A stretch of 64,000 nt of DNA from Olivibacter sitiensis DSM 17696. Lineage in GTDB: Bacteria; Bacteroidota; Bacteroidia; Sphingobacteriales; Sphingobacteriaceae. Below, one piece after another: positions 1 to 64,000 of the stretch; position 1 is the stretch's first letter, and each line of letters opens with the position of its first letter. The translations under genes and the position numbers were made by a program. The notes under the pieces are model-generated. The model had not been told where the DNA came from. It worked only from the letters and a program-made list of their open reading frames with translations, and made no database searches. The stretch covers positions 1 to 64,000 of the forward strand of contig NZ_ATZA01000027.1 of the NCBI RefSeq assembly GCF_000427965.1. Reading direction: 5' to 3'.

Positions 1-190
1 TAGAATCACATCGGCTGAATATTCCGAACAGCATCGTCATGAGTTGTGTCCATGAATCAAAGGTCTTGTAATAGCGGTCAGACCGGTGCTTGCTCACAAG
101 CATCTCAAATTTGTTCCTTGGAATAAAACCTAATAATTGTTTGAAGATTGGCTGACCGACTAATTTCTTTTCTGTATTTTTATCACTCAT
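1..190 (-). CDS. IS4-type transposase, N-terminal part (cut by window edge)
   Basis: The reverse strand opens at an ATG at 190 and stays open for 63 codons to the window edge. The peptide carries the N-terminal signature of DUF4372 transposases of IS4-like elements: a GQ.IFKQLLGFIPR stretch, then a DRYYKTFDSW motif, then MLFGIFSRCDS. In this family DUF4372 precedes a DDE_Tnp_1 catalytic domain, which would lie left of the window, so activity cannot be judged. The family call rests on remembered family motifs. Confidence 0.8.
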   Translation of the reverse strand, partial: MSDKNTEKKLVGQPIFKQLLGFIPRNKFEMLVSKHRSDRYYKTFDSWTQLMTMLFGIFSRCDS

Positions 191-220
191 ATTTTTAGTT
201 TGTCGTAAAACCAAAATATG

Positions 221-253
221 AAAAAAGGAGCTTGCCAGATATGGCAGCTCCTT
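221..253 (-). terminator. Hairpin with T-run upstream of the transposase
   Basis: Bases 225-237 pair with 242-253 (12 pairs, one bulged T, 4-nt loop). Read leftwards the stem is followed by six T. It would stop leftward transcripts before they enter the transposase gene, a common insulation arrangement in insertion sequences. Confidence 0.6.
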
Positions 254-424
254 AAATTATTTTTTGTCGGTCAGTAGTGATTCATTTTTTGCAAACGTTA
301 TCAAAAAATGATACTGTTCGCAAAATTTTACTCTTTGAAAAATCAATCATCAATAAGCGATTGGGTGAAGTTCCTTACCGATTTTATAGCATTGCGTCCA
401 ACCAGAAAAAAGCCATCCTTTATT

Positions 425-958
425 CTATTTGTAAGTATATACATACGTTTTATAAAAAGTAGATGCGCCTGCTGTCGTGTGGTAAGTGGTAGCAGCGGCT
501 ATTTTAGTTGGGTAACCGTTATCATTATACTCATAAGCAAATGTGGTTCGGGCATAAAGCGTCCATTGCTTTGTGGCGGGATCAACAACTTCTTCTACGA
601 TTTCGAGCGGGTTGTTTTTGCAGAAAGCCAATCCATACTCAGGCGCATAAGCCATCGGAAAGGCAGCAAACTGATAGCCCTTTACGGCTGAAAAGGGAGA
701 TGGCTTGTCATCAAGACTAGTCACGGTAAGCCTGGAATAGGGAATAAAACTATCAACCCCTTTCTGTGACCAGGCGATCGTTTTCAGGTTTTCGTTGTTA
801 TCATACGCATAATTGATACGCATACCCAAGTCTATATAAAGCTGTTCTAACAGCTGGTTCTTACTATTGCTGCCTATAGTTTGTTTTTGTGGTGCTAAAG
901 TTGTTACTATTTGGGTTGATATTTGCTTTACTTTCAGGGAAATAATCAAATAGCCCGT
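425..958 (-). pseudogene. 3' remnant of a hypothetical protein gene, frameshifted
   Basis: From about 905 down to 425 one frame encodes a coherent C-terminal half containing INYAYDNNENLKTIAW and ending in YVYTYK, resembling Bacteroidota lipoproteins with YD-like or DUF4595-like repeats. Upstream of that the convincing sequence (DGLFDYFPES then NINPNSNN) lies in another frame, which stops near 872. The longer open frame begins only at a TTG at 949, and an in-frame TAG lies at 959-961 inside the palindrome at 957-999. I read this as a gene cut at its 5' side at the palindrome and also frameshifted between about 870 and 905. The family name is a guess. Confidence 0.6.
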
Positions 959-999
959 CTATCAGGTCATTTCGTCGACGACGAAATGACCTGATAGAC
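957..999. repeat. Perfect 43-nt palindrome
   Basis: Two perfectly complementary 21-nt arms (957-977 and 979-999, beginning GTCTATCAGG) flank a single A at 978. It sits exactly where the upstream part of the neighbouring gene remnant is lost. No T-run follows on either side, so a plain terminator is not the best explanation. Confidence 0.9.
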
Positions 1000-1037
1000 A
1001 GCTTGGCAACTTTGATCGAATAAGTAGCTGTTTATGA

Positions 1038-1066
1038 TTTGCCTTGATGATAATTCTGTACCTTAG
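1038..1066 (+). promoter_or_regulatory. Possible Bacteroidota-type promoter for the LytS kinase
   Basis: TTTG at 1038-1041 and TACCTTAG at 1059-1066 are separated by 17 nt. This approximates the TTTG / TAnnTTTG consensus; the -7 element has one mismatch and the spacing is short. Confidence 0.3.
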
Positions 1067-1084
1067 CTTCTGAACAGTAGAGTG

Positions 1085-2257
1085 ATGCAGCAATTACCTT
1101 TTTTCTATTCCAATAAACAAGCCTGGCGCCTATGGCTGCATTCGATCTTTTGGCTGCTGTGGTTTGTGTTCCAGCTGTTGCTCTATTCTTTTTCGCCTTC
1201 ACCTGCATTACAACAGCAGCCCTTTCTGCATCGCCTGATCATTACGTCACCCGAAACTTTGATGTATATGATCCCAAGCCTTTTCCTTGCTTATACCCTC
1301 ATGTACCTTGTTATCCCCAAACTGATCTTACCCGGCAAGTATGTTTGGGCAACGCTTAGTGCGGTCCTATTGGTCTTTTTAACCGCAGCCTTGTCGGCAG
1401 CCTTATCGATGACCGTGATCGACTATATCCGTCACCGTTATGCAGATAACATATCGCCGCTTGTGGCCGGCGAGCCACATCCTGCGTTTTATGTTCGGTT
1501 CGGTGTGGCCATGCTCGCAGGCCTTCGCGGAAGTATCACGGTGGGCGGTGTGGCAGCTGCCATTAAACTGATGAAGTGCTTCTATGAAAGGCAGCAGGCA
1601 GCGCTCTTGCTCGAAAGGGAAAAAGCCAACGCTGAACTACAAATGCTAAAGGCTCAACTTCACCCGCACTTTTTATTCAACACCCTCAACAATATTTATT
1701 CTTTTACGCAGGAGGTGTCTGAAAAGGCTTCTGACATGATCATGGGATTATCGCAAATATTGCGTTATATATTGTACGACTGCAATAAGCCGCTGGTACC
1801 GCTTGATAGAGAGTTAAAAATGATCGGCGACTATCTCAATTTAGAAACTAAACGGTATGACTATGGCCTGGAGATGGCGGTACAATTGCCGAAAAGCACT
1901 AATTATCTGATCGCACCGCTGATGCTTTTACCCTTTGTTGAAAATGCTTTTAAGCATGGTGCCAGCCAAATGACGGAAAAACCTTGGCTCAGCCTGACCG
2001 TAACGGTAACAGACAACCAACTATCGATGAAATTGATCAATGGTAAGCCTGCCGACACGAACCACATTACACCCGGTATAAGCATAGCTAATGTACGCAA
2101 GAGGCTGGAATTGCTTTATCCTGATCAGCATGAACTGCTGATCGATGAGGAGGACGAAATGTATATCGTGAACCTGAAGGTTACATTGGTCGCAGCATTT
2201 CCCGACATGACAACACCCGTATATGATGGAGTTACTGAAAAAAATATAATTGCCTGA
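1085..2257 (+). CDS. LytS-type sensor histidine kinase (His_kinase family)
   Basis: Membrane sensor kinase that should phosphorylate the adjacent LytTR response regulator. The N-terminal 165 residues form about four hydrophobic segments (roughly 16-37, 52-78, 87-112 and 139-163) with no large sensor domain. A short coiled stretch leads to the phosphoacceptor motif QLHPHFLFNTLNN near residue 194, and an ATP-binding domain follows with the N-box LLPFVENAFKHG and a glycine-containing PGISIANVRKRL box. A GTG lies one codon upstream of the chosen ATG. The 3' end overlaps or abuts the regulator gene. The signal sensed is unknown. Confidence 0.88.
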   Translation: MQQLPFFYSNKQAWRLWLHSIFWLLWFVFQLLLYSFSPSPALQQQPFLHRLIITSPETLMYMIPSLFLAYTLMYLVIPKLILPGKYVWATLSAVLLVFLTAALSAALSMTVIDYIRHRYADNISPLVAGEPHPAFYVRFGVAMLAGLRGSITVGGVAAAIKLMKCFYERQQAALLLEREKANAELQMLKAQLHPHFLFNTLNNIYSFTQEVSEKASDMIMGLSQILRYILYDCNKPLVPLDRELKMIGDYLNLETKRYDYGLEMAVQLPKSTNYLIAPLMLLPFVENAFKHGASQMTEKPWLSLTVTVTDNQLSMKLINGKPADTNHITPGISIANVRKRLELLYPDQHELLIDEEDEMYIVNLKVTLVAAFPDMTTPVYDGVTEKNIIA

Positions 2258-2967
2258 TAGTTGATGATGAGCCGCCAGCAAGAGAAGTCTTGCGGCGTTA
2301 CATTGCGCAGATACCTATGCTCACCCTGGTTGGCGAATGCGCTAACGCGCTGCAGGCACTTACAGCATTGAAGCAGCAAAAGATTGAACTGCTGTTCCTC
2401 GATATTCAAATGCCACAGATTTCGGGTTTAGACCTAATAGGAACGCTCCAACAGCCGCCAAACATTGTGCTGACGACTGCGTTCGAGCAGTATGCAGTAC
2501 AGGCATTTGAACTGGATGTTGTCGATTACTTGGTCAAACCCATTCAGTTTGACCGATTTCTAAAATCTGTTATGAAAGCCCTACCTCAGCATGATATTCA
2601 ACAGGAAACCCCACCCGCCGTTAATACTACGGAAAGTGCTGATCCCGCTTTCCTATATTTTCGTGCCGACCGCAAGATGGTAAAAGTACTGCTAAACGAA
2701 ATTTTGTATGTCGAAAGTTTGAAGGATTACGTAAAGATCTATACTACTAAAGGGCCTGTAATAACAAAATACGCCATCGCTTCTTTGGAGGCCATGCTGC
2801 CTGCAACATCTTTTTTAAGAGTACACCGCTCATACCTTGTTGCGCTTCATCGTATAGATTCTTATACGCCAGAGGATATTGAAATACAAAAAGCCATTAT
2901 ACCTGTCGGGAAACTTTATCGGCAACAGATGATAAAGACACTAAGCGGAACTCTTGATATTAAATGA
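2239..2967 (+). CDS. LytTR-family response regulator, start disrupted at an A7 run
   Basis: Partner of the kinase just upstream. A receiver domain (CLIVDDEPPAR, phosphoacceptor Asp in LLFLDIQMP, TTAFEQYA, and Lys in DYLVKP) is followed by a LytTR DNA-binding domain (LYVESLKDYVKIYT, then FLRVHRSYLVAL). The frame is open only from 2239, after a TGA at 2236, and has no ATG before the conserved Asp pair; CTG at 2254 and TTG at 2290 are the only candidates, and the latter would remove the acidic pocket. An ATG at 2226 reaches the correct frame if the A7 run at 2238-2244 had one A fewer. Alternatively a -1 slip on A AAA AAT would fuse kinase and regulator. Confidence 0.8.
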   Translation, partial: KKYNCLIVDDEPPAREVLRRYIAQIPMLTLVGECANALQALTALKQQKIELLFLDIQMPQISGLDLIGTLQQPPNIVLTTAFEQYAVQAFELDVVDYLVKPIQFDRFLKSVMKALPQHDIQQETPPAVNTTESADPAFLYFRADRKMVKVLLNEILYVESLKDYVKIYTTKGPVITKYAIASLEAMLPATSFLRVHRSYLVALHRIDSYTPEDIEIQKAIIPVGKLYRQQMIKTLSGTLDIK

Positions 2968-3025
2968 ATTTACGAACCAATAGCCTCGGGTTTATTCTGT
3001 CCCAAAGGAGCAACGCATAAAAAAG

Positions 3026-4534
3026 TTATTTTTCATGCAAAAAAACGGCTTTCTCGTTTGTTAATGTACCGCCTGGACGTGCTAATAGTTTTTCAACCGC
3101 TTTCTTTAAGTTTTCACTGTCTGATGGTCGCGGTGCCTCGGTGGTTACAATTTGCCCATTTTTATCAATCAGCATATAGGTTGGAAAACCGCCGATATTG
3201 TAATTTCCCATCAACAATTTGCTGTTATCAGCATTAAGAAAATAATGCTCCCCTTGTAGTTGCCTCTCCTGTACCAGTTTTTCCCAATTTGCCTCTGAAG
3301 ACTGGAGGCATAAGTTGACAAAAACCACATCGTCCTGGGCAAACAGCTTGTGAATGGCAGGTGCATGTTTCATCTCTTCTAGGCAAGGCCCGCACCAGGT
3401 AGCATATACATCCACATAGAGCACTTTATCGGGGTATTGCTTGGCCAGAAATTGTAGCATTTCATTTGTCGGTACTGTGGTCACCTCACCTTGGGCAGAT
3501 AAATACCGCAAATCAGCAATTACCGTGGCTGGAAAGGTGGTGGTATTGGCAATCTCAGCGGCCTGCACCAGGTACTCATAGTGAAGGGGATGGATGAAGT
3601 ACTCGTTTATCGGTATTGTACCTGTCAGCAATTCCGGGTGCTTGTTTGTCAACTTGGAAATGAAAGAAAACAGCATGTAATCGCGGGTGATACCCTTTGC
3701 CGGTTCTTTCAAGATCAGTTTGGCACCCCTTTCTATGGCCTCTTCCAACCTTGCTTCTTTTATGGCCTGCTGAATGGTGCTGTCCTCTCGTGTTATCCAT
3801 CCCGTGTAATTGGACACATGGTAAGGAAATAGCATGGAGACAAAATTGGTATCGTTAAAAGGTTCAAAAAATGGATCGGTAAACAGTTGTATCCTTTCTG
3901 CTTTGCTGGATACGACGTTGTTCTCTGCCGATACATAATCAGAAATCCAGTTCGAAATCGCTAACTTGGTATCCCGCCTGAAAAAATCAAGCACAAGCGG
4001 GTCAAGATCATGTTGGCTCGCATATTCGTCCAAGGCGAGCATTTGGCGAGCATAATCTTGTTTAACGGCTTCCATCATATCGCCCACACCCATATCGTGA
4101 TCGTATTTTGTATTGGGCAAGCTTGCCATAAAGTCATAGCACAGATTCAATTGGGTGCTTATTGCCGCATGGTCACCAGTGATGAGTAGCCATTCAAAAT
4201 GGGGCAGCTTCAGTTTTGCCGCATCAATGGTCAGACAGACCGTATCTCCCGGTACCACGTAGAGATTGATGAACTTGCCGTTGTATGATACCGTCATGTT
4301 CTGTGTAAACACCATTTCTTCTTGAACAGAAAATGCCATGTCTTCGTTTAGGGTGGCACTTTTTCGGATATCTAAGAATGGATTTAAGAAATTAATCCCG
4401 AACACCTTCGGGGTGCTTGCAGTGGCATTCATTACTTTCCCTATGAGTACCACTGGTTTGGGTGGTGTCTGGGCTATAGATAAAGTGGTTTTCAGGATAA
4501 ATACCAGCGCCAGAAATGTGAAGTTAAGTTTCAT
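3026..4534 (-). CDS. TlpA-like thioredoxin-fold protein, exported
   Basis: Predicted periplasmic or membrane-attached thiol-disulfide oxidoreductase. The chosen start (4534) gives a clean signal peptide, MKLNFTFLALVF followed by a Q-rich cut site; a frame-open ATG at 4558 would add eight residues. About 350 residues of unassigned N-terminal sequence precede a thioredoxin-like domain with the redox motif WCGPC near residue 380 and the cis-Pro region GGFPTYMLID. This matches Bacteroidota TlpA/AhpC-TSA proteins that have an extra N-terminal domain. It is 60-80 nt downstream of a LytTR regulator on the same strand, so it may share its transcript, and converges on the first two-component pair. Confidence 0.8.
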   Translation of the reverse strand: MKLNFTFLALVFILKTTLSIAQTPPKPVVLIGKVMNATASTPKVFGINFLNPFLDIRKSATLNEDMAFSVQEEMVFTQNMTVSYNGKFINLYVVPGDTVCLTIDAAKLKLPHFEWLLITGDHAAISTQLNLCYDFMASLPNTKYDHDMGVGDMMEAVKQDYARQMLALDEYASQHDLDPLVLDFFRRDTKLAISNWISDYVSAENNVVSSKAERIQLFTDPFFEPFNDTNFVSMLFPYHVSNYTGWITREDSTIQQAIKEARLEEAIERGAKLILKEPAKGITRDYMLFSFISKLTNKHPELLTGTIPINEYFIHPLHYEYLVQAAEIANTTTFPATVIADLRYLSAQGEVTTVPTNEMLQFLAKQYPDKVLYVDVYATWCGPCLEEMKHAPAIHKLFAQDDVVFVNLCLQSSEANWEKLVQERQLQGEHYFLNADNSKLLMGNYNIGGFPTYMLIDKNGQIVTTEAPRPSDSENLKKAVEKLLARPGGTLTNEKAVFLHEK

Positions 4535-4617
4535 GATATTTTGCTTTTTAAAGGACATAGATTAGCCATTAAGCTTCATTTTCTATTGAGCTTTTTATGC
4601 GTGAATAATTTGTTTGT

Positions 4618-5376
4618 TTAGATTTTAGTGCTGTTCAGTGCTTTTTTTATGTGCTGCAAATTTTGTTTGGATATGGGTATTTTACTGCCATCTTCTAACA
4701 GCAGCTGTCCACCGTCTTCCTTCAAAAGGCTCTTCACCTTATTCATGTTGATCAAGTGCGATTGGTGCGGACGATGAAAATTATAAGGCTCCAATAATCC
4801 GGCAAATTCCTTTAAGGTCTTGCAGACCAGGATGGCACTGCCGTTTTTAAGGTAAAACGTGGTGTAGTTGTTGGAAGCCTCGCACCGTACAATCTCGTCT
4901 ACCTTGACATAATGTGTTTCCTGTAGTGTTGGCAAGGCTATCTTCGGGGCTGTTGCCGATGTGTTTTTAATGAAGTGTAATAAATTGTCCAGGTTTGAGT
5001 TTCGTTGTTTGGCGGCAATTTTGGTTTTTGCCTTTGCTATGGCCACTTGCAACTCTGCAATGTCTATCGGTTTTAAAAGATAGTCGAGTGCAGAAAACTT
5101 GACGGCCTGAATACCATATTGGTCAAAAGCAGTGATAAAGATCACTTCAAAATCGATCGTGTCCAATGTTTTCAATACATCAAATCCTGTTTCTTCATGC
5201 AGTTGGATGTCCAAAAATACCAATTCAGGTTTGAAAGAACGGATGGCCGCTATCCCTTCTGCCACGGTAGAAGCAAGGGCCACCACCTCTACGCCTTCAC
5301 ACCATCTTCCTAAGATGTTTTGCAGGTTTTCTGCATTGTTGGCTTCATCCTCTATGATAATGCTCCTGATGTCCAT
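4618..5376 (-). CDS. LytTR-family response regulator
   Basis: Receiver domain (SIIIEDEANNAENL, phosphoacceptor Asp in LVFLDIQLHEE, TAFDQYGIQA, Lys in DYLLKP) plus a C-terminal LytTR domain (VRCEASNNYTTFYL, FHRPHQSHLINM). The start at 5376 was chosen because it begins the canonical MDIRSIIIEDE and lies one base after the stop codon of the upstream kinase, indicating translational coupling. It is the transcription-factor half of the pair with the 5378-7114 kinase and may act on the downstream TlpA-like gene. Confidence 0.88.
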   Translation of the reverse strand: MDIRSIIIEDEANNAENLQNILGRWCEGVEVVALASTVAEGIAAIRSFKPELVFLDIQLHEETGFDVLKTLDTIDFEVIFITAFDQYGIQAVKFSALDYLLKPIDIAELQVAIAKAKTKIAAKQRNSNLDNLLHFIKNTSATAPKIALPTLQETHYVKVDEIVRCEASNNYTTFYLKNGSAILVCKTLKEFAGLLEPYNFHRPHQSHLINMNKVKSLLKEDGGQLLLEDGSKIPISKQNLQHIKKALNSTKI

Positions 5377-5377
5377 T

Positions 5378-7114
5378 TCAAATCCAGTCTTTGATTGTAA
5401 TAGTAACAAGCGTCCCAGTCCCATCGGTGTCAATCGTCACCGTTGCGGGCTGCAAAGGATGCATTTGACTTAACAAATGCAATCTGTCCTTGCTCAATTT
5501 AAGCCCAAAAGCTTTGTCTCCAGTGGGCCTTTCCTGAACGTTAAAGCCTCTTCCATTATCTTTTACGGTAAACACCAAATGATGCCCTTCTGCCAGAATG
5601 CCTATCAGGATCATACCTTCGTCTTTCAATTTGGATACCCCATGTTTTACGGCATTTTCGATAAAGGGCTGCAAGAGCATGGTCGGAATGTCTATGTGCT
5701 CCAAATCCAAGGTCTGGTCCACTTCTATGCGATAATGGAACCCAAACCGCAATTGCTCCATCTGGAGGTAATCTTCGGTAATTTTTAATTCTTCCCGCAG
5801 GCTGATCATTTCCTCCTCGCTCGATTGCAATACTTTTCGGGTCAGTCCCGCAAATTTGGAAAGGTAATGGTTGGCTTCCAGCAATTTGTTTTTGTTCATC
5901 AGGTTTTGGATCGAGCCCAAGGCATTAAAAATAAAATGTGGGTTCAGTTGAGCCCGAATGCTTTTTAATTGCAACTGCAATTGCATCCGCTGCTTATGCG
6001 CCTGATCCAGCTTGTTTTTATGGTATAACCTGTAAATCAGAAATCCAATAAGAAAGAGGAGCAACAATCCAATGAAATAGGGCAATCCATCTTTAAGCCC
6101 GTACTTTTTATCCATGAATGGTGTCGGAAGCACCTCAAAGGGTATCCTCACGAGATTCGGTTCATCCCATTTAAGCACCCTGTTCTGCTGCTGCACGATT
6201 AATTCATAGTGGCCGGGGGTGTTATAGTATTGTCTCTTTAGCTCAACATAGCCATAACGATCCACGAAACCTACGCTTAGCGTGTCCGTCTTGTCTCCAA
6301 TGTTTTTTATCAACTGTACACTATGGGCCAATGTTTCCTGTCTTTTAAACTGGAACAACAAGCGTGTCACGCTATCCACGGGAAACCTGAAATCTTCTGG
6401 CAATCCGGTATGTTGATCAAACCGGGTGGCGTATCCTTTATTGACATGCTCATAATTCAGATTAAAATAGGCATTGCGGGTGGAAACGATGATCTGCTCT
6501 AAAACAGGCTGATAGCTTGTCCGCCAATCGAACACTACGCCATCCCGCAGCCCATACTTTTCTTTATGTGCCACCTCTACCATGATCTTTTTCCCGGGAT
6601 AGTTGTATTTGCCAATAAAACCATAGGGCATTTTGGCACCATATGCCTGTTCTAGTTTTGGAATTGGCGACCATTTTATTATTTCCATGCTGTCATTTTC
6701 TACCACTCTGTAATGGTAATCATGGCTGTTTTGCGCATTGATCCCCATAGCGATCAATACCGCATCAGAGCTGTCGCCAATAAGATAGACCGGATATTCT
6801 TTGGTAAAGACCGTTATGGAAGCTGTAAGGTATTTTTTCAGTTCAGGATTTAATTTAACGCCCAACAATAAGGGGCTTCTGGGTGTGGAGGATATAATCC
6901 GGTCAGAAGGATTGTCCTTAAGGTGATCAAAAATCCGGTATACGGCGGTATCGCTTATGTGCTCTATATATCGCTGAGAGACCATAGTCTGCCTTTCCAA
7001 ATTCTGCAGTTCGAATATAAAATGAGGGCCAAAGGAATCCTCTTGGGCTATAATGGGCTGCATCCAGCTCAACAGTAAGCCTATCGCTAAAGAAAAATAG
7101 TTAAACCCTCTCAT
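5378..7114 (-). CDS. LytS-type sensor histidine kinase with large extracytoplasmic domain
   Basis: 578 residues. A signal peptide or N-terminal anchor (to about residue 23) is followed by some 310 residues predicted outside the membrane, then one membrane segment (YFIGLLLLFLIGFLIY, about 343-360). The cytoplasmic part carries the motif QLNPHFIFNALGSIQN near residue 390, the N-box LLQPFIENAVKHG and a DNGRGF glycine box. The outer domain was not recognised beyond a late beta-rich stretch that could be a Y_Y_Y-like fold. It overlaps no gene but ends one base before its regulator. Confidence 0.85.
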   Translation of the reverse strand: MRGFNYFSLAIGLLLSWMQPIIAQEDSFGPHFIFELQNLERQTMVSQRYIEHISDTAVYRIFDHLKDNPSDRIISSTPRSPLLLGVKLNPELKKYLTASITVFTKEYPVYLIGDSSDAVLIAMGINAQNSHDYHYRVVENDSMEIIKWSPIPKLEQAYGAKMPYGFIGKYNYPGKKIMVEVAHKEKYGLRDGVVFDWRTSYQPVLEQIIVSTRNAYFNLNYEHVNKGYATRFDQHTGLPEDFRFPVDSVTRLLFQFKRQETLAHSVQLIKNIGDKTDTLSVGFVDRYGYVELKRQYYNTPGHYELIVQQQNRVLKWDEPNLVRIPFEVLPTPFMDKKYGLKDGLPYFIGLLLLFLIGFLIYRLYHKNKLDQAHKQRMQLQLQLKSIRAQLNPHFIFNALGSIQNLMNKNKLLEANHYLSKFAGLTRKVLQSSEEEMISLREELKITEDYLQMEQLRFGFHYRIEVDQTLDLEHIDIPTMLLQPFIENAVKHGVSKLKDEGMILIGILAEGHHLVFTVKDNGRGFNVQERPTGDKAFGLKLSKDRLHLLSQMHPLQPATVTIDTDGTGTLVTITIKDWI

Positions 7115-7489
7115 GTTTTATGTGCTTGCCCATAGCCATTGTTGCTACAAACTTGCTATAAATTCGCTTGTCTGACAACAGGGATTGAGGATTTGGGAAG
7201 AACGACTTAGAATTTGGTCAAGAAACCTTAAAATTAACAGGTGGGTTCAGCGAGGCATAGATCGCTATGTGTTCAGTATCAAAAGGAATGAGTACCAGCT
7301 GATGGCCATGCTATTTTTCGACAGGTGTAGCGTGTTTAGAGGAAGGGTCCGTGCTCATTAATCATTGTACCTGCAATATGCTCCCGTTTCCCATCAATCA
7401 TGGGGAACAGGAGCATGCTGTGCGATCTTTTTGATTCCACTCCGTCTGATACCGAAGCATCCAAGCTAATCTTTAACATCAAGGCACAT
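7115..7489. other. Intergenic gap with an imperfect hairpin
   Basis: No plausible gene. Bases 7378-7394 pair with 7400-7416 (17 positions, one mismatch and one G-T pair, loop of 5). It lies 74 nt beyond the stop of the sugar porter. No T-run follows on the minus strand, so it may be an mRNA 3'-end stem rather than an intrinsic terminator. Confidence 0.5.
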
Positions 7490-8944
7490 TTATGAAAGCG
7501 TTTTTTCAAAGTGTTTTTCTAGCATCTCCAACGTCTTACCTTTTGTCTCGGGCATGAACTTTAACAAAAACAACAGAGAGAAGGTGTTGACAATAGCGAA
7601 TAAGATAAACGTTTTGCCTCCCCATCCGGCCAGAAGAATGGGAAATAAAAAGGCTACCGTTGCGTTAGCTCCCCACTGAAAACATACGGCGATACCAGTG
7701 GCGAGCCCACGCATCCGTAACGGAAACATTTCGGACATCATCAGCCAATAAACGATTGCGACCATGGACTGCACGAAAAAAAGAAAAACAAGCATCAGTG
7801 TCAAAATAAGGTAACTGCGCGTCACGGTTTCTGGCAGCAAAAGAAAAGAGCAGGCCAGCAGGATGTGGCAACAGATAATGCCGATCAATCCGCTGATAAT
7901 AATGGGCCTTCTCCCCTTTCTGGATATAAACCGTATGCCGATAATAGTGGCAATGACCGACACCACCCCATTAGCGATGGTTGCCGTCAAGGCAGCTTGT
8001 GTGCCCAGACCGGACTCCAATAAAATGGAGGGCGCAAAATACATAAACGAATTGACGCCACTGAACTGGAGTACGCATCCCAATCCCGCACCGATCAATA
8101 TCAGTTTTCTGATCCACGGTGTTTTAAGATCACTCCATTTGGCTTCTTCCTGCTGATCGATCGACTCTTTGATTTCGTTCAATTCCCTGTTGACGTGCTG
8201 GGGTTCCCGTATAAGGGAAAGTACCTGACGTGCTTTTTTCAAATGGCCTTGGCTGGCAAGCCATCGCGGAGAAGCGGGCATAAACAGAAGACCTATCCAT
8301 AGCAAAGCCGCAGGCAAGGCCGCAATAGCCAGCATATAGCGCCACACATGCTGCGAGTCATCAAAGGCATAGGCTATCCCGGCATTGGCCGTATAAGCCA
8401 ACAATTGGCCGGTTACGATCATCAGTTCATTTTGAGACACCAGTTGCCCCCTTTTATTGGCCGGAGCTATTTCTGCGATAAATATGGGAACAATGGTAGA
8501 AGCACCTCCCACACCCAATCCTAAGATAATCCTGCATGCTACCATCCACTCTAAGCTAGGAGCGAGTGCAGTTCCTAATGCTCCAAAGAAGAATACCAAT
8601 GCGAGCATTTGCAATGTTCTGCGCCGGCCATACTTGTCAGCTAGATTGCCTGCCAGAAACGCACCACTTACGGCACCAAGAATAAGGGATGAGGTAACCA
8701 CACCTTCTGTGAATGGTGTGAGGCTTAGGCCTCCCTCAGAAAAGGGAAGCGTCATAAAGGGAAGGGCTCCGGCTATTACTCCGGTATCGTATCCAAAAGC
8801 TAATGCACCAATTGTGGAAATAAGGACAATGATACGTACGTAACGGTGAGGAGGGATTTTTTGGTCGTTGTCTGGCTGTGTTTTTTCTGGTATTGGACTT
8901 TCATGCTCATTTTCTTCTGGATTTTTCGATACTTTTTGATTCAT
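7490..8944 (-). CDS. Sugar porter, MFS superfamily
   Basis: Inner-membrane proton-linked or facilitative monosaccharide transporter, 484 residues and about 12 membrane segments, the usual size of the family. Family marks: GYDTGVIAGALPF in helix 1, the loop motif DKYGRRRT after helix 2, the second-half repeat RKGRRP, and the C-terminal PETKGKTLEM. A 35-residue hydrophilic N-terminus precedes the first helix. It resembles XylE/GalP/IolT-type carriers, but the substrate cannot be read from sequence. It is flanked by long gaps and appears monocistronic. Confidence 0.88.
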   Translation of the reverse strand: MNQKVSKNPEENEHESPIPEKTQPDNDQKIPPHRYVRIIVLISTIGALAFGYDTGVIAGALPFMTLPFSEGGLSLTPFTEGVVTSSLILGAVSGAFLAGNLADKYGRRRTLQMLALVFFFGALGTALAPSLEWMVACRIILGLGVGGASTIVPIFIAEIAPANKRGQLVSQNELMIVTGQLLAYTANAGIAYAFDDSQHVWRYMLAIAALPAALLWIGLLFMPASPRWLASQGHLKKARQVLSLIREPQHVNRELNEIKESIDQQEEAKWSDLKTPWIRKLILIGAGLGCVLQFSGVNSFMYFAPSILLESGLGTQAALTATIANGVVSVIATIIGIRFISRKGRRPIIISGLIGIICCHILLACSFLLLPETVTRSYLILTLMLVFLFFVQSMVAIVYWLMMSEMFPLRMRGLATGIAVCFQWGANATVAFLFPILLAGWGGKTFILFAIVNTFSLLFLLKFMPETKGKTLEMLEKHFEKTLS

Positions 8945-9301
8945 ACTAACTGAACAAATTTGATAACGACTTTACCCTTTTTTGCCCCTAGCTATGATGC
9001 TTATCCAGGCTGATAACGGAAATTTAAATAGGTAAAATCTCGTTGTAATACAACGGGTGGTGAAAAATTTAAAAAAGCCAGAGAAGATTATCAGCCAGAG
9101 TTCTCTTGTTGTGTTACTTTAATGAACGATGAATAAAACGATAAAATTAACTATAGTTTATTCAAACAAGTAACGAATGATTGTGTGCAAATGTACTAAA
9201 AAAAGGGAGGATACGAAAATCAAGCCTAGAAGGTATTCCAATAAAGCGAGTCCAACACGCGATTTTGCCATTCATCCTTTCCGAGATTCACTGAAAACAA
9301 A
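8945..9301. other. Intergenic gap between sugar porter and dnaE2
   Basis: AT-rich stretch with no convincing gene. A TACATTTG (TAnnTTTG type) occurs on the minus strand at 9195-9188, without a clear TTTG partner and about 245 nt before the porter start, so its use is doubtful. No terminator was seen after dnaE2. Confidence 0.4.
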
Positions 9302-12300
9302 TTACTGAAAATTCCTTCCCTTATAGAACACCTTTGCAGTGTCGGTTGTTTCGGGCACAGACAATTCCCTTAACCATCCGTTCAGGTTGATGCAGTGTTG
9401 TACAATCACATGGATAACCTCGCCCTCGATCTGTAGCTTACCCGTTACCATCAGCAAGCGCGATTGCAGGATTTCGCGGCGATATTTCTCAAATAGCTTC
9501 CCCCATAGCACCAGGTTGGCAAAACCCGTTTCATCTTCGATGGTCACGAACAATATCCCTTTGGCCGTACCTGGCCGTTGCCGTACGGTGACCATGCCGC
9601 ACACCTTGACCAACATGCCGTCCTTCATGGTCGGTAGCGAGCCTGTGGGTACCACATGCAACTTATCCAGTTTCTCGCGCATAAAGCTGACCGGATGCGC
9701 CTTCAATGACAATGAAATGCTGGCATAGTCCTGCACCACATGTTCGCCCGGCGTCATCAATGGCAGCTCGATCTGTCCTTCCATGGTACTTTCGGAGGGC
9801 TGTCCTTCGAATATTGCAATGGGTCTGTCCTGTAAGGCGGCCACTTCCCACAGTGCCTGACGGCGGTCCATACCGATGCAGCGGAAAGCGTCCGCATCTG
9901 CCAGTCGTTCCATGGCAGACAAAGGGATACCTACATCCGCCAACGCCGTGATGGAAGTATAGCCTCCCTTCCGTGCTTCCACCAATAACCGCATATCATC
10001 CTCATCTAGCCCCTTCACTTGCCGGAAACCTAACCGCAATGCGTGGTGGCACTTGCCGAACTCACCCTCCAGCGTATGGTCCCAATGGGAATGGTTCACG
10101 TCCACGGGCAGCACGGTCACCCCATGCTTCTGGGCATCGATGACGATCTGCGCGGGCTGATAGAAACCCATCGGTTGGCTGTTGAGCAAGGAAGCAGCGA
10201 AGATGTCCGGATAGCGACATTTGATCCAGGAAGAAATATATACCAGCAGGGCAAAGGAAGCCGCATGGCTTTCGGGGAAACCGTAGGAGCCGAAACCTTC
10301 CAACTGCCTGAACACCCGATTGGCGAATTCCTCCGTATAGCCCTTCTTGACCATGCCATCCACCATCTTCCGGTGGAAGCGGCTCACTTCCCCCTTAGCC
10401 TTAAAGGTGGCCATGCTCCGGCGCAGCTCATCGGCCTCGGCAGCCGTGAAATCTGCAGCTACGATAGCGATTTCCATGGCCTGCTCCTGAAAGAGCGGCA
10501 CGCCCAGGGTCTTCTCGAGGATACCCTTTATTTCCTCGGAGGGATAGTCCACTTTTTCCTCTTTGTTTCGCCTCCTTAGGTAAGGATGCACCATGTCGCC
10601 CTGAATGGGGCCGGGGCGGACAATGGCCACTTCGATGACCAAGTCGTAAAACTTCCTCGGCCGCAAGCGCGGCAGCATGGACATCTGCGCACGGCTTTCG
10701 ATCTGAAATACGCCCAACGTATCGGCATGGCAGATCATTTCGTAGACCTCTGGCTCATCTTCGGGAATATTGGCCAGCGTAAGATCCAGGCCGTAGTGCC
10801 GTTTGGCCAGGTCGAAGGCCTTGCGGATACAGGTCAGCATCCCAAGCCCCAGCACGTCCACCTTCAAAAAGCCGAGCGCTTCGAGGTCATCCTTATTCCA
10901 TTCGAGGTTCGTGCGGTCCTCCATGCGGGCATTGATGATGGGGCACAGCTCGTGCAGTTTGCCCTGCGTGATGACGAAGCCGCCCGTATGTTGGCCCAAT
11001 TGCCGGGGAAAGCCCACGTACTGGTGAATCAGTTCCAATGTTTTCCTTAAATGTGGATCTTCTGGATTGAAGCCCTGTTCGGCAAGTCGCCCCAGATCGA
11101 CATGATCATCCCAATGGCTGCCGATCACCCCAGACAGGCGACCCACGGCGTCCAACGATAGGCCCATGGCCTTGCCCACATCCCTAATGGCACCCTTGGT
11201 ACGAACTTGTGTTACGGTGGCCACAATAGCCGCACGATCACGGCCGTACTTGTCGTAGATGTACTGGATGACTTCCTCGCGCCGTTCGTGCTCAAAGTCC
11301 ACGTCTATATCGGGCGGTTCATCGCGGGCATCCGACATGAAGCGCGCAAACAGCAGCCGGAATTTCGCAGGGTTCACCGAGGTGATGCCCAGGCAGTAGC
11401 AAACGGTAGAGTTGGCTGCCGACCCGCGCCCCTGGCAAAGGATGTTACGCTCGCGGGCGAAGCGCACGTAATCGTGCACCGTGAGGAAGTAGGAAGCATA
11501 GTTTTTCCGTTCGATGAATGCCAGCTCATGCTTGATGGCTTCCTTGACCGATTCGGGAATGTCCTCCCCGAATTGCCGCTTGGCTCCCTCCCACGTCAGA
11601 TGGGTGAGCTCTTCCTGCGGAGTTCGCCCTTCCGTGGTTAGCTCCTCGGGATAAACATATTCCAGTTCGTTCAGCGAAAAATGGCAGGCATCGGCAATGG
11701 CTTCCGCATGGCGGATGGCATCGGGGTATTGGCGAAACAGGCGCTCCATCTCGTCCATCGGCTTGAGGTAGCGCTCCGCATTGGGATGCAGCCGAAATCC
11801 TGCGGTATGGATGGTGCATTTCTCGCGAATGCAGGTCAACACGTCCTGCAGCTCGCGACGCTCCGGCACGTGATAATGCACATCGTTCAAGGCCGCCATC
11901 GGCATGTCTAGCCTTTGGCAGAGTTGGTGGATGCGGAACAGCACCTTCGCATCATCGCCCGAATAGGTGCGAACGGCACCGAGGCAAATATGGTCGCCCA
12001 ATGCCTGCCGGTATTCCGTGATGTGCCGTACATATTCGGGTTCCAGTTCAAAGGTGGCCGTCAGCTTATGGGGCGGCACGGCAATGAACTCCATGCCCTG
12101 GCTATATCCATAGACATCCGCTTTGTAAAGATGGCACTGCCCTTTCTCGGCACGACGGTTGCCCACCGTCAACAGTGAGGAAAGCCGTTCGTAGGCTTTC
12201 CTGTCCGTGGGATAGGCCAACAGGCTGGGGCCGTCCAACAGATCAAGGCGGCAGGCCGGAATCAGCCGGATGCTATGCTTCTTTGCCGCCATGTGCGCAC

Positions 12301-12445
12301 GTACCAGACCAGCAAAAGTATTGCGATCCGTAATGGCAATAGCCCTATAACCCAAGGCCGCGGCACGCTCCATGAGCTCCTCGGCATGCGATGCCCCTCG
12401 AAGGAAACTGAAATTCGATGTCACCTGCAATTCAACGTATGCCAT
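9302..12445 (-). CDS. dnaE2: Error-prone DNA polymerase DnaE2 (ImuC)
   Basis: C-family polymerase that performs mutagenic lesion bypass with ImuA and ImuB. At 1047 residues it has the DnaE2 length, shorter than replicative DnaE. The N-terminal PHP domain begins YVELQVTSNFSFLRGAS. The palm contains the catalytic acidic pair PDIDVDF near residue 380 and the third Asp in GFLKVDVLGLGM. A helix-hairpin-helix region and a C-terminal OB domain (VCGMVTVRQRPGTAKG, ENGF-like FVTIEDETGFAN) follow. It is the last gene of the imuA-imuB-dnaE2 operon, seven bases after imuB. Confidence 0.95.
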   Translation of the reverse strand: MAYVELQVTSNFSFLRGASHAEELMERAAALGYRAIAITDRNTFAGLVRAHMAAKKHSIRLIPACRLDLLDGPSLLAYPTDRKAYERLSSLLTVGNRRAEKGQCHLYKADVYGYSQGMEFIAVPPHKLTATFELEPEYVRHITEYRQALGDHICLGAVRTYSGDDAKVLFRIHQLCQRLDMPMAALNDVHYHVPERRELQDVLTCIREKCTIHTAGFRLHPNAERYLKPMDEMERLFRQYPDAIRHAEAIADACHFSLNELEYVYPEELTTEGRTPQEELTHLTWEGAKRQFGEDIPESVKEAIKHELAFIERKNYASYFLTVHDYVRFARERNILCQGRGSAANSTVCYCLGITSVNPAKFRLLFARFMSDARDEPPDIDVDFEHERREEVIQYIYDKYGRDRAAIVATVTQVRTKGAIRDVGKAMGLSLDAVGRLSGVIGSHWDDHVDLGRLAEQGFNPEDPHLRKTLELIHQYVGFPRQLGQHTGGFVITQGKLHELCPIINARMEDRTNLEWNKDDLEALGFLKVDVLGLGMLTCIRKAFDLAKRHYGLDLTLANIPEDEPEVYEMICHADTLGVFQIESRAQMSMLPRLRPRKFYDLVIEVAIVRPGPIQGDMVHPYLRRRNKEEKVDYPSEEIKGILEKTLGVPLFQEQAMEIAIVAADFTAAEADELRRSMATFKAKGEVSRFHRKMVDGMVKKGYTEEFANRVFRQLEGFGSYGFPESHAASFALLVYISSWIKCRYPDIFAASLLNSQPMGFYQPAQIVIDAQKHGVTVLPVDVNHSHWDHTLEGEFGKCHHALRLGFRQVKGLDEDDMRLLVEARKGGYTSITALADVGIPLSAMERLADADAFRCIGMDRRQALWEVAALQDRPIAIFEGQPSESTMEGQIELPLMTPGEHVVQDYASISLSLKAHPVSFMREKLDKLHVVPTGSLPTMKDGMLVKVCGMVTVRQRPGTAKGILFVTIEDETGFANLVLWGKLFEKYRREILQSRLLMVTGKLQIEGEVIHVIVQHCINLNGWLRELSVPETTDTAKVFYKGRNFQ

Positions 12446-12451
12446 AATCTT

Positions 12452-13954
12452 TCACGCAAAAAATCCATGCAAAAACCACTGCCGGGGATGGTCATCTCCG
12501 TAATGGCCGGAGCGGAAAATCCAGTACCGCTGGCCCTTTTCATCTTCCACGTAATAATAGTCCCTGTGCTCACCTTTGTCCATCCACCATTCCCGCTCGA
12601 TGCGCTCGGGTCCCTCCGCCTTTTTGATGGGATGCACCTCACCTTTATGCCGGAACAGCATGGGCGGATAGTCGGGTATGGGGGCAGTGACTTCGATGGG
12701 TTCTGGCCTGGGCAGGAGCCGTGTAGGCCTCGGCCTGGCTTTACTCCAGGGAATGGTCGGCTTTTCCGATAGCGAGGCAGCCAGGCGGATGGAGCGTTCT
12801 GGCCAGTGGTGCTCGTCCGGGAGGTAGCGACGCACCGTGCAGCCCCTGCTTTTTCCGGTCAGCCGGTCCAGCAGTTCGGCCAGTTCCGCAGCTTCCAGCC
12901 CTGATGCACTATCCCATAGTGCTTCCTGTACTGCATCGGCATCTTCCACCTTAGGAGCTTCCAGGACAAACAGCTCAATGCCCAGCGCCGGTTCAATCTG
13001 TGCTATTTTCAGGGCAAACAACTTGAAGATATGCGTCACGTTGGCCGTGGCCCGACTGGTAGCAATGGCTATCTGCACTAGCTTGCCATCTATCCGGTAA
13101 CATTTCAGGACGGCTGTTCGCAGTCCCTTGCCTTCACCCGCAAGCCGCCTGCAGAGCGTTTCCAGTAGCCGCTCAAGTGCTATCTCTATGCCAGTGGCCG
13201 TGCGGATGGGATCTAGGCAGGGCAATCGTTCCACGTAAGGTGGCACTGGCCGCAAGGGAACGACGTGCTCCTCTTCCTTCCCCAATGCCTGCCGCAGTCT
13301 CATCAACAACTGGTCGCCAAACCGCCTACGCAATGCCGAGCGCGGCATCTCCATGAAGCTACCCACCGTGCGCATCCCCAGTTTGTGCATCCGCTCCAGC
13401 ACATCTGGCTCCAACTTCAAGGCTGCGGGCGGCAAATACACCAAGGCACCCCCTTCCCCACCACTTTCCACAATTGGGGTCGCCTTTCCGTAGCGTGCCA
13501 CTGCCCATGCCGTACCGATGGTGGGTGCGATGGCCATTCGGACATCATATCCCTTGCTCCGCAATCGGGTAACGATTTCTTTCAGGTAAATTCGCTCCCC
13601 ACCCCACAGGTGGGCGCAGCCGCTGATGTCGAGGATCAGTCCATCCGGCGGATCCACTGCTATCACAGGCGTATAGCGGATGCACCATAGTCCCAGTGCC
13701 CGAAGCAGTTTCCCTGCCAAACGCGGCCGGTCGTCTATCACTTCCAAGCCAGGCAAGAACGCCTTGGCATCGGCCACAACCATACCGGCGGATATGCCCT
13801 GTGATTCAGCCAAGGCATTGGCCGCCATGACCACCATGCGCCCATGCACGGGTGCAGCAAGCACGAACGGCAGCTCCCGCAGTTGGGGCTTACGGAGCGT
13901 CACCCAGTCAGTAGTCAGGTGCCTGAACCATATCGATGCAAAGCGTTTTCCCAT
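12452..13954 (-). CDS. imuB: ImuB, Y-family polymerase-like mutasome protein
   Basis: 500-residue DinB/UmuC-superfamily protein that bridges DnaE2 and the sliding clamp in other bacteria. The N-terminus reads KRFASIWFRHLTTDW where active Y-family enzymes have an acidic DxDxFFA motif, and the usual SxDE catalytic residues are not evident (LILDISGCAHLWGG occupies that area), consistent with the catalytically dead ImuB group. The C-terminal 120 residues hold the proline-rich ImuB tail. Six bases separate it from imuA and from dnaE2, so the three genes are one transcript. Confidence 0.9.
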   Translation of the reverse strand: MGKRFASIWFRHLTTDWVTLRKPQLRELPFVLAAPVHGRMVVMAANALAESQGISAGMVVADAKAFLPGLEVIDDRPRLAGKLLRALGLWCIRYTPVIAVDPPDGLILDISGCAHLWGGERIYLKEIVTRLRSKGYDVRMAIAPTIGTAWAVARYGKATPIVESGGEGGALVYLPPAALKLEPDVLERMHKLGMRTVGSFMEMPRSALRRRFGDQLLMRLRQALGKEEEHVVPLRPVPPYVERLPCLDPIRTATGIEIALERLLETLCRRLAGEGKGLRTAVLKCYRIDGKLVQIAIATSRATANVTHIFKLFALKIAQIEPALGIELFVLEAPKVEDADAVQEALWDSASGLEAAELAELLDRLTGKSRGCTVRRYLPDEHHWPERSIRLAASLSEKPTIPWSKARPRPTRLLPRPEPIEVTAPIPDYPPMLFRHKGEVHPIKKAEGPERIEREWWMDKGEHRDYYYVEDEKGQRYWIFRSGHYGDDHPRQWFLHGFFA

Positions 13955-13960
13955 ATCCCT

Positions 13961-14698
13961 CTACCCCATCTTTATCCGTTCTGCCGACCGTCCATCCATT
14001 TGAGCAGGCTTTGGCACCGGCACGAAGCCACTTTCTGACCACCCTAGCTGCCAACGTCCAGCGTTGCCATTGCGCACTTTCAACAGTTCCACCTCCCACC
14101 TCGGGTGGCCCACGCCTGGCAGGCCTTCTTCCAGCACACTGGGTAGGGGCTTTATCTGCCAGCGGGCAACGCAGGCCGTAGACCCAATGCTTCGGGGATT
14201 GTTCCGGATTACCAGTCCCGTCACCCTGCTTTTTTCCACAGCCAGTTGCAACCTGCGCGACTGCACAAAATCCATTTCCTGCAACTCGGCCACCACGGCC
14301 GCCAATCCCCTGCATTTGAGGGCTTCCTCCACGGCCCAGAGCACTTCCCTTTCCCGTGGCATGTCCACGAAGATGATGCGATCGGGTTCTACCCCGAATA
14401 CCTTGGCCGCAAGCGGAAAAAATGTGCTTGAGGTACCTATCCATAAGCACACCCCGCCTGTTTTCATCAGGTGGGATAGCAAACCACCTATGAAGCCGCA
14501 GGTGGTGGCGCCCTCTTCCCTACTTTCGCTGATGAATTCGTGGACGCCTCCTCTAGGAAAGGTACCGTTGGGAAAGGCATCCTCCACCGGCCCAAGCCCC
14601 ATATTGCTGGCTACATGGCTTTCAGAGGCAATAAATCCCTGCAAACGCAGGATATCCTGCTTCAAGCGGCTTACTATCTCACGTTTGCTGTCCATCAT
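13961..14698 (-). CDS. imuA: ImuA, RecA-like mutasome accessory protein
   Basis: 245 residues, the first gene of the mutasome operon. It has a RecA/SulA-like core: FPRGGVHEFISESREEG near residue 50 and the hydrophobic strand GGVCLWIGTS follow the ImuA layout, in which the nucleotide-binding loop is degenerate. ImuA is known to help direct DnaE2 to damaged DNA. The start is the first of two adjacent ATG codons, 22 or so bases behind a promoter with an internal dyad. Damage-inducible control is expected from the family. Confidence 0.88.
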   Translation of the reverse strand: MMDSKREIVSRLKQDILRLQGFIASESHVASNMGLGPVEDAFPNGTFPRGGVHEFISESREEGATTCGFIGGLLSHLMKTGGVCLWIGTSSTFFPLAAKVFGVEPDRIIFVDMPREREVLWAVEEALKCRGLAAVVAELQEMDFVQSRRLQLAVEKSRVTGLVIRNNPRSIGSTACVARWQIKPLPSVLEEGLPGVGHPRWEVELLKVRNGNAGRWQLGWSESGFVPVPKPAQMDGRSAERIKMG

Positions 14699-14707
14699 TG
14701 CTATCCT

Positions 14708-14758
14708 ATTCTTAGAATTGGAATAGCAAATGTAATACTAATAAAATTAGCAAACAAA
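14708..14758 (-). promoter_or_regulatory. imuA promoter with dyad in the spacer
   Basis: On the minus strand TTTG (14758-14755) and TACATTTG (14734-14727) are 20 nt apart, a full Bacteroidota sigma-factor promoter. The spacer contains a dyad, CTAAT-3-ATTAG (14738-14750). A second dyad, ATTCT-1-AGAAT (14708-14718), lies in the short leader before the start codon at 14698. Either could be an operator for a damage-responsive repressor; no known LexA box was recognised. Confidence 0.6.
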
Positions 14759-14823
14759 CTGCTTTTAGAAATTGATTGAATTACAGCTACGATACACGTG
14801 CCAGCTATGGGAACCATACAAAT

Positions 14824-14864
14824 ACTGGCGAAACTGGCGGAAACTAGCGCACGCGTGTCGCGTG
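14824..14864. repeat. Three ACTGGCG-type repeats next to a GC-rich dyad
   Basis: ACTGGCG at 14824 and 14833 and ACTAGCG at 14843 are followed by CACGCG-3-CGCGTG (14850-14864). They lie between the divergent imuA and P-type ATPase genes, about 90 nt upstream of the ATPase. They could be regulatory; function unknown. Confidence 0.45.
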
Positions 14865-14952
14865 TGCCCTACTAAAATAGCCCTATGTGTGCCATAGCTA
14901 AAATCTATATATCCTTTGACATAAGACCATATTATTCCCTATCTTGTGCAGC

Positions 14953-17490
14953 ATGAAAGGCAAGTGGTACACTATTGCAACAGATCAACTTTTAGAACAA
15001 CTCCATAGCAGACCAGAAGGACTTAGTGAAAAGGAGGCATCGGAAAAACTAGCTTCCGTAGGGAAGAATGAGCTGACGGCAAAGAAAAGAGAACACCCCA
15101 TATTCATTTTCCTGCGCCAGTTTACCGATGTGATGATCTGGGTACTGGCCGCGGCCGCCGCCATATCCATGTATATTGGAGAAATGACCGATGGCTATGT
15201 CATCCTGTTCATCCTGCTATTGAATGCTATCATCGGTTTTGTGCAAGAATACCGCGCCGAACAGGCCATGAATGCGCTGCGCCAAATGGCCTCTCCCACT
15301 GCTCAATTATTGCGCGAGGGAAAAAACTTACAAGTGCCCGCCACGGAGATCGTCCCTGGCGATGTAGTGATACTGGAAGCTGGCAACATGATAGCGGCCG
15401 ATATGCGGCTTTTGGAATCGGAGTCGCTCCAGATCGACGAGTCGAGCCTGACGGGCGAGTCCAATGCCATAGATAAAAACACTCATGACCTTACGGAGGA
15501 AAACCTGCCCTTGGGTGATCAGGTCAACATGGCCTTTAAGGGAACCATGATTACCAATGGCAGAGGAAAGGGATTGGTGGTGGCCACCGGTATGGACACG
15601 GAGCTAGGCCATATTGCCGACATGCTGGACGATGCCAAAAGCAGCACGCCTCTGCAGCTTCGCCTGAGTCAATTTAGCCGCAAGCTCACCCTCATCGTCC
15701 TTATTTTATGTGGCGTACTGTTTGGGGTAGGTTATTTGAGGGGCGAAGAATTCTCCGTCATCCTCCTCACCTCCATTTCGCTGGCCGTAGCGGCTATTCC
15801 AGAGGCCCTGCCCGCCGTGGTAACCATATCGCTCGCCCTCGGTGCCCGTCGATTGGCCAAGCAACATGTGCTCATCCGAAAATTATATGCCGTGGAAGCA
15901 TTGGGCTCGGTCACTTACATATGCACCGACAAGACAGGTACACTTACCAAAAACAGCATGACCGTCAAGACCACTTGGACACCGGACGAAAGTGATGATC
16001 AATTGCTGAAAATCGCCATGCGGCTCAACAACGATGCCCAGGAATCGGAAGGAAAACTCACTGGCGATCCCACGGAGATAGCCCTATTGGATTATACCGA
16101 AGAGGACGACATAGAGGCACTTCCCCGCGTGGGCGAAATCCCTTTCGACTCAGACCGCAAGGCCATGACTACCATCCACGAGAAAGACGGCAAATACATG
16201 ATCTTCACCAAAGGCGCCTGCGAGTCTATCACAGAGATATGCAATGCCAAATACGACAAGGACAAAATAACGGCCCAGAACGAAGAAATGGCAGCGCAAG
16301 GGATGCGCGTACTGGCATTTGCCTATACCGAATGGGATGAATTGCCAAAAGAAATCAAGGTAGATACCGTTGAGAAAAACCTCACTTTCCTGGGACTGGT
16401 GGGCATGATAGACCCACCAAGGGAAGAAGCCAAAACGGCCATCGCAGAGTGCAAGTCGGCCGGGATTATACCTGTAATGATCACCGGCGATCATCCCCTC
16501 ACCGCCAAAGCCATAGCCCGTGAACTGAAAATCATCGATAGTGACGATGAACTGGTAGTGACCGGAAAGCAATTGCAAGAGGAAGGAATGGAATTTTTGC
16601 AACAGGAGGTGGAAAAGATAAGGGTATATGCACGCGTTTCACCAGAACAGAAGTTCAACATCGTGGATGTTCTACAACAAAAGAAACAGTTTGTATCCAT
16701 GACGGGCGATGGCGTCAACGATGCGCCATCTCTCAAAAAGGCCAATATAGGCATCGCCATGGGCATTACCGGCACGGATGTTTCCAAGGAGGCATCGAGC
16801 ATGATCTTGCTGGACGACAATTTTGCCACCATCGTAAAGGCCGTAAGGGAAGGCAGACGGATATATGACAATATCCGCAAGTTCATCAAGTACATCCTCA
16901 CGGGCAATACGGCCGAGATATGGACCATATTCCTGGCACCCTTTCTGGGGCTGCCCATCCCCTTGCAGCCCATACACATCCTATGGGTCAACCTCATTAC
17001 CGATGGCCTGCCGGCATTGGCACTGGCTTCGGAATCGGCAGAAAAGGGCATTATGCAACGGCCGCCCAGAAAGACCGATGAGAGCATCTTTGCAGGTGGA
17101 TTGGGCAAACACGTGATCTGGATGGGCATTTTCATTGCTGCGGCTACCCTGACGACACAGTGGTTCACAGTCAATACCGATAAGCATTGGCAGACCATGG
17201 TTTTCACTGTGCTCTGCCTGAGCCAGCTTTTCCATGCCATTGCTATCCGAAGCGAACGGCAATCGCTATGGCAAATTGGCATTTTGAGCAATAAACCGAT
17301 GCTATGGGCATTTTTAGCTACCTTATTGCTCCAGCTGGCGGTGATCTACCTGCCCTTCATGAACACCATTTTCCATACGCAGCCATTGACCTTGGCTGAG
17401 CTTGGCATAGCTACGGCAGTGGCCAGTCTCAATTTCTTCGTGGTAGAGCTGTACAAATACTTCAAGCGAAGAAAGGCCAAAAAGCAATAA
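14953..17490 (+). CDS. Cation-transporting P-type ATPase, calcium (P2) type
   Basis: Membrane pump that uses ATP to move a cation, most likely Ca2+, outwards. It has an N-terminal cation-ATPase domain, the actuator motif SLTGES near residue 163, TM4 motif PEALPAVV (PEGLP in SERCA), the phosphorylated Asp in CTDKTGTLTKN near residue 325, the hinge MTGDGVNDAP near residue 582, and a C-terminal domain for a total of about ten membrane helices. The start at 14953 (MKGKWYT) was preferred to a TTG nine bases upstream. Substrate is inferred from family resemblance; Na+ or Mn2+ cannot be excluded. A terminator follows at 17522. Confidence 0.88.
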   Translation: MKGKWYTIATDQLLEQLHSRPEGLSEKEASEKLASVGKNELTAKKREHPIFIFLRQFTDVMIWVLAAAAAISMYIGEMTDGYVILFILLLNAIIGFVQEYRAEQAMNALRQMASPTAQLLREGKNLQVPATEIVPGDVVILEAGNMIAADMRLLESESLQIDESSLTGESNAIDKNTHDLTEENLPLGDQVNMAFKGTMITNGRGKGLVVATGMDTELGHIADMLDDAKSSTPLQLRLSQFSRKLTLIVLILCGVLFGVGYLRGEEFSVILLTSISLAVAAIPEALPAVVTISLALGARRLAKQHVLIRKLYAVEALGSVTYICTDKTGTLTKNSMTVKTTWTPDESDDQLLKIAMRLNNDAQESEGKLTGDPTEIALLDYTEEDDIEALPRVGEIPFDSDRKAMTTIHEKDGKYMIFTKGACESITEICNAKYDKDKITAQNEEMAAQGMRVLAFAYTEWDELPKEIKVDTVEKNLTFLGLVGMIDPPREEAKTAIAECKSAGIIPVMITGDHPLTAKAIARELKIIDSDDELVVTGKQLQEEGMEFLQQEVEKIRVYARVSPEQKFNIVDVLQQKKQFVSMTGDGVNDAPSLKKANIGIAMGITGTDVSKEASSMILLDDNFATIVKAVREGRRIYDNIRKFIKYILTGNTAEIWTIFLAPFLGLPIPLQPIHILWVNLITDGLPALALASESAEKGIMQRPPRKTDESIFAGGLGKHVIWMGIFIAAATLTTQWFTVNTDKHWQTMVFTVLCLSQLFHAIAIRSERQSLWQIGILSNKPMLWAFLATLLLQLAVIYLPFMNTIFHTQPLTLAELGIATAVASLNFFVVELYKYFKRRKAKKQ

Positions 17491-17521
17491 GGAGCACAGT
17501 AGGATTTACCAAGGCATTCGT

Positions 17522-17541
17522 AATCCCTAGTTTCAGGGATT
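17522..17541 (+). terminator. Intrinsic terminator after the P-type ATPase
   Basis: AATCCCT (17522-17528) pairs with AGGGATT (17535-17541) over a 6-nt loop and is followed by a T-rich run on the plus strand. Confidence 0.6.
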
Positions 17542-17590
17542 TTCATTTTCCCTGCTCCACTTTGCAGGTCAAAACCCTATGTTTGTGACT

Positions 17591-18277
17591 ATGAAGAATA
17601 CGACGAGAGTGGTCATTTTCCAAATGGCACTGCTGTTGATATGCGTGTCACTATCTGCCTGCTTTGAGGTGCTGGAGGAAGTAAATCTCCGCAAGGATGG
17701 CACTGGCAGCATGACCATCACGCTCAATTTGAGCCAGAGCAAGTCCAAGGTATCTTCCGTCCTGCTGCTGGATAGCGTCAATGGGCACAAGGTGCCGTCT
17801 AGAAATGAAATGGATAGACAAATGAAAGAAATGACAGATAAGCTTCGCGGCATGGACGGCATCAGTCAAGTCACCAGCCGTATGGATTTCAATAATTACA
17901 TAGCCACCATCGGATTTTCTTTTGACCAAGTAGAAAGACTCAACCAGATAAGCCAAATGATCTTTGATCAATTAAAATTGAAAGACCAACGCCATATTTC
18001 TTATAGCTATATCAAAGCAAAAGGTATTTTCCAAAAAAAATATACGGCTATCCCAGAGATTTCAACTGGATACGGCAAGCTAAAAAAACAAGATCAGGCT
18101 GTCTTTGAGCAGGCAATGTACACGAGTATCTTCCGTTTTCCAGATGCCCAGATAGGTACACAAAGCAATAAAGCGGCAAAGGTAGCTCCCTCCAAAAAGG
18201 CCATCATGCTCCAAACCCCCATTTTATCGTTCATCAATGGAACAGCCCATATCGACAATCAGATCACTATTCAATAA
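17591..18277 (+). CDS. Predicted lipoprotein of unknown function
   Basis: About 228 residues. A signal peptide ending in the lipobox LSAC gives a modified Cys near residue 24, so the protein should be lipid-anchored. The rest is hydrophilic and helical, with DGTGSMTITLNLSQSK shortly after the anchor and no catalytic motif recognised. An ATG at 17579 would add four residues. It sits 13 bases before the DUF4836-like gene, which in turn is almost contiguous with the next one, suggesting a three-gene unit. The lipoprotein layout (a KDGTGS strand repeat) recalls small Bacteroidota lipoproteins with no assigned role. Confidence 0.75.
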   Translation: MKNTTRVVIFQMALLLICVSLSACFEVLEEVNLRKDGTGSMTITLNLSQSKSKVSSVLLLDSVNGHKVPSRNEMDRQMKEMTDKLRGMDGISQVTSRMDFNNYIATIGFSFDQVERLNQISQMIFDQLKLKDQRHISYSYIKAKGIFQKKYTAIPEISTGYGKLKKQDQAVFEQAMYTSIFRFPDAQIGTQSNKAAKVAPSKKAIMLQTPILSFINGTAHIDNQITIQ

Positions 18278-18290
18278 CCATTTGTAAGAC

Positions 18291-20159
18291 ATGAAGAAAT
18301 CTCATTTATTTATAGCCTCGTTATTGTTACTGGCAAAAACATCTCAAGCGCAAGATTTGAGCCGCTATATACCCAAAGATGCTACGGCAGTGGCCACCTT
18401 CAAAAGTGCAAAGCTGTTTGAGCTCATCGGCATGGAACAGTTCAATAATTCCAAATTCGGAGAGAGCCTTAACAAAAGCTTGCAAGGCAAAAATATCGAC
18501 GAAACAGGCCTGGACTTAAAGGGAAATTTCTACTATTTCCTGCTCGAAACAGACAGTACTACCACACATGGAATACTACTGCCCATGGCAAAAAGGGATC
18601 TCGTGATCAATACCATACAGCAGCAATTGGAAACGGGAGCAAACGCGGTACAATACCTAGACAAAACGCCTTACATGCGTTCGGCATCTGGAAAGGACCT
18701 GTACTCTTGGAAAGACAATTGCCTAGTTATGCTCAGCACCAACTTCAAATACAGCTACTTCATCGACGACAGTATTGCCAACAAATATGGTATCGAACGA
18801 TACTCACCATCTACCAGCATAGCCCCTTATTATGAGGAAGAATATGCTCAAACGGATAGCGTAACAGGTGTATTGGATAGCCTTTATGATGATCAAAATT
18901 ATTCTGTAAAGGATGTGACAATTGAAAATCCAAGCGGAGCATGGGAAAATTACGACAACTATTACGAACGGGAAGATTCCATTAAAAGAGCCTTGCAAGA
19001 AAAATGGACAATAGATAAACTGCAAGAGTGGCATGCTCTTGAAGAAAAAAGCACCTTACAGACAAACGCTGCCTTTCTGAAAAACAGCCGTAAAGATGCG
19101 CTGGCAAGTATCTGGATCAATGATTTGAGCAACCTATATCAGGAAGCAATTCCTCCAATCAATCCGTTCACTTTGTTTCAATACCCACAAAGAAGTGGTA
19201 TGCGAGGCTTCCAATGGGCCGAGGCGCACCTGATATGCAATGAACGCGAAGCCAAGATAGTAGGCGAGATAGCGCTCTCCCCTTCTGTGGCCCAAAGCTT
19301 TAAAAAAATATACGATAAAAAGATAAATCGAAAATTGCTGGCATACGCACCCCTCGATAGTGCACTCTCCATCATGTCCATATCCATCAACACGAAAGAG
19401 TACCTACGTCAATTGCCCGTGCTCATGAGCGATATCTATTCGTCACTTTTGGGTATGTATGGAGAAGAGGTGGAGTTGGCAGGTGACTTAATGTCACTGT
19501 TGATAGATGAAGAAGCCATAGGTAATGTGGTCTTGGGAGATGGTCTTTTCTGGGTGAACGGCATCAATGAGTTTGAGAGAACGTATATGAGCTATGAATA
19601 TGACGATAATTATAACTATAAAGAGATAGAGAAAACCAAAACGGAACGATTGCCAGACTTCAGCATCCTGTTCTCTAGCAAAGACCAAAGTTTTTTCAAA
19701 AAACTGCTGCAGTATGGGAAGAACAGAGGCAAGATAGTGGAAGAAGAACCGGGGATATTTCGATTGCAAGAACGGCGCAGTCCCATGGATCTGTATCTTA
19801 CGATGCGCAAAGGCATAGTAGCTCTTGGTACGTCAAAAGGAGATATTACCAATATCGCCAAAGGCAAGAAGGCAATAAAGGCATCCAGAAAGAACAAGAA
19901 CATCATCAGAGGAAACAATTTTGCATTCTTGGTAAATAGCCAGCCAACCAGGGAAATACTCTGGAAAGAGCTGGCACTAGACAAACAAAATGCCACATTA
20001 AATACTTTTATCCAGCGAGTGTCCGATGTGAAATTGACATCTAAGGGGGTAAAGGATAGCAGCTTGGTGGGTGAGATCGGTGTAGATGTACCACGGGGTT
20101 CAGATAATGGACTCACCTATCTCCTGGATCTTATAGGGAGCATCGCCACTTCAATGTAA
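18291..20159 (+). CDS. DUF4836-like exported protein
   Basis: 622 residues with a signal peptide (cut after the SQAQ near residue 21). The mature start, DLSRYIPKDATAVATF, matches the beginning of DUF4836 proteins, which are confined to Bacteroidota and have no known function. There is an acidic, tyrosine-rich insert around residues 180-235 (many D, Y and E). No enzymatic motif was seen. It is the middle gene between a lipoprotein and a membrane-anchored protein, so the three may form one envelope-associated complex; that is an inference from order and spacing only. Confidence 0.7.
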   Translation: MKKSHLFIASLLLLAKTSQAQDLSRYIPKDATAVATFKSAKLFELIGMEQFNNSKFGESLNKSLQGKNIDETGLDLKGNFYYFLLETDSTTTHGILLPMAKRDLVINTIQQQLETGANAVQYLDKTPYMRSASGKDLYSWKDNCLVMLSTNFKYSYFIDDSIANKYGIERYSPSTSIAPYYEEEYAQTDSVTGVLDSLYDDQNYSVKDVTIENPSGAWENYDNYYEREDSIKRALQEKWTIDKLQEWHALEEKSTLQTNAAFLKNSRKDALASIWINDLSNLYQEAIPPINPFTLFQYPQRSGMRGFQWAEAHLICNEREAKIVGEIALSPSVAQSFKKIYDKKINRKLLAYAPLDSALSIMSISINTKEYLRQLPVLMSDIYSSLLGMYGEEVELAGDLMSLLIDEEAIGNVVLGDGLFWVNGINEFERTYMSYEYDDNYNYKEIEKTKTERLPDFSILFSSKDQSFFKKLLQYGKNRGKIVEEEPGIFRLQERRSPMDLYLTMRKGIVALGTSKGDITNIAKGKKAIKASRKNKNIIRGNNFAFLVNSQPTREILWKELALDKQNATLNTFIQRVSDVKLTSKGVKDSSLVGEIGVDVPRGSDNGLTYLLDLIGSIATSM

Positions 20160-20169
20160 CTTGCTGAAT

Positions 20170-21468
20170 ATGAAAAAAGTGCTTATTTATCTATTTGTCG
20201 TAGTCATCATATTGCTTCTTGCTGCCCTTGCCTATTTTTATTATAGGAGCAAGCAATCGACCAAGCAGCAGGTTCCTGCCATTGCCGATGCGCTATTGGT
20301 AATAAAAAGCGACCAACTGTTCAAGAAGATAAGCAGCAATGCCTTGGCACATCCCTCCTATTACTGGAAGCTCCGCCAATCCGCTGCTGAAGACACGACG
20401 GCGACCTGGAACGATGCCGGCATGGATTTGCCTGCCAACCTGTACGGTTATCATCTACCGGCCTTCAAGGCAAGCACTTTTTTCATACATACTCCCATCA
20501 AGGACAGCACCACATTTCTTCGTTTTGCGTCCAAGAACTTCGGTATCCATATCTTGCCCGCAGATTCCAATAAAACAAGGGCCATATCTACCGATAGCGT
20601 GATCAGCATGGTAATAGACCAGCATCAAGTAATCATTGGCATAAGCCTAGAAAAAGAGCAGACAATGAGTGCTTTATACGAATTACTGAAAGATACAAGC
20701 AGCATACCGGTTACCCAACACCCCCTATATCCAAAACTGATGGAAAGCAAGGCGGATGTGGTATATGCCGGTGAGGACGACTATATAAGCATTGATTTTG
20801 ACAATGGCGCAATACATGCTAAAGGAACATTTCAAACCCAATTGATCCATGGAGCCAAGCGCACCCGTGCAAAGCAGTTCGAGGAGAACAGCATTGCTTC
20901 TTTTCAGCTGCAGGCCGATATAGACTCCCTTATCAGGAGGAACAAGGCTTTCTTGGCCAAGTACAGCATTCCTGCAGACACGCTAACGCGCTATTTTGGG
21001 GGCTATCTGGATGCGGAATGGAAAGCAAACTGGCTGGAACAGCAGGATACGGTAATTACTTATGGATATGACGACAATTTCGAGAAAACGGAACAAAAGG
21101 AGATCAGGAACACGAAAGTCCCCGAATTTTACGTGCGTATGAAAGCTTCCCCCCACCTGGCCAATTATATCCCCAAGCAGGTCGTCTATCAATTGCATTT
21201 CAACAAAAGGGCAGACACGTTGACGTACGGCACGGGAACGGATTTCAGCAGCACCATTTTGACAGAAGAGACGCCCTATTTTCTCCGATTTCAACTGAAT
21301 CCATCAAAGATGGAGAAGCACGTTCCCTCTTTTCTCCAGGCATTCAACCGTATAAGCGGGCAGGCGGAGCAATTGGAAGGCAACAGAATAGAAATGGAAA
21401 TTATCCTGACCAATCGCTTGAAAAATATCAATAGCTTGGTGCAAGGTTTATTTCCCGAACAAAACTAA
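20170..21468 (+). CDS. Membrane-anchored protein of unknown function
   Basis: 432 residues. A single N-terminal membrane segment (VLIYLFVVVIILLLAALAYFYY) leaves the remainder outside the cytoplasm. The ATG at 20170 was preferred over an upstream TTG because it directly begins the anchor. The exposed part includes AIADALLVIKSDQLFKKI, similar in style to the start of the preceding DUF4836-like protein (a strand, then a short FELI or LFKKI helix), so the two may be distant paralogues. Only ten bases separate the genes. Confidence 0.65.
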   Translation: MKKVLIYLFVVVIILLLAALAYFYYRSKQSTKQQVPAIADALLVIKSDQLFKKISSNALAHPSYYWKLRQSAAEDTTATWNDAGMDLPANLYGYHLPAFKASTFFIHTPIKDSTTFLRFASKNFGIHILPADSNKTRAISTDSVISMVIDQHQVIIGISLEKEQTMSALYELLKDTSSIPVTQHPLYPKLMESKADVVYAGEDDYISIDFDNGAIHAKGTFQTQLIHGAKRTRAKQFEENSIASFQLQADIDSLIRRNKAFLAKYSIPADTLTRYFGGYLDAEWKANWLEQQDTVITYGYDDNFEKTEQKEIRNTKVPEFYVRMKASPHLANYIPKQVVYQLHFNKRADTLTYGTGTDFSSTILTEETPYFLRFQLNPSKMEKHVPSFLQAFNRISGQAEQLEGNRIEMEIILTNRLKNINSLVQGLFPEQN

Positions 21469-21487
21469 TACTGAAATAACCAAAAAC

Positions 21488-22000
21488 ATGAAAGAGGAAC
21501 TGGTGGTACTGGTAGACAAAAACGATGAAGTGCTTGGCTATGAAGAAAAAATGGCCGCTCATGAGAAGGGGCTCTTGCACCGTGCCTTTTCTATCTTTGT
21601 GTTTGATCTACAAGGCCGGCTTTTGTTGCAAAAACGAGCCCAACGGAAATACCATTCCGGTGGACTGTGGACCAATACCTGCTGCAGCCATCCAAGACCC
21701 GATGAGGATATTGAAGCAGCGGCCCATAGGCGGCTGAAAGAGGAATTGGGCTTCGATTGTCCATTGACATGGGCCTATAGCTTCATCTATCGCAGTGAAC
21801 TGGATAAGGGACTGACAGAACATGAATATGACCATGTTTTCTTTGGCACCTATGAAGGACAAATAACTCCCAACCCAGAGGAAGTAGGGTTGTGCAACTA
21901 TATATCCCTACACGAGATCGAGCGCGACATCCATCTACATCCGCAACGTTATACGGAATGGTTCAAGATTACTTTCGATCAAATGAAAGCGCATCGGTAA
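21488..22000 (+). CDS. idi: Isopentenyl-diphosphate delta-isomerase, type I
   Basis: Interconverts isopentenyl and dimethylallyl diphosphate for isoprenoid synthesis in the cytoplasm. The 170-residue Nudix-fold protein shows WTNTCCSHPRP with the catalytic Cys, the Nudix-like RRLKEELGFDC, and the catalytic Glu in EHEYDHVFFG. The length equals that of bacterial type I enzymes. It starts 20 bases after the membrane-anchored protein and converges with a tiny gene nine bases beyond its stop. Its product feeds UppS and menaquinone synthesis, both encoded elsewhere in the window. Confidence 0.95.
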   Translation: MKEELVVLVDKNDEVLGYEEKMAAHEKGLLHRAFSIFVFDLQGRLLLQKRAQRKYHSGGLWTNTCCSHPRPDEDIEAAAHRRLKEELGFDCPLTWAYSFIYRSELDKGLTEHEYDHVFFGTYEGQITPNPEEVGLCNYISLHEIERDIHLHPQRYTEWFKITFDQMKAHR

Positions 22001-22009
22001 GATCAAATC

Positions 22010-22123
22010 CTATTCTGACCGCTTTTTATTGGCTTGCTTTATCTTTTTATCCTCCCGTTTTTCCTTTAGGTTTTTTACGGCAGTTTTTTTTTCACTTTTC
22101 CGGGCACTCTTTTCCTTTGACAT
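22010..22123 (-). CDS. Small lysine-rich protein (37 aa)
   Basis: ATG at 22123 opens a 37-codon frame on the minus strand that ends nine bases from the idi stop. The peptide, starting MSKEKSARKSEKK, is highly basic and charged (about 15 Lys). Short Lys-rich proteins of this kind are annotated as hypothetical in Sphingobacteriaceae from memory. It could bind nucleic acid or the ribosome. A non-coding reading is possible because AT-rich lysine codons produce such frames easily. Confidence 0.5.
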   Translation of the reverse strand: MSKEKSARKSEKKTAVKNLKEKREDKKIKQANKKRSE

Positions 22124-22316
22124 ACAATGTGATTTTGTGTAAGGTACAATTAAAAATTCGGGAATATGATTTATTTTAATTATTTCTCAACATACCCGTA
22201 CCGGCCTCCCTATGTCTATATTGCACACTCGTCGGCCTAATGTCTATTTGAGGATTTGGCGGTTGAGTTTATAGAAACCGAGAGAAGGATATCGGGGGTA
22301 AAAAAGTTTTGAATGT

Positions 22317-22347
22317 TTTGAAATATAAGCGCTCGGCACTATATTTG
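22317..22347 (+). promoter_or_regulatory. hicAB promoter
   Basis: TTTG at 22317-22320 and TATATTTG at 22340-22347 with 19 nt between them: an exact match to the Bacteroidota consensus. The start codon of hicA is 23 nt downstream. Confidence 0.75.
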
Positions 22348-22370
22348 CAACTAAAATTCAGTTACATATC

Positions 22371-22493
22371 ATGGGTAAACTTGATAAACTGATAGCCCGT
22401 TTCCTCCCCCCCCCTCACCCAAGGCCCATTGTAAAATCATATGTGATTGAGCAAGTTTTGGAACATCTAAAAGAGAGAGGAAAGTTGAAATGA
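22371..22493 (+). pseudogene. hicA: hicA toxin gene with an in-frame internal deletion
   Basis: The 40-residue frame begins MGKLDKLIARF and ends KSYVIEQVLEHLKERGKLK. These are the two ends of a HicA mRNA interferase, normally 80-90 residues. The central part holding the strand region and the catalytic His is missing; a run of nine C (22396-22404) marks the junction. The frame stays open and its stop overlaps the hicB ATG (ATGA), so coupled translation of the antitoxin would survive. As it stands the product should not be a toxin. The C run could also conceal an assembly error. Confidence 0.7.
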
Positions 22494-22864
22494 TTGATGC
22501 ATTAACCTATAAGGATTATACCGCCACGATACATTATAGTGATGACGACGAAGTTTTTTTTGGTAAGGTGATTGCTCTAAATGACCTAATTACATTTGAA
22601 GGAACTTCAGTTTCAGAACTGAAGACAGCTTTTCACGAGGCTATTGACGATTATTTGGCAGACTGTGAGGCAATGGGCAAATCTCCGGATAAAACATATA
22701 AAGGAGCATTCAATGTAAGGGTACCAGCCGGACTACACAAAAGAGCGGCTATTTTTGCTTCACAGCACCGTATCAGCTTGAACGACTTTGTTAAAACGGC
22801 TTTGCTCTATGCTGTAAAACATGAGGATGATTTCACTGCGGAATTAGTTAAACGCGCTGAATAG
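22490..22864 (+). CDS. hicB: HicB-family antitoxin
   Basis: 124 residues. The N-terminal partial RNase H-like fold (YTATIHYSDDDEVFFGKV and FEGTSVSELKTAFHEAIDDYL) is followed by a DNA-binding RHH-like tail (GAFNVRVPAGLHKRAAIFA). It would neutralise HicA and repress its own operon. The gene starts inside the hicA stop codon, and the promoter lies before hicA. It is intact although its toxin is not. Confidence 0.85.
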   Translation: MIDALTYKDYTATIHYSDDDEVFFGKVIALNDLITFEGTSVSELKTAFHEAIDDYLADCEAMGKSPDKTYKGAFNVRVPAGLHKRAAIFASQHRISLNDFVKTALLYAVKHEDDFTAELVKRAE

Positions 22865-22985
22865 ATTTATTCGGCGCAACCCATTTGTGCCCATGTCAGT
22901 TTTACCGGACCACTTATGTCATATTCAACGATTTTTTGTCACGTCCCATAGATTTGCCTTTTTCTAGGTATCTTTGCAGCAATAT

Positions 22986-23399
22986 ATGAAAAGTTACTCT
23001 TCCTTTCGCACGCTCATGAAAGTGCGTCCAGACGATATAGACATGTTCCAGCATGTGCACAACAGCAAGTATTTCGATTATGTGCTGGCTGCCCGGTACG
23101 AGCAAATGCGCGATAACTACGGTACCACCATGGAGGACTATATGGAGCGCGGGCTAGGTTGGGTGATCCGCACGGCACATGTCACCTATAAGCGGCCGCT
23201 CAAAATGGGGCAGGAATTTTACGTGGAAACGGGCATAGAAAGCATTCATGAGAGAGGCTGCACCGTACAGTTCAAAATATTGTTCAAGGAGAACGAGAAG
23301 GTTTCCTGCGAGGGTTGGTTTGAGTATATCCTCATTGAAACAGCCACAGGCAAATTAACCAAGATGCCCGAGGAGTTGCTGGAGCAGTATGCGATATAG
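22986..23399 (+). CDS. Acyl-CoA thioesterase, hotdog fold (4HBT/YbgC-like)
   Basis: 137 residues with a hotdog fold: RPDDIDMFQHVHNSKYFDY contains the family's Asp-then-His active-site region, followed by HVTYKRPLKMG and VQFKILFKENE strands. Such enzymes hydrolyse acyl-CoA thioesters in the cytoplasm. The start at 22986 (MKSYSSFR) gives the usual length; an upstream TTG is less likely. Convergent with ddl. The substrate is not predictable from this sequence. Confidence 0.82.
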   Translation: MKSYSSFRTLMKVRPDDIDMFQHVHNSKYFDYVLAARYEQMRDNYGTTMEDYMERGLGWVIRTAHVTYKRPLKMGQEFYVETGIESIHERGCTVQFKILFKENEKVSCEGWFEYILIETATGKLTKMPEELLEQYAI

Positions 23400-23452
23400 G
23401 GGTAGTTTGGAACTGGGCAATGGGGAAAAGACTAAGGCTGATTGAATAGAAA

Positions 23453-23472
23453 AGGTAGTCCTCAGACTACCT
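23453..23472 (-). terminator. Hairpin between thioesterase and ddl
   Basis: AGGTAGTC (23453-23460) pairs with GACTACCT (23465-23472) over a 4-nt loop; on the minus strand it is followed by TTTTC. It lies about 85 nt beyond the ddl stop. Confidence 0.4.
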
Positions 23473-23556
23473 GTCTCGTCCAAAATCCATAGTCCTACGC
23501 TATCTCCTCCCGACTTAGAATAACTGCCTTTGCGTCCCTGCGGCTTTGCGAGCAAA

Positions 23557-24558
23557 TTAAGAAACCAATGCGTCTTCTATCAAAAGGCCATAGAATTCCC
23601 TTTCCGTGAGTCCCGATGCCCGTACCTGCTGCGGTATGAAGCTTTGTGCGGTTTGTCCCGGAATGGTGTTGATCTCTATGAAATAGAATTTGTCCGTACC
23701 CTTCTCCAAGAAATAGTCTACACGTACCATACCCTTGCAGTTGAGGCGTATATAAATCGCCTTCACTAAGCGTTGCACCCTAGAAAGTTGCTCTTCATTC
23801 AGATCGGCTGGCGTTATCTCTTGCGTAAGGCCCGGTGTATATTTGGCTTCAAAGTCAAAAAACTCGCGCGTGGTCACCACTTCTGTGGGCGGCAACACCC
23901 GCAACTCGCTGCCAACACGATATACCCCTACCGAAAATTCCCTACCAGTGACGAATTCTTCCACCAATACCTGTTTGCCCGTATTCTCCGTATCAAAGGC
24001 CTTGTCGATAGCCTCCTGCAATTCACTATCGGCCTTTACCTTGGTCATCCCGATGCTGCTCCCCCCCCCATTGGGCTTCACAAAATAAGGCAATCGCAAC
24101 TTGGCTCGTACCAGGTCTGCGGCAGTAGCACGCTGTGATTCAAACAAATGAACGGAATTGGAAAGATAAAGATCTGTTATACCGGTCAACAATGCCTTGG
24201 TATAGGCCTTGTTCATAGTCACCGCGGAGGTCAATGCATCGCATGAGGTATAGGGAAGCCCTATCATATCCAAATAGCCTTGTAGCTTACCATCTTCACC
24301 TGGGGAGCCATGTAGGATAATAAATGCCAAGTCGAACACCACCTTTTCCCCATTGATCGTAAGCGAGAAATCCGTGCGATCTATATCAATTTTTTGTTTA
24401 TCTTCTAGCTCATAATACCATGAATATAAGGATATAACAATTTTGTACAGGTCGTATTTATCTTTATCAACCTGCTCATATACAAATGCGGCACTTTTGA
24501 GCGATACCACGGATTCTCCCGTAAAGCCTCCAGTTATCAATGCGATTTTAGGTTTCAT
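23557..24558 (-). CDS. ddl: D-alanine--D-alanine ligase
   Basis: Joins two D-Ala with ATP to make the peptidoglycan dipeptide terminus. 333 residues, ATP-grasp fold: the N-terminal strand PKIALITGGFTGES, LHGSPGEDGKLQGYLD, the glycine-rich loop KPNGGGSSIGM, and the metal/ATP site FYFIEINTIPGQT. The family usually has EVNT.PG, so the Ile is a conservative change. It is preceded by two heptamer arrays (24571-24639), the nearer one 13 nt from the start codon. Confidence 0.95.
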   Translation of the reverse strand: MKPKIALITGGFTGESVVSLKSAAFVYEQVDKDKYDLYKIVISLYSWYYELEDKQKIDIDRTDFSLTINGEKVVFDLAFIILHGSPGEDGKLQGYLDMIGLPYTSCDALTSAVTMNKAYTKALLTGITDLYLSNSVHLFESQRATAADLVRAKLRLPYFVKPNGGGSSIGMTKVKADSELQEAIDKAFDTENTGKQVLVEEFVTGREFSVGVYRVGSELRVLPPTEVVTTREFFDFEAKYTPGLTQEITPADLNEEQLSRVQRLVKAIYIRLNCKGMVRVDYFLEKGTDKFYFIEINTIPGQTAQSFIPQQVRASGLTEREFYGLLIEDALVS

Positions 24559-24570
24559 GCTTTCTTTTTA

Positions 24571-24605
24571 GCTATCGGCTACCAGCTATCGGCTGTTAGC
24601 TATTT
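24571..24605. repeat. Heptamer array, GCTNNNN x5
   Basis: Five consecutive 7-mers starting GCT (GCTATCG, GCTACCA, GCTATCG, GCTGTTA, GCTATTT), directly upstream of ddl. Confidence 0.75.
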
Positions 24606-24611
24606 TTTTAT

Positions 24612-24639
24612 CTTAATACTGATGTCTTGACACTTAAAA
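24612..24639. repeat. Heptamer array, CTNNNNN x4, with GTCTTGACACTT box
   Basis: CTTAATA, CTGATGT, CTTGACA, CTTAAAA. It is clearly related to the array at 29935-29969, and contains a one-mismatch copy of the GTCTTGATACTT box. Confidence 0.7.
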
Positions 24640-25110
24640 CGACAAATATAATCGCATATTCGAGTGCGCCAAAGGGAAAAGAGACTATTTTTTATCAACC
24701 TTTCCTTAACATAGCGACAAAGGATGGCCGAAAAGCCTCTTAACAATAAAAATCGTTCAAGGTCAATCAACAAATCGCTATCCACTACAATCTGTCACTA
24801 AGCTGGATACTACCAGTGATATGGCAATAAATACGTCTTTTGCTGATAACATGAACCCTACCCCGAAAAACCAGCTGTCGTTTCTTTTCTTCATGTTCAA
24901 AAAAGTTGAATCCTCTTAAACAGTTCGGCCTTAAGGTACCGTCTGCTTGCATACCTATTTTCAGCTTAACATTCAAACGATAGTGGATGGACTGATAGTT
25001 GCGTTTACAGAAATCTATTACTTGTCGTGATAAGCAAATGAACTTGTACAGCGATCCAGCCCTATCCTGAATCTGTCGCATGACAATTTGCGTTTGGACT
25101 CGGGAGATAC

Positions 25111-25229
25111 TGACAAAATAACTTTCCTAATTCGACGTATAATAACTTTACCAAAGTTCGCTTGCGCTTTGGCTGTATGTGCACAACTTGGTAAAGTTTT
25201 CAGAAGAAAACCGGAAAGTTATTTTGTCA
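25111..25229. repeat. Nested inverted repeat, REP/MITE-like (copy A)
   Basis: Outer arms TGACAAAATAACTTTCC (25111-25127) and its exact complement (25213-25229) enclose inner arms around AACTTTACCAAAGTT (25144-25158) and AACTTGGTAAAGTT (25185-25198). The inner part is repeated in inverted orientation at 29457-29504. No target duplication was seen. Confidence 0.7.
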
Positions 25230-25253
25230 AGATTGCTAATCTACCGATAATCC

Positions 25254-25391
25254 CTATTCAACAACCTGTACACCTTGAGCCAGAAAAGCCCTGCCCCAAT
25301 TTTCGGGATCGTGCTTGACTCTAGCCTCGAAACGCTTAGCTATCAGCTCTGCTTCAGTTTCTATTGCCAATATACTATCACATGTAGTCAC
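25254..25391 (-). CDS. Possible small gene or gene fragment
   Basis: A GTG at 25391 opens 45 codons with protein-like composition (ILAIETEAELIAKRFEA, then DPENWGRAFL). No family was recognised. It may be the tail of a lost gene within the otherwise gene-free 24.6-25.5 kb gap; the sequence upstream has stops in this frame. Confidence 0.25.
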   Translation of the reverse strand: MTTCDSILAIETEAELIAKRFEARVKHDPENWGRAFLAQGVQVVE

Positions 25392-25469
25392 CTGATCATT
25401 TATTGAACGTAATGGTCATTCCCGAAAATTAGTGATTAACACCATATATCTTTCCATAAAAACGTAAAA

Positions 25470-25497
25470 AAGCTCCCATCCAGCAGGATGGGAGCTT
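25470..25497 (-). terminator. Terminator of the Oar-like receptor gene
   Basis: A 12-bp perfect stem (25470-25481 with 25486-25497, loop AGCA) is followed on the minus strand by TTTTTTACGTTTTT. It lies 37 nt beyond the receptor's stop. Confidence 0.85.
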
Positions 25498-25533
25498 AAT
25501 CAAATAAATCGAGTTATATTATTTAAATTAACT

Positions 25534-28500
25534 TTAAAAAGTGTATCTCAAGCCCAACTGTACACTCCAAGTAGTACCAAACGTACTGGCATCTTGGAAA
25601 GGGGTAGTTGGCAGTATAGCTTCATTATCAACAATGATGGAATTCATCCTCAGAACAGGAACACCATCTGCACCTGTTGCTGAAGCCCTAGTTAGTAAGT
25701 TTTGCATATTATTAAAAACTTTCTGTATACCCCAGTCTCTATTAAGGAAGTTGCCAAAGTTCACAATATCGGCAGTAAACTGAACTTTATTTTTCTGACC
25801 ACCTACATTAGTAAACAAATCTTGTGTCCATCTTACATCAAAGCGATTGAGCCATGGGATCAAAAAAGCATTTCTTGGCAAATAATCTCCACGATATTTG
25901 TCTAATCCATTAGCTGCTACAAATTCATCAAAAGCCGCGCGCTGGTCTTCCACAGAAAAGCTATATGTTGTAGTCACATTGTTCACGGTTACATCCCGCG
26001 TATATGCTTGAAATGGGATATCCGAAGTGTTACGTGGCAGATAGATCAAATCGGCATTGATACCATCATTATTTATATCCGCTGAATAAGTATAGGAATA
26101 CCTTCCTTGATGTGATCCATTATAATAAACACCAATAGTTGTATTTTGGAACTTGTAGTTCAAATTTGCTACTATACGGTGTGGTACGGCATAATTTGAA
26201 TGATACAAGAATTGATCATTGGGACTATTGATGTTTGCACTACCAGACCAAGCCGAGTTTGCACTCGATCCCGCATTTGCAGTTACTTCTTTGGCTTCTG
26301 AATAGGTGTAGAAAACAGATCCAAAGAGGTTATTCCAATTTGAAACCGAAGCGCCGAAGGTGGCACTAAAAGCATGTCCTTTCACATCAGTATTAGTTAA
26401 GACTGTTGCATTATTAGCGCCCATTGCTGAATTAAAGGCAGCATCGCTAGCGGAAACATAAAATTCACGATTGTCCCCAAGGTCATCTGCCTGCCCACTG
26501 GAACCGTAATTCATTGTTAAGCTAGAACCTCCTCTATTTGCCCCGTATTGGAATGCGGCATTGATATCACGTGTGTACAAAAAGTCAGCAGTTAAGGTCA
26601 CTGGTGTCTGGGGTATTTTATAATCGGCACCCAAACTACTCCTCCATACCATTGGCATTTTAAAATTTTTGTCTACCAAAGCAAAAGAGCCAGGAGCTCC
26701 ACCGGAAGGTGAGGTAATAAACACATTTTCACCACCAGCAGGAGGATTATTTACATAGTAATATGGGTCTTGTGGTTGGAAAGTAATATTACCAATCCAA
26801 GGAGCGACTTGTGCATAGCTACCTGGTTCTATTGTATTTTGCAATACTCCTGCATTGGTTGGCATATTGGTCAACCATACAAATGGTACACGTCCTGAAA
26901 AAAAGCCGCTACCACCACGCACTATAAGCGATCTATCTCCAATGGCATCATAATTAAATCCGAAACGTGGCGATATAAGTACCCTTGATCGTGGCCATGA
27001 GCCAGAGCTGTATGTAGTAGGGTTACCATTTATATCCAATAACTGAATAGCATCTATAGCTTGATTAGGCGTCAATTTATTCAAGTAAAGCGGCAATTCG
27101 GCTCTTACACCCAGTGTTAACGATAATCGATCCGTTACGCTCATATGATCTTGCAAATAAACAGAGGCTAAACCAAAATTGATTCGAGCATATGTTTCTT
27201 GTCCCTCGTAAGGATAAGTCAATCCATACATAATTGGCGCGACTTCATTTGCGGTACCCGTAGTCAGAAAGTCTTCCACAGATGCGTATCGGTAGTATGA
27301 TGTCCCCATACGAGTATAGCTATTGCCAAATTTCTGTATCTCAAAAGCTGCACCTCCTGTGATGGCATGCTGCCCCAAGTTATATGTAAGATTATTGATA
27401 AAAGAATAGTTGTCATTAACTACATCATTGTTGTAAGAAAACAACTCAGTACCAAAGCTCATATAATTGTTGTTACCATCAGCACGACCTCCGTCCCATA
27501 TGTCCACAAAGGGAAACAATTGACTGCTTGGTGTAGTACGCTTGTCCTGAATACGTGTATAAGTAGCCAAAAATTGGTTAGACAACCTGGAATTAAAGTT
27601 ACTATTCAGCTCAGCACTTAAAGATCGTACTGTATTTTCAAATCCATAGTTACCATTTTGAAAAGTTATAGAGTTTTGACTCACACGATTGAAGGAACTA
27701 CGCGGATAAGGACCAGAATTTCCATTTGCCAATTGATCGGAAACTCCAATCACTTGGTTGTATCGTACAGATAATTTATGTCTTTCATTGACATTATAAT
27801 CCAGACGGGCCAAGAATTTGGTGCTATGCTGGGACGCTTCATCGGCATATCCCTCATACAGACCTGGATCGTATCCCCACTGATTGATCAAATGGCTGCG
27901 TACTGCTTCCAAATCGGCAACAGTGGTTCTTGCAATATTATTACTCGCGTCAGCAACACCATTTGTAGAAGCACGCCACAGATTTGCTCCCGATGCATTG
28001 GCGCCTGTTCCCTCTTCACGTTCCGCATTCACAAAAAAGAATAATTTATCTTTGATAATGGGTCCACCCAATCGAAAACCATAATTGCGTCTTGCCCCGT
28101 CCACGGGATCTAAAATAACATCTTTAATCTTTCGTCCGGTAAGGTAGTCGTTGGAAAAGAAACCATAAGCAGATCCATGGAATGTATTGGTACCACTACG
28201 CGTCACTGCATTAATACCTGCGCCTGTAAAACCACTTTGTGTAACGTCATAAGGCGCTATATTTATTTGAATTTCTTCAATTGCATCTAATGATATAGGT
28301 TGAGAGTTGCCCCCTGGAAGTGGACTGTCACTCAAGCCAAAACCATTATTAAAATTAGCACCGTCAATCTGTAGATTGTTATATCGTGCGTCACGACCAG
28401 CAAACGAATTGCCAGAGGCTTGCGGAGTAAGTCGCATGAACTCAGTAACGCTTCTGGTTATCTGAGGGAGGTTTTCCAATTGTCCAGTAGCAATATTAGT

Positions 28501-28896
28501 ACTTGCTCCTGTTCTATTAACGTTTACTCCACCAGAAATTGCTGTCACCACTACTTCGCCCAACTGTGTTCCAGAGCTTAAAGTAGCGTTGAGCACATAA
28601 GGCTGACCCAATTGCAGGAAAATGTTTTCATACTTTTCAGGATTGGTGCCCACATAGGATACCTCCACGCGGTAAGGACCTCCTACGCGCATATTAGCGA
28701 TGTTGAAACGGCCCGATTCGTTGGTGGACGTACCGTATACGGTACCTGTGGGAGTATGAATGGCCCGGACAGTGGCGCCAATGGACGGCTTACCGTCAGA
28801 CTCCAAAACCGTACCTGTCATACTACTTGTCGTTACCTGGGCATGTAGGGCTACCGCCATCAGTAACATCAAAAGAGAGAGTAAAATCTTCTTCAT
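25534..28896 (-). CDS. Oar-like TonB-dependent outer-membrane receptor
   Basis: 1120 residues. A signal peptide (cut near residue 19) is followed by a carboxypeptidase-regulatory-like beta domain (residues 25-110: SMTGTVLESDGKPSIGATV, GRFNIANMRVGGPY), then a plug (NLPQITRSVTEFMRL, YNNLQIDGANFNNGFGL, GINAVTRSGTNTFHG), and a long beta-barrel ending in the aromatic ...LGLRYTF. This order is typical of Oar-type receptors, which import or export ligands using TonB energy. Codon use seems more AT-rich than its neighbours. A REP-like element occurs on each side in inverted orientation. The ligand is unknown. Confidence 0.85.
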   Translation of the reverse strand: MKKILLSLLMLLMAVALHAQVTTSSMTGTVLESDGKPSIGATVRAIHTPTGTVYGTSTNESGRFNIANMRVGGPYRVEVSYVGTNPEKYENIFLQLGQPYVLNATLSSGTQLGEVVVTAISGGVNVNRTGASTNIATGQLENLPQITRSVTEFMRLTPQASGNSFAGRDARYNNLQIDGANFNNGFGLSDSPLPGGNSQPISLDAIEEIQINIAPYDVTQSGFTGAGINAVTRSGTNTFHGSAYGFFSNDYLTGRKIKDVILDPVDGARRNYGFRLGGPIIKDKLFFFVNAEREEGTGANASGANLWRASTNGVADASNNIARTTVADLEAVRSHLINQWGYDPGLYEGYADEASQHSTKFLARLDYNVNERHKLSVRYNQVIGVSDQLANGNSGPYPRSSFNRVSQNSITFQNGNYGFENTVRSLSAELNSNFNSRLSNQFLATYTRIQDKRTTPSSQLFPFVDIWDGGRADGNNNYMSFGTELFSYNNDVVNDNYSFINNLTYNLGQHAITGGAAFEIQKFGNSYTRMGTSYYRYASVEDFLTTGTANEVAPIMYGLTYPYEGQETYARINFGLASVYLQDHMSVTDRLSLTLGVRAELPLYLNKLTPNQAIDAIQLLDINGNPTTYSSGSWPRSRVLISPRFGFNYDAIGDRSLIVRGGSGFFSGRVPFVWLTNMPTNAGVLQNTIEPGSYAQVAPWIGNITFQPQDPYYYVNNPPAGGENVFITSPSGGAPGSFALVDKNFKMPMVWRSSLGADYKIPQTPVTLTADFLYTRDINAAFQYGANRGGSSLTMNYGSSGQADDLGDNREFYVSASDAAFNSAMGANNATVLTNTDVKGHAFSATFGASVSNWNNLFGSVFYTYSEAKEVTANAGSSANSAWSGSANINSPNDQFLYHSNYAVPHRIVANLNYKFQNTTIGVYYNGSHQGRYSYTYSADINNDGINADLIYLPRNTSDIPFQAYTRDVTVNNVTTTYSFSVEDQRAAFDEFVAANGLDKYRGDYLPRNAFLIPWLNRFDVRWTQDLFTNVGGQKNKVQFTADIVNFGNFLNRDWGIQKVFNNMQNLLTRASATGADGVPVLRMNSIIVDNEAILPTTPFQDASTFGTTWSVQLGLRYTF

Positions 28897-28936
28897 TTGT
28901 GTGGTTTTAAATAAATATTTAATTGCTTTGATGGGA

Positions 28937-28944
28937 CAAAGGTA
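28937..28944 (-). promoter_or_regulatory. Candidate -7 element for the Oar-like receptor
   Basis: TACCTTTG on the minus strand fits TAnnTTTG and lies 41 nt before the start codon. No good TTTG is found 19-20 nt upstream of it. Confidence 0.4.
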
Positions 28945-29456
28945 GCTAGCGAAATCGAATTTACCGATAAGCCTATGTTAAGAAATCGTTAACTGATTTT
29001 CGTAAACAAATCTTGTAAATCCCAGTAAAATGACATATAGCGACTATATATATTAATATAACAACAAAAAATTAACCAAAAAATGAGGTAAATAACGATT
29101 GATTAATCTTCATGCGACAGATTTGCCTGCAAAAAACACAAGAATGTGGAAAATTTTTTGGTAATGTTGATATTTTTAGGTCTTTTGCATGAACAAAAAA
29201 CATAAAAGTGGTTCATTTACCGACACATCCTTAAGCAAAATTCTTTCTTTTTTTCTATGATGTTTTATATGAGTAGACTATCTTGTGTACACAAATAGGC
29301 AGCTATATTGGCGGTTGTGCGAAAGCAAGGTCGTGCAAATAACGATCGTATCTTTTTTTTGCCAAGCGAATGGAAAGTACCGTTGCCCACACCCCCCGTC
29401 ATAGAATCCTTTTTTAAGTGAATATAATGAGGGGCACAAATTTTTCTTTTTTTAAA
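28945..29456. other. AT-rich gap without a gene
   Basis: No coding frame. It contains a perfect 12-nt palindrome TTGTGTACACAA (29283-29294), which could be an operator. Confidence 0.4.
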
Positions 29457-29504
29457 AACCTTACCAATGTTGTGCGTAAGGCCAAAGCGCAGGTAAAGTT
29501 TTCT
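29457..29504. repeat. REP-like element, copy B
   Basis: The segment holds GTTGTGC, CCAAAGCGCA and GGTAAAGTT in the order seen in the reverse complement of copy A (25144-25203), with about ten bases deleted. It lies directly before the heptamer array and the YjbR gene. Confidence 0.6.
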
Positions 29505-29508
29505 GATT

Positions 29509-29536
29509 TTTTTACTTTTTAATTTTTACTTTTCAC
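29509..29536. repeat. Heptamer array, TTTTTAC-type x4
   Basis: TTTTTAC, TTTTTAA, TTTTTAC, TTTTCAC, ending one base before the start codon at 29538. Confidence 0.65.
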
Positions 29537-29537
29537 C

Positions 29538-29900
29538 ATGAACATCGAAACATTGCGCGAATACTGCCTAGGCAAAAAAGCCGTTGATGAAGGATTTCCT
29601 TTTGGCGAGGATACCTTAGTCTTCAAAGTGGCAGGAAAAGTCTTCTTGCTTGTCGGTCTGGACGAACACCCCCTGTATTTCAACGTGAAATGTGATCCCG
29701 AACGAGCAATCTCCTTAAGGGAATTGCATCCACACAGCGTGAAACCAGCCTATCACATGAACAAAAAACACTGGAATAGTGTCTATATCATAGGTGAACT
29801 TAATGACGACACCTTACGTGAACTCATAGATCACAGCTATGAACTGGTAGTCGCTGGTTTGCCCAAGAAGGAAAAAGAAAGATTAAAGCTGAAAGACTAA
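29538..29900 (+). CDS. MmcQ/YjbR-family protein
   Basis: 120 residues. The start MNIETLREYCLGKKAVDEGFPF and the middle KVFLLVGLDEHP, then KMNKKHW-like YHMNKKHWNSVYI, match the YjbR/MmcQ DNA-binding-like fold (CyaY-like), whose role is not settled. The stop codon lies inside an AAAGNNN heptamer array (29878-29912), so the last codons for RLKLKD are themselves part of the array. The start codon is preceded by another array. It precedes a Rieske gene by 91 nt. Confidence 0.82.
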   Translation: MNIETLREYCLGKKAVDEGFPFGEDTLVFKVAGKVFLLVGLDEHPLYFNVKCDPERAISLRELHPHSVKPAYHMNKKHWNSVYIIGELNDDTLRELIDHSYELVVAGLPKKEKERLKLKD

Positions 29901-29912
29901 AGACTAAAGCTT
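29878..29912. repeat. Heptamer array, AAAGNNN x5, spanning a stop codon
   Basis: AAAGATT, AAAGCTG, AAAGACT, AAAGACT, AAAGCTT. It covers the end of the YjbR gene. Related arrays precede hemJ and hemL on the other strand. Confidence 0.75.
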
Positions 29913-29934
29913 ACCGGCAAGCTGGGAAGCCTGT

Positions 29935-29986
29935 CTTGATACTTATGTCTTGATACTTGATACTCAAAACGCACAACTGACAACTA
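29935..29986. repeat. Heptamer arrays CTTGATA x5 and ACAACTR x2 with GTCTTGATACTT box
   Basis: CTTGATA, CTTATGT, CTTGATA, CTTGATA, CTCAAAA (29935-29969), then ACAACTG and ACAACTA (29973-29986). The box GTCTTGATACTT spans 29934-29945. The Rieske ATG is at 29992. Confidence 0.75.
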
Positions 29987-29991
29987 AAAAC

Positions 29992-30321
29992 ATGTGGCAC
30001 AAAATCCCTTGGGAGTACATCCCTGAAAACGGAAATATCAAGAAAGCCAGGATAGCCGGTAAAATCATCTGCCTCATCAAGCAAGAGGACAAACTGTATG
30101 CCACCGCTGTCAAATGTCCGCACGCAGGTGCCGACCTGACACAGGGATGGTGCGATAGCAGGTACCTCATTTGCCCCTACCATCGCCACGCCTTTGACCT
30201 ACAGACAGGCAGGGGATTGCCCCATCAAGGCAACTACATCAACATATATCCAATAGAAAGCAGGAAAAATGGTTATTATATAGCCATAAAACCCAGCCTC
30301 TGGAAACGACTCTTTCCCTAA
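29992..30321 (+). CDS. Rieske [2Fe-2S] ferredoxin-like protein
   Basis: 109 residues, a free-standing Rieske domain. The two cluster-binding motifs are complete: C42-P-H44 and C61-P-Y-H64. The rest (AGKIICLIKQEDKLYATAV before the first motif, DLQTGRGLP after the second) follows the small NirD-like or ferredoxin subunits that pass electrons to oxygenases or reductases. No oxygenase or reductase partner is adjacent. The start at 29992 begins MWHKIPWEYIP; upstream in-frame codons lie in the heptamer array and are not believable. Confidence 0.88.
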   Translation: MWHKIPWEYIPENGNIKKARIAGKIICLIKQEDKLYATAVKCPHAGADLTQGWCDSRYLICPYHRHAFDLQTGRGLPHQGNYINIYPIESRKNGYYIAIKPSLWKRLFP

Positions 30322-30440
30322 CAATTTTATTACTTAGCAAATTTATCACCCACCGTCGATTAACGTTGACGATGAGTTGATTATCTTTACGGCAATACTA
30401 ACAAAGGGTGCTCGACAAAAATCCCGTTTGAACAAAAAAG

Positions 30441-30482
30441 CAGATTGCTTCTTCTCCGCCAAAAGCGGATCATCGCAATGAC
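30441..30482. repeat. Interspersed GATTGC...GCAATGAC palindrome
   Basis: ATTGC and GCAAT arms surround TCCGC-5-GCGGA. The ends CAGATTGC and GCAATGAC are those of a dispersed palindromic element found between genes in many bacteria. A second half-site, CAGATCGCAATGGCGG, follows near 30505. Confidence 0.6.
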
Positions 30483-30551
30483 ACTTTTTTGTTCGTAAAT
30501 CGGCAGATCGCAATGGCGGCAAACCGTAAGAAGGAAATCTGTCGTACACCC

Positions 30552-30593
30552 ACTCACAACTGACAACTGACAACTCATAACTGATAACTCATA
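30552..30593. repeat. Heptamer array, ACTSAYA x6
   Basis: ACTCACA, ACTGACA, ACTGACA, ACTCATA, ACTGATA, ACTCATA, ending nine bases before the DUF2723 start codon. This is the most regular array in the window. Confidence 0.85.
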
Positions 30594-30602
30594 TACACCA
30601 TT

Positions 30603-33600
30603 ATGATGACATATACAAAAACAAATAACCTCATAGGATGGACTGTATTTCTCCTGGCCTTTATCGTCTATTGGCTTACCAAAGAGCCCACTGTCAGTTA
30701 CTGGGACTGTGGCGAGTTTATTGCTGCTGCCTATAAATTGCAGGTCGTACATCAACCCGGTGCCCCCCTATTCCTCCTATTGCAGAACATATTTGGCAAC
30801 TTGGCCCTAGACAACAGTGCACATATCGCCCTATGGATGAACGCGGGTTCGGCATTGGCCAGCGCGCTCACCATCCTGTTTCTTTTCTGGACCATCACGG
30901 CTCTGTCCAAGAGAATACTTGCTAATCAAACAGACCATACGGACGAGGCCACATCCCATATCAAGATTTTTTCCGCCGGTATCATTGGCGCTTTGGCATT
31001 TACTTTTTCGGATAGCTTTTGGTTCTCCGCCGTGGAATCGGAAGTATATGCCCTGAGTTCCCTGTTCACGGCGCTGATCTTCTGGCTGGCACTCAAGTGG
31101 GATGCCAAGGCTGACGAACCCCGCTCCTCCAAGTGGCTGCTGCTCATCGCCTATATGATGGGCTTGTCCATTGGTGTTCACCTGCTCAACTTGCTGACCA
31201 TACCGGTGATAGGCTTATTGGTCTATTTCAGAATGACGGAAAAGACAACCAAAAAAGGCATTGCATCAACGCTCTTATGGAGTGTGGCCATTTTGGCTTT
31301 CATACTGTGGGGCGTCATACAGTACCTCTTGAAAGCTGCCGCCCAAGCAGAGCTGCTTTTTGTAAACGGTATGGGCTTACCTTTTGGCTCGGGCATAGTA
31401 GCTTTTGCGCTTGCCCTGCTCCTTGCCTTGGCCTTGGGCATAGGTTATACACAGCGGAAAGGCAATGCGCTCTCAAATGCCGGCCTACTGGGCTTCGTTT
31501 TCGTTATATTTGGATACGGTTCCTTTGCCATGGTGGCCATCAGGGGAGCCTCCAACCCCTCGCTCAACAACAACGCACCCGACAATATTTTCAACTTCAT
31601 AGAATACGTGACGCGCGACCAGTACCCTTCAGCACCTTTGATCACGGGCCCCTTCTACGACTCTCGCCCCACCAACATAGCCGAGGGAGCGGCCATCTAC
31701 CGGAAAGATGCCGACAAGTATACCTTGGTAAAGCATAAGTCCGATTACGTCTATGATAGAACTACGCTATTCCCCCGTATCCACGACCAGAAACGGGCAG
31801 ATTTCTACCGCTCTTGGCTCCAGATAGGCGATGGCCAGAAGCCCACATTCGTGGACAACATTCGCTTTTTCATCAGCTATCAGGCCAATGTAATGTACTG
31901 GCGCTATTTCCTGTGGAATTTTGTAGGCAGGCAGAATGACGAAGAAGGCCACTTTGGCAATTATACCGATGGCAATTGGATAAGCGGCATCAAAGCATTG
32001 GACAATGCCCGCCTAGGTGGTCAATATAGCCTGTCACAGCAGATGGAGAACGACCCCACGCGCAACACCTATTTCTTCCTACCACTATTACTAGGCATCG
32101 TAGGACTAATATGGCACTACCGCAAGGACAAAAAAACACTTTCTGTCACCGCCCTATTCTTTTTCTTCACAGGGCTAGCTATTGTACTTTACCTCAACGA
32201 TAGCCCCATACAACCGCGTGAGCGCGACTACGTCTACGTTGGTTCGTTCTATGTATTTGCCATCTGGATAGGCATGGGTACCATAGCCCTGCAAGAACTG
32301 CTATCCAAAAGAGTGGCACGGCGCTATGCCGTCCTTGCTACCTCCGGCCTGCTATTGGCAGTTCCCGCCATCATGGCCATACAGGGATGGGACGACCACG
32401 ACCGCTCGGAAAAGTATACGGCCCGGGACCTCAATGCGCACAACTACCTCGCATCCTGCGAACCCAACGCCATCCTGTTTACCATGGGCGACAACGATAC
32501 CTATCCACTGTGGTACGCACAAGAAGTGGAGAAATTCCGTACGGACGTCCGTATCGTCAATATCGGTTTGCTAGGAGCAGATTGGTATGCCAGACAGATG
32601 AAAAAGAAAATCAACAATGCCGAAGCGCTGCCCATCAGCATGAAGGAAGAGCAGTTTACCAAGGGCGTGCGGGATTACCTGGATCACTATGACTATGGCA
32701 TAGCAGGGCACATAGAAATCGAAAAATTACTGGATGTGATGTTATCGAACAATCCCAACGACAAGCTGGAGACCCGATCCGGCCAATTGGTCAACTTCTT
32801 GCCTACCAAGAAGATGAAATATACCATCAATAAGGAGGAGGTGATCGAGAACAAGATAGTTCCCCAAAACTGGCAACACTTGTTGGCCGACACCATGGAG
32901 TGGGAATTTAACGGAGACTACATCACGCGTGCGCATATAGTCCTCTTGGATATTTTGGCACATAACCAGTGGAAAAGACCTATCTATTTCTCCAAGGTTG
33001 TGCCACCCGATGAATCCATGGGACTGGACAAATACCTGGTAAACGAAGGATTGGTATCCAAACTGATGCCCATCAAGGCATCAACGGAAACAGATACGCC
33101 TTCCAACACGGAAGCGATATATAGCAACCTGATGGAGAAATTTGAATATGGAAACCTGAAGGAGCAAAAGTACCTCGATCCACTGAGCCGAAACATGGTG
33201 GCTCAGCTATCCATTGAAATGGGACAGCTCTCGCAGGATCTACTGCAACAGCAGGATAGGGAAAGAGCAAAAAGCATAGCCAACAAGGCAGTGGAAGTGA
33301 TGCCTCAAAACATATATTCGCTGAACCATGCCGTTGGCATGTATTTCACCACAGACACTCTGTATGAAGTGAACGAAACGTCTAAGGCGCAACAACTGCT
33401 GGAAAAGAATACCGAGTATGTATATAGCCAGCTCAACTATTGGATAGACATCGCAGCGACCAAACCCGACTACAATGCCTACGAAATAAGGCGAGGTATG
33501 GGGCTACTGAACGCTTTGCTGGAAACTGCCAGCAAGCATAAGGATAGCAAAATGAAAGCGCTTGTGGAACAACGGTATAAGGAACTGGAAAATAAGCTGG

Positions 33601-33611
33601 GAAGGGTCTAA
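30603..33611 (+). CDS. DUF2723 / GT117-type membrane glycosyltransferase
   Basis: 1002 residues. The N-terminal half (to about residue 560) is hydrophobic with roughly a dozen membrane segments, and begins with the DUF2723 signature PTVSYWDCGEFIAAAYKLQ and HQPGAPLF. The catalytic Asp-Glu of PMT/GT-C enzymes would correspond to this WDCGEF loop. The C-terminal half is a soluble region, with FTMGDNDTYPLWYAQE and a helical end. Bacteroidota proteins of this kind are placed in GT117 and linked to protein O-glycosylation; the exact acceptor is not known here. It stands alone between heptamer arrays and hemJ. Confidence 0.85.
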   Translation: MMTYTKTNNLIGWTVFLLAFIVYWLTKEPTVSYWDCGEFIAAAYKLQVVHQPGAPLFLLLQNIFGNLALDNSAHIALWMNAGSALASALTILFLFWTITALSKRILANQTDHTDEATSHIKIFSAGIIGALAFTFSDSFWFSAVESEVYALSSLFTALIFWLALKWDAKADEPRSSKWLLLIAYMMGLSIGVHLLNLLTIPVIGLLVYFRMTEKTTKKGIASTLLWSVAILAFILWGVIQYLLKAAAQAELLFVNGMGLPFGSGIVAFALALLLALALGIGYTQRKGNALSNAGLLGFVFVIFGYGSFAMVAIRGASNPSLNNNAPDNIFNFIEYVTRDQYPSAPLITGPFYDSRPTNIAEGAAIYRKDADKYTLVKHKSDYVYDRTTLFPRIHDQKRADFYRSWLQIGDGQKPTFVDNIRFFISYQANVMYWRYFLWNFVGRQNDEEGHFGNYTDGNWISGIKALDNARLGGQYSLSQQMENDPTRNTYFFLPLLLGIVGLIWHYRKDKKTLSVTALFFFFTGLAIVLYLNDSPIQPRERDYVYVGSFYVFAIWIGMGTIALQELLSKRVARRYAVLATSGLLLAVPAIMAIQGWDDHDRSEKYTARDLNAHNYLASCEPNAILFTMGDNDTYPLWYAQEVEKFRTDVRIVNIGLLGADWYARQMKKKINNAEALPISMKEEQFTKGVRDYLDHYDYGIAGHIEIEKLLDVMLSNNPNDKLETRSGQLVNFLPTKKMKYTINKEEVIENKIVPQNWQHLLADTMEWEFNGDYITRAHIVLLDILAHNQWKRPIYFSKVVPPDESMGLDKYLVNEGLVSKLMPIKASTETDTPSNTEAIYSNLMEKFEYGNLKEQKYLDPLSRNMVAQLSIEMGQLSQDLLQQQDRERAKSIANKAVEVMPQNIYSLNHAVGMYFTTDTLYEVNETSKAQQLLEKNTEYVYSQLNYWIDIAATKPDYNAYEIRRGMGLLNALLETASKHKDSKMKALVEQRYKELENKLGRV

Positions 33612-33630
33612 GAAAATGAAAAATGGAAAA

Positions 33631-33707
33631 AACTGTTCGAGATGTTAGCTAGGCTCAATGCCGTCCTGAGCCTGAAGATGGATTGAAGTGTAAGACTACG
33701 AACAGTT
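33631..33707. repeat. Nested inverted repeat between convergent genes
   Basis: AACTGTTCG (33631-33639) is complementary to CGAACAGTT (33699-33707), and AGGCTCA (33651-33657) to TGAGCCT (33667-33673). It resembles dispersed hairpin repeats of Bacteroidota. Confidence 0.55.
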
Positions 33708-33722
33708 AAATGGCAGATCTAT

Positions 33723-33750
33723 TTTTTACTTTTAAATTTTTACTTTCCTT
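33723..33750. repeat. Heptamer array, TTTTTAC-type x3-4, spanning the hemJ stop
   Basis: TTTTTAC, TTTTAAA, TTTTTAC, TTTCCTT on the plus strand. The hemJ stop codon is at 33742-33740, so the array runs into its last codons. Same unit as at 29509. Confidence 0.6.
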
Positions 33751-34276
33751 CCCGATACCTCTTGTAGATCTTCACGGCTACCATGATCATCATAGAAAAG
33801 AAAACGAGCCCGATTAGGCCATAAATCCAGTTGACGGCACTCTTCAGTACCACGGTAAAGACAATGGCAAAGAGCAAGATGGTGGCCACTTCGTTCCAGA
33901 TACGTAACTGTATGGACGACCACTTGCTCTTTTCTTCCCTTAATCGGAATAGGATGCGTTGGCAGATGAAATGATAAACAAGCATACCCAACACGAATAC
34001 CAGCTTCACCTGCATCCATGCGCTGCTCAATAGACCTGGTACCAGATGAAGCATAAGCAAACCCGCCCCTACCGTAAAATACATGGATGGCGTGGTGATG
34101 ATCCACCAAAGCTTGCTCTCCATCATCACAAATTGCTTGTGAAGAATGGCATATTCCTCTGGTGATTTCTTTCGTGCCTCCGTATGGTAAATGAATAAGC
34201 GCACAATATAGAATATACCCGACATCCAACAGACGACAAAGATAATGTGGATAGCCTTGGCGTATAAATATATCAT
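33740..34276 (-). CDS. hemJ: Protoporphyrinogen IX oxidase HemJ (CopD-like)
   Basis: Oxidises protoporphyrinogen IX to protoporphyrin IX in the inner membrane. 178 residues with about four helices (the first MIYLYAKAIHIIFVVCW). His10, the conserved heme-ligand residue of HemJ, is present in AKAIH, and TPSMYFTVGAGLLML matches the second conserved helix. It lies downstream of hemE in the heme supercluster. A CopD copper protein is the alternative, but the neighbours favour HemJ. Its start codon directly abuts a heptamer array. Confidence 0.88.
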   Translation of the reverse strand: MIYLYAKAIHIIFVVCWMSGIFYIVRLFIYHTEARKKSPEEYAILHKQFVMMESKLWWIITTPSMYFTVGAGLLMLHLVPGLLSSAWMQVKLVFVLGMLVYHFICQRILFRLREEKSKWSSIQLRIWNEVATILLFAIVFTVVLKSAVNWIYGLIGLVFFSMMIMVAVKIYKRYREGK

Positions 34277-34359
34277 AGTTGTGTGTTGTGAGTTATATTA
34301 AGTATCAAGACAGACTTTCCGGCTTGCTAGACTGCTTTAGTCTTTCAGCCTTACACCTT
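34277..34359. repeat. Leader cassette of hemJ: two heptamer arrays and the GTCTTGATACTT box
   Basis: Plus-strand heptads AGTTGTG, TGTTGTG, AGTTATA (34277-34297) touch the hemJ ATG. The box is at 34300-34311 (minus strand GTCTTGATACTT). Heptads CTGCTTT, AGTCTTT, CAGCCTT, ACACCTT occupy 34332-34359, almost reaching the hemE stop at 34377. Confidence 0.75.
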
Positions 34360-34376
34360 CCTTCCTATACCTACTT

Positions 34377-35417
34377 CTAATACCTAAACTCTTTCACCAC
34401 CTCAATAGCGTGCTTCACGTGATCAAATGGGATATCGGGCATGATACCGTGTCCCAGGTTGAAGATGAAGCCCTCCTCCCCTCTCATACGCTCAAACAAG
34501 CTTTCGATTTTATTCTTGATGACCGATTTTTCGGCATAGAGCACAAAAGGGTCGAGATTGCCCTGCACGGCCATACCTTGCGGCAGAGCAGTTTTGATGT
34601 TCTTCAAATCGGCATTCCAATCAACGGAGATGACATCTGGCTTGGCCTCGGCCATCATGGGTGCAAAAACGGAACTTCCCTTGCAAAAAGAAATGATGGG
34701 GATATCTTTTCTATTCAGTTTGGAAAATATCAGCTTGTTATAATGGTGGGAAAATTCGCGATAATCGTCCCAAGAGAGCGCCAAGGCCCAACTATCGAAC
34801 AACTGCAGGGCATCCACGCCAGCGGCTATCTGCATATTGAGGTAGTCTACTGTTACATCGGCAATCTTTCCCAATATCAAATGGGCTAGTTCGGGTTCAT
34901 TGTTCAACAACAATTTGGTGAGCTTGAAATCCCTGCTCGATTTGCCTTCTATCAAATAGCTTAACACCGTAAATGGAGCACCGGCAAAACCGATGAGCGG
35001 AATGCGTGCATCCAAACGTTCCTTTACCACCTTAATTGCATCAGCCACATACTGCAATTTGCCTATTACATCCGTACGCAAAGCCTCCGCATCGGCCCTT
35101 GAACGTACCGGATTAGCAAAAACAGGGCCTACGCCCTGCGTGAAGCTCAAGTCGCCTCCCATAGCCTCTGCCGTCACCAAAATATCCGAAAAGAGGATCG
35201 CGGCATCTATATCCAAAAGATCCACAGGAAGCATGGTCACATCGGCCGCAATCTCCGGTGTTTTGCACATTTCCAGAAAGGAATACTTGTTCTTTATCTC
35301 CCAATACTGCGGCATAAACCTGCCTGCCTGACGCATCATCCATACCGGCGGGCGTTCCGTTTTCTCTGCAAATGCGGCCCTCATGAAAAGGTCGTTTTGT
35401 AATGTCGCTATACTCAC
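34377..35417 (-). CDS. hemE: Uroporphyrinogen decarboxylase
   Basis: Decarboxylates the four acetate groups of uroporphyrinogen III to give coproporphyrinogen III. 346 residues, the family length. The N-terminal signature RPPVWMMRQAGRFMPQYWE has the substrate-binding Arg pair, and GHGIMPDIPFDHVK near the end is the second conserved block. The gene is 2 nt after the TPR protein stop, so hemE is the last gene of a unit with a two-component pair and a TPR protein. Confidence 0.96.
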   Translation of the reverse strand: MSIATLQNDLFMRAAFAEKTERPPVWMMRQAGRFMPQYWEIKNKYSFLEMCKTPEIAADVTMLPVDLLDIDAAILFSDILVTAEAMGGDLSFTQGVGPVFANPVRSRADAEALRTDVIGKLQYVADAIKVVKERLDARIPLIGFAGAPFTVLSYLIEGKSSRDFKLTKLLLNNEPELAHLILGKIADVTVDYLNMQIAAGVDALQLFDSWALALSWDDYREFSHHYNKLIFSKLNRKDIPIISFCKGSSVFAPMMAEAKPDVISVDWNADLKNIKTALPQGMAVQGNLDPFVLYAEKSVIKNKIESLFERMRGEEGFIFNLGHGIMPDIPFDHVKHAIEVVKEFRY

Positions 35418-35419
35418 TT

Positions 35420-35935
35420 TTATTGTTTAGGTATTTCGTTTTCTATTCTGTTTATAATCTGGGCAACCCTACTGGTCACCTCTAGCTCCCGTGCCTTATC
35501 TACATAAGCACGCACGCGTTCATAGTTTTTCTTGTGCAGGTTAATGTTGGCCAGCTGAACCAATACCAAGGCTTTGTCATTGGACCTTCTGAATGGTAGC
35601 CGACTGGCTATCTGGAAATGCATCTCGGCCTTGTCATAGTCTAGCAATTGCAAAGCCAAACTACCACTGATGTATTCATAATAGTTGCGCCTTTTTTTTC
35701 GCAGGTATTCAGGCTTCTTGATATCGGACAGAAGTATCCTTGCCTTGTCAAACTCCTTCCGCTTGAATGCCTCCGAAGCCATAAAAACCGTTCCATCCCG
35801 GTAATAACTCCACACCGTATAGCCGATCATGCCGAGGATAATGACCGCCAATTGATAGGTGCCCTGATACAATGCTACGGCAAACAATAAAATTAAAACG
35901 GCAATGACCAGTATGCGAGCCCTGGATGTCAGCAT
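35420..35935 (-). CDS. Membrane-anchored TPR-like protein
   Basis: 171 residues. Two hydrophobic segments at the N-terminus (residues 8-22 and 27-44, ARILVIAVLILLFAVALY and LAVIILGMIGYTVW) anchor a helical domain with TPR-like spacing (AFKRKEFDKARILLSDI, LLDYDKAEMHFQIAS, NLHKKNYERVRAYVDKA). No enzyme motif. It is wedged between a response regulator and hemE, three and two bases apart, so it is translated with them. A scaffold role in heme synthesis is possible but unproven. Confidence 0.75.
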   Translation of the reverse strand: MLTSRARILVIAVLILLFAVALYQGTYQLAVIILGMIGYTVWSYYRDGTVFMASEAFKRKEFDKARILLSDIKKPEYLRKKRRNYYEYISGSLALQLLDYDKAEMHFQIASRLPFRRSNDKALVLVQLANINLHKKNYERVRAYVDKARELEVTSRVAQIINRIENEIPKQ

Positions 35936-35938
35936 GTA

Positions 35939-36649
35939 CTAATGGTTTTGATTGTCCGTAAACTTATAACCAACCCCTCTGATGGAATGGAAATAAATGG
36001 GATTTTTTTGATCTGGTTCAAAATACTTTCTAAAGGTAAGGATAAAATTGTCAATCGTCCTGGTAGAAGGAAAAACGTCATAGTTCCACACCGTTTCCAA
36101 TATCTGCTCGCGCGAGACGGCCTCATTCCTACGCTCTATTAAAAGTTTGAGCAACATGGTCTCCTTCTTGGTCAGTGGAATGATGGTACCATCGGCATGG
36201 TGCAACTCAAAGGAATTAAAATAAATCGTCTTGTCTCCTATCTTGTATGAATTAAGCTCCTTCAATTCCTCCCCTTTCATGCCTCGGCGCACCAAATTGG
36301 CCACACGCAGGATGAGCTCTTCCAGGTTGAAAGGCTTCACCATATAGTCATCGGCACCTTTTTTCAAGCCAGACACCCTATCTTCGTTGCTGTTTTTTGC
36401 CGTAAGGAACATGATGGGGACTTCCGTGTTTTCAAGACGTATGGTCTCCGCCACCTGAAAGCCATTGATCTCGGGGATCATCACATCCAAGATAACCAAA
36501 TTGAATCGTTCCTCCTTGAAAATTTTGAGTGCCTTTTTGCCATCTGTGGCTGTACTCACCTTATATCCCTCCAATTCGAGGTTCAGCTTAATGGCCTCCA
36601 AGAGATGTTCTTCATCCTCTACCAGCAATATTCTTTGTTTCTGTTGCAT
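35939..36649 (-). CDS. OmpR-family response regulator
   Basis: 236 residues. The receiver domain has the acidic pair in LLVEDEEHLLEA, the phosphoacceptor Asp in LVILDVMIPEING, Thr in MFLTAKNS and Lys in DYMVKPFNLEE. A winged-helix DNA-binding domain follows (LTKKETMLLKLLIERRNEAVSREQ is read in segments as LTKKETMLL and then VSREQILETVW, ending HSIRGVGYKF). It pairs with the kinase 11 bases upstream. The place between hemL and hemE suggests control of heme or respiratory genes. Confidence 0.92.
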   Translation of the reverse strand: MQQKQRILLVEDEEHLLEAIKLNLELEGYKVSTATDGKKALKIFKEERFNLVILDVMIPEINGFQVAETIRLENTEVPIMFLTAKNSNEDRVSGLKKGADDYMVKPFNLEELILRVANLVRRGMKGEELKELNSYKIGDKTIYFNSFELHHADGTIIPLTKKETMLLKLLIERRNEAVSREQILETVWNYDVFPSTRTIDNFILTFRKYFEPDQKNPIYFHSIRGVGYKFTDNQNH

Positions 36650-36660
36650 AAATACTTGTG

Positions 36661-37527
36661 TTAATTAAAATAAACCTCAAATACGGTTCCATGGGGTACA
36701 TTGTTCTTCACCTTGATCTGGGCTTTGTGCTTATCCAGTACGGATTTTACTATATATAAACCCAGCCCAGTGCCTTTGGTTTTTCTAGTGTCCTCGCTAC
36801 CTACCCTGTAAAACTTATTAAAGATACGCTTCTTTTCCTCATCGGCAATACCAATCCCGGAGTCTGCCACCACAAGCACCCCTTTCCCTTGTTCATTTCG
36901 CCTGAGGTTCACTTGTACATTGGCACACTCAGGAGAATACTTAATGGCATTTTCCATCAGGTTGGTCACCACCGAAGTAATGGCAAAGCGATCGCCAAAT
37001 ACGCTGACATCCGGCTCCAGATCGAGCTGAATCATTTGCGAGGTACAGGCATGTATCTGCAGCCTATCGGAGACTTTTTCTACAATCTCGGATAGGTTAA
37101 GGTCTTCCATAACGGCCGAGCCGTTCAGGTTTTCCAAGCGGGTAGCCAAGAGGATATTGCCCACCATATCGTCCAGCCGTTCAATGTCCTTCAAGGAATT
37201 GTGCAGGAACTTGTTGCGCTGTTCCCTGTCCAAATCGCGTTTCAATATCGTTTGCAGATAGAGTTTGATGGATGCCAAGGGCGATTTGAGCTCGTGTGTG
37301 ACGGAGAGCAGAAAATTGTGTTGTTGTGTGCGCGAATTATGTTCCCTGACGATCGCTCGTTTAAGAAGTATGGCGCCTACCACAAAAATAGACAGAAACA
37401 AGAAACCCTCCCCAACTATCATCCCCTTCCTATTCGGCTCCACTTCCATGAGCAATATACCCCACCACACAATCTGGGCAATGGCGTAAAACATCAGCGC
37501 ATAAAACAGTACCAACGATCTTCTCAT
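36661..37527 (-). CDS. Sensor histidine kinase (HisKA type)
   Basis: 288 residues. Two membrane segments near residues 5-28 and 38-55 enclose a very short outer loop, so it probably senses within the membrane or from inside. The H-box is HELKSPLASIKLYL, the N-box NLMENAIKYS, then DSGIGIADEEKKRIF and GTGLGLYIVKSVL. The first gene of the unit with the OmpR-type regulator, the TPR protein and hemE, it follows hemL with an 84-nt gap. Confidence 0.9.
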   Translation of the reverse strand: MRRSLVLFYALMFYAIAQIVWWGILLMEVEPNRKGMIVGEGFLFLSIFVVGAILLKRAIVREHNSRTQQHNFLLSVTHELKSPLASIKLYLQTILKRDLDREQRNKFLHNSLKDIERLDDMVGNILLATRLENLNGSAVMEDLNLSEIVEKVSDRLQIHACTSQMIQLDLEPDVSVFGDRFAITSVVTNLMENAIKYSPECANVQVNLRRNEQGKGVLVVADSGIGIADEEKKRIFNKFYRVGSEDTRKTKGTGLGLYIVKSVLDKHKAQIKVKNNVPHGTVFEVYFN

Positions 37528-37611
37528 ACAACCGCTAAATTAAAGCTAAAAATCCAAAATCGAGAAATCCCAACATTCGTCTTCGTATTTATGACAAATA
37601 ACAAAGAAATG

Positions 37612-38913
37612 CTAAACAAATACCAGGTCCAAACCCTCCTTCATGGCCGTCAGGGCCTTATCTAGATCGTCTTGAGTATGAGCCGCCGACACGAAGCCCA
37701 CTTCGTAGCCCGATGGTCCTAAGTACACTCCCCTATTGAGCAGTGCTCTATGGAACACCTTATATTTCTCCATGCTATTGGCGTCTATTTCATCTGCCGA
37801 GCGAATGGAAGACTTGTCAGTAAATGCTATCCAAAAGATAGAAGCTATGCTGAATACCTTCACCTGATAATTCCGAGCATCGATATAGGCGGTAAGGGCA
37901 TCGACAAGGTTTTTGGTCTTTGTGGCAAGCCCTTCATAGAAACCATCGGTATTCAATACGTTCAGTTGGGCAATGCCTGCTGCCATGGCAATCGGATTGC
38001 CCGATAAGGTACCGGCTTGATATACTCCGCCATCAGGTGAGATACAGCTCATCAATTCCTCAGACGCTCCATAAGCTCCCACTGGCATTCCACCGCCTAT
38101 GATTTTGCCATAGGTGATGATGTCTGGTTGGATACCATAGTAGGCTGCCGCTCCTTCAAAGCCTAGTCTGAAACCGGTAATGACCTCGTCAAAGATCAAT
38201 AGCGCGCCATTTTCTTGGGTAATGGCCCTCAAATATTCAATATAGTGCTGTTCTTGTATCAGCAATCCATCATTGGCCGGTATGCCTTCAATAATAACTG
38301 CCGCTACCTGTCCCTCGAATTGAGCGAAGGCTTCTTGCAATGCTTGCTTATCGTTGAGTGGAAGCACAATGGTCTCTGCGGCAAAGGATGTCGGTACGCC
38401 CAGTGAACTGGTCTCTCCAAAAGTTACCAACCCTGATCCAGCCTTCACTAATAGCGAATCTGAATGGCCATGATAGCAGCCCTCAAATTTGATAATTTTA
38501 TCCCTCTTAGTATGGCCACGAGCCAATCGGATGGCAGACATCACTGCTTCCGTACCCGAACTCACAAAGCGTAATTTCTGGATATACTTATTGTTCGTGA
38601 GGATCAGCTCTGCCAGTTCATTTTCCAATTCCGTAGGTGCGCCGAAACTCAGGCCTTGAGGCAAGGCATTTATTACGCTTTCGCGTATGCGCCCATCATT
38701 GTGTCCCAGGATCAAGGGGCCCCATGAACAGCAGAAATCTATAAACTCGTTGCCATCGGCATCCCATATGTGACTGCCGTCGCCCCGCTCTATAAACAGA
38801 GGGGTACCATATACCGATTTAAATGCCCTTACAGGCGAATTGACCCCACCAGGGAAATAAGTCTTGGCCTTCTCATATAGCGCGGCCGATTTGCTTCTAG
38901 ATATATCCTTCAC
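37612..38913 (-). CDS. hemL: Glutamate-1-semialdehyde 2,1-aminomutase
   Basis: PLP enzyme making 5-aminolevulinate from glutamate-1-semialdehyde. 433 residues. FPGGVNSPVRAFKSV at the N-terminus, FDEVITGFRLGF and the PLP Lys in TYGKIIGGGMPVGAYG are diagnostic. The start is a GTG at 38913; no ATG is available in frame before an upstream stop. The leader contains the GTCTTGATACT box and a heptamer array. Next gene upstream is hemB. Confidence 0.96.
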   Translation of the reverse strand: MKDISRSKSAALYEKAKTYFPGGVNSPVRAFKSVYGTPLFIERGDGSHIWDADGNEFIDFCCSWGPLILGHNDGRIRESVINALPQGLSFGAPTELENELAELILTNNKYIQKLRFVSSGTEAVMSAIRLARGHTKRDKIIKFEGCYHGHSDSLLVKAGSGLVTFGETSSLGVPTSFAAETIVLPLNDKQALQEAFAQFEGQVAAVIIEGIPANDGLLIQEQHYIEYLRAITQENGALLIFDEVITGFRLGFEGAAAYYGIQPDIITYGKIIGGGMPVGAYGASEELMSCISPDGGVYQAGTLSGNPIAMAAGIAQLNVLNTDGFYEGLATKTKNLVDALTAYIDARNYQVKVFSIASIFWIAFTDKSSIRSADEIDANSMEKYKVFHRALLNRGVYLGPSGYEVGFVSAAHTQDDLDKALTAMKEGLDLVFV

Positions 38914-38927
38914 TTGTGTATGTGTTT

Positions 38928-39013
38928 AGTATCAAGACTTCCTTTCTAACCTAGGAAGGCAATCAGTCTTTCTGCTTTGGTCTTTAGTCTCTTTGCTTTA
39001 GTCTTGTGTCTGT
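38928..39013. repeat. Leader cassette of hemL: GTCTTGATACT box and heptamer array x7
   Basis: The box is at 38928-38938 (minus strand). Heptads AGTCTTT, CTGCTTT, GGTCTTT, AGTCTCT, TTGCTTT, AGTCTTG, TGTCTGT fill 38965-39013. Between them CCTTTCTAACCTAGGAAGG forms an imperfect dyad. Confidence 0.75.
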
Positions 39014-39015
39014 TC

Positions 39016-39035
39016 GGGCGTAAAGCATTACGCCC
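39016..39035. terminator. Hairpin after hemB
   Basis: GGGCGTAA (39016-39023) pairs with TTACGCCC (39028-39035) across AGCA, 11 nt beyond the hemB stop. No T-run follows on the minus strand, so it could be a 3'-end stem or REP-like unit. Confidence 0.45.
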
Positions 39036-39046
39036 CCTTGTGGCTT

Positions 39047-40015
39047 CTAAATCCACTTATTGGCCAGTATATCGCGGATATGGTAAGTGGTAATGACACT
39101 TGCGCCTGCCCTTACAAAGGCGTACATGGTCTCCATGACTACTTTCTGTTCGTCTATCCATCCTTTCTCGGCAGCGGCCTTAACCATTGCGTATTCACCT
39201 GAAACATTGTATACCGCCAGGGGCAAATTGGTTTCCGTCTTCAACCTGGCCAAGATATCCAAATAGGCCAATCCCGGTTTCACCATAAGAATGTCTGCCC
39301 CTTCTTGCTCATCCAGAAATGCCTCCCTTATTGCTTCTCGGGGGTTCCTGAAATCCATCTGGTAAGCTTTGCGGTCTCCCTTGCCGGGAGCACAATCTGC
39401 CGCATCCCTAAAAGGACCGTAATAGGCCGATGCAAACTTTGTAGCGTGAGACATAATGGCCACATTGACAAAGCCGTTTTTGTCCAGCGCACTCCGCAAG
39501 GCGGCTATCCGGCCATCCATCATGTCTGATGGGGCAATCATGTCAACTCCAGCTTCAGCGTGAGCCAAGGCCATTTTGCACAATACCTCAATAGTTGCAT
39601 CATTCTGTACATAATCATCCTGTAATATGCCGCAATGCCCGTGACTTGTATAGGCGCACACGCATACATCTGTCACGATGTAAAGCTCGTCGCCAAAACG
39701 CTGGCGCAGGGCGGCAATAGCCTGAGGGATGACCCCATGGGCATCGTATGCATGGTGGGCATCCACACTTTTCCCTTCACCTACTCCGAACAGCATGATC
39801 TTGTTTACGCCCAGGGATAGGCCTAGGGCTACATCTTCTAGCAATGTATCCACCGAAAAGTGGTATATACCCGGCATAGAATCAATGGCATGCTTCACCT
39901 GAGTACCCGGAACAACAAAATAAGGATAAATAAATAGATCTTTGGAAAGGTGCGTCTCCGCTACCATATCTCTTACCAAAGGATTTTTCCGCAATCTGCG
40001 CTGACGATAAATCAT
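39047..40015 (-). CDS. hemB: Delta-aminolevulinic acid dehydratase (porphobilinogen synthase)
   Basis: Condenses two 5-aminolevulinates to porphobilinogen. 322 residues. It has the zinc-type metal site with three Cys in DVCVCAYTSHGHCG, the first active-site Lys in SHATKFASAYYGPFRD and the Schiff-base Lys in DILMVKPGLAYLD. Candidate promoter element TATCTTTG lies on the minus strand at 40081-40074. It is the upstream partner of hemL. Confidence 0.97.
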   Translation of the reverse strand: MIYRQRRLRKNPLVRDMVAETHLSKDLFIYPYFVVPGTQVKHAIDSMPGIYHFSVDTLLEDVALGLSLGVNKIMLFGVGEGKSVDAHHAYDAHGVIPQAIAALRQRFGDELYIVTDVCVCAYTSHGHCGILQDDYVQNDATIEVLCKMALAHAEAGVDMIAPSDMMDGRIAALRSALDKNGFVNVAIMSHATKFASAYYGPFRDAADCAPGKGDRKAYQMDFRNPREAIREAFLDEQEGADILMVKPGLAYLDILARLKTETNLPLAVYNVSGEYAMVKAAAEKGWIDEQKVVMETMYAFVRAGASVITTYHIRDILANKWI

Positions 40016-40167
40016 GGTTAATTTTTAATATATAAAAAAAGAGGAATAATCCCCTTTTTGAAATTGTTTGATGCAAAGATAAGATACAATGTGTACAAGC
40101 TTATTTACTTCATGGTCAAATTTGCTCATTATAGCAGTTGCCTGACATTCTTTTCAAATAGAAGTCT

Positions 40168-41754
40168 TTAATAGTTCAATCCAAAGACTGCCTCGGCCAA
40201 TCCCAATTCATCCGGAGAGTAGGGCAACGTATATTTTAAGCCCATTTCGTCTAGTTTCTTGCCGGTTGACTTACCTATGCTGACTATTTTTTGATTTGGT
40301 TCCATCAGATTGTCTGCGAAATAAGCATCCACATTCGTTGGACTGGTAAATATCAATACGTCGGCATAGCTTGGAGACACTTCGTCCATGAGTACAGTTT
40401 CATATACAGGCAAGTCGATAACTTTCGTGTTTTTCGTAAGGCAGCTCTGTACCGTATCTAGAGATCCTTTTGCCTTAGGGAATAATACCGTCTGACCATC
40501 TACCAGTTTTGCAAATTCCTTTCCTACCTTTTCGATGGATATACCTTCGCTTTCACCGGTAAAGTCGGGAACATGGCCCAAGTTTCGCAAGGCTTCTTCC
40601 GACCCTCGCCCAACGACGGCAAACTTCACATGCTTGCTCAATCTAGGGTTTAACTTAAAAAAATGCTCTATACCATTCTTACTGCCGAAGAATATCCAGT
40701 TTACGTATTTAAGGATATATGGATCCAGCACATTTATAATTGGAAATATCCTAATTAAGGAACGAGCTTCCACTTTAATTCCCAATCTTGACATTGCACG
40801 CGTAAAATAGCTCGATTCGGTCAGCTCCCTCGTTATAAATACGCTTTCGGGCAACTTGCGATCTTCGGCAAACTTGGAAACGATGCTCTCTGCCATTCCC
40901 TCGCTGCTGGCAGCGTGCAAGTATAAACGAGTCGGAAAATCTTCACCACTTTCGGCTTTGGAGGTCCAGGCCATAAAACCATCAGCTGTGCGACGGCAGT
41001 AACAGCCCAGCGGCATATGACAGCCGCCATCGAACATATTAAGCACTGTTCGTTCTACGGCTATTTCTTCGGCAACCTGGACGTCGTGAAGGGGTTGCAA
41101 CGCTTCAATCAATTCCGTATCTGACTCTCGCACTTGTATGGCCAACACGCCTTGGGCTGGCGCGGGAATGATTTCATAAGGCAGTAACTCCTCTACATGA
41201 AATTCGCTCAAATTTATCTTTAAGCGTTCCACACCCGCTTTTGCCAGCATAATGGCATCGTATTGTTCATCCCTCAACTTTTGGATACGGGTCGGAACAT
41301 TGCCCCTTAAGTCATCAATCTCCAAATCGGGCCTCAATGACAAGAGTTGTGCCTTTCGCCGATTGGATGAAGTGCCCACTGTAGCAGCAAACTTAAGGGA
41401 AAGCCTACGAGTGGCATCCACACAATCTTTCAATATAAGAAGCAGCTCAGAAGGATCTTCTCTTTTTGAGACCGCTGCAATAGTTAATCCAGTCGGATTG
41501 GTTGTGGGCAAATCCTTGTGCGAATGCACGGCCAGGTCGATGTGACCTAACAGAAGTTCCTCTTCCAGCTCTTTGGTAAAAAAACCCTTGCCCTCCAATT
41601 TGTCCAAACGCAAATGCTGAATGTTATCGCCTTGAGTTTTAATGATCTTCAGCTCGGCATTAATACCAATCTCCTCTAATCTATCCTTGACAAAGTTGGC
41701 CTGCCACAATGCCAGTTCACTCCCCCTAGTACCAATAACAAGTTGTCTCTCCAC
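40168..41754 (-). CDS. hemC-hemD: Hydroxymethylbilane synthase fused to uroporphyrinogen-III synthase
   Basis: 528 residues, about 220 more than HemC alone. Residues 1-300 are porphobilinogen deaminase (RQLVIGTRGSELALWQANFV; HSHKDLP; the dipyrromethane-cofactor Cys in DGGCHMPLGCYC). Residues 310-528 form a HemD-like domain (ARSLIRIFPIINV, VLIFTSPTNVDAYF, VSIGKSTGKKLDEMG). A fused enzyme could pass the unstable hydroxymethylbilane directly to ring closure. TATATTTG at 41847-41840 (minus strand) is a possible promoter element overlapping the hemA 3' side. Confidence 0.93.
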   Translation of the reverse strand: MERQLVIGTRGSELALWQANFVKDRLEEIGINAELKIIKTQGDNIQHLRLDKLEGKGFFTKELEEELLLGHIDLAVHSHKDLPTTNPTGLTIAAVSKREDPSELLLILKDCVDATRRLSLKFAATVGTSSNRRKAQLLSLRPDLEIDDLRGNVPTRIQKLRDEQYDAIMLAKAGVERLKINLSEFHVEELLPYEIIPAPAQGVLAIQVRESDTELIEALQPLHDVQVAEEIAVERTVLNMFDGGCHMPLGCYCRRTADGFMAWTSKAESGEDFPTRLYLHAASSEGMAESIVSKFAEDRKLPESVFITRELTESSYFTRAMSRLGIKVEARSLIRIFPIINVLDPYILKYVNWIFFGSKNGIEHFFKLNPRLSKHVKFAVVGRGSEEALRNLGHVPDFTGESEGISIEKVGKEFAKLVDGQTVLFPKAKGSLDTVQSCLTKNTKVIDLPVYETVLMDEVSPSYADVLIFTSPTNVDAYFADNLMEPNQKIVSIGKSTGKKLDEMGLKYTLPYSPDELGLAEAVFGLNY

Positions 41755-41874
41755 GTTTTATGATGTAATTATTTAGCTATAAAGATTATATTTATTCCCT
41801 AAAAGACATAGCCATACCGACACATCTCTACCTTGACAGCAAATATAAAAGGGATAAATAAAATAAAGAAAAGA

Positions 41875-43137
41875 TTAGTTCTTTATTGTCTCTTTGGCCG
41901 ATTCTTTGACCAAAATTTCCTTTGCCATAATCATAGGACCACTAATGTATTTCTTTTCCATATAATTGATGATCTTGTCCAGCACCTCTCTCGAGCTTGG
42001 ATCCAAGGAATTTACTTCATTGGCAAACACGGTATTGATGGCAAAAGACCTAATGGCTTTTATTTTTTCGGGAACTTGGCGCATGGCCAGCTCTACTTCG
42101 CGTTGCTTCAGCAATGGTAGGAATTCTTGAATATTATCGTCTATGATACGCTCTGCATCTACCAGTTCGTTATACCTGTCCTGCAAGTTTTTATTGGCTA
42201 TGGCCTGCAGGCTACTAACCTCTATGTAATGAACTGGATATAAATTATGCACATCTTCGCAAACATCGTTTGGAATGGCCAAATCGACTACTACCTTCTT
42301 ATCTGTTTCACCATTGAGTAAGGAAGAGTAGATAAGCGGCGTCACCACGTGCTCAGTGGCCCCTGTACAGGTGATTAAAATATCAAAACCTTCTTTATAG
42401 GAAGTCAAATCGGACAAGGCGAATGCTTTACCATTCAGTTCGGCCGCCAATGCTTGTGCTTTATCTAGACTTCTATTGAAGATGGAAAATTTACTAAACT
42501 TATGTTTCTTTAGGTATTTAGACAAATTGCAGTTGGTCTCTCCAGCGCCAATGATGAGGATTCTGGGATCATTTGTTAGCTTGAGATCACGTAGCTTACG
42601 GTAAGCTAAGGAGACAACGGAAATGGGATTTCTTGATATACGGGTTTTAGTATAGACCTCTTTAGCCGTTTTCACTAATCTATCCATTACCATACGCAAG
42701 AAATCGCCGGTAAGCCCGCACTGTTTACAACGCTCATATGCCCGCCTTACCTGCGCTAAAATCTCCTTCTCTCCTACAACTAAGCTATCTAGAGAGCAGG
42801 ACATCCTAAAAAGATGTTTTAGCGCCTCCATGTCCTCATAGGTAGTGACTTGGCTCAAAAAGCAAGCAAACTGCTCATTGGGCACGCAAAAATTCAATTT
42901 TTCGAGAAAGGATTTGACAAAATCGGAAGTTAGGTTCTGAGGGGAATGAAACACAAACTCGACCCTATTGCATGTACCAACATAGAATATCTCCGGGATA
43001 TCAAAGCTACTCTTGACATTCATCAAGCGATTTTCGATTTCCTCATTACAAATAATCAAATTGCCTAAGTCTTTTAGGTCGATGTGTTTGTGTGTAAAAG
43101 CTATTACTTTTAGATCTTTCAAGGCTAAACCCCTCAT
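41875..43137 (-). CDS. hemA: Glutamyl-tRNA reductase
   Basis: First step of the C5 heme pathway: glutamyl-tRNA to glutamate-1-semialdehyde with NADPH. 420 residues. The nucleophilic Cys is in FYVGTCNRVEF, the NADPH-binding loop in LIIGAGETNCNL, and SCSLDSLVVGEKEILAQVR is conserved. The ATG at 43137 was preferred to 43161 because a TACTTTTG promoter element (43158-43151) would otherwise be inside the gene. With hemCD, hemB and hemL it forms the pathway to uroporphyrinogen. Confidence 0.93.
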   Translation of the reverse strand: MRGLALKDLKVIAFTHKHIDLKDLGNLIICNEEIENRLMNVKSSFDIPEIFYVGTCNRVEFVFHSPQNLTSDFVKSFLEKLNFCVPNEQFACFLSQVTTYEDMEALKHLFRMSCSLDSLVVGEKEILAQVRRAYERCKQCGLTGDFLRMVMDRLVKTAKEVYTKTRISRNPISVVSLAYRKLRDLKLTNDPRILIIGAGETNCNLSKYLKKHKFSKFSIFNRSLDKAQALAAELNGKAFALSDLTSYKEGFDILITCTGATEHVVTPLIYSSLLNGETDKKVVVDLAIPNDVCEDVHNLYPVHYIEVSSLQAIANKNLQDRYNELVDAERIIDDNIQEFLPLLKQREVELAMRQVPEKIKAIRSFAINTVFANEVNSLDPSSREVLDKIINYMEKKYISGPMIMAKEILVKESAKETIKN

Positions 43138-43150
43138 TTTTTCCGTTGCA

Positions 43151-43158
43151 CAAAAGTA
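43151..43158 (-). promoter_or_regulatory. Candidate -7 element of hemA
   Basis: TACTTTTG on the minus strand, 14 nt before the chosen start codon. No TTTG partner at the usual spacing. Confidence 0.4.
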
Positions 43159-43235
43159 CATACAAGCAAAGCTACATCTGTCAGAACTTTGTAATTTGGA
43201 GCTATTTAGAACCTTTATAAACTAAATGGCCTACA

Positions 43236-43269
43236 ACAAAAAATGCCCCCGCTTTTATCAGGGGCATTT
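43236..43269 (-). terminator. Terminator after the second OmpH/Skp gene
   Basis: AAATGCCCC (43241-43249) pairs with GGGGCATTT (43261-43269) over an 11-nt loop, followed on the minus strand by a T6 run. It can also serve plus-strand transcripts weakly. Confidence 0.75.
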
Positions 43270-43318
43270 CTTATGCTAAATTTTACGTTTACTGTGCTTT
43301 TGTACGCCTGAGTGTTAA

Positions 43319-43909
43319 CTAGTTGGCAGGAACAGCACCTACGTTAGGATTGGTAGGGACATAAGGTTTAGCATCAGCGGCTATACCAAGTTTTGTCCTT
43401 ACATCTCCGTTCAGGTTATCTCCACCTTCATAATATATTACAGATTGTTGTGCTACATCCAGTACATAGGCGTAGCCCTTTTCTTTTGCAACGGCACCGA
43501 TAGTTGTGGTCAACTTAGTGAATACCGGCTGCAACAATTCCCTGTTCTTTTCACCTATTTGTTGCTGTGCAGTTTGCTGATGTTCTTGCAATCTATTCTG
43601 GAACTCGGTCATTTCCGCTTCCAGTGCTTGCAATTCTTTACCAAGTACGTCTCTATTGGCTTCACTTAGGTTTTTTTGCTTCTCCAAATAAGAAGCGTAC
43701 TTCTTCTGCAGTTCACCTTGCATCTGCTGCGCTTCTGTTTGTTTGGTTTGTACAAAAGCATTAACCGATTCAACTGCTGTTTTATACTCAGGCATTAACT
43801 GTATGATTTCTTCTGTATCTACATGCCCTATCTTTTGTTGTGCGCTAACCATACCATAGCTACAAAACAACACCGCACCAACAACAATTGACTTAACTAA
43901 TTTTTTCAT
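43319..43909 (-). CDS. OmpH/Skp-family periplasmic chaperone (second copy)
   Basis: About 196 residues. A signal peptide (VVGAVLFCSYGMVSAQ) is followed by QKIGHVDTEEIIQLMPEYKTA and a long coiled coil (residues 60-135) of the Skp type. Such proteins bind unfolded outer-membrane proteins on their way to BamA. The C-terminal DAKPYVPTNPN tail is unlike the first copy. It follows another OmpH gene on the same strand after a 104-nt gap that contains a hairpin. Both genes lie behind bamA. Confidence 0.88.
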   Translation of the reverse strand: MKKLVKSIVVGAVLFCSYGMVSAQQKIGHVDTEEIIQLMPEYKTAVESVNAFVQTKQTEAQQMQGELQKKYASYLEKQKNLSEANRDVLGKELQALEAEMTEFQNRLQEHQQTAQQQIGEKNRELLQPVFTKLTTTIGAVAKEKGYAYVLDVAQQSVIYYEGGDNLNGDVRTKLGIAADAKPYVPTNPNVGAVPAN

Positions 43910-43937
43910 TTGACTCAATTTCCTTTTTTGTTTTTTA

Positions 43938-43955
43938 CCACCGCTGGATCGGTGG
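43938..43955. other. Hairpin between the two OmpH/Skp genes
   Basis: CCACCG (43938-43943) and CGGTGG (43950-43955) with a 6-nt loop, about 30 nt before the start of the second gene. No T-run follows on the minus strand; it may modulate translation or mRNA processing. Confidence 0.45.
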
Positions 43956-44013
43956 GATTTAAATTAATTTTAATTATCCGTTTTTAATATTAGCTGCAAT
44001 TTTAATCAAGATA

Positions 44014-44553
44014 TTACTGTTTTGCAACATTTCCTGGTTTATATCCCAATTTTGTTATGACTTCATCACTTTTGTCCAGTCTTGGGTTGGCATATAAAAA
44101 GTTAACTTCGCTCCCTTTGTCCAAAATCAAGTCCAAATTCTGACTTTCTGCAATAGCTTGAATGGTCTTGGATACCTTTTCTTGAATAGGTTGTATTAGA
44201 CGTAGCCTTTCTTGATACAGCTCACCTTCGAACCCAAATATTCTTCTTTGAAACTCCTTGGTTTCGCGTTCCTTATTCACGATTTCGTCCTCCCTCTTCT
44301 TCCGTGCATCATCATTGAGCAACACCTGATCGTCTTGGTAGGCCCTGTACATCTTTTCAATATCGGCATATCGAGCGTCCACTTCTTTCTGCCAATTTTC
44401 TGACATATCATTTAATTTCTGCTCTGCCGCTGTATAATCTGGAATATGTTTCAATATATATTCAGTGTCTACATATGCAAAACGTTGGGCGAAAGCGGCA
44501 AATCCCGTCAAGGACAAGATAGCCAATGTCAGTACGATTTTTCTAATATTCAT
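44014..44553 (-). CDS. OmpH/Skp-family periplasmic chaperone (first copy)
   Basis: About 179 residues. The start at 44553 gives the signal peptide IRKIVLTLAILSLTGFAAFAQ; upstream frame ATGs would precede the signal unreasonably. The mature part starts RFAYVDTEYILKHIPDY and continues with a charged coiled coil (EIVNKERETKEFQRRIFG). It is the closer of two paralogues downstream of bamA, matching the usual bamA-skp order of Bacteroidota. Confidence 0.88.
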   Translation of the reverse strand: MNIRKIVLTLAILSLTGFAAFAQRFAYVDTEYILKHIPDYTAAEQKLNDMSENWQKEVDARYADIEKMYRAYQDDQVLLNDDARKKREDEIVNKERETKEFQRRIFGFEGELYQERLRLIQPIQEKVSKTIQAIAESQNLDLILDKGSEVNFLYANPRLDKSDEVITKLGYKPGNVAKQ

Positions 44554-44708
44554 ATTTTGCATTTTTAATTTCATTCGTGAATAATTTGCCTTTTCGGGAA
44601 CCTTCATAGCACCTACACGTACACTTCTTATTTCTCACATGGCCGCGTATCCTGCAGGTTTCATCTTTTTAACATGTCATAGTCGTTGTCGACTCTTTTG
44701 TTCTAAAG

Positions 44709-44730
44709 AATAAGACTGCTTTGTCTTATT
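44709..44730 (-). terminator. Weak hairpin between bamA and skp
   Basis: AATAAGAC (44709-44716) pairs with GTCTTATT (44723-44730). The tail is CTTTAG on the minus strand, so it may attenuate rather than stop bamA transcripts. Confidence 0.35.
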
Positions 44731-44821
44731 AAGGTTTAACCCCTAGCTTTTGCATTATTTTACACAATCAACTATCATGTTCCATAAATGTACACAAATT
44801 TAATTCCACAATTTCAATTTC

Positions 44822-47404
44822 CTAGTTAAATCCACCCATTTGCTGCATGATGCTGAACGTGAACGGCTGGCGCCACTGATCACGGGACAGCCCTGGCACT
44901 GCATCAAACGCATGACCATAATCTATACCCAGCAAACCAAAAATAGGCAAGAATATCCTAGCACCTACACCTACCGAGCGGCGCACCTGAAAGGGGTTGA
45001 AATCCTTAAACTGATTCCAAGTATTACCAGCATCGGCAAAAGCCAACATAAACACCCTGGCTTGTTCGCTATTCATAATGGGATAACGAAGTTCCATCTG
45101 GTACCTGGTATAAATAGGACTACCAGAGTTGCGTGCTATGTTAATTTGGCTTGCATTATTCGCATCTCTTGGGATAACCACGCCATTGGCATAACCGCGC
45201 ATGGCTATAATTTCAGAACCTTGCAAGAAATCAAAGCCTTGCATACCATCGCCCCCCAGTTTGAAGCGTTCAAATGCAGAAGTTCCTGTCACACTGCTGT
45301 AACTACCTATGAAACCAAATTGAGCTTGTGCCTTAAAGGTAAGTTTACCGATCACGCTTTGAAACCATTGTGAATCGAACTTCCATTTGTGATATTCGGT
45401 CCAGCGATAACGCTCCTGATCGGTTGCAGTCCTATAATTGAGGTTATTGAACAACGAGTATGGAGGCGTAGCTTGGACGGTGAAACGCAAATGCGAACCA
45501 GACTGCGGAAAGATAGGGTCATCCAAGGAGTTCCTACTGATTTCCTGTGTCAAGTTAATATTATAGGCCGTACCAGTGGGGAATAGAAATCCTGTCCAGT
45601 TTTGCAGCTTGTACTGGTTGAAGTTCAACGAGTAGTTTAGCTGGAAATTGTAATCGGGCCATTTCAAGCGTCTACCCAAAGTAACCGAAACACCGTTCAT
45701 GCGGATACGCGGCGTGACATCCGTTACGTCTTGGTACCTACCAGTAGTATAGTCATAGCCCACATAAGAAGACATGGATGTATAAGCACTCAAACCAAAA
45801 TAAATAGGTTTCTTTCCACCCAACCAAGGTTCGGAGAAAGAAAAGCTATATGACTGGTAACGTTTACCGCTAGTTTGTCCACGAAGAGACAATTTTTGGC
45901 CATCTCCTTTCGGTAGCGGTTGCCATGCTTTTTTGTTGAATATATTCTTTGTAGAAAAGTTATTGAACGTAAGACCTAATGTCCCAATGATCTGTCCAGC
46001 ACCAAAACCTCCTGATAGCTCCACTTGGTCAGAAGGTTTTTCAGCAACGGTATATTCAAGATCTACGGTGCCATCACTTGGGTTTGGCCTAGGATCGATA
46101 CCCGTCTTTGATTCGTCAAAATTCCCAAGGGTAGCGATTTCGCGCATGGTCTGCATCACCAGTGTTTTAGAAAACTTCTGCCCTGGCTTGGTTCGTATTT
46201 GACGCATTAGCACTTTGTCGTTCGTAATGTCATTCCCTTTGACGGTCACCTTACTAACGGTATATTGTGGCCCTTCGTACATACGCAATTCAAGGTCAAT
46301 AGTATCTTGATAGATACGTGTTTGAACGGGATCAACCTGAAAAGTAAGATAGCCATCATCCATATAAAGTGCAGAAACGTCTCTTCCCGTTTTGGTAGGG
46401 CCCATCAGTCTTTTGTTCAAGAAATCTTCGCTGAACACTTGTCCCCTTTCTATTCCCAAAATACGAGTAAGGTCCTCTGATTTGTATTTGGCATTTCCAG
46501 ACCAGGTAATATTTCCGAAGTAATATTTAGGTCCTTCATATACCTCTATATCAATTTGGACGTGCCTTCTGTCCAGTTGAGTCACCGTGTCGCTTAATAT
46601 CTCTGCATCTCGATAGCCCTTATCATGCAATTTGGATAGCAAGGCCTCCTTGCCAGTTTCAAACTTCTCGTAATTGAACTTTCCAGGGCCAAAAATACGC
46701 CACCATGCTACTTGCTTTACCTTCTTTAAATACTTACGCATTTTCCTATCGGAAAAGTCCTTATTACCTGTAAAGTTTATACGTTTTGCCCTTACCTTCT
46801 TATTTCTGTCAACCTTTACGACCAATATCTCGTTGTTTACCTCCGAACTGTCCTTTCTTTGGCTAATGTCAATATCGGGATATAAGAAGCTTTTTTCCCT
46901 CAGAAAACGCCTAATGGTATTTTCAGTGGTGTTGATCAAGTTTTGGTTGATGATACGACCGGTATTCTCATTAAGTCTTTTTCTTACTTCTTCCGTCTGG
47001 CTCTTGCTCATGCCCGTAATATCTATACGGGTAAGTCGCGGACGCTCCACGACCGCAATATTGAAGTATATCGTATCATTCTTCACTACATCGGCCTCTA
47101 GCGTCACGTCGTCAAACAAGCCTTGTGACATCAAGTTTTTCACAACATTGGAAGTGGCATCGCTAGGAATCTCTATTCTGTCACCTACATGAAGCTTGGC
47201 TATGGTGAGCAATACATCATTGTCCAAAAACTGGGTACCGCTAATGGTTACCCCGCCAATGATATAATCCTTTGGATTCAAATAACTAAAGTCTTCATTG
47301 CCAGTTACGGGCCTGTAGTTACGTTGAGCGCCATTTTGTATTTGCGCAGATGCATAATTAACACTTATAATAATGACACTGAATAACAGAAAAAGTCTCT
47401 TCAT
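44822..47404 (-). CDS. bamA: Outer-membrane protein assembly factor BamA
   Basis: 860 residues. A signal peptide is followed by a series of about five POTRA domains (residues 45-440; for example GGVTISGTQFLDNDVLL, GNKDFSDRKMRKYL) and a 16-strand barrel with the conserved loop-6 region VIPRDANNAS and then RYQMELRYPI. The end is QQMGGFN, so the usual terminal aromatic residue is one back from the last. BamA folds and inserts outer-membrane beta-barrels. The gene sits between uppS and the two skp genes, a conserved order in this phylum. Confidence 0.96.
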   Translation of the reverse strand: MKRLFLLFSVIIISVNYASAQIQNGAQRNYRPVTGNEDFSYLNPKDYIIGGVTISGTQFLDNDVLLTIAKLHVGDRIEIPSDATSNVVKNLMSQGLFDDVTLEADVVKNDTIYFNIAVVERPRLTRIDITGMSKSQTEEVRKRLNENTGRIINQNLINTTENTIRRFLREKSFLYPDIDISQRKDSSEVNNEILVVKVDRNKKVRAKRINFTGNKDFSDRKMRKYLKKVKQVAWWRIFGPGKFNYEKFETGKEALLSKLHDKGYRDAEILSDTVTQLDRRHVQIDIEVYEGPKYYFGNITWSGNAKYKSEDLTRILGIERGQVFSEDFLNKRLMGPTKTGRDVSALYMDDGYLTFQVDPVQTRIYQDTIDLELRMYEGPQYTVSKVTVKGNDITNDKVLMRQIRTKPGQKFSKTLVMQTMREIATLGNFDESKTGIDPRPNPSDGTVDLEYTVAEKPSDQVELSGGFGAGQIIGTLGLTFNNFSTKNIFNKKAWQPLPKGDGQKLSLRGQTSGKRYQSYSFSFSEPWLGGKKPIYFGLSAYTSMSSYVGYDYTTGRYQDVTDVTPRIRMNGVSVTLGRRLKWPDYNFQLNYSLNFNQYKLQNWTGFLFPTGTAYNINLTQEISRNSLDDPIFPQSGSHLRFTVQATPPYSLFNNLNYRTATDQERYRWTEYHKWKFDSQWFQSVIGKLTFKAQAQFGFIGSYSSVTGTSAFERFKLGGDGMQGFDFLQGSEIIAMRGYANGVVIPRDANNASQINIARNSGSPIYTRYQMELRYPIMNSEQARVFMLAFADAGNTWNQFKDFNPFQVRRSVGVGARIFLPIFGLLGIDYGHAFDAVPGLSRDQWRQPFTFSIMQQMGGFN

Positions 47405-47508
47405 CGATTTTATTTGACGACGCTAAAGTAAGGCAATCAGTTGTTAATTTTTGTTAAAAGAAAAATTTCACCTTACAACAGCCTATTCGCTTATCTTTTT
47501 TTTAATAT

Positions 47509-48276
47509 TTATTTCACTATAATTTGTTCACTAGTGAGGCCGAAACGCCGTTCGCGCTTTTGGTATTCGAGAATTGCCTCAAACAGGTCCTCCTTTCGGA
47601 AATCGGGCCAATGTTTTTCGGTAAAATACAATTCGGCATAGGCCAACTGCCATAATAGGTAGTTGCTGATACGCTGCTCTCCACCGGTACGGATCATCAA
47701 TTCAGGATCTGGCAAATTATATGTAGTCAACTGATTGGCAAACAATTCCTCATTGATATCCTTTGGCGTTATTTCGCCTTTGGCAGCCAATGCCACCAGC
47801 CGCTTGGCTGCATTTACGATTTCCCAGCGAGCACTATAGCTCAAGGCCAATGTAAGTGTGCAAACGCTATTTTTAGCCGTCTCCTTAATGGCCTCCATCA
47901 GCGCATCATAGGCATTTACAGGGAGCTGTTGCAAGTCGCCAATGGCATTGAGGCGTATCCCTTGCTTCATCATCGTTTCGCTTTCCAAAGCTATGGAGTG
48001 CACCAAAATATCCATCAGTGCGTGTACTTCTTCCTTTGGTCTATTCCAGTTTTCCGTGGAGAAAGTATACAAGGTAATATAAGGCACCCCTATCTCCACT
48101 ATCCCCTTTAGCACATCACGCACGGAATCCACACCGCTTTGATGGCCGAACGACCTTTCTTGTCCTTTATCTCTGGCCCACCGCCCATTACCATCCATGA
48201 TAATAGCAATGTGACTAGGCACCTTTGCCTTGTCTATTAATTCTTTTGCACTCATGTGGTTATTGTCGAAATTCAT
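47509..48276 (-). CDS. uppS: Isoprenyl transferase (undecaprenyl diphosphate synthase)
   Basis: 255 residues. Adds isopentenyl units in cis to build the C55 carrier for peptidoglycan and O-antigen. The start region HIAIIMDGNGRWARD carries the catalytic Asp, then TLYTFSTENWNRP, LALSYSARWEI and ELMIRTGGEQRISNYLLWQ. The ATG overlaps the DUF6089 stop codon (ATGA), so the two are coupled. It precedes bamA by about 100 nt. Confidence 0.96.
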   Translation of the reverse strand: MNFDNNHMSAKELIDKAKVPSHIAIIMDGNGRWARDKGQERSFGHQSGVDSVRDVLKGIVEIGVPYITLYTFSTENWNRPKEEVHALMDILVHSIALESETMMKQGIRLNAIGDLQQLPVNAYDALMEAIKETAKNSVCTLTLALSYSARWEIVNAAKRLVALAAKGEITPKDINEELFANQLTTYNLPDPELMIRTGGEQRISNYLLWQLAYAELYFTEKHWPDFRKEDLFEAILEYQKRERRFGLTSEQIIVK

Positions 48277-49127
48277 CTCTTATAGAACAACGGGCAACCT
48301 TTTTTGAAAATTGCATAGGTAACGGTAAAATTAAATATCATATAGGCATCCCTTTCTCTGCTATCGCCACGCATAGTACCGGCCACATGGGCTTGTTCTG
48401 AAGGATCTGCCAACAAACGAGCCAGTTGCGCATCGTAAGCCACCATGCCCAAGCTTTCCGGTGAATATACCGAAGCAGCATTTACAAAATCGGGATACAT
48501 CCCAGAAACATCGTCAAGATGATCACTCATAGCAAAACGGTATCCCAGTTCTACGCCTACTGTCCACGGACCCATGAAATTATACTTAAACCCTACTCCC
48601 ACTGGAATGCTCCATGTGAGCCTTTTGTACTTTTCCGTGGAACTAGCATATGGATGATCGTAGACCTCCGTAGGTTTGTCGTATAAGGTTACCAAACGAC
48701 CATCGACGTTTCTTTTCGGATTGAAATGCGTAAGGCCAGCGCCTGCAAAAATATAGGGTGTATAATAAATTTTATCCAAGCAAGGAATAAACCGGAAAAA
48801 ATTCAGCTCTCCCACCAGGGACATTTCATACAAAGCAGATTGAAACGCCAAATTTTTGTTGCGCTCTTCAGTGCCCTCAACAAAATGGCTACTGCTACCC
48901 CAAATGTTGGCGCGCCATGCGTTTAGCCTTAGGGAATAGTTGCCGTTTATGTTATATCTTCCCAATACACCTACAGCCCAATCGTTGACCTTAAAGGGAT
49001 TTTCCGGATTGAGGTCTCCCATATAGCCAGAGGCACCACCTTGCACACCAAACTCCCAAGACTGCGAATAGGCAATATTTATCCCATAGGCAGCAATGGA
49101 TAAGCACAACAAAACAGCGAACTTCAA
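48273..49127 (-). CDS. DUF6089-family outer-membrane protein
   Basis: 284 residues. A signal peptide (LLCLSIAAYGINIAYSQ) is followed by an eight-strand-type barrel pattern: WEFGVQGGASGYMGDL, YSLRLNAWRANIWGSS, VGVGFKYNFMGPWTVGVELGYRFAMSDHLDDV. DUF6089 proteins are found next to uppS and bamA in Bacteroidota, and the gene overlaps uppS. A role in envelope assembly is suggested by position only. Confidence 0.8.
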   Translation of the reverse strand: MKFAVLLCLSIAAYGINIAYSQSWEFGVQGGASGYMGDLNPENPFKVNDWAVGVLGRYNINGNYSLRLNAWRANIWGSSSHFVEGTEERNKNLAFQSALYEMSLVGELNFFRFIPCLDKIYYTPYIFAGAGLTHFNPKRNVDGRLVTLYDKPTEVYDHPYASSTEKYKRLTWSIPVGVGFKYNFMGPWTVGVELGYRFAMSDHLDDVSGMYPDFVNAASVYSPESLGMVAYDAQLARLLADPSEQAHVAGTMRGDSRERDAYMIFNFTVTYAIFKKGCPLFYKR

Positions 49128-49188
49128 GACGATATAAATATATTACTTTATTTAAAGCGGTAAAGATAAAAACAATTCCCGAAATGTG

Positions 49189-49209
49189 GATTTTTGATTT
49201 TAGATTTAC
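49189..49209. repeat. Heptamer array, GATTTNN x3
   Basis: GATTTTT, GATTTTA, GATTTAC between DUF6089 and nadK. A short and AT-rich case, so chance is possible. Confidence 0.4.
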
Positions 49210-49232
49210 TTTTTTGACTCACAGGATCCATT

Positions 49233-49269
49233 GGAGCGATTTCGCACAGGAGCCAACGGCTCTTGCTCC
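49233..49269. repeat. Nested inverted repeat between DUF6089 and nadK
   Basis: Outer GGAGC (49233-49237) and GCTCC (49265-49269); inner GAGCC-3-GGCTC (49250-49262). It could be a terminator stem for nadK or a dispersed repeat. Confidence 0.4.
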
Positions 49270-49288
49270 ACAAGCATTAGCTAGGCGA

Positions 49289-50173
49289 TTAGTAATTACG
49301 AGTGTCCAGCCCCCATAGTAATTTTTTACGCAATGTTTTGAAAAAGCTCTCCTGTTTTAACCGAATAAGGTTCACATGGTAATCAGCCTTTTGGATAGTA
49401 ACGGTTTCCTCTGTGCTGATAGATGCGGTCTGCGAATCGGCCGTAAACAAAATACTATCGCTCCGGCTTTCTATCACGATACGTATCTTACTCTCATCGT
49501 TTACCACAATTGGCCTAACCGTGAGGTTGTGAGGAGAAATAGGCGTAATGATGAAATTGCCCGATCCGGGAACCACTATTGGTCCCCCGCAACTCAGCGA
49601 ATAAGCCGTAGAGCCTGTCGGCGTAGCAATAATTAACCCGTCAGACCAGTAGGAATTCAACAATTCACCATTTATATGAACATGAAGGGTAATCATGGCA
49701 GAGATGTCCTTCTTGAGAATGGTCATATCATTAAGTGCGTGAAAGATTTTTGGAGGTTCTCCTTGCACCGATTCGATACCTGCTGCCAATAACACCCGCT
49801 TCTCAACGGCATAGTTCCCTATCAACAACTCTTGAAATGCATGCTCTATTCCCTCTTTATTGATGCTAGCAAGAAAACCTAATCTGCCAAGATTAATACC
49901 CGTCACCGGGATACCCCTATTTCCTATGACAGATACAGCCGATAGCATGGTGCCATCGCCACCCAAGCTCAGGAGAAAGGAAACTTTCGGCAATGAGGTG
50001 ATATCATTGAAGGATTGAATATCATCAGGAAAATTGATTTTGTCTAGTAAAAAAGCATAAAAATCGGCATATATCCAGATTTCAATATGATGTTTAGCCA
50101 TCATATCTATGAGCTGCTGCACATATGGGAGTACCGAGTCTTGAAACTCCCTACCGTAAATGGCTATTTTCAT
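49289..50173 (-). CDS. nadK: NAD kinase
   Basis: 294 residues. Phosphorylates NAD to NADP in the cytoplasm. The diagnostic SLGGDGTMLSAV holds the catalytic Asp, followed by INLGRLGFLA, HALNDMTI (ND where many have NE) and the Gly-rich SDGLIIATPTGSTAYSLS. The length is normal. It starts a small series with the CBS gene upstream and the DUF6089-uppS-bamA unit downstream; gaps of 106 and 161 nt make separate promoters possible. Confidence 0.95.
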   Translation of the reverse strand: MKIAIYGREFQDSVLPYVQQLIDMMAKHHIEIWIYADFYAFLLDKINFPDDIQSFNDITSLPKVSFLLSLGGDGTMLSAVSVIGNRGIPVTGINLGRLGFLASINKEGIEHAFQELLIGNYAVEKRVLLAAGIESVQGEPPKIFHALNDMTILKKDISAMITLHVHINGELLNSYWSDGLIIATPTGSTAYSLSCGGPIVVPGSGNFIITPISPHNLTVRPIVVNDESKIRIVIESRSDSILFTADSQTASISTEETVTIQKADYHVNLIRLKQESFFKTLRKKLLWGLDTRNY

Positions 50174-50279
50174 CCAAATAATTTGTTTTTAGTGGCAATG
50201 AAGCTCTTGCACATTGCTGCTCAGGCAAAATTAAAAGAATAAATCATAGCTCCTAATGATATAGGCCAGAAAAAACATG

Positions 50280-50951
50280 CTATATATCGAGATAGTTCAT
50301 TAGATGATCGTAACGTTGCTGGGTATCATCGTAATGCTTCACGTCATTGAAAGTCGATTTCACGGTATAATCATGTCGCATAAATGCAGAGAGGATGGAA
50401 TTAATGTCTATCCGATCTATGGTGATGGTAACCTCTATCTTGGTAGATTCCTGAAACTCACGAACGGAAGAATTGAGTACATGTGCATTATCCGACTCCA
50501 CCAATTGAGCTATATGAGCCAAGGAATTGTCCCTGCTATTGAGTTCCAGTACAACAATGCTACTCGGTTCGTTGCTCAACAAAAAACCCGCCAGTACGCC
50601 AGACATATCTGCATTGAGTATAGCGCCAAGATATACGTTATTAACGTCCAATACCGGCAGCACATCGATGCTATTTACCTGAATAGACCGCAACACATCA
50701 TAGACGTGTTGATTTTCGTAAATAAAAACATATCGTGCAGGGCGCTGCTCTACGGGCAGCAAGGTTTGCGGTCCATTTGCAGACGACAACTCGTATAAAT
50801 CATCTTCAAATACTAAACCCAAGTATTGACCCTCCTTTACCAAGGGCAATTGCGAAACCTTATACTCCCCCATTCTATCGAGCATATAGTCGACCGTATC
50901 ATCAACTTGTACCGGGAAAAATGTATTGTTCAAGATTTCTCCTGCTGTCAT
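50280..50951 (-). CDS. Tandem CBS-domain protein
   Basis: 223 residues with a pair of CBS domains (residues 5-65, VDDTVDYMLDRMGEYKVSQLP, and 70-125, DVLRSIQVNSIDVLPVLD), which bind adenine nucleotides, and an ACT-like C-terminal region (SIVVLELNSRDNSLAHIAQLV). The usual role is as a regulator or sensor, here unidentified. The start codon has a full Shine-Dalgarno AAAGGAGG five nt upstream, unusual for Bacteroidota. Confidence 0.82.
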   Translation of the reverse strand: MTAGEILNNTFFPVQVDDTVDYMLDRMGEYKVSQLPLVKEGQYLGLVFEDDLYELSSANGPQTLLPVEQRPARYVFIYENQHVYDVLRSIQVNSIDVLPVLDVNNVYLGAILNADMSGVLAGFLLSNEPSSIVVLELNSRDNSLAHIAQLVESDNAHVLNSSVREFQESTKIEVTITIDRIDINSILSAFMRHDYTVKSTFNDVKHYDDTQQRYDHLMNYLDI

Positions 50952-51050
50952 ATTATCCTCCTTTCTGTTATTGTGAAACGATGGAAGCAGCTAATGGTTT
51001 AATCCTATCAACTAACTGGCGAATCCATACCCCGAAGCCATAACTGCAAA

Positions 51051-51503
51051 TTATTTATTGAGCAATTTCTTCACCAACTCAGACACTGTCTTGCCGTCCG
51101 CACGTCCAGCAAGTGCTTTGTTGGCAATTCCCATTACTTTACCCATATCTTTGATACTGCTTGCCCCCACAGAGGCAATGATTTTTTCCAGCTCGCGAGC
51201 TATTTCGTCACTATCAAGCTGCTGGGGCAAATATTGCTCGATTACCTCTTGCTCTTCCTTTTCTATTTGATATAGGTCTTGCCTATTTTGCTGCTGATAA
51301 ATCTCGGCCGATTCTTTACGCTGCTTTACCAATTTCTGCAAGACCTTCATTTCGGTATCGGAGCCCAATCCTTCCGCAGCACCTTTTTCGGTTGCCGCGA
51401 GCAGCAAGGCCGCTTTGATAGCCCTAAGCCCCCTAACCTTTACTTCATTCTTAGCCAACATGGCTGCCTTTAAATCAGCATTAATAGTCTCTTGTAATGA
51501 CAT
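51051..51503 (-). CDS. GatB/YqeY-domain protein
   Basis: 150 residues, the length of stand-alone YqeY proteins. SLQETINADLKAAMLAKNE at the start, EQYLPQQLDSDEIARELEKI and KDMGKVMGIANKALAGRADGKTV at the end are family blocks. The domain resembles the tRNA-binding tail of GatB, and the protein may act on tRNA or aminoacylation. Monocistronic, as there are gaps on both sides. Confidence 0.9.
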   Translation of the reverse strand: MSLQETINADLKAAMLAKNEVKVRGLRAIKAALLLAATEKGAAEGLGSDTEMKVLQKLVKQRKESAEIYQQQNRQDLYQIEKEEQEVIEQYLPQQLDSDEIARELEKIIASVGASSIKDMGKVMGIANKALAGRADGKTVSELVKKLLNK

Positions 51504-51651
51504 GATTAAGATATAATTTTACTAACGAAGTCTTGCGCGGCGCAAAATTATAGAGTGAAAAATACGTGCCTCCGTGCAAGCCACATGGTTACAAATGTAA
51601 TTCTTTTTGCTACTTTATCTTCATAAAATGGAAATATGATGTTCTGAAGAC

Positions 51652-52419
51652 TTATGTGGTGATCTTTTTAGAAAATGTCGTGCTGTTTGCCTGTGCGGTA
51701 GGCATTAACAATAAATCATTCACATTGACATGCGCCGGCCTGGATGCCGCAAACCAAATGGCCTCGGCCACATCTATAGCATATAAAGGTTCGAAGCCTG
51801 TATAAACCTGTTTGGCCTTATCGACATTTCCTTTGAAACGCACTATGGAAAACTCAGTTTCTACCGCTCCGGGAGCCACACAGGTTACCTTCACGTTATA
51901 AGGCAATAAATCTATGCGCATGGCTTTTGATAGGGCATCTACAGCATGTTTCGACGCGCAATAAACATTGCCATTGGGATACACTTCCTTGCCCGCGATG
52001 GAGCCTATGTTGATGATATGCCCCCCATTACGCGCCTGCATATGTGGCGCCACTTTCCTGGTCACATACAGCAGTCCTTTCACATTGGTATCTATCATGC
52101 GATCCCAATCGTCTGTATCTCCGTCTTGTATGGGTTCTAGTCCTTGGCTCAGGCCGGCGTTGTTGATCAATATGTCGATCTCCCGCCATGATTCCGGCAG
52201 TTCGTCCCAAACTTTGGATACCATTTGCTTGTCCTGCACGTCCAAGCCTATGACCTGTACCTGAACCCCGTATTGCACTTGTATATCCGTAGCAATGGCA
52301 TGTAATTTATCTATACGTCTAGAGGCCAAAAGCAGATCGTAGCCCTCTCGCGCAAACACATCGGCACAGGCTAAACCGATGCCAGAACTCGCTCCAGTGA
52401 TGAAAACTTTTTTGTTCAT
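51652..52419 (-). CDS. SDR-family NAD(P)-dependent oxidoreductase
   Basis: 255 residues. Rossmann fold with GASSGIG near the start, LINNAGLSQG, the catalytic Ser in INIGSIAGK and YCASKHAV (Tyr-x3-Lys). It resembles YdfG-like 3-hydroxy-acid or serine dehydrogenases of the classical SDR group. The substrate cannot be determined. Its leader carries the GATATGA heptamer array. Confidence 0.9.
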   Translation of the reverse strand: MNKKVFITGASSGIGLACADVFAREGYDLLLASRRIDKLHAIATDIQVQYGVQVQVIGLDVQDKQMVSKVWDELPESWREIDILINNAGLSQGLEPIQDGDTDDWDRMIDTNVKGLLYVTRKVAPHMQARNGGHIINIGSIAGKEVYPNGNVYCASKHAVDALSKAMRIDLLPYNVKVTCVAPGAVETEFSIVRFKGNVDKAKQVYTGFEPLYAIDVAEAIWFAASRPAHVNVNDLLLMPTAQANSTTFSKKITT

Positions 52420-52437
52420 GGTTATTTTAGATTAAAA

Positions 52438-52465
52438 GATATGAGATATGAGATATGAGATATTA
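52438..52465. repeat. Heptamer array, GATATGA x3-4
   Basis: Three exact GATATGA units and one GATATTA, ending 19 nt before the SDR start codon. Confidence 0.75.
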
Positions 52466-52522
52466 ATACGAATTAAACGTTTACGCTACAACCAAACCGC
52501 AACCAATTGCAAAACCCCAATA

Positions 52523-52543
52523 GCTGAAAGCTGATGGCTGTCT
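52523..52543. repeat. Heptamer array, GCTGNNN x3, abutting the porT stop
   Basis: GCTGAAA, GCTGATG, GCTGTCT, one base from the stop codon at 52547-52545. Same GCT start as the ddl array. Confidence 0.55.
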
Positions 52544-52544
52544 T

Positions 52545-53399
52545 TCACTGAAACGAAATACTAATGTTAATGTTTCGTAGCAATAATTTATCAATAACAG
52601 AAGTATAGGGGTTATGCCCTTGCGCCATTACAGCTTCAGATCTGTCTAGCACGTTGCCAATACTTTGTGACCACCTAATTTCGGGAGACATCTTGAAATA
52701 TTCAAAATAAATATCAAATCCCAACCCCACTTCGTACGAAAAAATTTCTGGCTTTATAACCAAAGGCATTCGCTCTGGTTGATTCTCAAACTCTACAGCC
52801 AGCTGGCTATTGTATTTCCTTGCCCCCAAATTATTGGTATAGCGCATGCCTGCGATTACATATGCCCGATACCTATTGTCCTTCAGCGACTTTTCCTTCG
52901 ATTTGTATTTGACCAACAAAGGCATATCGAAGGAAAAATAGTTGTATTCTCTGTTTACTGTTCCAATGCTGGATTCTAGCAGATCTCGATGAAAACGGGG
53001 CACTACTACCTCGTTGCCTTGCCCATCGACAAAATGATATTCCAGATATTGCCCTGCAAGCATGTTGTACGTGGGTCTCAGCACAAAGTCAACGCGATCA
53101 TTAAATTTAAAATCGACAGGTATCCCAAATCCCATCCCCGTATAACTGGGTACAGAGATTACCCTTGAAAGATGTTTGCCCGATAGCGCGGAACTGTTGT
53201 CAAATACGGGATCGTAGCTTGAAAAACCCGATTTTAATGTCAAGCTATAGTAACTTGGCGTGTAATTGAAGAAAAAGCCAAGATGCAATCGCGCATCTTC
53301 ATCATAAGCTCCTCCAAAGGGCAAGGAAAACTGCGCGATTGCCGATTGAAAAAACAGCAACTTATATGAAATGAAACAAATTATTGCCTTTTGTAGCAT
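52545..53399 (-). CDS. porT: PorT-like outer-membrane protein
   Basis: 284 residues with a signal peptide (FISYKLLFFQSAIAQ) and a beta-barrel pattern: HLGFFFNYTPSYYSLTL, FGIPVDFKFNDRVDFVLRP, YFSFDMPLLVKYKSK, MSPEIRWSQSIGNVL, ending LRNINISISFQ. PorT/SprT is a membrane component of type IX secretion and gliding machinery. The neighbour ubiE/menG is a known partner of porT in Bacteroidota. Name from family resemblance and context. Confidence 0.8.
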   Translation of the reverse strand: MLQKAIICFISYKLLFFQSAIAQFSLPFGGAYDEDARLHLGFFFNYTPSYYSLTLKSGFSSYDPVFDNSSALSGKHLSRVISVPSYTGMGFGIPVDFKFNDRVDFVLRPTYNMLAGQYLEYHFVDGQGNEVVVPRFHRDLLESSIGTVNREYNYFSFDMPLLVKYKSKEKSLKDNRYRAYVIAGMRYTNNLGARKYNSQLAVEFENQPERMPLVIKPEIFSYEVGLGFDIYFEYFKMSPEIRWSQSIGNVLDRSEAVMAQGHNPYTSVIDKLLLRNINISISFQ

Positions 53400-53406
53400 T
53401 TAATTC

Positions 53407-53415
53407 AAGTATCAA
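53407..53415 (-). promoter_or_regulatory. TTGATACTT motif in the porT leader
   Basis: TTGATACTT on the minus strand, 8 nt before the porT start codon. It matches the core of the GTCTTGATACTT box found at hemJ, hemL, Rieske and ddl. Confidence 0.4.
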
Positions 53416-53460
53416 AACCAATCTATCTAAACACTAAATAGGATCCACCAAGTACCGTAC

Positions 53461-54192
53461 TTACTTCATTCCCGTATAAATACTGCATACGCCGAACAAC
53501 TGCGGCCTGCACTTGGTCTTTGAAAAGCCTGCTTGCTCCATGATACCCGTAAAGTCTTTGCCATCGGGAAAGGCCACAATGGATTCTGGCAGGTAGGCAT
53601 AGGCTCTTTTGTCCTTGGAAAACAGCTTTCCGAAGAAAGGCATAAAGGTCTTGGAATAAAAGCTATACAGCTGTTTCATGGGAAATCTCCTAGGGTTGGA
53701 AAACTCCAGCACCACCACCTGACCGCCCGGTCTTAGCACCCGACAAATGCTTTCCAGTCCCAAGGACAGGTTTTCAAAATTGCGCACACCAAAGGCCACG
53801 GTCACGGCATCAAAGCTGTTTTCCGCAAAAGGAAGGTTTTCCGAATCGCCCAGTTCCACACTAAACTTTCCCTGAAGCCCTCTTTTGGCAATTTTCTCTC
53901 TAGCAATAGCCAGCATGCCTTCAGATATATCTACGCCGATAATATGGTCGGGCTGCAGCATCTTCAATGCTTCAAAGGCAAAGTCACCTGTACCGGTTGC
54001 TACATCCAATATGTGCTTGGGCTGCAGCTTAGCCAATGTTCTAATGGCCCTTTTGCGCCAGATGATATCGATACCGAAAGAAAGGAAATGGTTCAGAAAG
54101 TCGTATGTTCCGGATATATTGTTGAACATGGTAGCTACCTGATCCTTTTTCTTCACGGTAGCAGCATTGTATGGAGTGACTGTTTTGGACAT
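53461..54192 (-). CDS. menG: Demethylmenaquinone methyltransferase
   Basis: 243 residues. SAM-dependent methyltransferase for the last step of menaquinone synthesis. It has NNISGTYDFLNHFLSFGID, the SAM loop ILDVATGTGDFAFEAL, FGVRNFENLSLGL and the C-terminal SFYSKTFMPFFGKLFS of UbiE/MenG. Bacteroidota use menaquinone, so menG is the more likely name; ubiE is the family synonym. Upstream of porT by 61 nt. Confidence 0.95.
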   Translation of the reverse strand: MSKTVTPYNAATVKKKDQVATMFNNISGTYDFLNHFLSFGIDIIWRKRAIRTLAKLQPKHILDVATGTGDFAFEALKMLQPDHIIGVDISEGMLAIAREKIAKRGLQGKFSVELGDSENLPFAENSFDAVTVAFGVRNFENLSLGLESICRVLRPGGQVVVLEFSNPRRFPMKQLYSFYSKTFMPFFGKLFSKDKRAYAYLPESIVAFPDGKDFTGIMEQAGFSKTKCRPQLFGVCSIYTGMK

Positions 54193-54234
54193 ATTGGCAC
54201 AAAGATATAGAAAAGGATATAAGATGCAGCCCTC

Positions 54235-54981
54235 TTACCCCCACCTTTGCAATAATTGCTTGAAATCTTCTTTATATTGATCGCCCACAGGTATGTGCTG
54301 CCTCCCTATCTCCACACCATTGCGGCTGATGGCATCTATCTTGGAGTTGGCAACCACAAAGGAGCGATGGATACGGGTAAACTCATTTTTCGGCAACTTC
54401 TCCACCACGGATTTTAGGCTAGCCAAGGACGTCAAAGGAGCATCTTCCTTGACCGTATGTACTTTCACGTAGTCTTTGTAAGACTCCACATAAAGTATCT
54501 GGTCAAAGTCTACCCGTACCAATTTGTAATCTACCTTTAAGAACAGATAACGCTCCTCAAGCGTTTGTTGTTCCTCCATCGCAGGTGAAGGTGCCAAAGC
54601 TTGTTGCTGCTCAAAATAGTTCTTGGCCTTGTTGGCCGCCATCAGAAACTCGGCGTAATTGAAAGGTTTCAGCAAATAGTACAGCGCATCGACCTGGTAC
54701 CCTTCTATCGCAAACTGATTGTATGCCGTGGTGAAAATAATCTTACAGGTTGAATTACGTGTAGAGTTCATCAGCAGCCTGGAAAACTCCATGCCATTGA
54801 GATCGGGCATTTCAATGTCCAAGAAGATAAGCTGCACCTGCCTTTTCTCAATCTCGCCCAACGCCTCAATGGCACTGGAAAAGGTACCCACACCGTTCAA
54901 AAACGGTGTCTTGTCTATAAAGGATGACACTAACGATAAGGCCAATGGCTCATCGTCTACGGCAATACAATTGATCGTCAT
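54235..54981 (-). CDS. LytTR-family response regulator of the exporter locus
   Basis: 248 residues. Receiver domain (IAVDDEPLALSLV, phosphoacceptor Asp in IFLDIEMPDLNG, TTAYNQFAIEG, Lys in YYLLKPFNYAE) and a LytTR domain (ILYVESYKDYVKVHT, FTRIHRSFVV). The ATG overlaps the kinase stop. The pair is transcribed away from a TolC-MacA-MacB-like operon and probably controls it. Confidence 0.92.
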   Translation of the reverse strand: MTINCIAVDDEPLALSLVSSFIDKTPFLNGVGTFSSAIEALGEIEKRQVQLIFLDIEMPDLNGMEFSRLLMNSTRNSTCKIIFTTAYNQFAIEGYQVDALYYLLKPFNYAEFLMAANKAKNYFEQQQALAPSPAMEEQQTLEERYLFLKVDYKLVRVDFDQILYVESYKDYVKVHTVKEDAPLTSLASLKSVVEKLPKNEFTRIHRSFVVANSKIDAISRNGVEIGRQHIPVGDQYKEDFKQLLQRWG

Positions 54982-56045
54982 GACAAATCCAGTTTAAGAT
55001 CAACGATATAGCGATGCTGTTCATCTTTCCCGTGAGAAAGCGTGTATTTTGACGGGTATTGCAAGTCCAATCTCCTTTTGGTATTTTGCAAGCCTATGCC
55101 GCCAGATTCCTGCATCAACTTTTGTTCCTGAAAGGTATCGTTTTCTACCCTCAAATGCAAGGTATGTGGAGATAATATCTCCAAATCGATCAAAATATGG
55201 GTATGTTTACTGGTGCTGATCCCATGTTTGAGGGCATTTTCCACAAAAGGTAATAACAGCATAGGCGCTATCATGAAATCTTTATCCATTTTTGGCTCCC
55301 TAAATTCGATTTGATTGTTGCTATGCAAACGCAGGGACATCAAGGCGATATGGTCTCTCAAAAAATCGATCTCTTTCTTGAGGCTTACCAAGTTTTGTTG
55401 TGTCTCGTAAAGAAGATAGCGCATCATGCGCGATAACTTGTGCAAGGCCTCCCTAGAAAGTTCCACGTCTGTATAAGACAGCGAATAGATGCTGTTGAGC
55501 GTATTGAAGAAAAAATGCGGGTTGATCTGCCCTTTCAGGAAGGACAATTCCGCTTCTATCTGCTGCTTTTGCAGCTCTTCGCCCAATCGAGCATCTTTCT
55601 GCCATCGTTGCACCGCAGCAATGGCGGTACTGATGCCCAACACCAATAAGCTCAACATCAACACAAAGCTGTCAATCAAACGAAATTCCCGTGGCGGTGG
55701 CCTATGGCGCACACTGGCCATCATCTGATCAAAAGACAGCAGATTTGAAATCGCATAGTTAAGCACCTGCAAGGAAACCAAAAACAGGAGGATGAACACA
55801 AAAAATCTACCCAACTTATCCTGAAATAGGTAATTTGGCGTGACCACAAAATAATTCAGGTAAAAAATCACGGCCAACAAGAACATACTGAGACATTGCT
55901 TCACCCAAAATACGAAAGGCAACTCTACATTCCACGACAAGGGGGGATAAAACAACAATACGAAGCCCAGCAAGGCCCAAAGCATGCCATGGATGACGAC
56001 AATCCACAAAGTCTTATATTGCTGTTGCTTACTGATAGTTTTCAT
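54978..56045 (-). CDS. LytS-type sensor histidine kinase of the exporter locus
   Basis: 355 residues. Four membrane segments in the first 150 residues without a large outer domain. The motif QINPHFFFNTLNSIYSL (Phe where Leu is common) near residue 175, LLPFVENALKHG and GGIGLQNTKRRLDL complete a His_kinase domain. Its start is 241 nt from the TolC-like gene, transcribed oppositely, so both could share a control region. Confidence 0.9.
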   Translation of the reverse strand: MKTISKQQQYKTLWIVVIHGMLWALLGFVLLFYPPLSWNVELPFVFWVKQCLSMFLLAVIFYLNYFVVTPNYLFQDKLGRFFVFILLFLVSLQVLNYAISNLLSFDQMMASVRHRPPPREFRLIDSFVLMLSLLVLGISTAIAAVQRWQKDARLGEELQKQQIEAELSFLKGQINPHFFFNTLNSIYSLSYTDVELSREALHKLSRMMRYLLYETQQNLVSLKKEIDFLRDHIALMSLRLHSNNQIEFREPKMDKDFMIAPMLLLPFVENALKHGISTSKHTHILIDLEILSPHTLHLRVENDTFQEQKLMQESGGIGLQNTKRRLDLQYPSKYTLSHGKDEQHRYIVDLKLDLS

Positions 56046-56286
56046 AATGTATCACTATGGGGCTGTCCCATTGGGATGCAAGTTTAACGCAATTTCTCTG
56101 TCAAAACGAAAAATCCGACGGAAAGGAAAGATTTCCCGATATGGAAGCAATATTTGTCTATTAAACCTGTTTGACCTATTCGTATGGAAAATTTGCCTGT
56201 CTATCGGGCAACCTTGCGTTTCTATCCATGGTATTTTTTTTCAAAAAAACAAAAATCTTCATTTGCAGAAAATCAAAACGAAGTAT
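56046..56286. promoter_or_regulatory. Divergent region between kinase and exporter operon
   Basis: 241 nt without a gene; it must hold both promoters. No exact TAnnTTTG was found. AATATTTG near 56150 is the closest for the exporter. Confidence 0.35.
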
Positions 56287-57627
56287 ATGTACAATAGCAT
56301 CAGAAAATGGCTATTTCTGTCGGGACTTTTAGTGGTAACATCCGTTTGGACGGTTCAAGGGATATATGCCCAAGATACGCTGCCAGCCAGGTGGACGCTA
56401 CAAGATTGCTTACGATATGCCCAAGAAAACAACATCACCGTCAATAGCCTAAGATTGTCCAAGCTGACAAGTGAACAAAATCTCATTCAATCCCGGGCGG
56501 CGCTTTGGCCTAACCTGACCGCTAGCACCTCGCATAATCTTAATCACACCACAGTAACTGGCTCTGGTGGCAGTTCGACTACCAACAACAACGGTAGCCT
56601 GGGCCTCACCTCGGCCGTGACACTCTATAATGGAGGGGTACTAAGGAGAGATATACAACAGAAACAACTGGACGTATCCATGTCCGAGCTCGATGTGGAA
56701 GAAGAAAAAAACAATCTTTATCTACAGATTATTCAGGCGTACAACAATATTCTATTAGACAAAGAGACTATTGTCTATGCGGAAGACCTGGTAAACAGTT
56801 CTAAGGAGCAGGTGAAGCAAATGCAAGCCCAGTACAATACGGGCAGCGCAGCGCGCAAGGACCTCATCCAGCTGGAAGCCCAACTGGCCAATGACCAGTT
56901 CACACTCACTAGTGCACAAAACAATGAAAAACAGGATAAGCTGACCTTAAAGCAATTGCTCCAGTTGCCCATGGATACAGGTTTTGATATCGAAAGGCCC
57001 GACAGTACTGGCTCCATACAAGCGATCCCATCGCAGCAGCAAGTACTCGCCAATGCCTTGTCCTATAGACCAGAGATAAAAAACAGCGAACTGGCCATAG
57101 CAGGCGCAAAATTGGACATAAAAAATGCGCAGAGCGGCTATCTTCCTACCATCAGCCTCAGTGGTGGGCTCGGAACATCCTATGGCAATAACACTTCGCT
57201 GGGTTTTAGCCAGTTCAACAACAGCATATATCAACAGATAGGCATCACCGCCTCCATTCCCATTTTTTCCCGCAAGGTAAACCAAACGAACGTGGCGCGG
57301 GCAAAAATCGCGCTCGAACAGGCTGACCTAAGCTATGCCAATACGAAAACCATCTTGTCCCAAGCCGTTGAGAGCGCTTATATCTCGGCCAATACGGCTG
57401 TCAGCCAGTATGGCACATCGCAAGAGCAATTGAAATACAACGAAGAGGCCTACCGTATAGCGGGCGAAGAATTGCGCATAGGCACCTATAATACAGTAGA
57501 GTACGTGCAGCAAAAAAACCTATACATACAGGCGTTACAAAACTTTACACAGGCCAAATACAATGCCCTCTTGGCCATCGATATCTACAATTTTTATAGC
57601 AAGGGCTCGGATGCCGTCAACAAATAA
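56287..57627 (+). CDS. TolC-family outer-membrane efflux protein
   Basis: 446 residues. The ATG at 56287 gives a signal peptide (LFLSGLLVVTSVWTVQGIYAQ); the open frame reaches upstream to 55984 but that part overlaps the opposite kinase. Two repeats of the TolC fold: WTLQDCLRYAQENNITV with TLDDA-like helices, and RYLKNSELAIAGAKLDIKNA with a QAVESAYISANTAV helix. It provides the outer-membrane channel for the MacA-MacB-like pump that follows by 14 nt. Confidence 0.9.
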   Translation: MYNSIRKWLFLSGLLVVTSVWTVQGIYAQDTLPARWTLQDCLRYAQENNITVNSLRLSKLTSEQNLIQSRAALWPNLTASTSHNLNHTTVTGSGGSSTTNNNGSLGLTSAVTLYNGGVLRRDIQQKQLDVSMSELDVEEEKNNLYLQIIQAYNNILLDKETIVYAEDLVNSSKEQVKQMQAQYNTGSAARKDLIQLEAQLANDQFTLTSAQNNEKQDKLTLKQLLQLPMDTGFDIERPDSTGSIQAIPSQQQVLANALSYRPEIKNSELAIAGAKLDIKNAQSGYLPTISLSGGLGTSYGNNTSLGFSQFNNSIYQQIGITASIPIFSRKVNQTNVARAKIALEQADLSYANTKTILSQAVESAYISANTAVSQYGTSQEQLKYNEEAYRIAGEELRIGTYNTVEYVQQKNLYIQALQNFTQAKYNALLAIDIYNFYSKGSDAVNK

Positions 57628-57641
57628 ACAGGAAACAGAAA

Positions 57642-58823
57642 ATGAAAACCAAAACGAAAATCTTTATTGCCATTGGCGTTGTCGCCATCATCTTCCTAGT
57701 GATATGGTTGGTACGGGGAAGTAAAAAAGAACAAAGCCTCATCACCACCGTGCCTGTCGAAAAGGGCGATGTGGCTACCATAGTCACTTCTACCGGCACC
57801 ATACAACCAGTAGATACTGTAGCCGTAGGAACGCAAGTATCAGGCATCATACAGAGCATTTATACCGATTTCAATGCTACGGTCAAAGAGGGGCAGTTAT
57901 TGGCCGAGCTGGATCCTACCCTGATGCAGGCGTCGGTAAATCAGATAAAGGCCAATCTGGCCCAAGCGACCAGCACGCTGAACTACCAAACCGCCAACTA
58001 TAAGCGTCAAAAGGAGCTTTTTGACGTAGGCGCTATCAGCAAGGCCAACTATGACCTTGCCCTCAATTCATACGAAACGGCCGTAGCCAATGTAAACAGC
58101 ATCAAGGCGCAACTATCCTCGGCGCAGCAGAACCTGGCTTTTACCAAGATCTATTCCCCCATCAACGGGGTAGTACTGAACAGGAACGTGAGCGTGGGAC
58201 AAACCGTGGCAGCGAGCTTCAACACCCCTACCCTTTTCAGTCTGGCCAAGGACATCACCAAGATGCAAGTGCAGGCCATGGTTGATGAGGCCGACATAGG
58301 CGAAATAGCAGCGGGAGAAAGGGTTACCTTTACGGTCGACGCCTACGTAGACCAACTATTTGAAGGTACGGTTTCGGAAGTGAGGCTGCAGCCCACCACC
58401 TCATCAAATGTGGTGACCTACACGACCATCGTCAATACCTCGAACGACGACATGAAGCTGAAACCGGGCATGACGGCTACCGTGACCATCTTCACAAAAG
58501 AAGCGAAAAACATACTGGTGGTACCCAATACGGCATTCAAATTCGTGCCAGACGCTACACAGGTCACCCCTCCCTATACCTTGCAATCCGCGCAGTCCAT
58601 GAAGCCGGGACAAGGAGAAGCCTTTCTTTGGGTTCTACAGGGGCGGCAAATAGCGCCACGAATAGTCAAAATAGGCATGAGCAACAATACCAGCACCGAA
58701 ATCAAAAGCGGACTGAACGAAAATGAGCAGGTCATTACAGCACTAGAAAAAAGTAAGGAAGCTGCCACTGCGCAAGGAGAAGGAGCTAGTCCCTTTATGC
58801 CCACGCCACCAAGAAGAAGATAA
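57642..58823 (+). CDS. MacA-like membrane-fusion protein
   Basis: 393 residues of the HlyD/RND adaptor family. One N-terminal membrane anchor (IFIAIGVVAIIFLVIWLV) leads to the lipoyl-hairpin-beta barrel order: VAVGTQVSGIIQSIYTDF, a coiled hairpin (residues 95-150) and VDEADIGEIAAGERVTF. It joins the TolC-like channel to the ABC subunits next in line. It overlaps neither neighbour; the next ATG is 2 nt after its stop. Confidence 0.92.
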   Translation: MKTKTKIFIAIGVVAIIFLVIWLVRGSKKEQSLITTVPVEKGDVATIVTSTGTIQPVDTVAVGTQVSGIIQSIYTDFNATVKEGQLLAELDPTLMQASVNQIKANLAQATSTLNYQTANYKRQKELFDVGAISKANYDLALNSYETAVANVNSIKAQLSSAQQNLAFTKIYSPINGVVLNRNVSVGQTVAASFNTPTLFSLAKDITKMQVQAMVDEADIGEIAAGERVTFTVDAYVDQLFEGTVSEVRLQPTTSSNVVTYTTIVNTSNDDMKLKPGMTATVTIFTKEAKNILVVPNTAFKFVPDATQVTPPYTLQSAQSMKPGQGEAFLWVLQGRQIAPRIVKIGMSNNTSTEIKSGLNENEQVITALEKSKEAATAQGEGASPFMPTPPRRR

Positions 58824-58825
58824 GC

Positions 58826-59572
58826 ATGAGCGACATACTGAAAATACACGACCTACGCAGAGAGTTTAAGGTAGGTTCGCAAATCGTAAAGGCACTAAAA
58901 GGTGTCAGCTTTTCGGTGGAATCGGGCGAGTTTCTTACCATCATGGGTAGTAGCGGCTCGGGCAAATCGACCATGTTGAACATACTGGGCTGTCTGGACA
59001 AGGCCACGTCGGGCGACTATTTTCTGGATGGAGTGAACGTAAGAAGTCTCGACAAGGACGCCCTTGCCCAGTTGCGCAATAGGAAAATCGGCTTTGTATT
59101 CCAAGCCTACAACTTGCTGCCACGTACCTCCGCTTTAGAAAACGTAGAATTGCCCCTCATGTACCAATCGGGTGTAGGACACAGGGAAAGACGGGAACGG
59201 GCAATGCATGCACTGGAACTGGTGAAACTGGCCGATCGCTTTGACCATACGCCCAACCAGCTGTCGGGCGGACAGCAGCAGCGTGTGGCCATAGCCCGGG
59301 CATTGGTCAACGAGCCCGTGATGATATTGGCCGATGAGGCCACGGGCAACTTGGATACCAGAACCTCCTATGAGATCATGAGTCTTATGCAGGAGCTCAA
59401 CCAGGAAAAGGGAAAGACGATCGTATTCGTCACCCACGAGCCCGATATTGCCTCTTTCAGCAGCCGTACCGTCATGCTACGCGATGGACTACTGCAAAGG
59501 GACACGCGCAATACAGACATCAAATCTGCCAAAGAAGCTTTGGCGGCCTTGCCCGTAACGGATGACTATTAA
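58826..59572 (+). CDS. MacB-type ABC transporter ATP-binding protein
   Basis: 248 residues. Walker [11 protein letters not shown]-loop VFQAYNLL, signature [15 protein letters not shown], Walker [14 protein letters not shown] and the switch His in VTHEPDIA are all intact. It energises the permease at 59639. In MacB the ATPase is fused to the permease; here the two are separate, as in LolD/YknYZ-type systems. Confidence 0.95.
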
Positions 59573-59589
59573 TAAACTTTTTTAATAAG

Positions 59590-59618
59590 CTTTTCTAAAG
59601 TTTTCAACTTTAGAAAAG
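59590..59618. repeat. 13-bp inverted repeat inside the exporter operon
   Basis: CTTTTCTAAAGTT (59590-59602) and its complement AACTTTAGAAAAG (59606-59618) with a 3-nt loop, in the 66-nt gap between ATPase and permease. Its AACTTTAGAAAAGTT core resembles the inner arm at 25144. Confidence 0.75.
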
Positions 59619-59638
59619 TTATATATAACTAAATAGTT

Positions 59639-60865
59639 ATGAGCTTTATAAATTTATTCAGAATAGCCCTAAAAGCCCTAAAACGCAACAAGCTGAGAGC
59701 GTTTCTCACTATGCTTGGCATCATCATCGGTGTGGCGGCGGTCATCACCATGATGTCCATAGGAGAAGGCTCTAAACAAAGTATCCAGAATACTTTTTCC
59801 AGCATGGGGTCTAACATGATTACCATCATGCCTTACAATAACATGCCCATGCCAGGGGGCGTGCGGCTGGGAGCCTCCAGTGTACAGACGCTTACCTTGG
59901 ACGACGTGGACAAAATAAGGGAGCAGGTGAAAGACATCAGTGCCATATCGCCAGGCGTATCCAGCAGCGGACAAGCCATTAAAGGTTCAAAAAACTGGCC
60001 TACCTCACTGCAAGGCGTGTCGCCCGAATATTTGGGCATACGCAAACTATCCATACAGGAGGGCAGCAATTTTACGGATGAACAGATAAGATCGTCCCAA
60101 AAAGTTTGCTTGGTAGGAAAAACGGTTGTGGACAACCTGTTCAATGAGGGCGAAAATCCCATAGGACAAATTATTCGTTTCGGCAAAATCCCATTCGAGA
60201 TCATCGGGGTGTTGAGTCCCAAAGGCCAGAACACCTTTGGACAAGACCAAGACGATATCATCATAGCGCCATATAGTTCGGTGATGAAACGTATATTGGC
60301 CACCACCTATATCCAAAACATCTATGCATCGGCCACTACCGAGGCCGTGTCTGACAAGGCCACTGACGAGATCATTGCTGTACTGAGAGCCAACCACCGC
60401 TTGCGCGAAGGCGCCGAAAATGACTTTGATGTCAGAACCCAAGCCGACCTCATCAATACCATGAGCAGCACCAGCAGCATGATGACTAGCCTACTGACTG
60501 CCGTTGCGGGTATCTCCTTGGTCATTGGCGGCATCGGTATCATGAACATCATGTATGTCTCCGTGACAGAACGTACACGCGAAATAGGCCTACGCATGTC
60601 CATCGGAGCCAGAGGTAAGGATATCTTGTGGCAATTCCTAACGGAAGCTATACTCATTAGTATTACCGGGGGACTAATCGGCGTCGTGCTCGGCATTTCG
60701 GCCTCCTTAGCCGTATCCTATCTCCTGCATTGGCCTACCATTATCTCCGAGTCTTCCATTATAATTTCATTCATCGTTTGCGCTTTTACGGGGGTCTTCT
60801 TCGGCTATTACCCCGCGCTCAAAGCCGCAGCATTGGATCCGATAGAAGCATTGCGGTATGAATAA
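59639..60865 (+). CDS. MacB-like ABC transporter permease
   Basis: 408 residues. One N-terminal helix (LRAFLTMLGIIIGVAAVITMMSIG), a MacB_PCD periplasmic domain (residues 45-250), and three C-terminal helices of the FtsX fold (LLTAVAGISLVIGGIGIMNIMYVSVTERTREIGLRMSIGA region, read in parts). It works with the ATPase and MacA-like protein to expel a drug, peptide or lipid. The substrate is unknown. Confidence 0.93.
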   Translation: MSFINLFRIALKALKRNKLRAFLTMLGIIIGVAAVITMMSIGEGSKQSIQNTFSSMGSNMITIMPYNNMPMPGGVRLGASSVQTLTLDDVDKIREQVKDISAISPGVSSSGQAIKGSKNWPTSLQGVSPEYLGIRKLSIQEGSNFTDEQIRSSQKVCLVGKTVVDNLFNEGENPIGQIIRFGKIPFEIIGVLSPKGQNTFGQDQDDIIIAPYSSVMKRILATTYIQNIYASATTEAVSDKATDEIIAVLRANHRLREGAENDFDVRTQADLINTMSSTSSMMTSLLTAVAGISLVIGGIGIMNIMYVSVTERTREIGLRMSIGARGKDILWQFLTEAILISITGGLIGVVLGISASLAVSYLLHWPTIISESSIIISFIVCAFTGVFFGYYPALKAAALDPIEALRYE

Positions 60866-60901
60866 GATGTGGTTTCTCCGTTAATTGTTATTTCAGCTTG
60901 G

Positions 60902-60936
60902 GAAGATGGTGAGCGTTCTTTTTAATCACCATCTTC
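60902..60936. terminator. Hairpin between exporter and fsa
   Basis: GAAGATGGTGA (60902-60912) pairs with TCACCATCTTC (60926-60936) over a loop that includes T5. It touches the fsa stop codon and may end both convergent transcripts. Confidence 0.5.
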
Positions 60937-60937
60937 A

Positions 60938-61615
60938 CTAAGCATTTGGCTTATTGGTTGTGGCAGCTGCCCTTTCGTAATCGGCAAGGAATTGTGCCAG
61001 GCCAATATCGGTCAAAGGGTGTTTCAATAAGGCGGTTATCGCCGACAGGGAACTTGTCACCACATCGGCACCTGATTTGGCACAGGCAATGATGTGCATG
61101 GGATGGCGTACGGAGGCGGCCAAGATCTGTGTTTTGAAATCGTAATTGTCATAAATCAACCTGATATCGTCTATCAAGACCATTCCATCTGTAGAAACAT
61201 CATCCAAGCGCCCGATGAAAGGCGACACGTAAGTAGCACCTGCCTTGGCTGCCAGCAAGGCCTGCCCCGGAGAGAAAACCAAAGTACAGTTCGTCCGAAC
61301 ACCTTGGCCACTGAGGTACTTAATAGCTTTGACACCATCTTTAATCATAGGAATCTTTACCACGATCTGCTCATCGATTTTGACCAGTTCTTCGGCCTCC
61401 TGCAGCATTCCCTCAAAGGTGGTGGATATCACTTCTGCACTTACGTCGCCATCGGTAATATCGCAAATGGCCTTGTAGTGGCGTATCACATTTTCGTGCC
61501 CGCTAATCCCTTCTTTGGCCATCAATGAAGGATTGGTTGTCACACCATCCAATATACCTAATTCATGTGCTTCTCTTATGTGACCGAGATTGGCCGTATC
61601 GATAAAAAACTTCAT
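60938..61615 (-). CDS. fsa: Fructose-6-phosphate aldolase / TalC-type transaldolase
   Basis: 225 residues, the short transaldolase subfamily. The N-terminal FFIDTANLGHIREA and DGVTTNPSLMAKEG, the catalytic Lys in VVKIPMIKDG and SPFIGRLDD are conserved. Members either split fructose-6-phosphate or act as true transaldolases; the sequence cannot decide, so the symbol is provisional. It sits 42 nt downstream of the esterase on the same strand, but a shared sugar context is only suggested by position. Confidence 0.85.
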   Translation of the reverse strand: MKFFIDTANLGHIREAHELGILDGVTTNPSLMAKEGISGHENVIRHYKAICDITDGDVSAEVISTTFEGMLQEAEELVKIDEQIVVKIPMIKDGVKAIKYLSGQGVRTNCTLVFSPGQALLAAKAGATYVSPFIGRLDDVSTDGMVLIDDIRLIYDNYDFKTQILAASVRHPMHIIACAKSGADVVTSSLSAITALLKHPLTDIGLAQFLADYERAAATTNKPNA

Positions 61616-61657
61616 AACAAATTTATTTTTAAATATTTATAAACATTTATTGAAAAA

Positions 61658-63649
61658 TCACTTTAGGTCAACCTCAAAGGGTGAAGCAGGCAACCCTGCT
61701 TCATTGTACAGGTTGGCATGCACCGGATTATCTGCCCAAGCGTAGCGAACCGCTGTCGGATGGGCAATCGAATCGTGCCACACCAATACTTCATTGCCAT
61801 CTATCCTTGCATTGGCCCATATGAACTTTCCGTCAGGGCCAGCTATGGCAAAGCCTTGCAGTTCACCTCCCGTCACCTTCAAAGGAGACCCAGCGCTGAA
61901 GAAATCGATAATCACTTTATTGTCTTCCAGGCGAAACGACTTGTATAGCGGTCCTGTGTACACCAACTTTTCCTCGCCGTATGCCATTTTCCGCGCTGCC
62001 AGTGACAGGCGTTTCCCTACCGTTTCCTTGTCCAATGGGTGGATATCGTTTGCTTCGCCCACATCAATTGTTACTGCCATGGCAGTATTCGGTAGATCCA
62101 ATGCCTTAAACTGTGCGTACCTCAATGCTGCCCATCCGCTTTCCGACGGTTGGTCTCTAGGTTCCATAAAATTGGCCAATTGTACATAAAGGAATGGGAG
62201 ATTCTGCCGATGCCAATTTTTACGCCAGTCATTGATTAAGTCTGGAAAAAGACTTTGGTATTCCGCGGCGCGATCGGTATTGGACTCTCCCTGATACCAG
62301 ATGACGCCTTTTATGGCATAGTTCAATAAGGGCGCTATCATGCCATTGAATAGGCCCCCTGGCTGGTAATGAAAAGTAACGCCTCCTCCCGGCATGGGAT
62401 TGGAGGCATAGCCTAGCTGACACTGCCATGTGCCGCTGAGATCAATCCGTTCCTTACCTGACTGCAGCATATATTCCTTCCCTTTCACAAATCCACCACG
62501 CCCCACATTGCTTATTACTCTTAGGACAACAATATTCTTGCCCTTTTTCAACAAACCAACGGGTACAGGATACCGTCTAGGCGGGTACTGATAGCCCGTG
62601 GTGCCCACCAAGGTGCCATTGACATACACCTCATCCCGATCAACGATAGCGCCCAGCACCAGCATGGCTGGTTTTCCTACCATCGACTCTGGCACCTCAA
62701 TTTCTTTACGAAACCATACAACGCCATTGAGATGATCTTGTCCCCTCGTGTCAAAAATTTGCCAGTCGTCCCAATAACCAGGTATCGTTGCATTTTTCCA
62801 TCTTTCTGGCCGGTAAGCTTCATCATACCACTTTGTCTTTCCTTGCAATCCCAAATCGCTACTGTCAATCCGTGCATTCCATGCTTGGATAATGGCCGCA
62901 TCGGCTTTCTTGATGCTATCTACCAAGAGGCTATCCCTATACTTTTTATGGATAGCCAAGTAATGAGGGTAGCTCTTTAATGTATTTTCACTTAGCCAAG
63001 CTTCTGCCGGCGAACCTCCTACGGCCGATTTAATCAAACCGATTGGCACCTTATATTTTTCATATAATTCTCTGGCAAAAAAATACCCAACTGCCGTGAA
63101 CTTCAACACGGATCCTGGATCGGCATCCACCCAGGTTCCTTCTTCCAAATCGTCTTTGGGCGATGCAAACGCATAACGTGTGGATACGTCAAATTGCCTG
63201 ATTTTTGGATTGGTGGATGAGGCAATTGCTTCCTCAAACCTCGGCTTAACGCGAACCATAGGCAGCTCCATGTTTGACTGACCTGAACAGACCCACACAT
63301 CCCCTATCCATATATCATTGAGGAGAACCCGATTGCTTGCTTTTATTTCCATCGTATAAGGCCCACCTGCCTGCATGGCAGGAAAGGTCACGATCCATTG
63401 ACTTTGTTCATCCGTAATGGATCTACGTCTTATACCGTTAAAATCTACGGCAACCTCCTCGCCTACCGAAGCCCAGCCCCAAATCCGAATCTCCATATCG
63501 CGCTGGATAATCATGCCATCGCTTATCAATCTGGGAAGACGAATCTGCGATAGTACATGATTTTCGGAAATACCTATAAGGCATAATACTACCGTCAGGT
63601 ATTTCAAGCAGGCAGCGCCAATTTTTCTATAACGGATAGCAGTCAACAT
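61658..63649 (-). CDS. Sialate O-acetylesterase-type SGNH hydrolase
   Basis: 663 residues. Exported (signal peptide ending near ISENHVLSQ) carbohydrate esterase removing acetyl groups from sialic acid or related sugars. The SGNH/DUF303 halves show the nucleophilic Ser in VWVCSGQSNMELPM, an inserted jelly-roll-like domain (residues 290-400, VWFRKEIEVPES), WYQGESNTDRAAEY and the catalytic pair in DIHPLDKETVGKRL. The ATG overlaps the stop of the upstream regulator. The name reflects the family, as xylan-acting members also exist. Confidence 0.88.
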   Translation of the reverse strand: MLTAIRYRKIGAACLKYLTVVLCLIGISENHVLSQIRLPRLISDGMIIQRDMEIRIWGWASVGEEVAVDFNGIRRRSITDEQSQWIVTFPAMQAGGPYTMEIKASNRVLLNDIWIGDVWVCSGQSNMELPMVRVKPRFEEAIASSTNPKIRQFDVSTRYAFASPKDDLEEGTWVDADPGSVLKFTAVGYFFARELYEKYKVPIGLIKSAVGGSPAEAWLSENTLKSYPHYLAIHKKYRDSLLVDSIKKADAAIIQAWNARIDSSDLGLQGKTKWYDEAYRPERWKNATIPGYWDDWQIFDTRGQDHLNGVVWFRKEIEVPESMVGKPAMLVLGAIVDRDEVYVNGTLVGTTGYQYPPRRYPVPVGLLKKGKNIVVLRVISNVGRGGFVKGKEYMLQSGKERIDLSGTWQCQLGYASNPMPGGGVTFHYQPGGLFNGMIAPLLNYAIKGVIWYQGESNTDRAAEYQSLFPDLINDWRKNWHRQNLPFLYVQLANFMEPRDQPSESGWAALRYAQFKALDLPNTAMAVTIDVGEANDIHPLDKETVGKRLSLAARKMAYGEEKLVYTGPLYKSFRLEDNKVIIDFFSAGSPLKVTGGELQGFAIAGPDGKFIWANARIDGNEVLVWHDSIAHPTAVRYAWADNPVHANLYNEAGLPASPFEVDLK

Positions 63650-64000
63650 ACAGAAACTTTTCTTTTTCTGTCAAGAAATTCGGAAGGCAGTACCCCAAAT
63701 CTCATCTTAAATGATTTTGCAAAATAGTTGGGCGTAGTGAAGCCAACAGCATAGGCAACCTGTGCGATATTCATATCGCTTTTTTCCAACAGAACTGCTC
63801 CCCTATCGAGTTTTATGGACCGAATGTAGTCAATGGGAGATTGGCCGGTGATTTCGAGCAACTTATAATACAAGGTTCCACGACTCATACCCACATGTTT
63901 ACTAAGGTTTTCTACCGACAATGCGGGGTCTGTTAGATGCCGCTCGATATAGAACAGTACTTTTTTCAGGAACTTAGTATCCCGTGATTCGACCTCAATT
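63643..64000 (-). CDS. AraC-type C-terminal part of a regulator, probably a hybrid two-component system
   Basis: Partial at the window edge: 118 codons with no start seen. It ends with a full HTH_18/AraC domain: LSVENLSKHVGMSRGTLYYKL, ITGQSPIDYIRSIKLDRG, IAQVAYAVGFTTPNYFAKSF and a short tail. The preceding DTKFLKKVLFYIERHL is typical of hybrid two-component systems, which carry a receiver before this domain. The stop overlaps the esterase start, so they may be coupled. Confidence 0.82.
   Translation of the reverse strand, partial: IEVESRDTKFLKKVLFYIERHLTDPALSVENLSKHVGMSRGTLYYKLLEITGQSPIDYIRSIKLDRGAVLLEKSDMNIAQVAYAVGFTTPNYFAKSFKMRFGVLPSEFLDRKRKVSVC

Follow-up and report, generated by a model that had tools for sequence, protein, structure and literature searches.

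Seven-base repeat arrays with a preferred polarity at gene borders in Olivibacter sitiensis and its relatives

Introduction

Two described systems of tandem heptads come closest to the repeats considered here, namely the TAACTGA direct repeats and the G-rich heptads of Xanthomonas and Nostoc, of whose description Rehm is said to be an author. Among the long simple repeats of many bacterial genomes, heptads are reported to be the most frequent class (via PMC4679880), and there is no accepted reason for this. They are also the commonest class among the cyanobacterial STRR or long simple repeats, for which slippage was proposed (Mrazek, 2007, via PMC4679880). The account of that work available there mentions neither polarity nor spacer pairing.

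TAACTGA direct repeats have been published from five Bacteroidetes (MacGregor, 2015; PMC4679880), and the original prediction, which knew of no description of heptameric tandem repeats for this phylum, was not supported on this point. Other heptamer repeats lie beside some of the Bacteroidetes TAACTGA arrays, for example in Gramella (PMC4679880). In Flexibacter litoralis, 12 of 14 TAACTGA sets are placed forward before a start codon and one set is reversed after a stop codon, so that these heptads, forward and just before starts, match the polarity described below (PMC4679880). In contrast, the Microcystis sample from the same source, with 6 sets forward and 8 reverse to the start codon, departs from this polarity and counts against it as a rule. 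The available text of that paper describes neither the two-armed spacer nor word switching. Three AACTRAY units in a row were found 0 times in the genome of Olivibacter sitiensis. Across the phylum, such three-unit arrays occurred in 45 of 395 genomes, with a reversed control pattern in 7, and the word AGTMTCAAG occurred in 10 of the 395 genomes drawn, indicating that single words are patchily distributed. The word GTCTTGATACTTGATACT was present in at least 118 stretches of public genomes, and among the matches listed all came from Bacteroidota except for one Planctomycetota bin (L081).

The G-rich heptads are GGGAATC in Xanthomonas and GGGGA(C/T)T in Nostoc, and quadruplexes have been discussed for them (PMC4692102). 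According to the available text, the G-rich strand is non-coding before start codons and coding after stop codons, within 0-50 bp. Inverted convergent pairs are formed in 70 and 75 cases in two species, stop codons are overlapped, arrays are rare between divergent genes, and the same gene pairs carry arrays of varied length and sequence in two species (PMC4692102). The arrays of O. sitiensis and its relatives resemble this description in that they are intergenic, have a period of seven and have a G-rich strand that leaves the nearest gene at both ends (38:4 at starts and 28:7 at stops). They differ from it in that their words belong to many families and are nearly without G tracts, in that divergent spacers of the O. 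sitiensis genome are not clearly poorer in arrays (7/119), and in that a composite with a core is present in this species. The literature search, which covered open papers and in part their accessible sections, revealed no statement of a polarity rule either for Bacteroidota or for heptads that lack G tracts.

Heptad Arrays in the Window

The window is a stretch of 64,000 nucleotides from O. sitiensis DSM 17696 (contig NZ_ATZA01000027.1, positions 1 to 64,000). All 14 of the stretches originally proposed were found in its sequence. Individual tests at lag 7 (background 0.28), uncorrected for the choice of the stretches by eye, gave p < 0.001 for 9 of the 14. The signal was weaker for 24612-24639, 29973-29986 (two units only), 33723-33750, 34332-34359 and 52523-52543, with the p values given below. 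The arrays, together with three copies of a composite element, are as follows.

24570-24605, minus strand: AGCCGAT/AGCTGGT array close to where the D-ala-D-ala ligase-like gene 23557-24558 (minus) starts; lag 7 19/28, lag 14 16/21; its base count departs from the C>G rule described below

24612-24639, strand unassigned: weak stretch; lag 7 10/21, p 0.044

29509-29536, plus strand: array of the TTTTTAC type, lying 1-5 nt upstream of the start codon (29538) of YjbR; lag 7 18/21, p 5.9e-8; TRF period 7

29878-29912, minus strand: CTTTAGT-type array, the minus-strand word reading into the gene; contains the YjbR stop codon 29898-29900; lag 7 21/28

29896-29949, plus strand: composite copy (AAAGACTAAAGC - core - CTTGATACTT), sense, between the YjbR and Rieske genes; R1 E 5.1e-15 (copy in the model)

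29935-29969, plus strand: CTTGATA / CTTATGT array before the Rieske gene; lag 7 17/28, lag 14 14/21; TRF periods 7 and 14

29973-29986, plus strand: two ACTGACA-family units 5 nt before the likely Rieske start codon 29992; lag 7 6/7, p 0.003

30552-30593, plus strand: ACTSAYA array 9 nt before the start codon (30603) of a DUF2723 / TMEM260-like gene; lag 7 30/35, p 1.7e-12; its 18-mer has 7 matches in the window vs 0.04 in shuffles

33723-33750, plus strand: TTTTTAC-type array overlapping the stop end of the UPF0093 gene 33740-34276 (minus), which we take to be HemJ; lag 7 13/21, p 0.0012

34277-34297, minus strand: ACTCACA-type array abutting the UPF0093 start codon; lag 7 10/14, p 9e-4

34298-34348, minus strand: second composite copy, sense, between the URO-D and UPF0093 genes; R1 E 1.4e-15 (copy in the model)

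34332-34359, plus strand: array of the CTTTAGT type that faces the URO-D (hemE) gene 34377-35417 (minus) at its stop end; lag 7 11/21, p 0.016, lag 14 9/14

38927-38988, minus strand: weak third composite copy; R1 E 0.007, 19 bits

38965-39013, plus strand: array of the CTTTAGT type that faces the ALAD gene 39047-39979 (minus) at its stop end; lag 7 23/42, lag 14 22/35; TRF period 21

49189-49209, minus strand: short array, the nearest called gene start being 61 nt away; lag 7 11/14

52437-52465, minus strand: TCTCATA array preceding the start codon of gene 51652-52419 (minus), which encodes a short-chain dehydrogenase; lag 7 20/21, p 1.4e-10

52523-52543, plus strand: short stretch of the AGCTGAA type adjoining gene 52545-53360 (minus) at its stop end; lag 7 9/14, p 0.005

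The name porT proposed for gene 52545-53360 could not be confirmed, as Pfam gave no family for it. All genes were called with a hexamer-based caller of our own and no annotation, and some start codons are certainly wrong, the Rieske start having been called inside an array.

Periodicity of Intergenic DNA

Intergenic regions shorter than 20 nt were dropped before counting, as were arrays in which one base made up more than 80% (5 in six genomes). In 464 kb of the O. sitiensis genome, comprising 309 intergenic regions with 47 kb of intergenic DNA, lags 7, 14 and 21 had 12, 12 and 5 strong intergenic segments, respectively. The corresponding means of 20 dinucleotide shuffles were 0.35, 0.2 and 0.1, and each of the remaining lags from 2 to 28 had at most 3 segments. 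A larger set of 1.264 Mb (804 intergenic regions, 118 kb of intergenic DNA) gave 28, 36 and 16 strong segments at lags 7, 14 and 21, and 0 to 5 at each of the remaining lags from 3 to 29. The lag-7 segments are mainly intergenic, with 28 in the 118 kb of intergenic DNA vs 38 in the whole 1.264 Mb. Like the STRR and long SSRs, the arrays consist of head-to-tail seven-base units above chance.

The lag-7 excess over shuffled sequence that had been predicted was present in the strong segments. In the plain match rate, lag 7 was not special, with a z of 4.8 against shuffles that was exceeded in the 464 kb set by lags 2, 4, 6 and 8 (8.4, 6.5, 5.9 and 5.5, respectively). In the zone up to 45 nt from gene ends, the highest match rate was that of lag 7 (0.297), while in spacer interiors this lag did not stand out (0.279). 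The lag-7 signal sits in strong segments next to genes. Runs of A/T dominated the plain k-mer counts made around starts and stops.

A seven-base period with units that differ from site to site was borne out. However, the claim that the period is always seven was not, because one array in the relative G004 reaches 60% identity at lag 8, indicating that the period can also be eight. This eight-base array, of the AACTACTTAACCATTC type, lies in the L240-L241 region and has the usual polarity into the next gene. Its site is a spacer (joined stretch 29864-30184) that borders the ortholog of window gene 49289-50173 on its left.

Placement at Gene Ends

The collection of arrays used below comprises 116 merged arrays from six genomes, the O. 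sitiensis genome (G000) and five relatives. The predicted preference for gene ends was confirmed, as 64 of the 116 arrays are no more than 10 nt away from a called gene end; when arrays were placed at random inside their own spacers, 32.2 on average and 48 at most in 2000 draws came this close. In the five relatives alone, 29 arrays lie within 10 nt (14.2 expected, maximum 28) and 36 within 20 nt (25.8 expected, maximum 37).

Arrays also reach into genes. Among 1051 stop codons, 8 were crossed by a lag-7 or lag-14 array that started at least 8 nt inside the gene, and 0 control positions inside genes longer than 600 nt were crossed, in agreement with the earlier suggestion that the arrays affect the end of the protein. 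The YjbR stop codon does lie inside the array 29878-29912, as had been noted. The last residues of YjbR, KERLKLKD, and the stop are at or in this array, and the C-terminal ends differ in four relatives.

The arrays might be the sites of an RNA- or DNA-binding regulator of the S1, Csp or Csr type, whose polarity they would then share. Such sites would be consistent with the arrays lying a few bases before start codons (median distance 7 nt in O. sitiensis), and a proposal of this kind was made by MacGregor for TAACTGA, as far as the available text goes (PMC4679880). Nevertheless, half of the arrays are at stop codons and on the other strand. Many unrelated words in one genome and the switching of words at one spacer are also poorly explained by a single specificity, making this explanation rather unlikely.

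Polarity of the Arrays

Although the original prediction was correct that the arrays exist, it treated them as separate and unoriented, whereas they have a preferred polarity and are paired across one spacer. Within 20 nt of a start codon in the six genomes, the strand reading into the gene has C>G in 38 arrays and G>C in 4, with 4 ties; within 20 nt of a stop codon, the ratio on the strand into the gene is 28:7. Beyond 20 nt there is no clear bias, with 12:6 (2 ties) at starts and 7:7 (1 tie) at stops. The C>G form of this rule was found post hoc, after looking at the arrays. The named set (all 118 named loci) gave 15:3 (2 ties) at starts and 32:8 (1 tie) at stops after removal of the CTTGATA-word arrays; two of its loci, L082 and L093, apparently come from other stretches of genomes that are also in the six-genome set.

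A fit of four classes to sequence only, in which phase and strand were free to vary, assigned a shared orientation relative to the gene to 225 of the 244 arrays lying within 20 nt. The fit was made on 393 arrays, of which 277 came from loci chosen for one CTTGATA word. A single-class fit to the six genomes recovered polarity at stops (29:6) and none at starts (22:21). Pyrimidine-richness was rejected as the rule, since it held for 45 of 57 arrays in O. sitiensis but gave 5:4, 6:5, 6:8, 1:1 and 12:11 in the five relatives. A general base skew of gene edges was also rejected. C equals G at edges without arrays, indicating that polarity is a property of the arrays.

The two strands of an array differ in codon content. 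Of 46 pre-start arrays, 1 contains ATG, a number that flipping them would raise to 9. Of 35 post-stop arrays, 34 hold a stop codon and 26 would do so after flipping; stop codons in all three frames occur in 17 vs 8 when flipped. Polarity persists, however, among arrays neutral for both kinds of codon, at 30:3 (4 ties) at starts and 20:5 at stops, so that selection through ATG and stop codon content would account for only part of the polarity. Accessibility of the leader was rejected as the cause of the start-side polarity because predicted folding was the same when the arrays were flipped (p 0.57, 0.95). On the stop side, the predicted openness of the codon was slightly higher for the real array than for its flipped form (0.53 vs 0.43, p 0.044; energy p 0.16).

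Formation of G-quadruplexes or i-motifs has also to be considered as the force that selects the arrays, given that the period, the preference for one side, the inverted pairs and the overlap with stop codons are all as in the available account of the Xanthomonas and Nostoc heptads (PMC4692102). The four G tracts themselves are nearly absent. Among the 116 arrays of the six genomes, 1 has a four-run G3+ motif and 8 have a G2+ motif, and the 277 from the named loci likewise include 1 and 8, which removes quadruplexes as the general cause. That words lacking G tracts show the polarity published for G-tract words leads to the same conclusion. Overall, this explanation is very improbable.

Two-Armed Spacers

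The spacers with two arrays have a common layout of stop, array, centre, array and start, in which both arrays face outward from the spacer. Considering intergenic regions of at least 40 nt, arrays at the two ends of one spacer co-occur in O. sitiensis with an odds ratio of 10.4 (p 1.6e-4), in G001 with p 7.7e-5, in G017 with 54 (p 1e-6) and in the named loci with 3.3 (p 2e-5). In a stricter test, in which an array reaching both ends was counted once, the values were 7.0 (p 0.002) in O. sitiensis, p 7.7e-5 in G001, 40 (p 1.8e-5) in G017 and 2.7 (p 4e-4) in the named loci. G002, G003 and G004 were too small for this test. Gene cassettes flanked by arrays were rejected as an explanation, the two ends of one gene giving 1.4 (p 0.53) in O. 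sitiensis and 0.8 (p 0.84) in the named loci; in G017 there was a hint of such co-occurrence (odds ratio 9.0, p 0.05). The spacer, and not the gene, is the unit of array co-occurrence.

Pairing between the two arms was rejected as a general rule. For spacers of at least 50 nt, the likeness of the arms was 4.0 vs 5.0 permuted in O. sitiensis (6 spacers), and in G001 (4 spacers) 63 of 300 permutations were as high. It was 9.6 vs 6.5 in G017 (6 of 300 as high), where one of the 8 pairs is a single array read both ways, and 11.2 vs 7.5 in the named loci (0 of 300), where the mixture of species inflates the value. In L013:1480-1570 and L019:1440-1545, facing CTTTAGT arrays form long predicted hairpins (z -2.8 and -3.1 vs shuffles), and these two spacers are possibly two-way terminators as judged from the predicted folds. 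Spacers flagged with arrays in O. sitiensis were 7 of 119 divergent, 36 of 484 co-directional and 2 of 90 convergent.

Orthologous Spacers in Related Species

The comparison of orthologous spacers used 106, 102 and 95 reciprocal best pairs of G001 with G003, G004 and G002, respectively; spacers longer than 450 nt are in the counts and their sequences are not listed. Species share the presence of arrays. In the comparison of G001 with G003, arrays were present in both for 7 spacers, in G001 only for 1, in G003 only for 6 and in neither for 64. With G004, the numbers were 4 in both, 4 in G001 only, 3 in G004 only and 73 in neither.

Several spacers have different words in different species. Spacer 30 carries TTTTGAA and TAACACC arrays in G001, one at each end, and the same two ends in G004 carry CTTGATA and CTTGCTA/CTTATGT arrays. 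In G003, one end has a mixture of TTTTGAA and TTTTTAC and the other is below threshold. The UPF0093/URO-D spacer has GTTGTGA in O. sitiensis, GTTATGA in G004, GTTATTA in G001 and G003, and none in G002. Related species can therefore, as the aligned spacers suggest, keep the layout of a spacer with other words in the same place. Length also varies. A CTAACAA array occupies spacer 23 in three species, with one more unit in G003, and G002 has 30 nt there and no array. Spacer 64 measures 10, 24 and 43 nt in three of the species, and the fourth has 135 nt there, including two arrays. The Rieske ferredoxin gene 29992-30321, which has heptad arrays in the spacers on both of its sides, is without counterpart between YjbR and the DUF2723 gene in four relatives.

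That words change while the layout stays is expected if a writing process with built-in polarity, for example the repair or extension of DNA ends, made the arrays. The G-containing strand would then always leave the gene, whichever word it carries, and selection would only clear coding sequence. The equal polarity at start and stop ends, also among the codon-neutral arrays, is consistent with such a process, as is the polarity shared by unrelated G-rich words of two other phyla in the available account (PMC4692102). On the other hand, healed breaks should place arrays in the middle of a spacer, and the arrays instead abut genes and flank the centre. A candidate writer, reverse transcriptase (PF00078, RVT_1), was also rejected; it is absent from the array-rich genomes G000 and G003, present once each in G001, G004 and G017, and commonest, with seven, in the array-poor G002. 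Such a process is improbable as the source of the polarity.

A Dispersed Composite Element

The array groups 29878-29986, 34277-34359 and 38965-39013 had been located correctly but are not separate features, for they sit at copies of one dispersed composite, the third of them weak. The segments 29899-29945 and 34299-34345 are inverted copies with 83% identity over 47 nt. A sequence model of the core (R1), built from nine copies, detected at least 14 copies in O. sitiensis, five of them new and the last of these weak (38927-38988). Because 150 of the 865 first-look candidates of this genome were scored for the core, 14 is a lower bound. In this search, which was made outside G017, the four genus mates had 0 copies of the core and the 20 further relatives together gave a single marginal match.

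All 14 copies are sense to the downstream gene, and 13 of the 14 lie between co-directional genes, an arrangement found in 70% of the spacers of this genome. A conserved RNA structure of the core was rejected, with 0 consensus pairs across nine copies, and Rfam gave no match at gathering score in the window. Single folds had z values of -2.1 for 29890-29970 and -0.2, -0.1 and +0.8 for three other copies. Carriage of the composite by phages or plasmids was rejected as well, no match having been found.

REP / BIME and MITE elements are short, dispersed and intergenic and have inverted ends. The composite resembles them in all of these properties and differs from them in that its arms are heptad arrays of changeable sequence. 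It could be a non-autonomous mobile element of the MITE or REP type, with the single arrays as its remains. The presence of at least 14 dispersed copies in one species and none in four genus mates agrees with this, as does spacer 64, with 10, 24 and 43 nt in three species vs 135 nt and two arrays in the fourth. However, all copies have one orientation, unlike the outcome of plain transposition, and the core is missing from the arrays of other species (G017 lying outside that search). In addition, the Y1 (IS200/RAYT) transposase is absent from the array-bearing genomes G001, G003 and G004. Mobilisation by RAYT/IS200 was rejected on the counts of PF01797, which were 1 in G000, 0 in G001, G002, G003 and G004, and 3 in G017. 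Since this transposase and RVT_1 are each absent from some array-bearing genomes, neither enzyme is needed. A mobile origin for the composite is considered unlikely. The Y1-type (IS200/RAYT-like) transposase frame of G000, of 185 aa, is on contig C15:28486-28725 (L299).

Origin of the Arrays

The preferred reading, to which we would give a probability of roughly 0.4, is that the arrays are born by slippage, that some spacers are copied, and that polarity results from selection on the transcript. The arrays would be the edges of gene spacers that grow and become rewritten with heptad repeats. Local duplication of seven-base units, presumably by slippage, would lengthen the spacer beside a start or stop codon, and some spacers would then be copied to other gene pairs, probably by recombination, as the composite copies (at least 14) of this species may have been. 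Selection on the transcript would pick the strand that faces the gene. Before a start codon, the mRNA would carry the G-poor strand, which rarely holds ATG, and after a stop codon it would carry the complementary strand, full of stop codons.

A much broader reading is that a general process in Bacteroidota, and also in Xanthomonas and Nostoc by published data, writes seven-base and sometimes eight-base repeats at gene borders with built-in polarity, and that spacers are rewritten wholesale between relatives while the layout is kept; this seems improbable. Different words at the same places in related species hint at a general, unexplained rule of bacterial spacer growth. Whether the strand is set by selection on the transcript or by the writing process has become a testable question, for which the switching of words at a fixed spacer provides natural replicates.

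Near one end of the window, a perfect inverted repeat at 957-999 has 21-nt arms with one base between them. It lies just upstream of the minus-strand gene 425-949 and before a gene that starts at about 1085.
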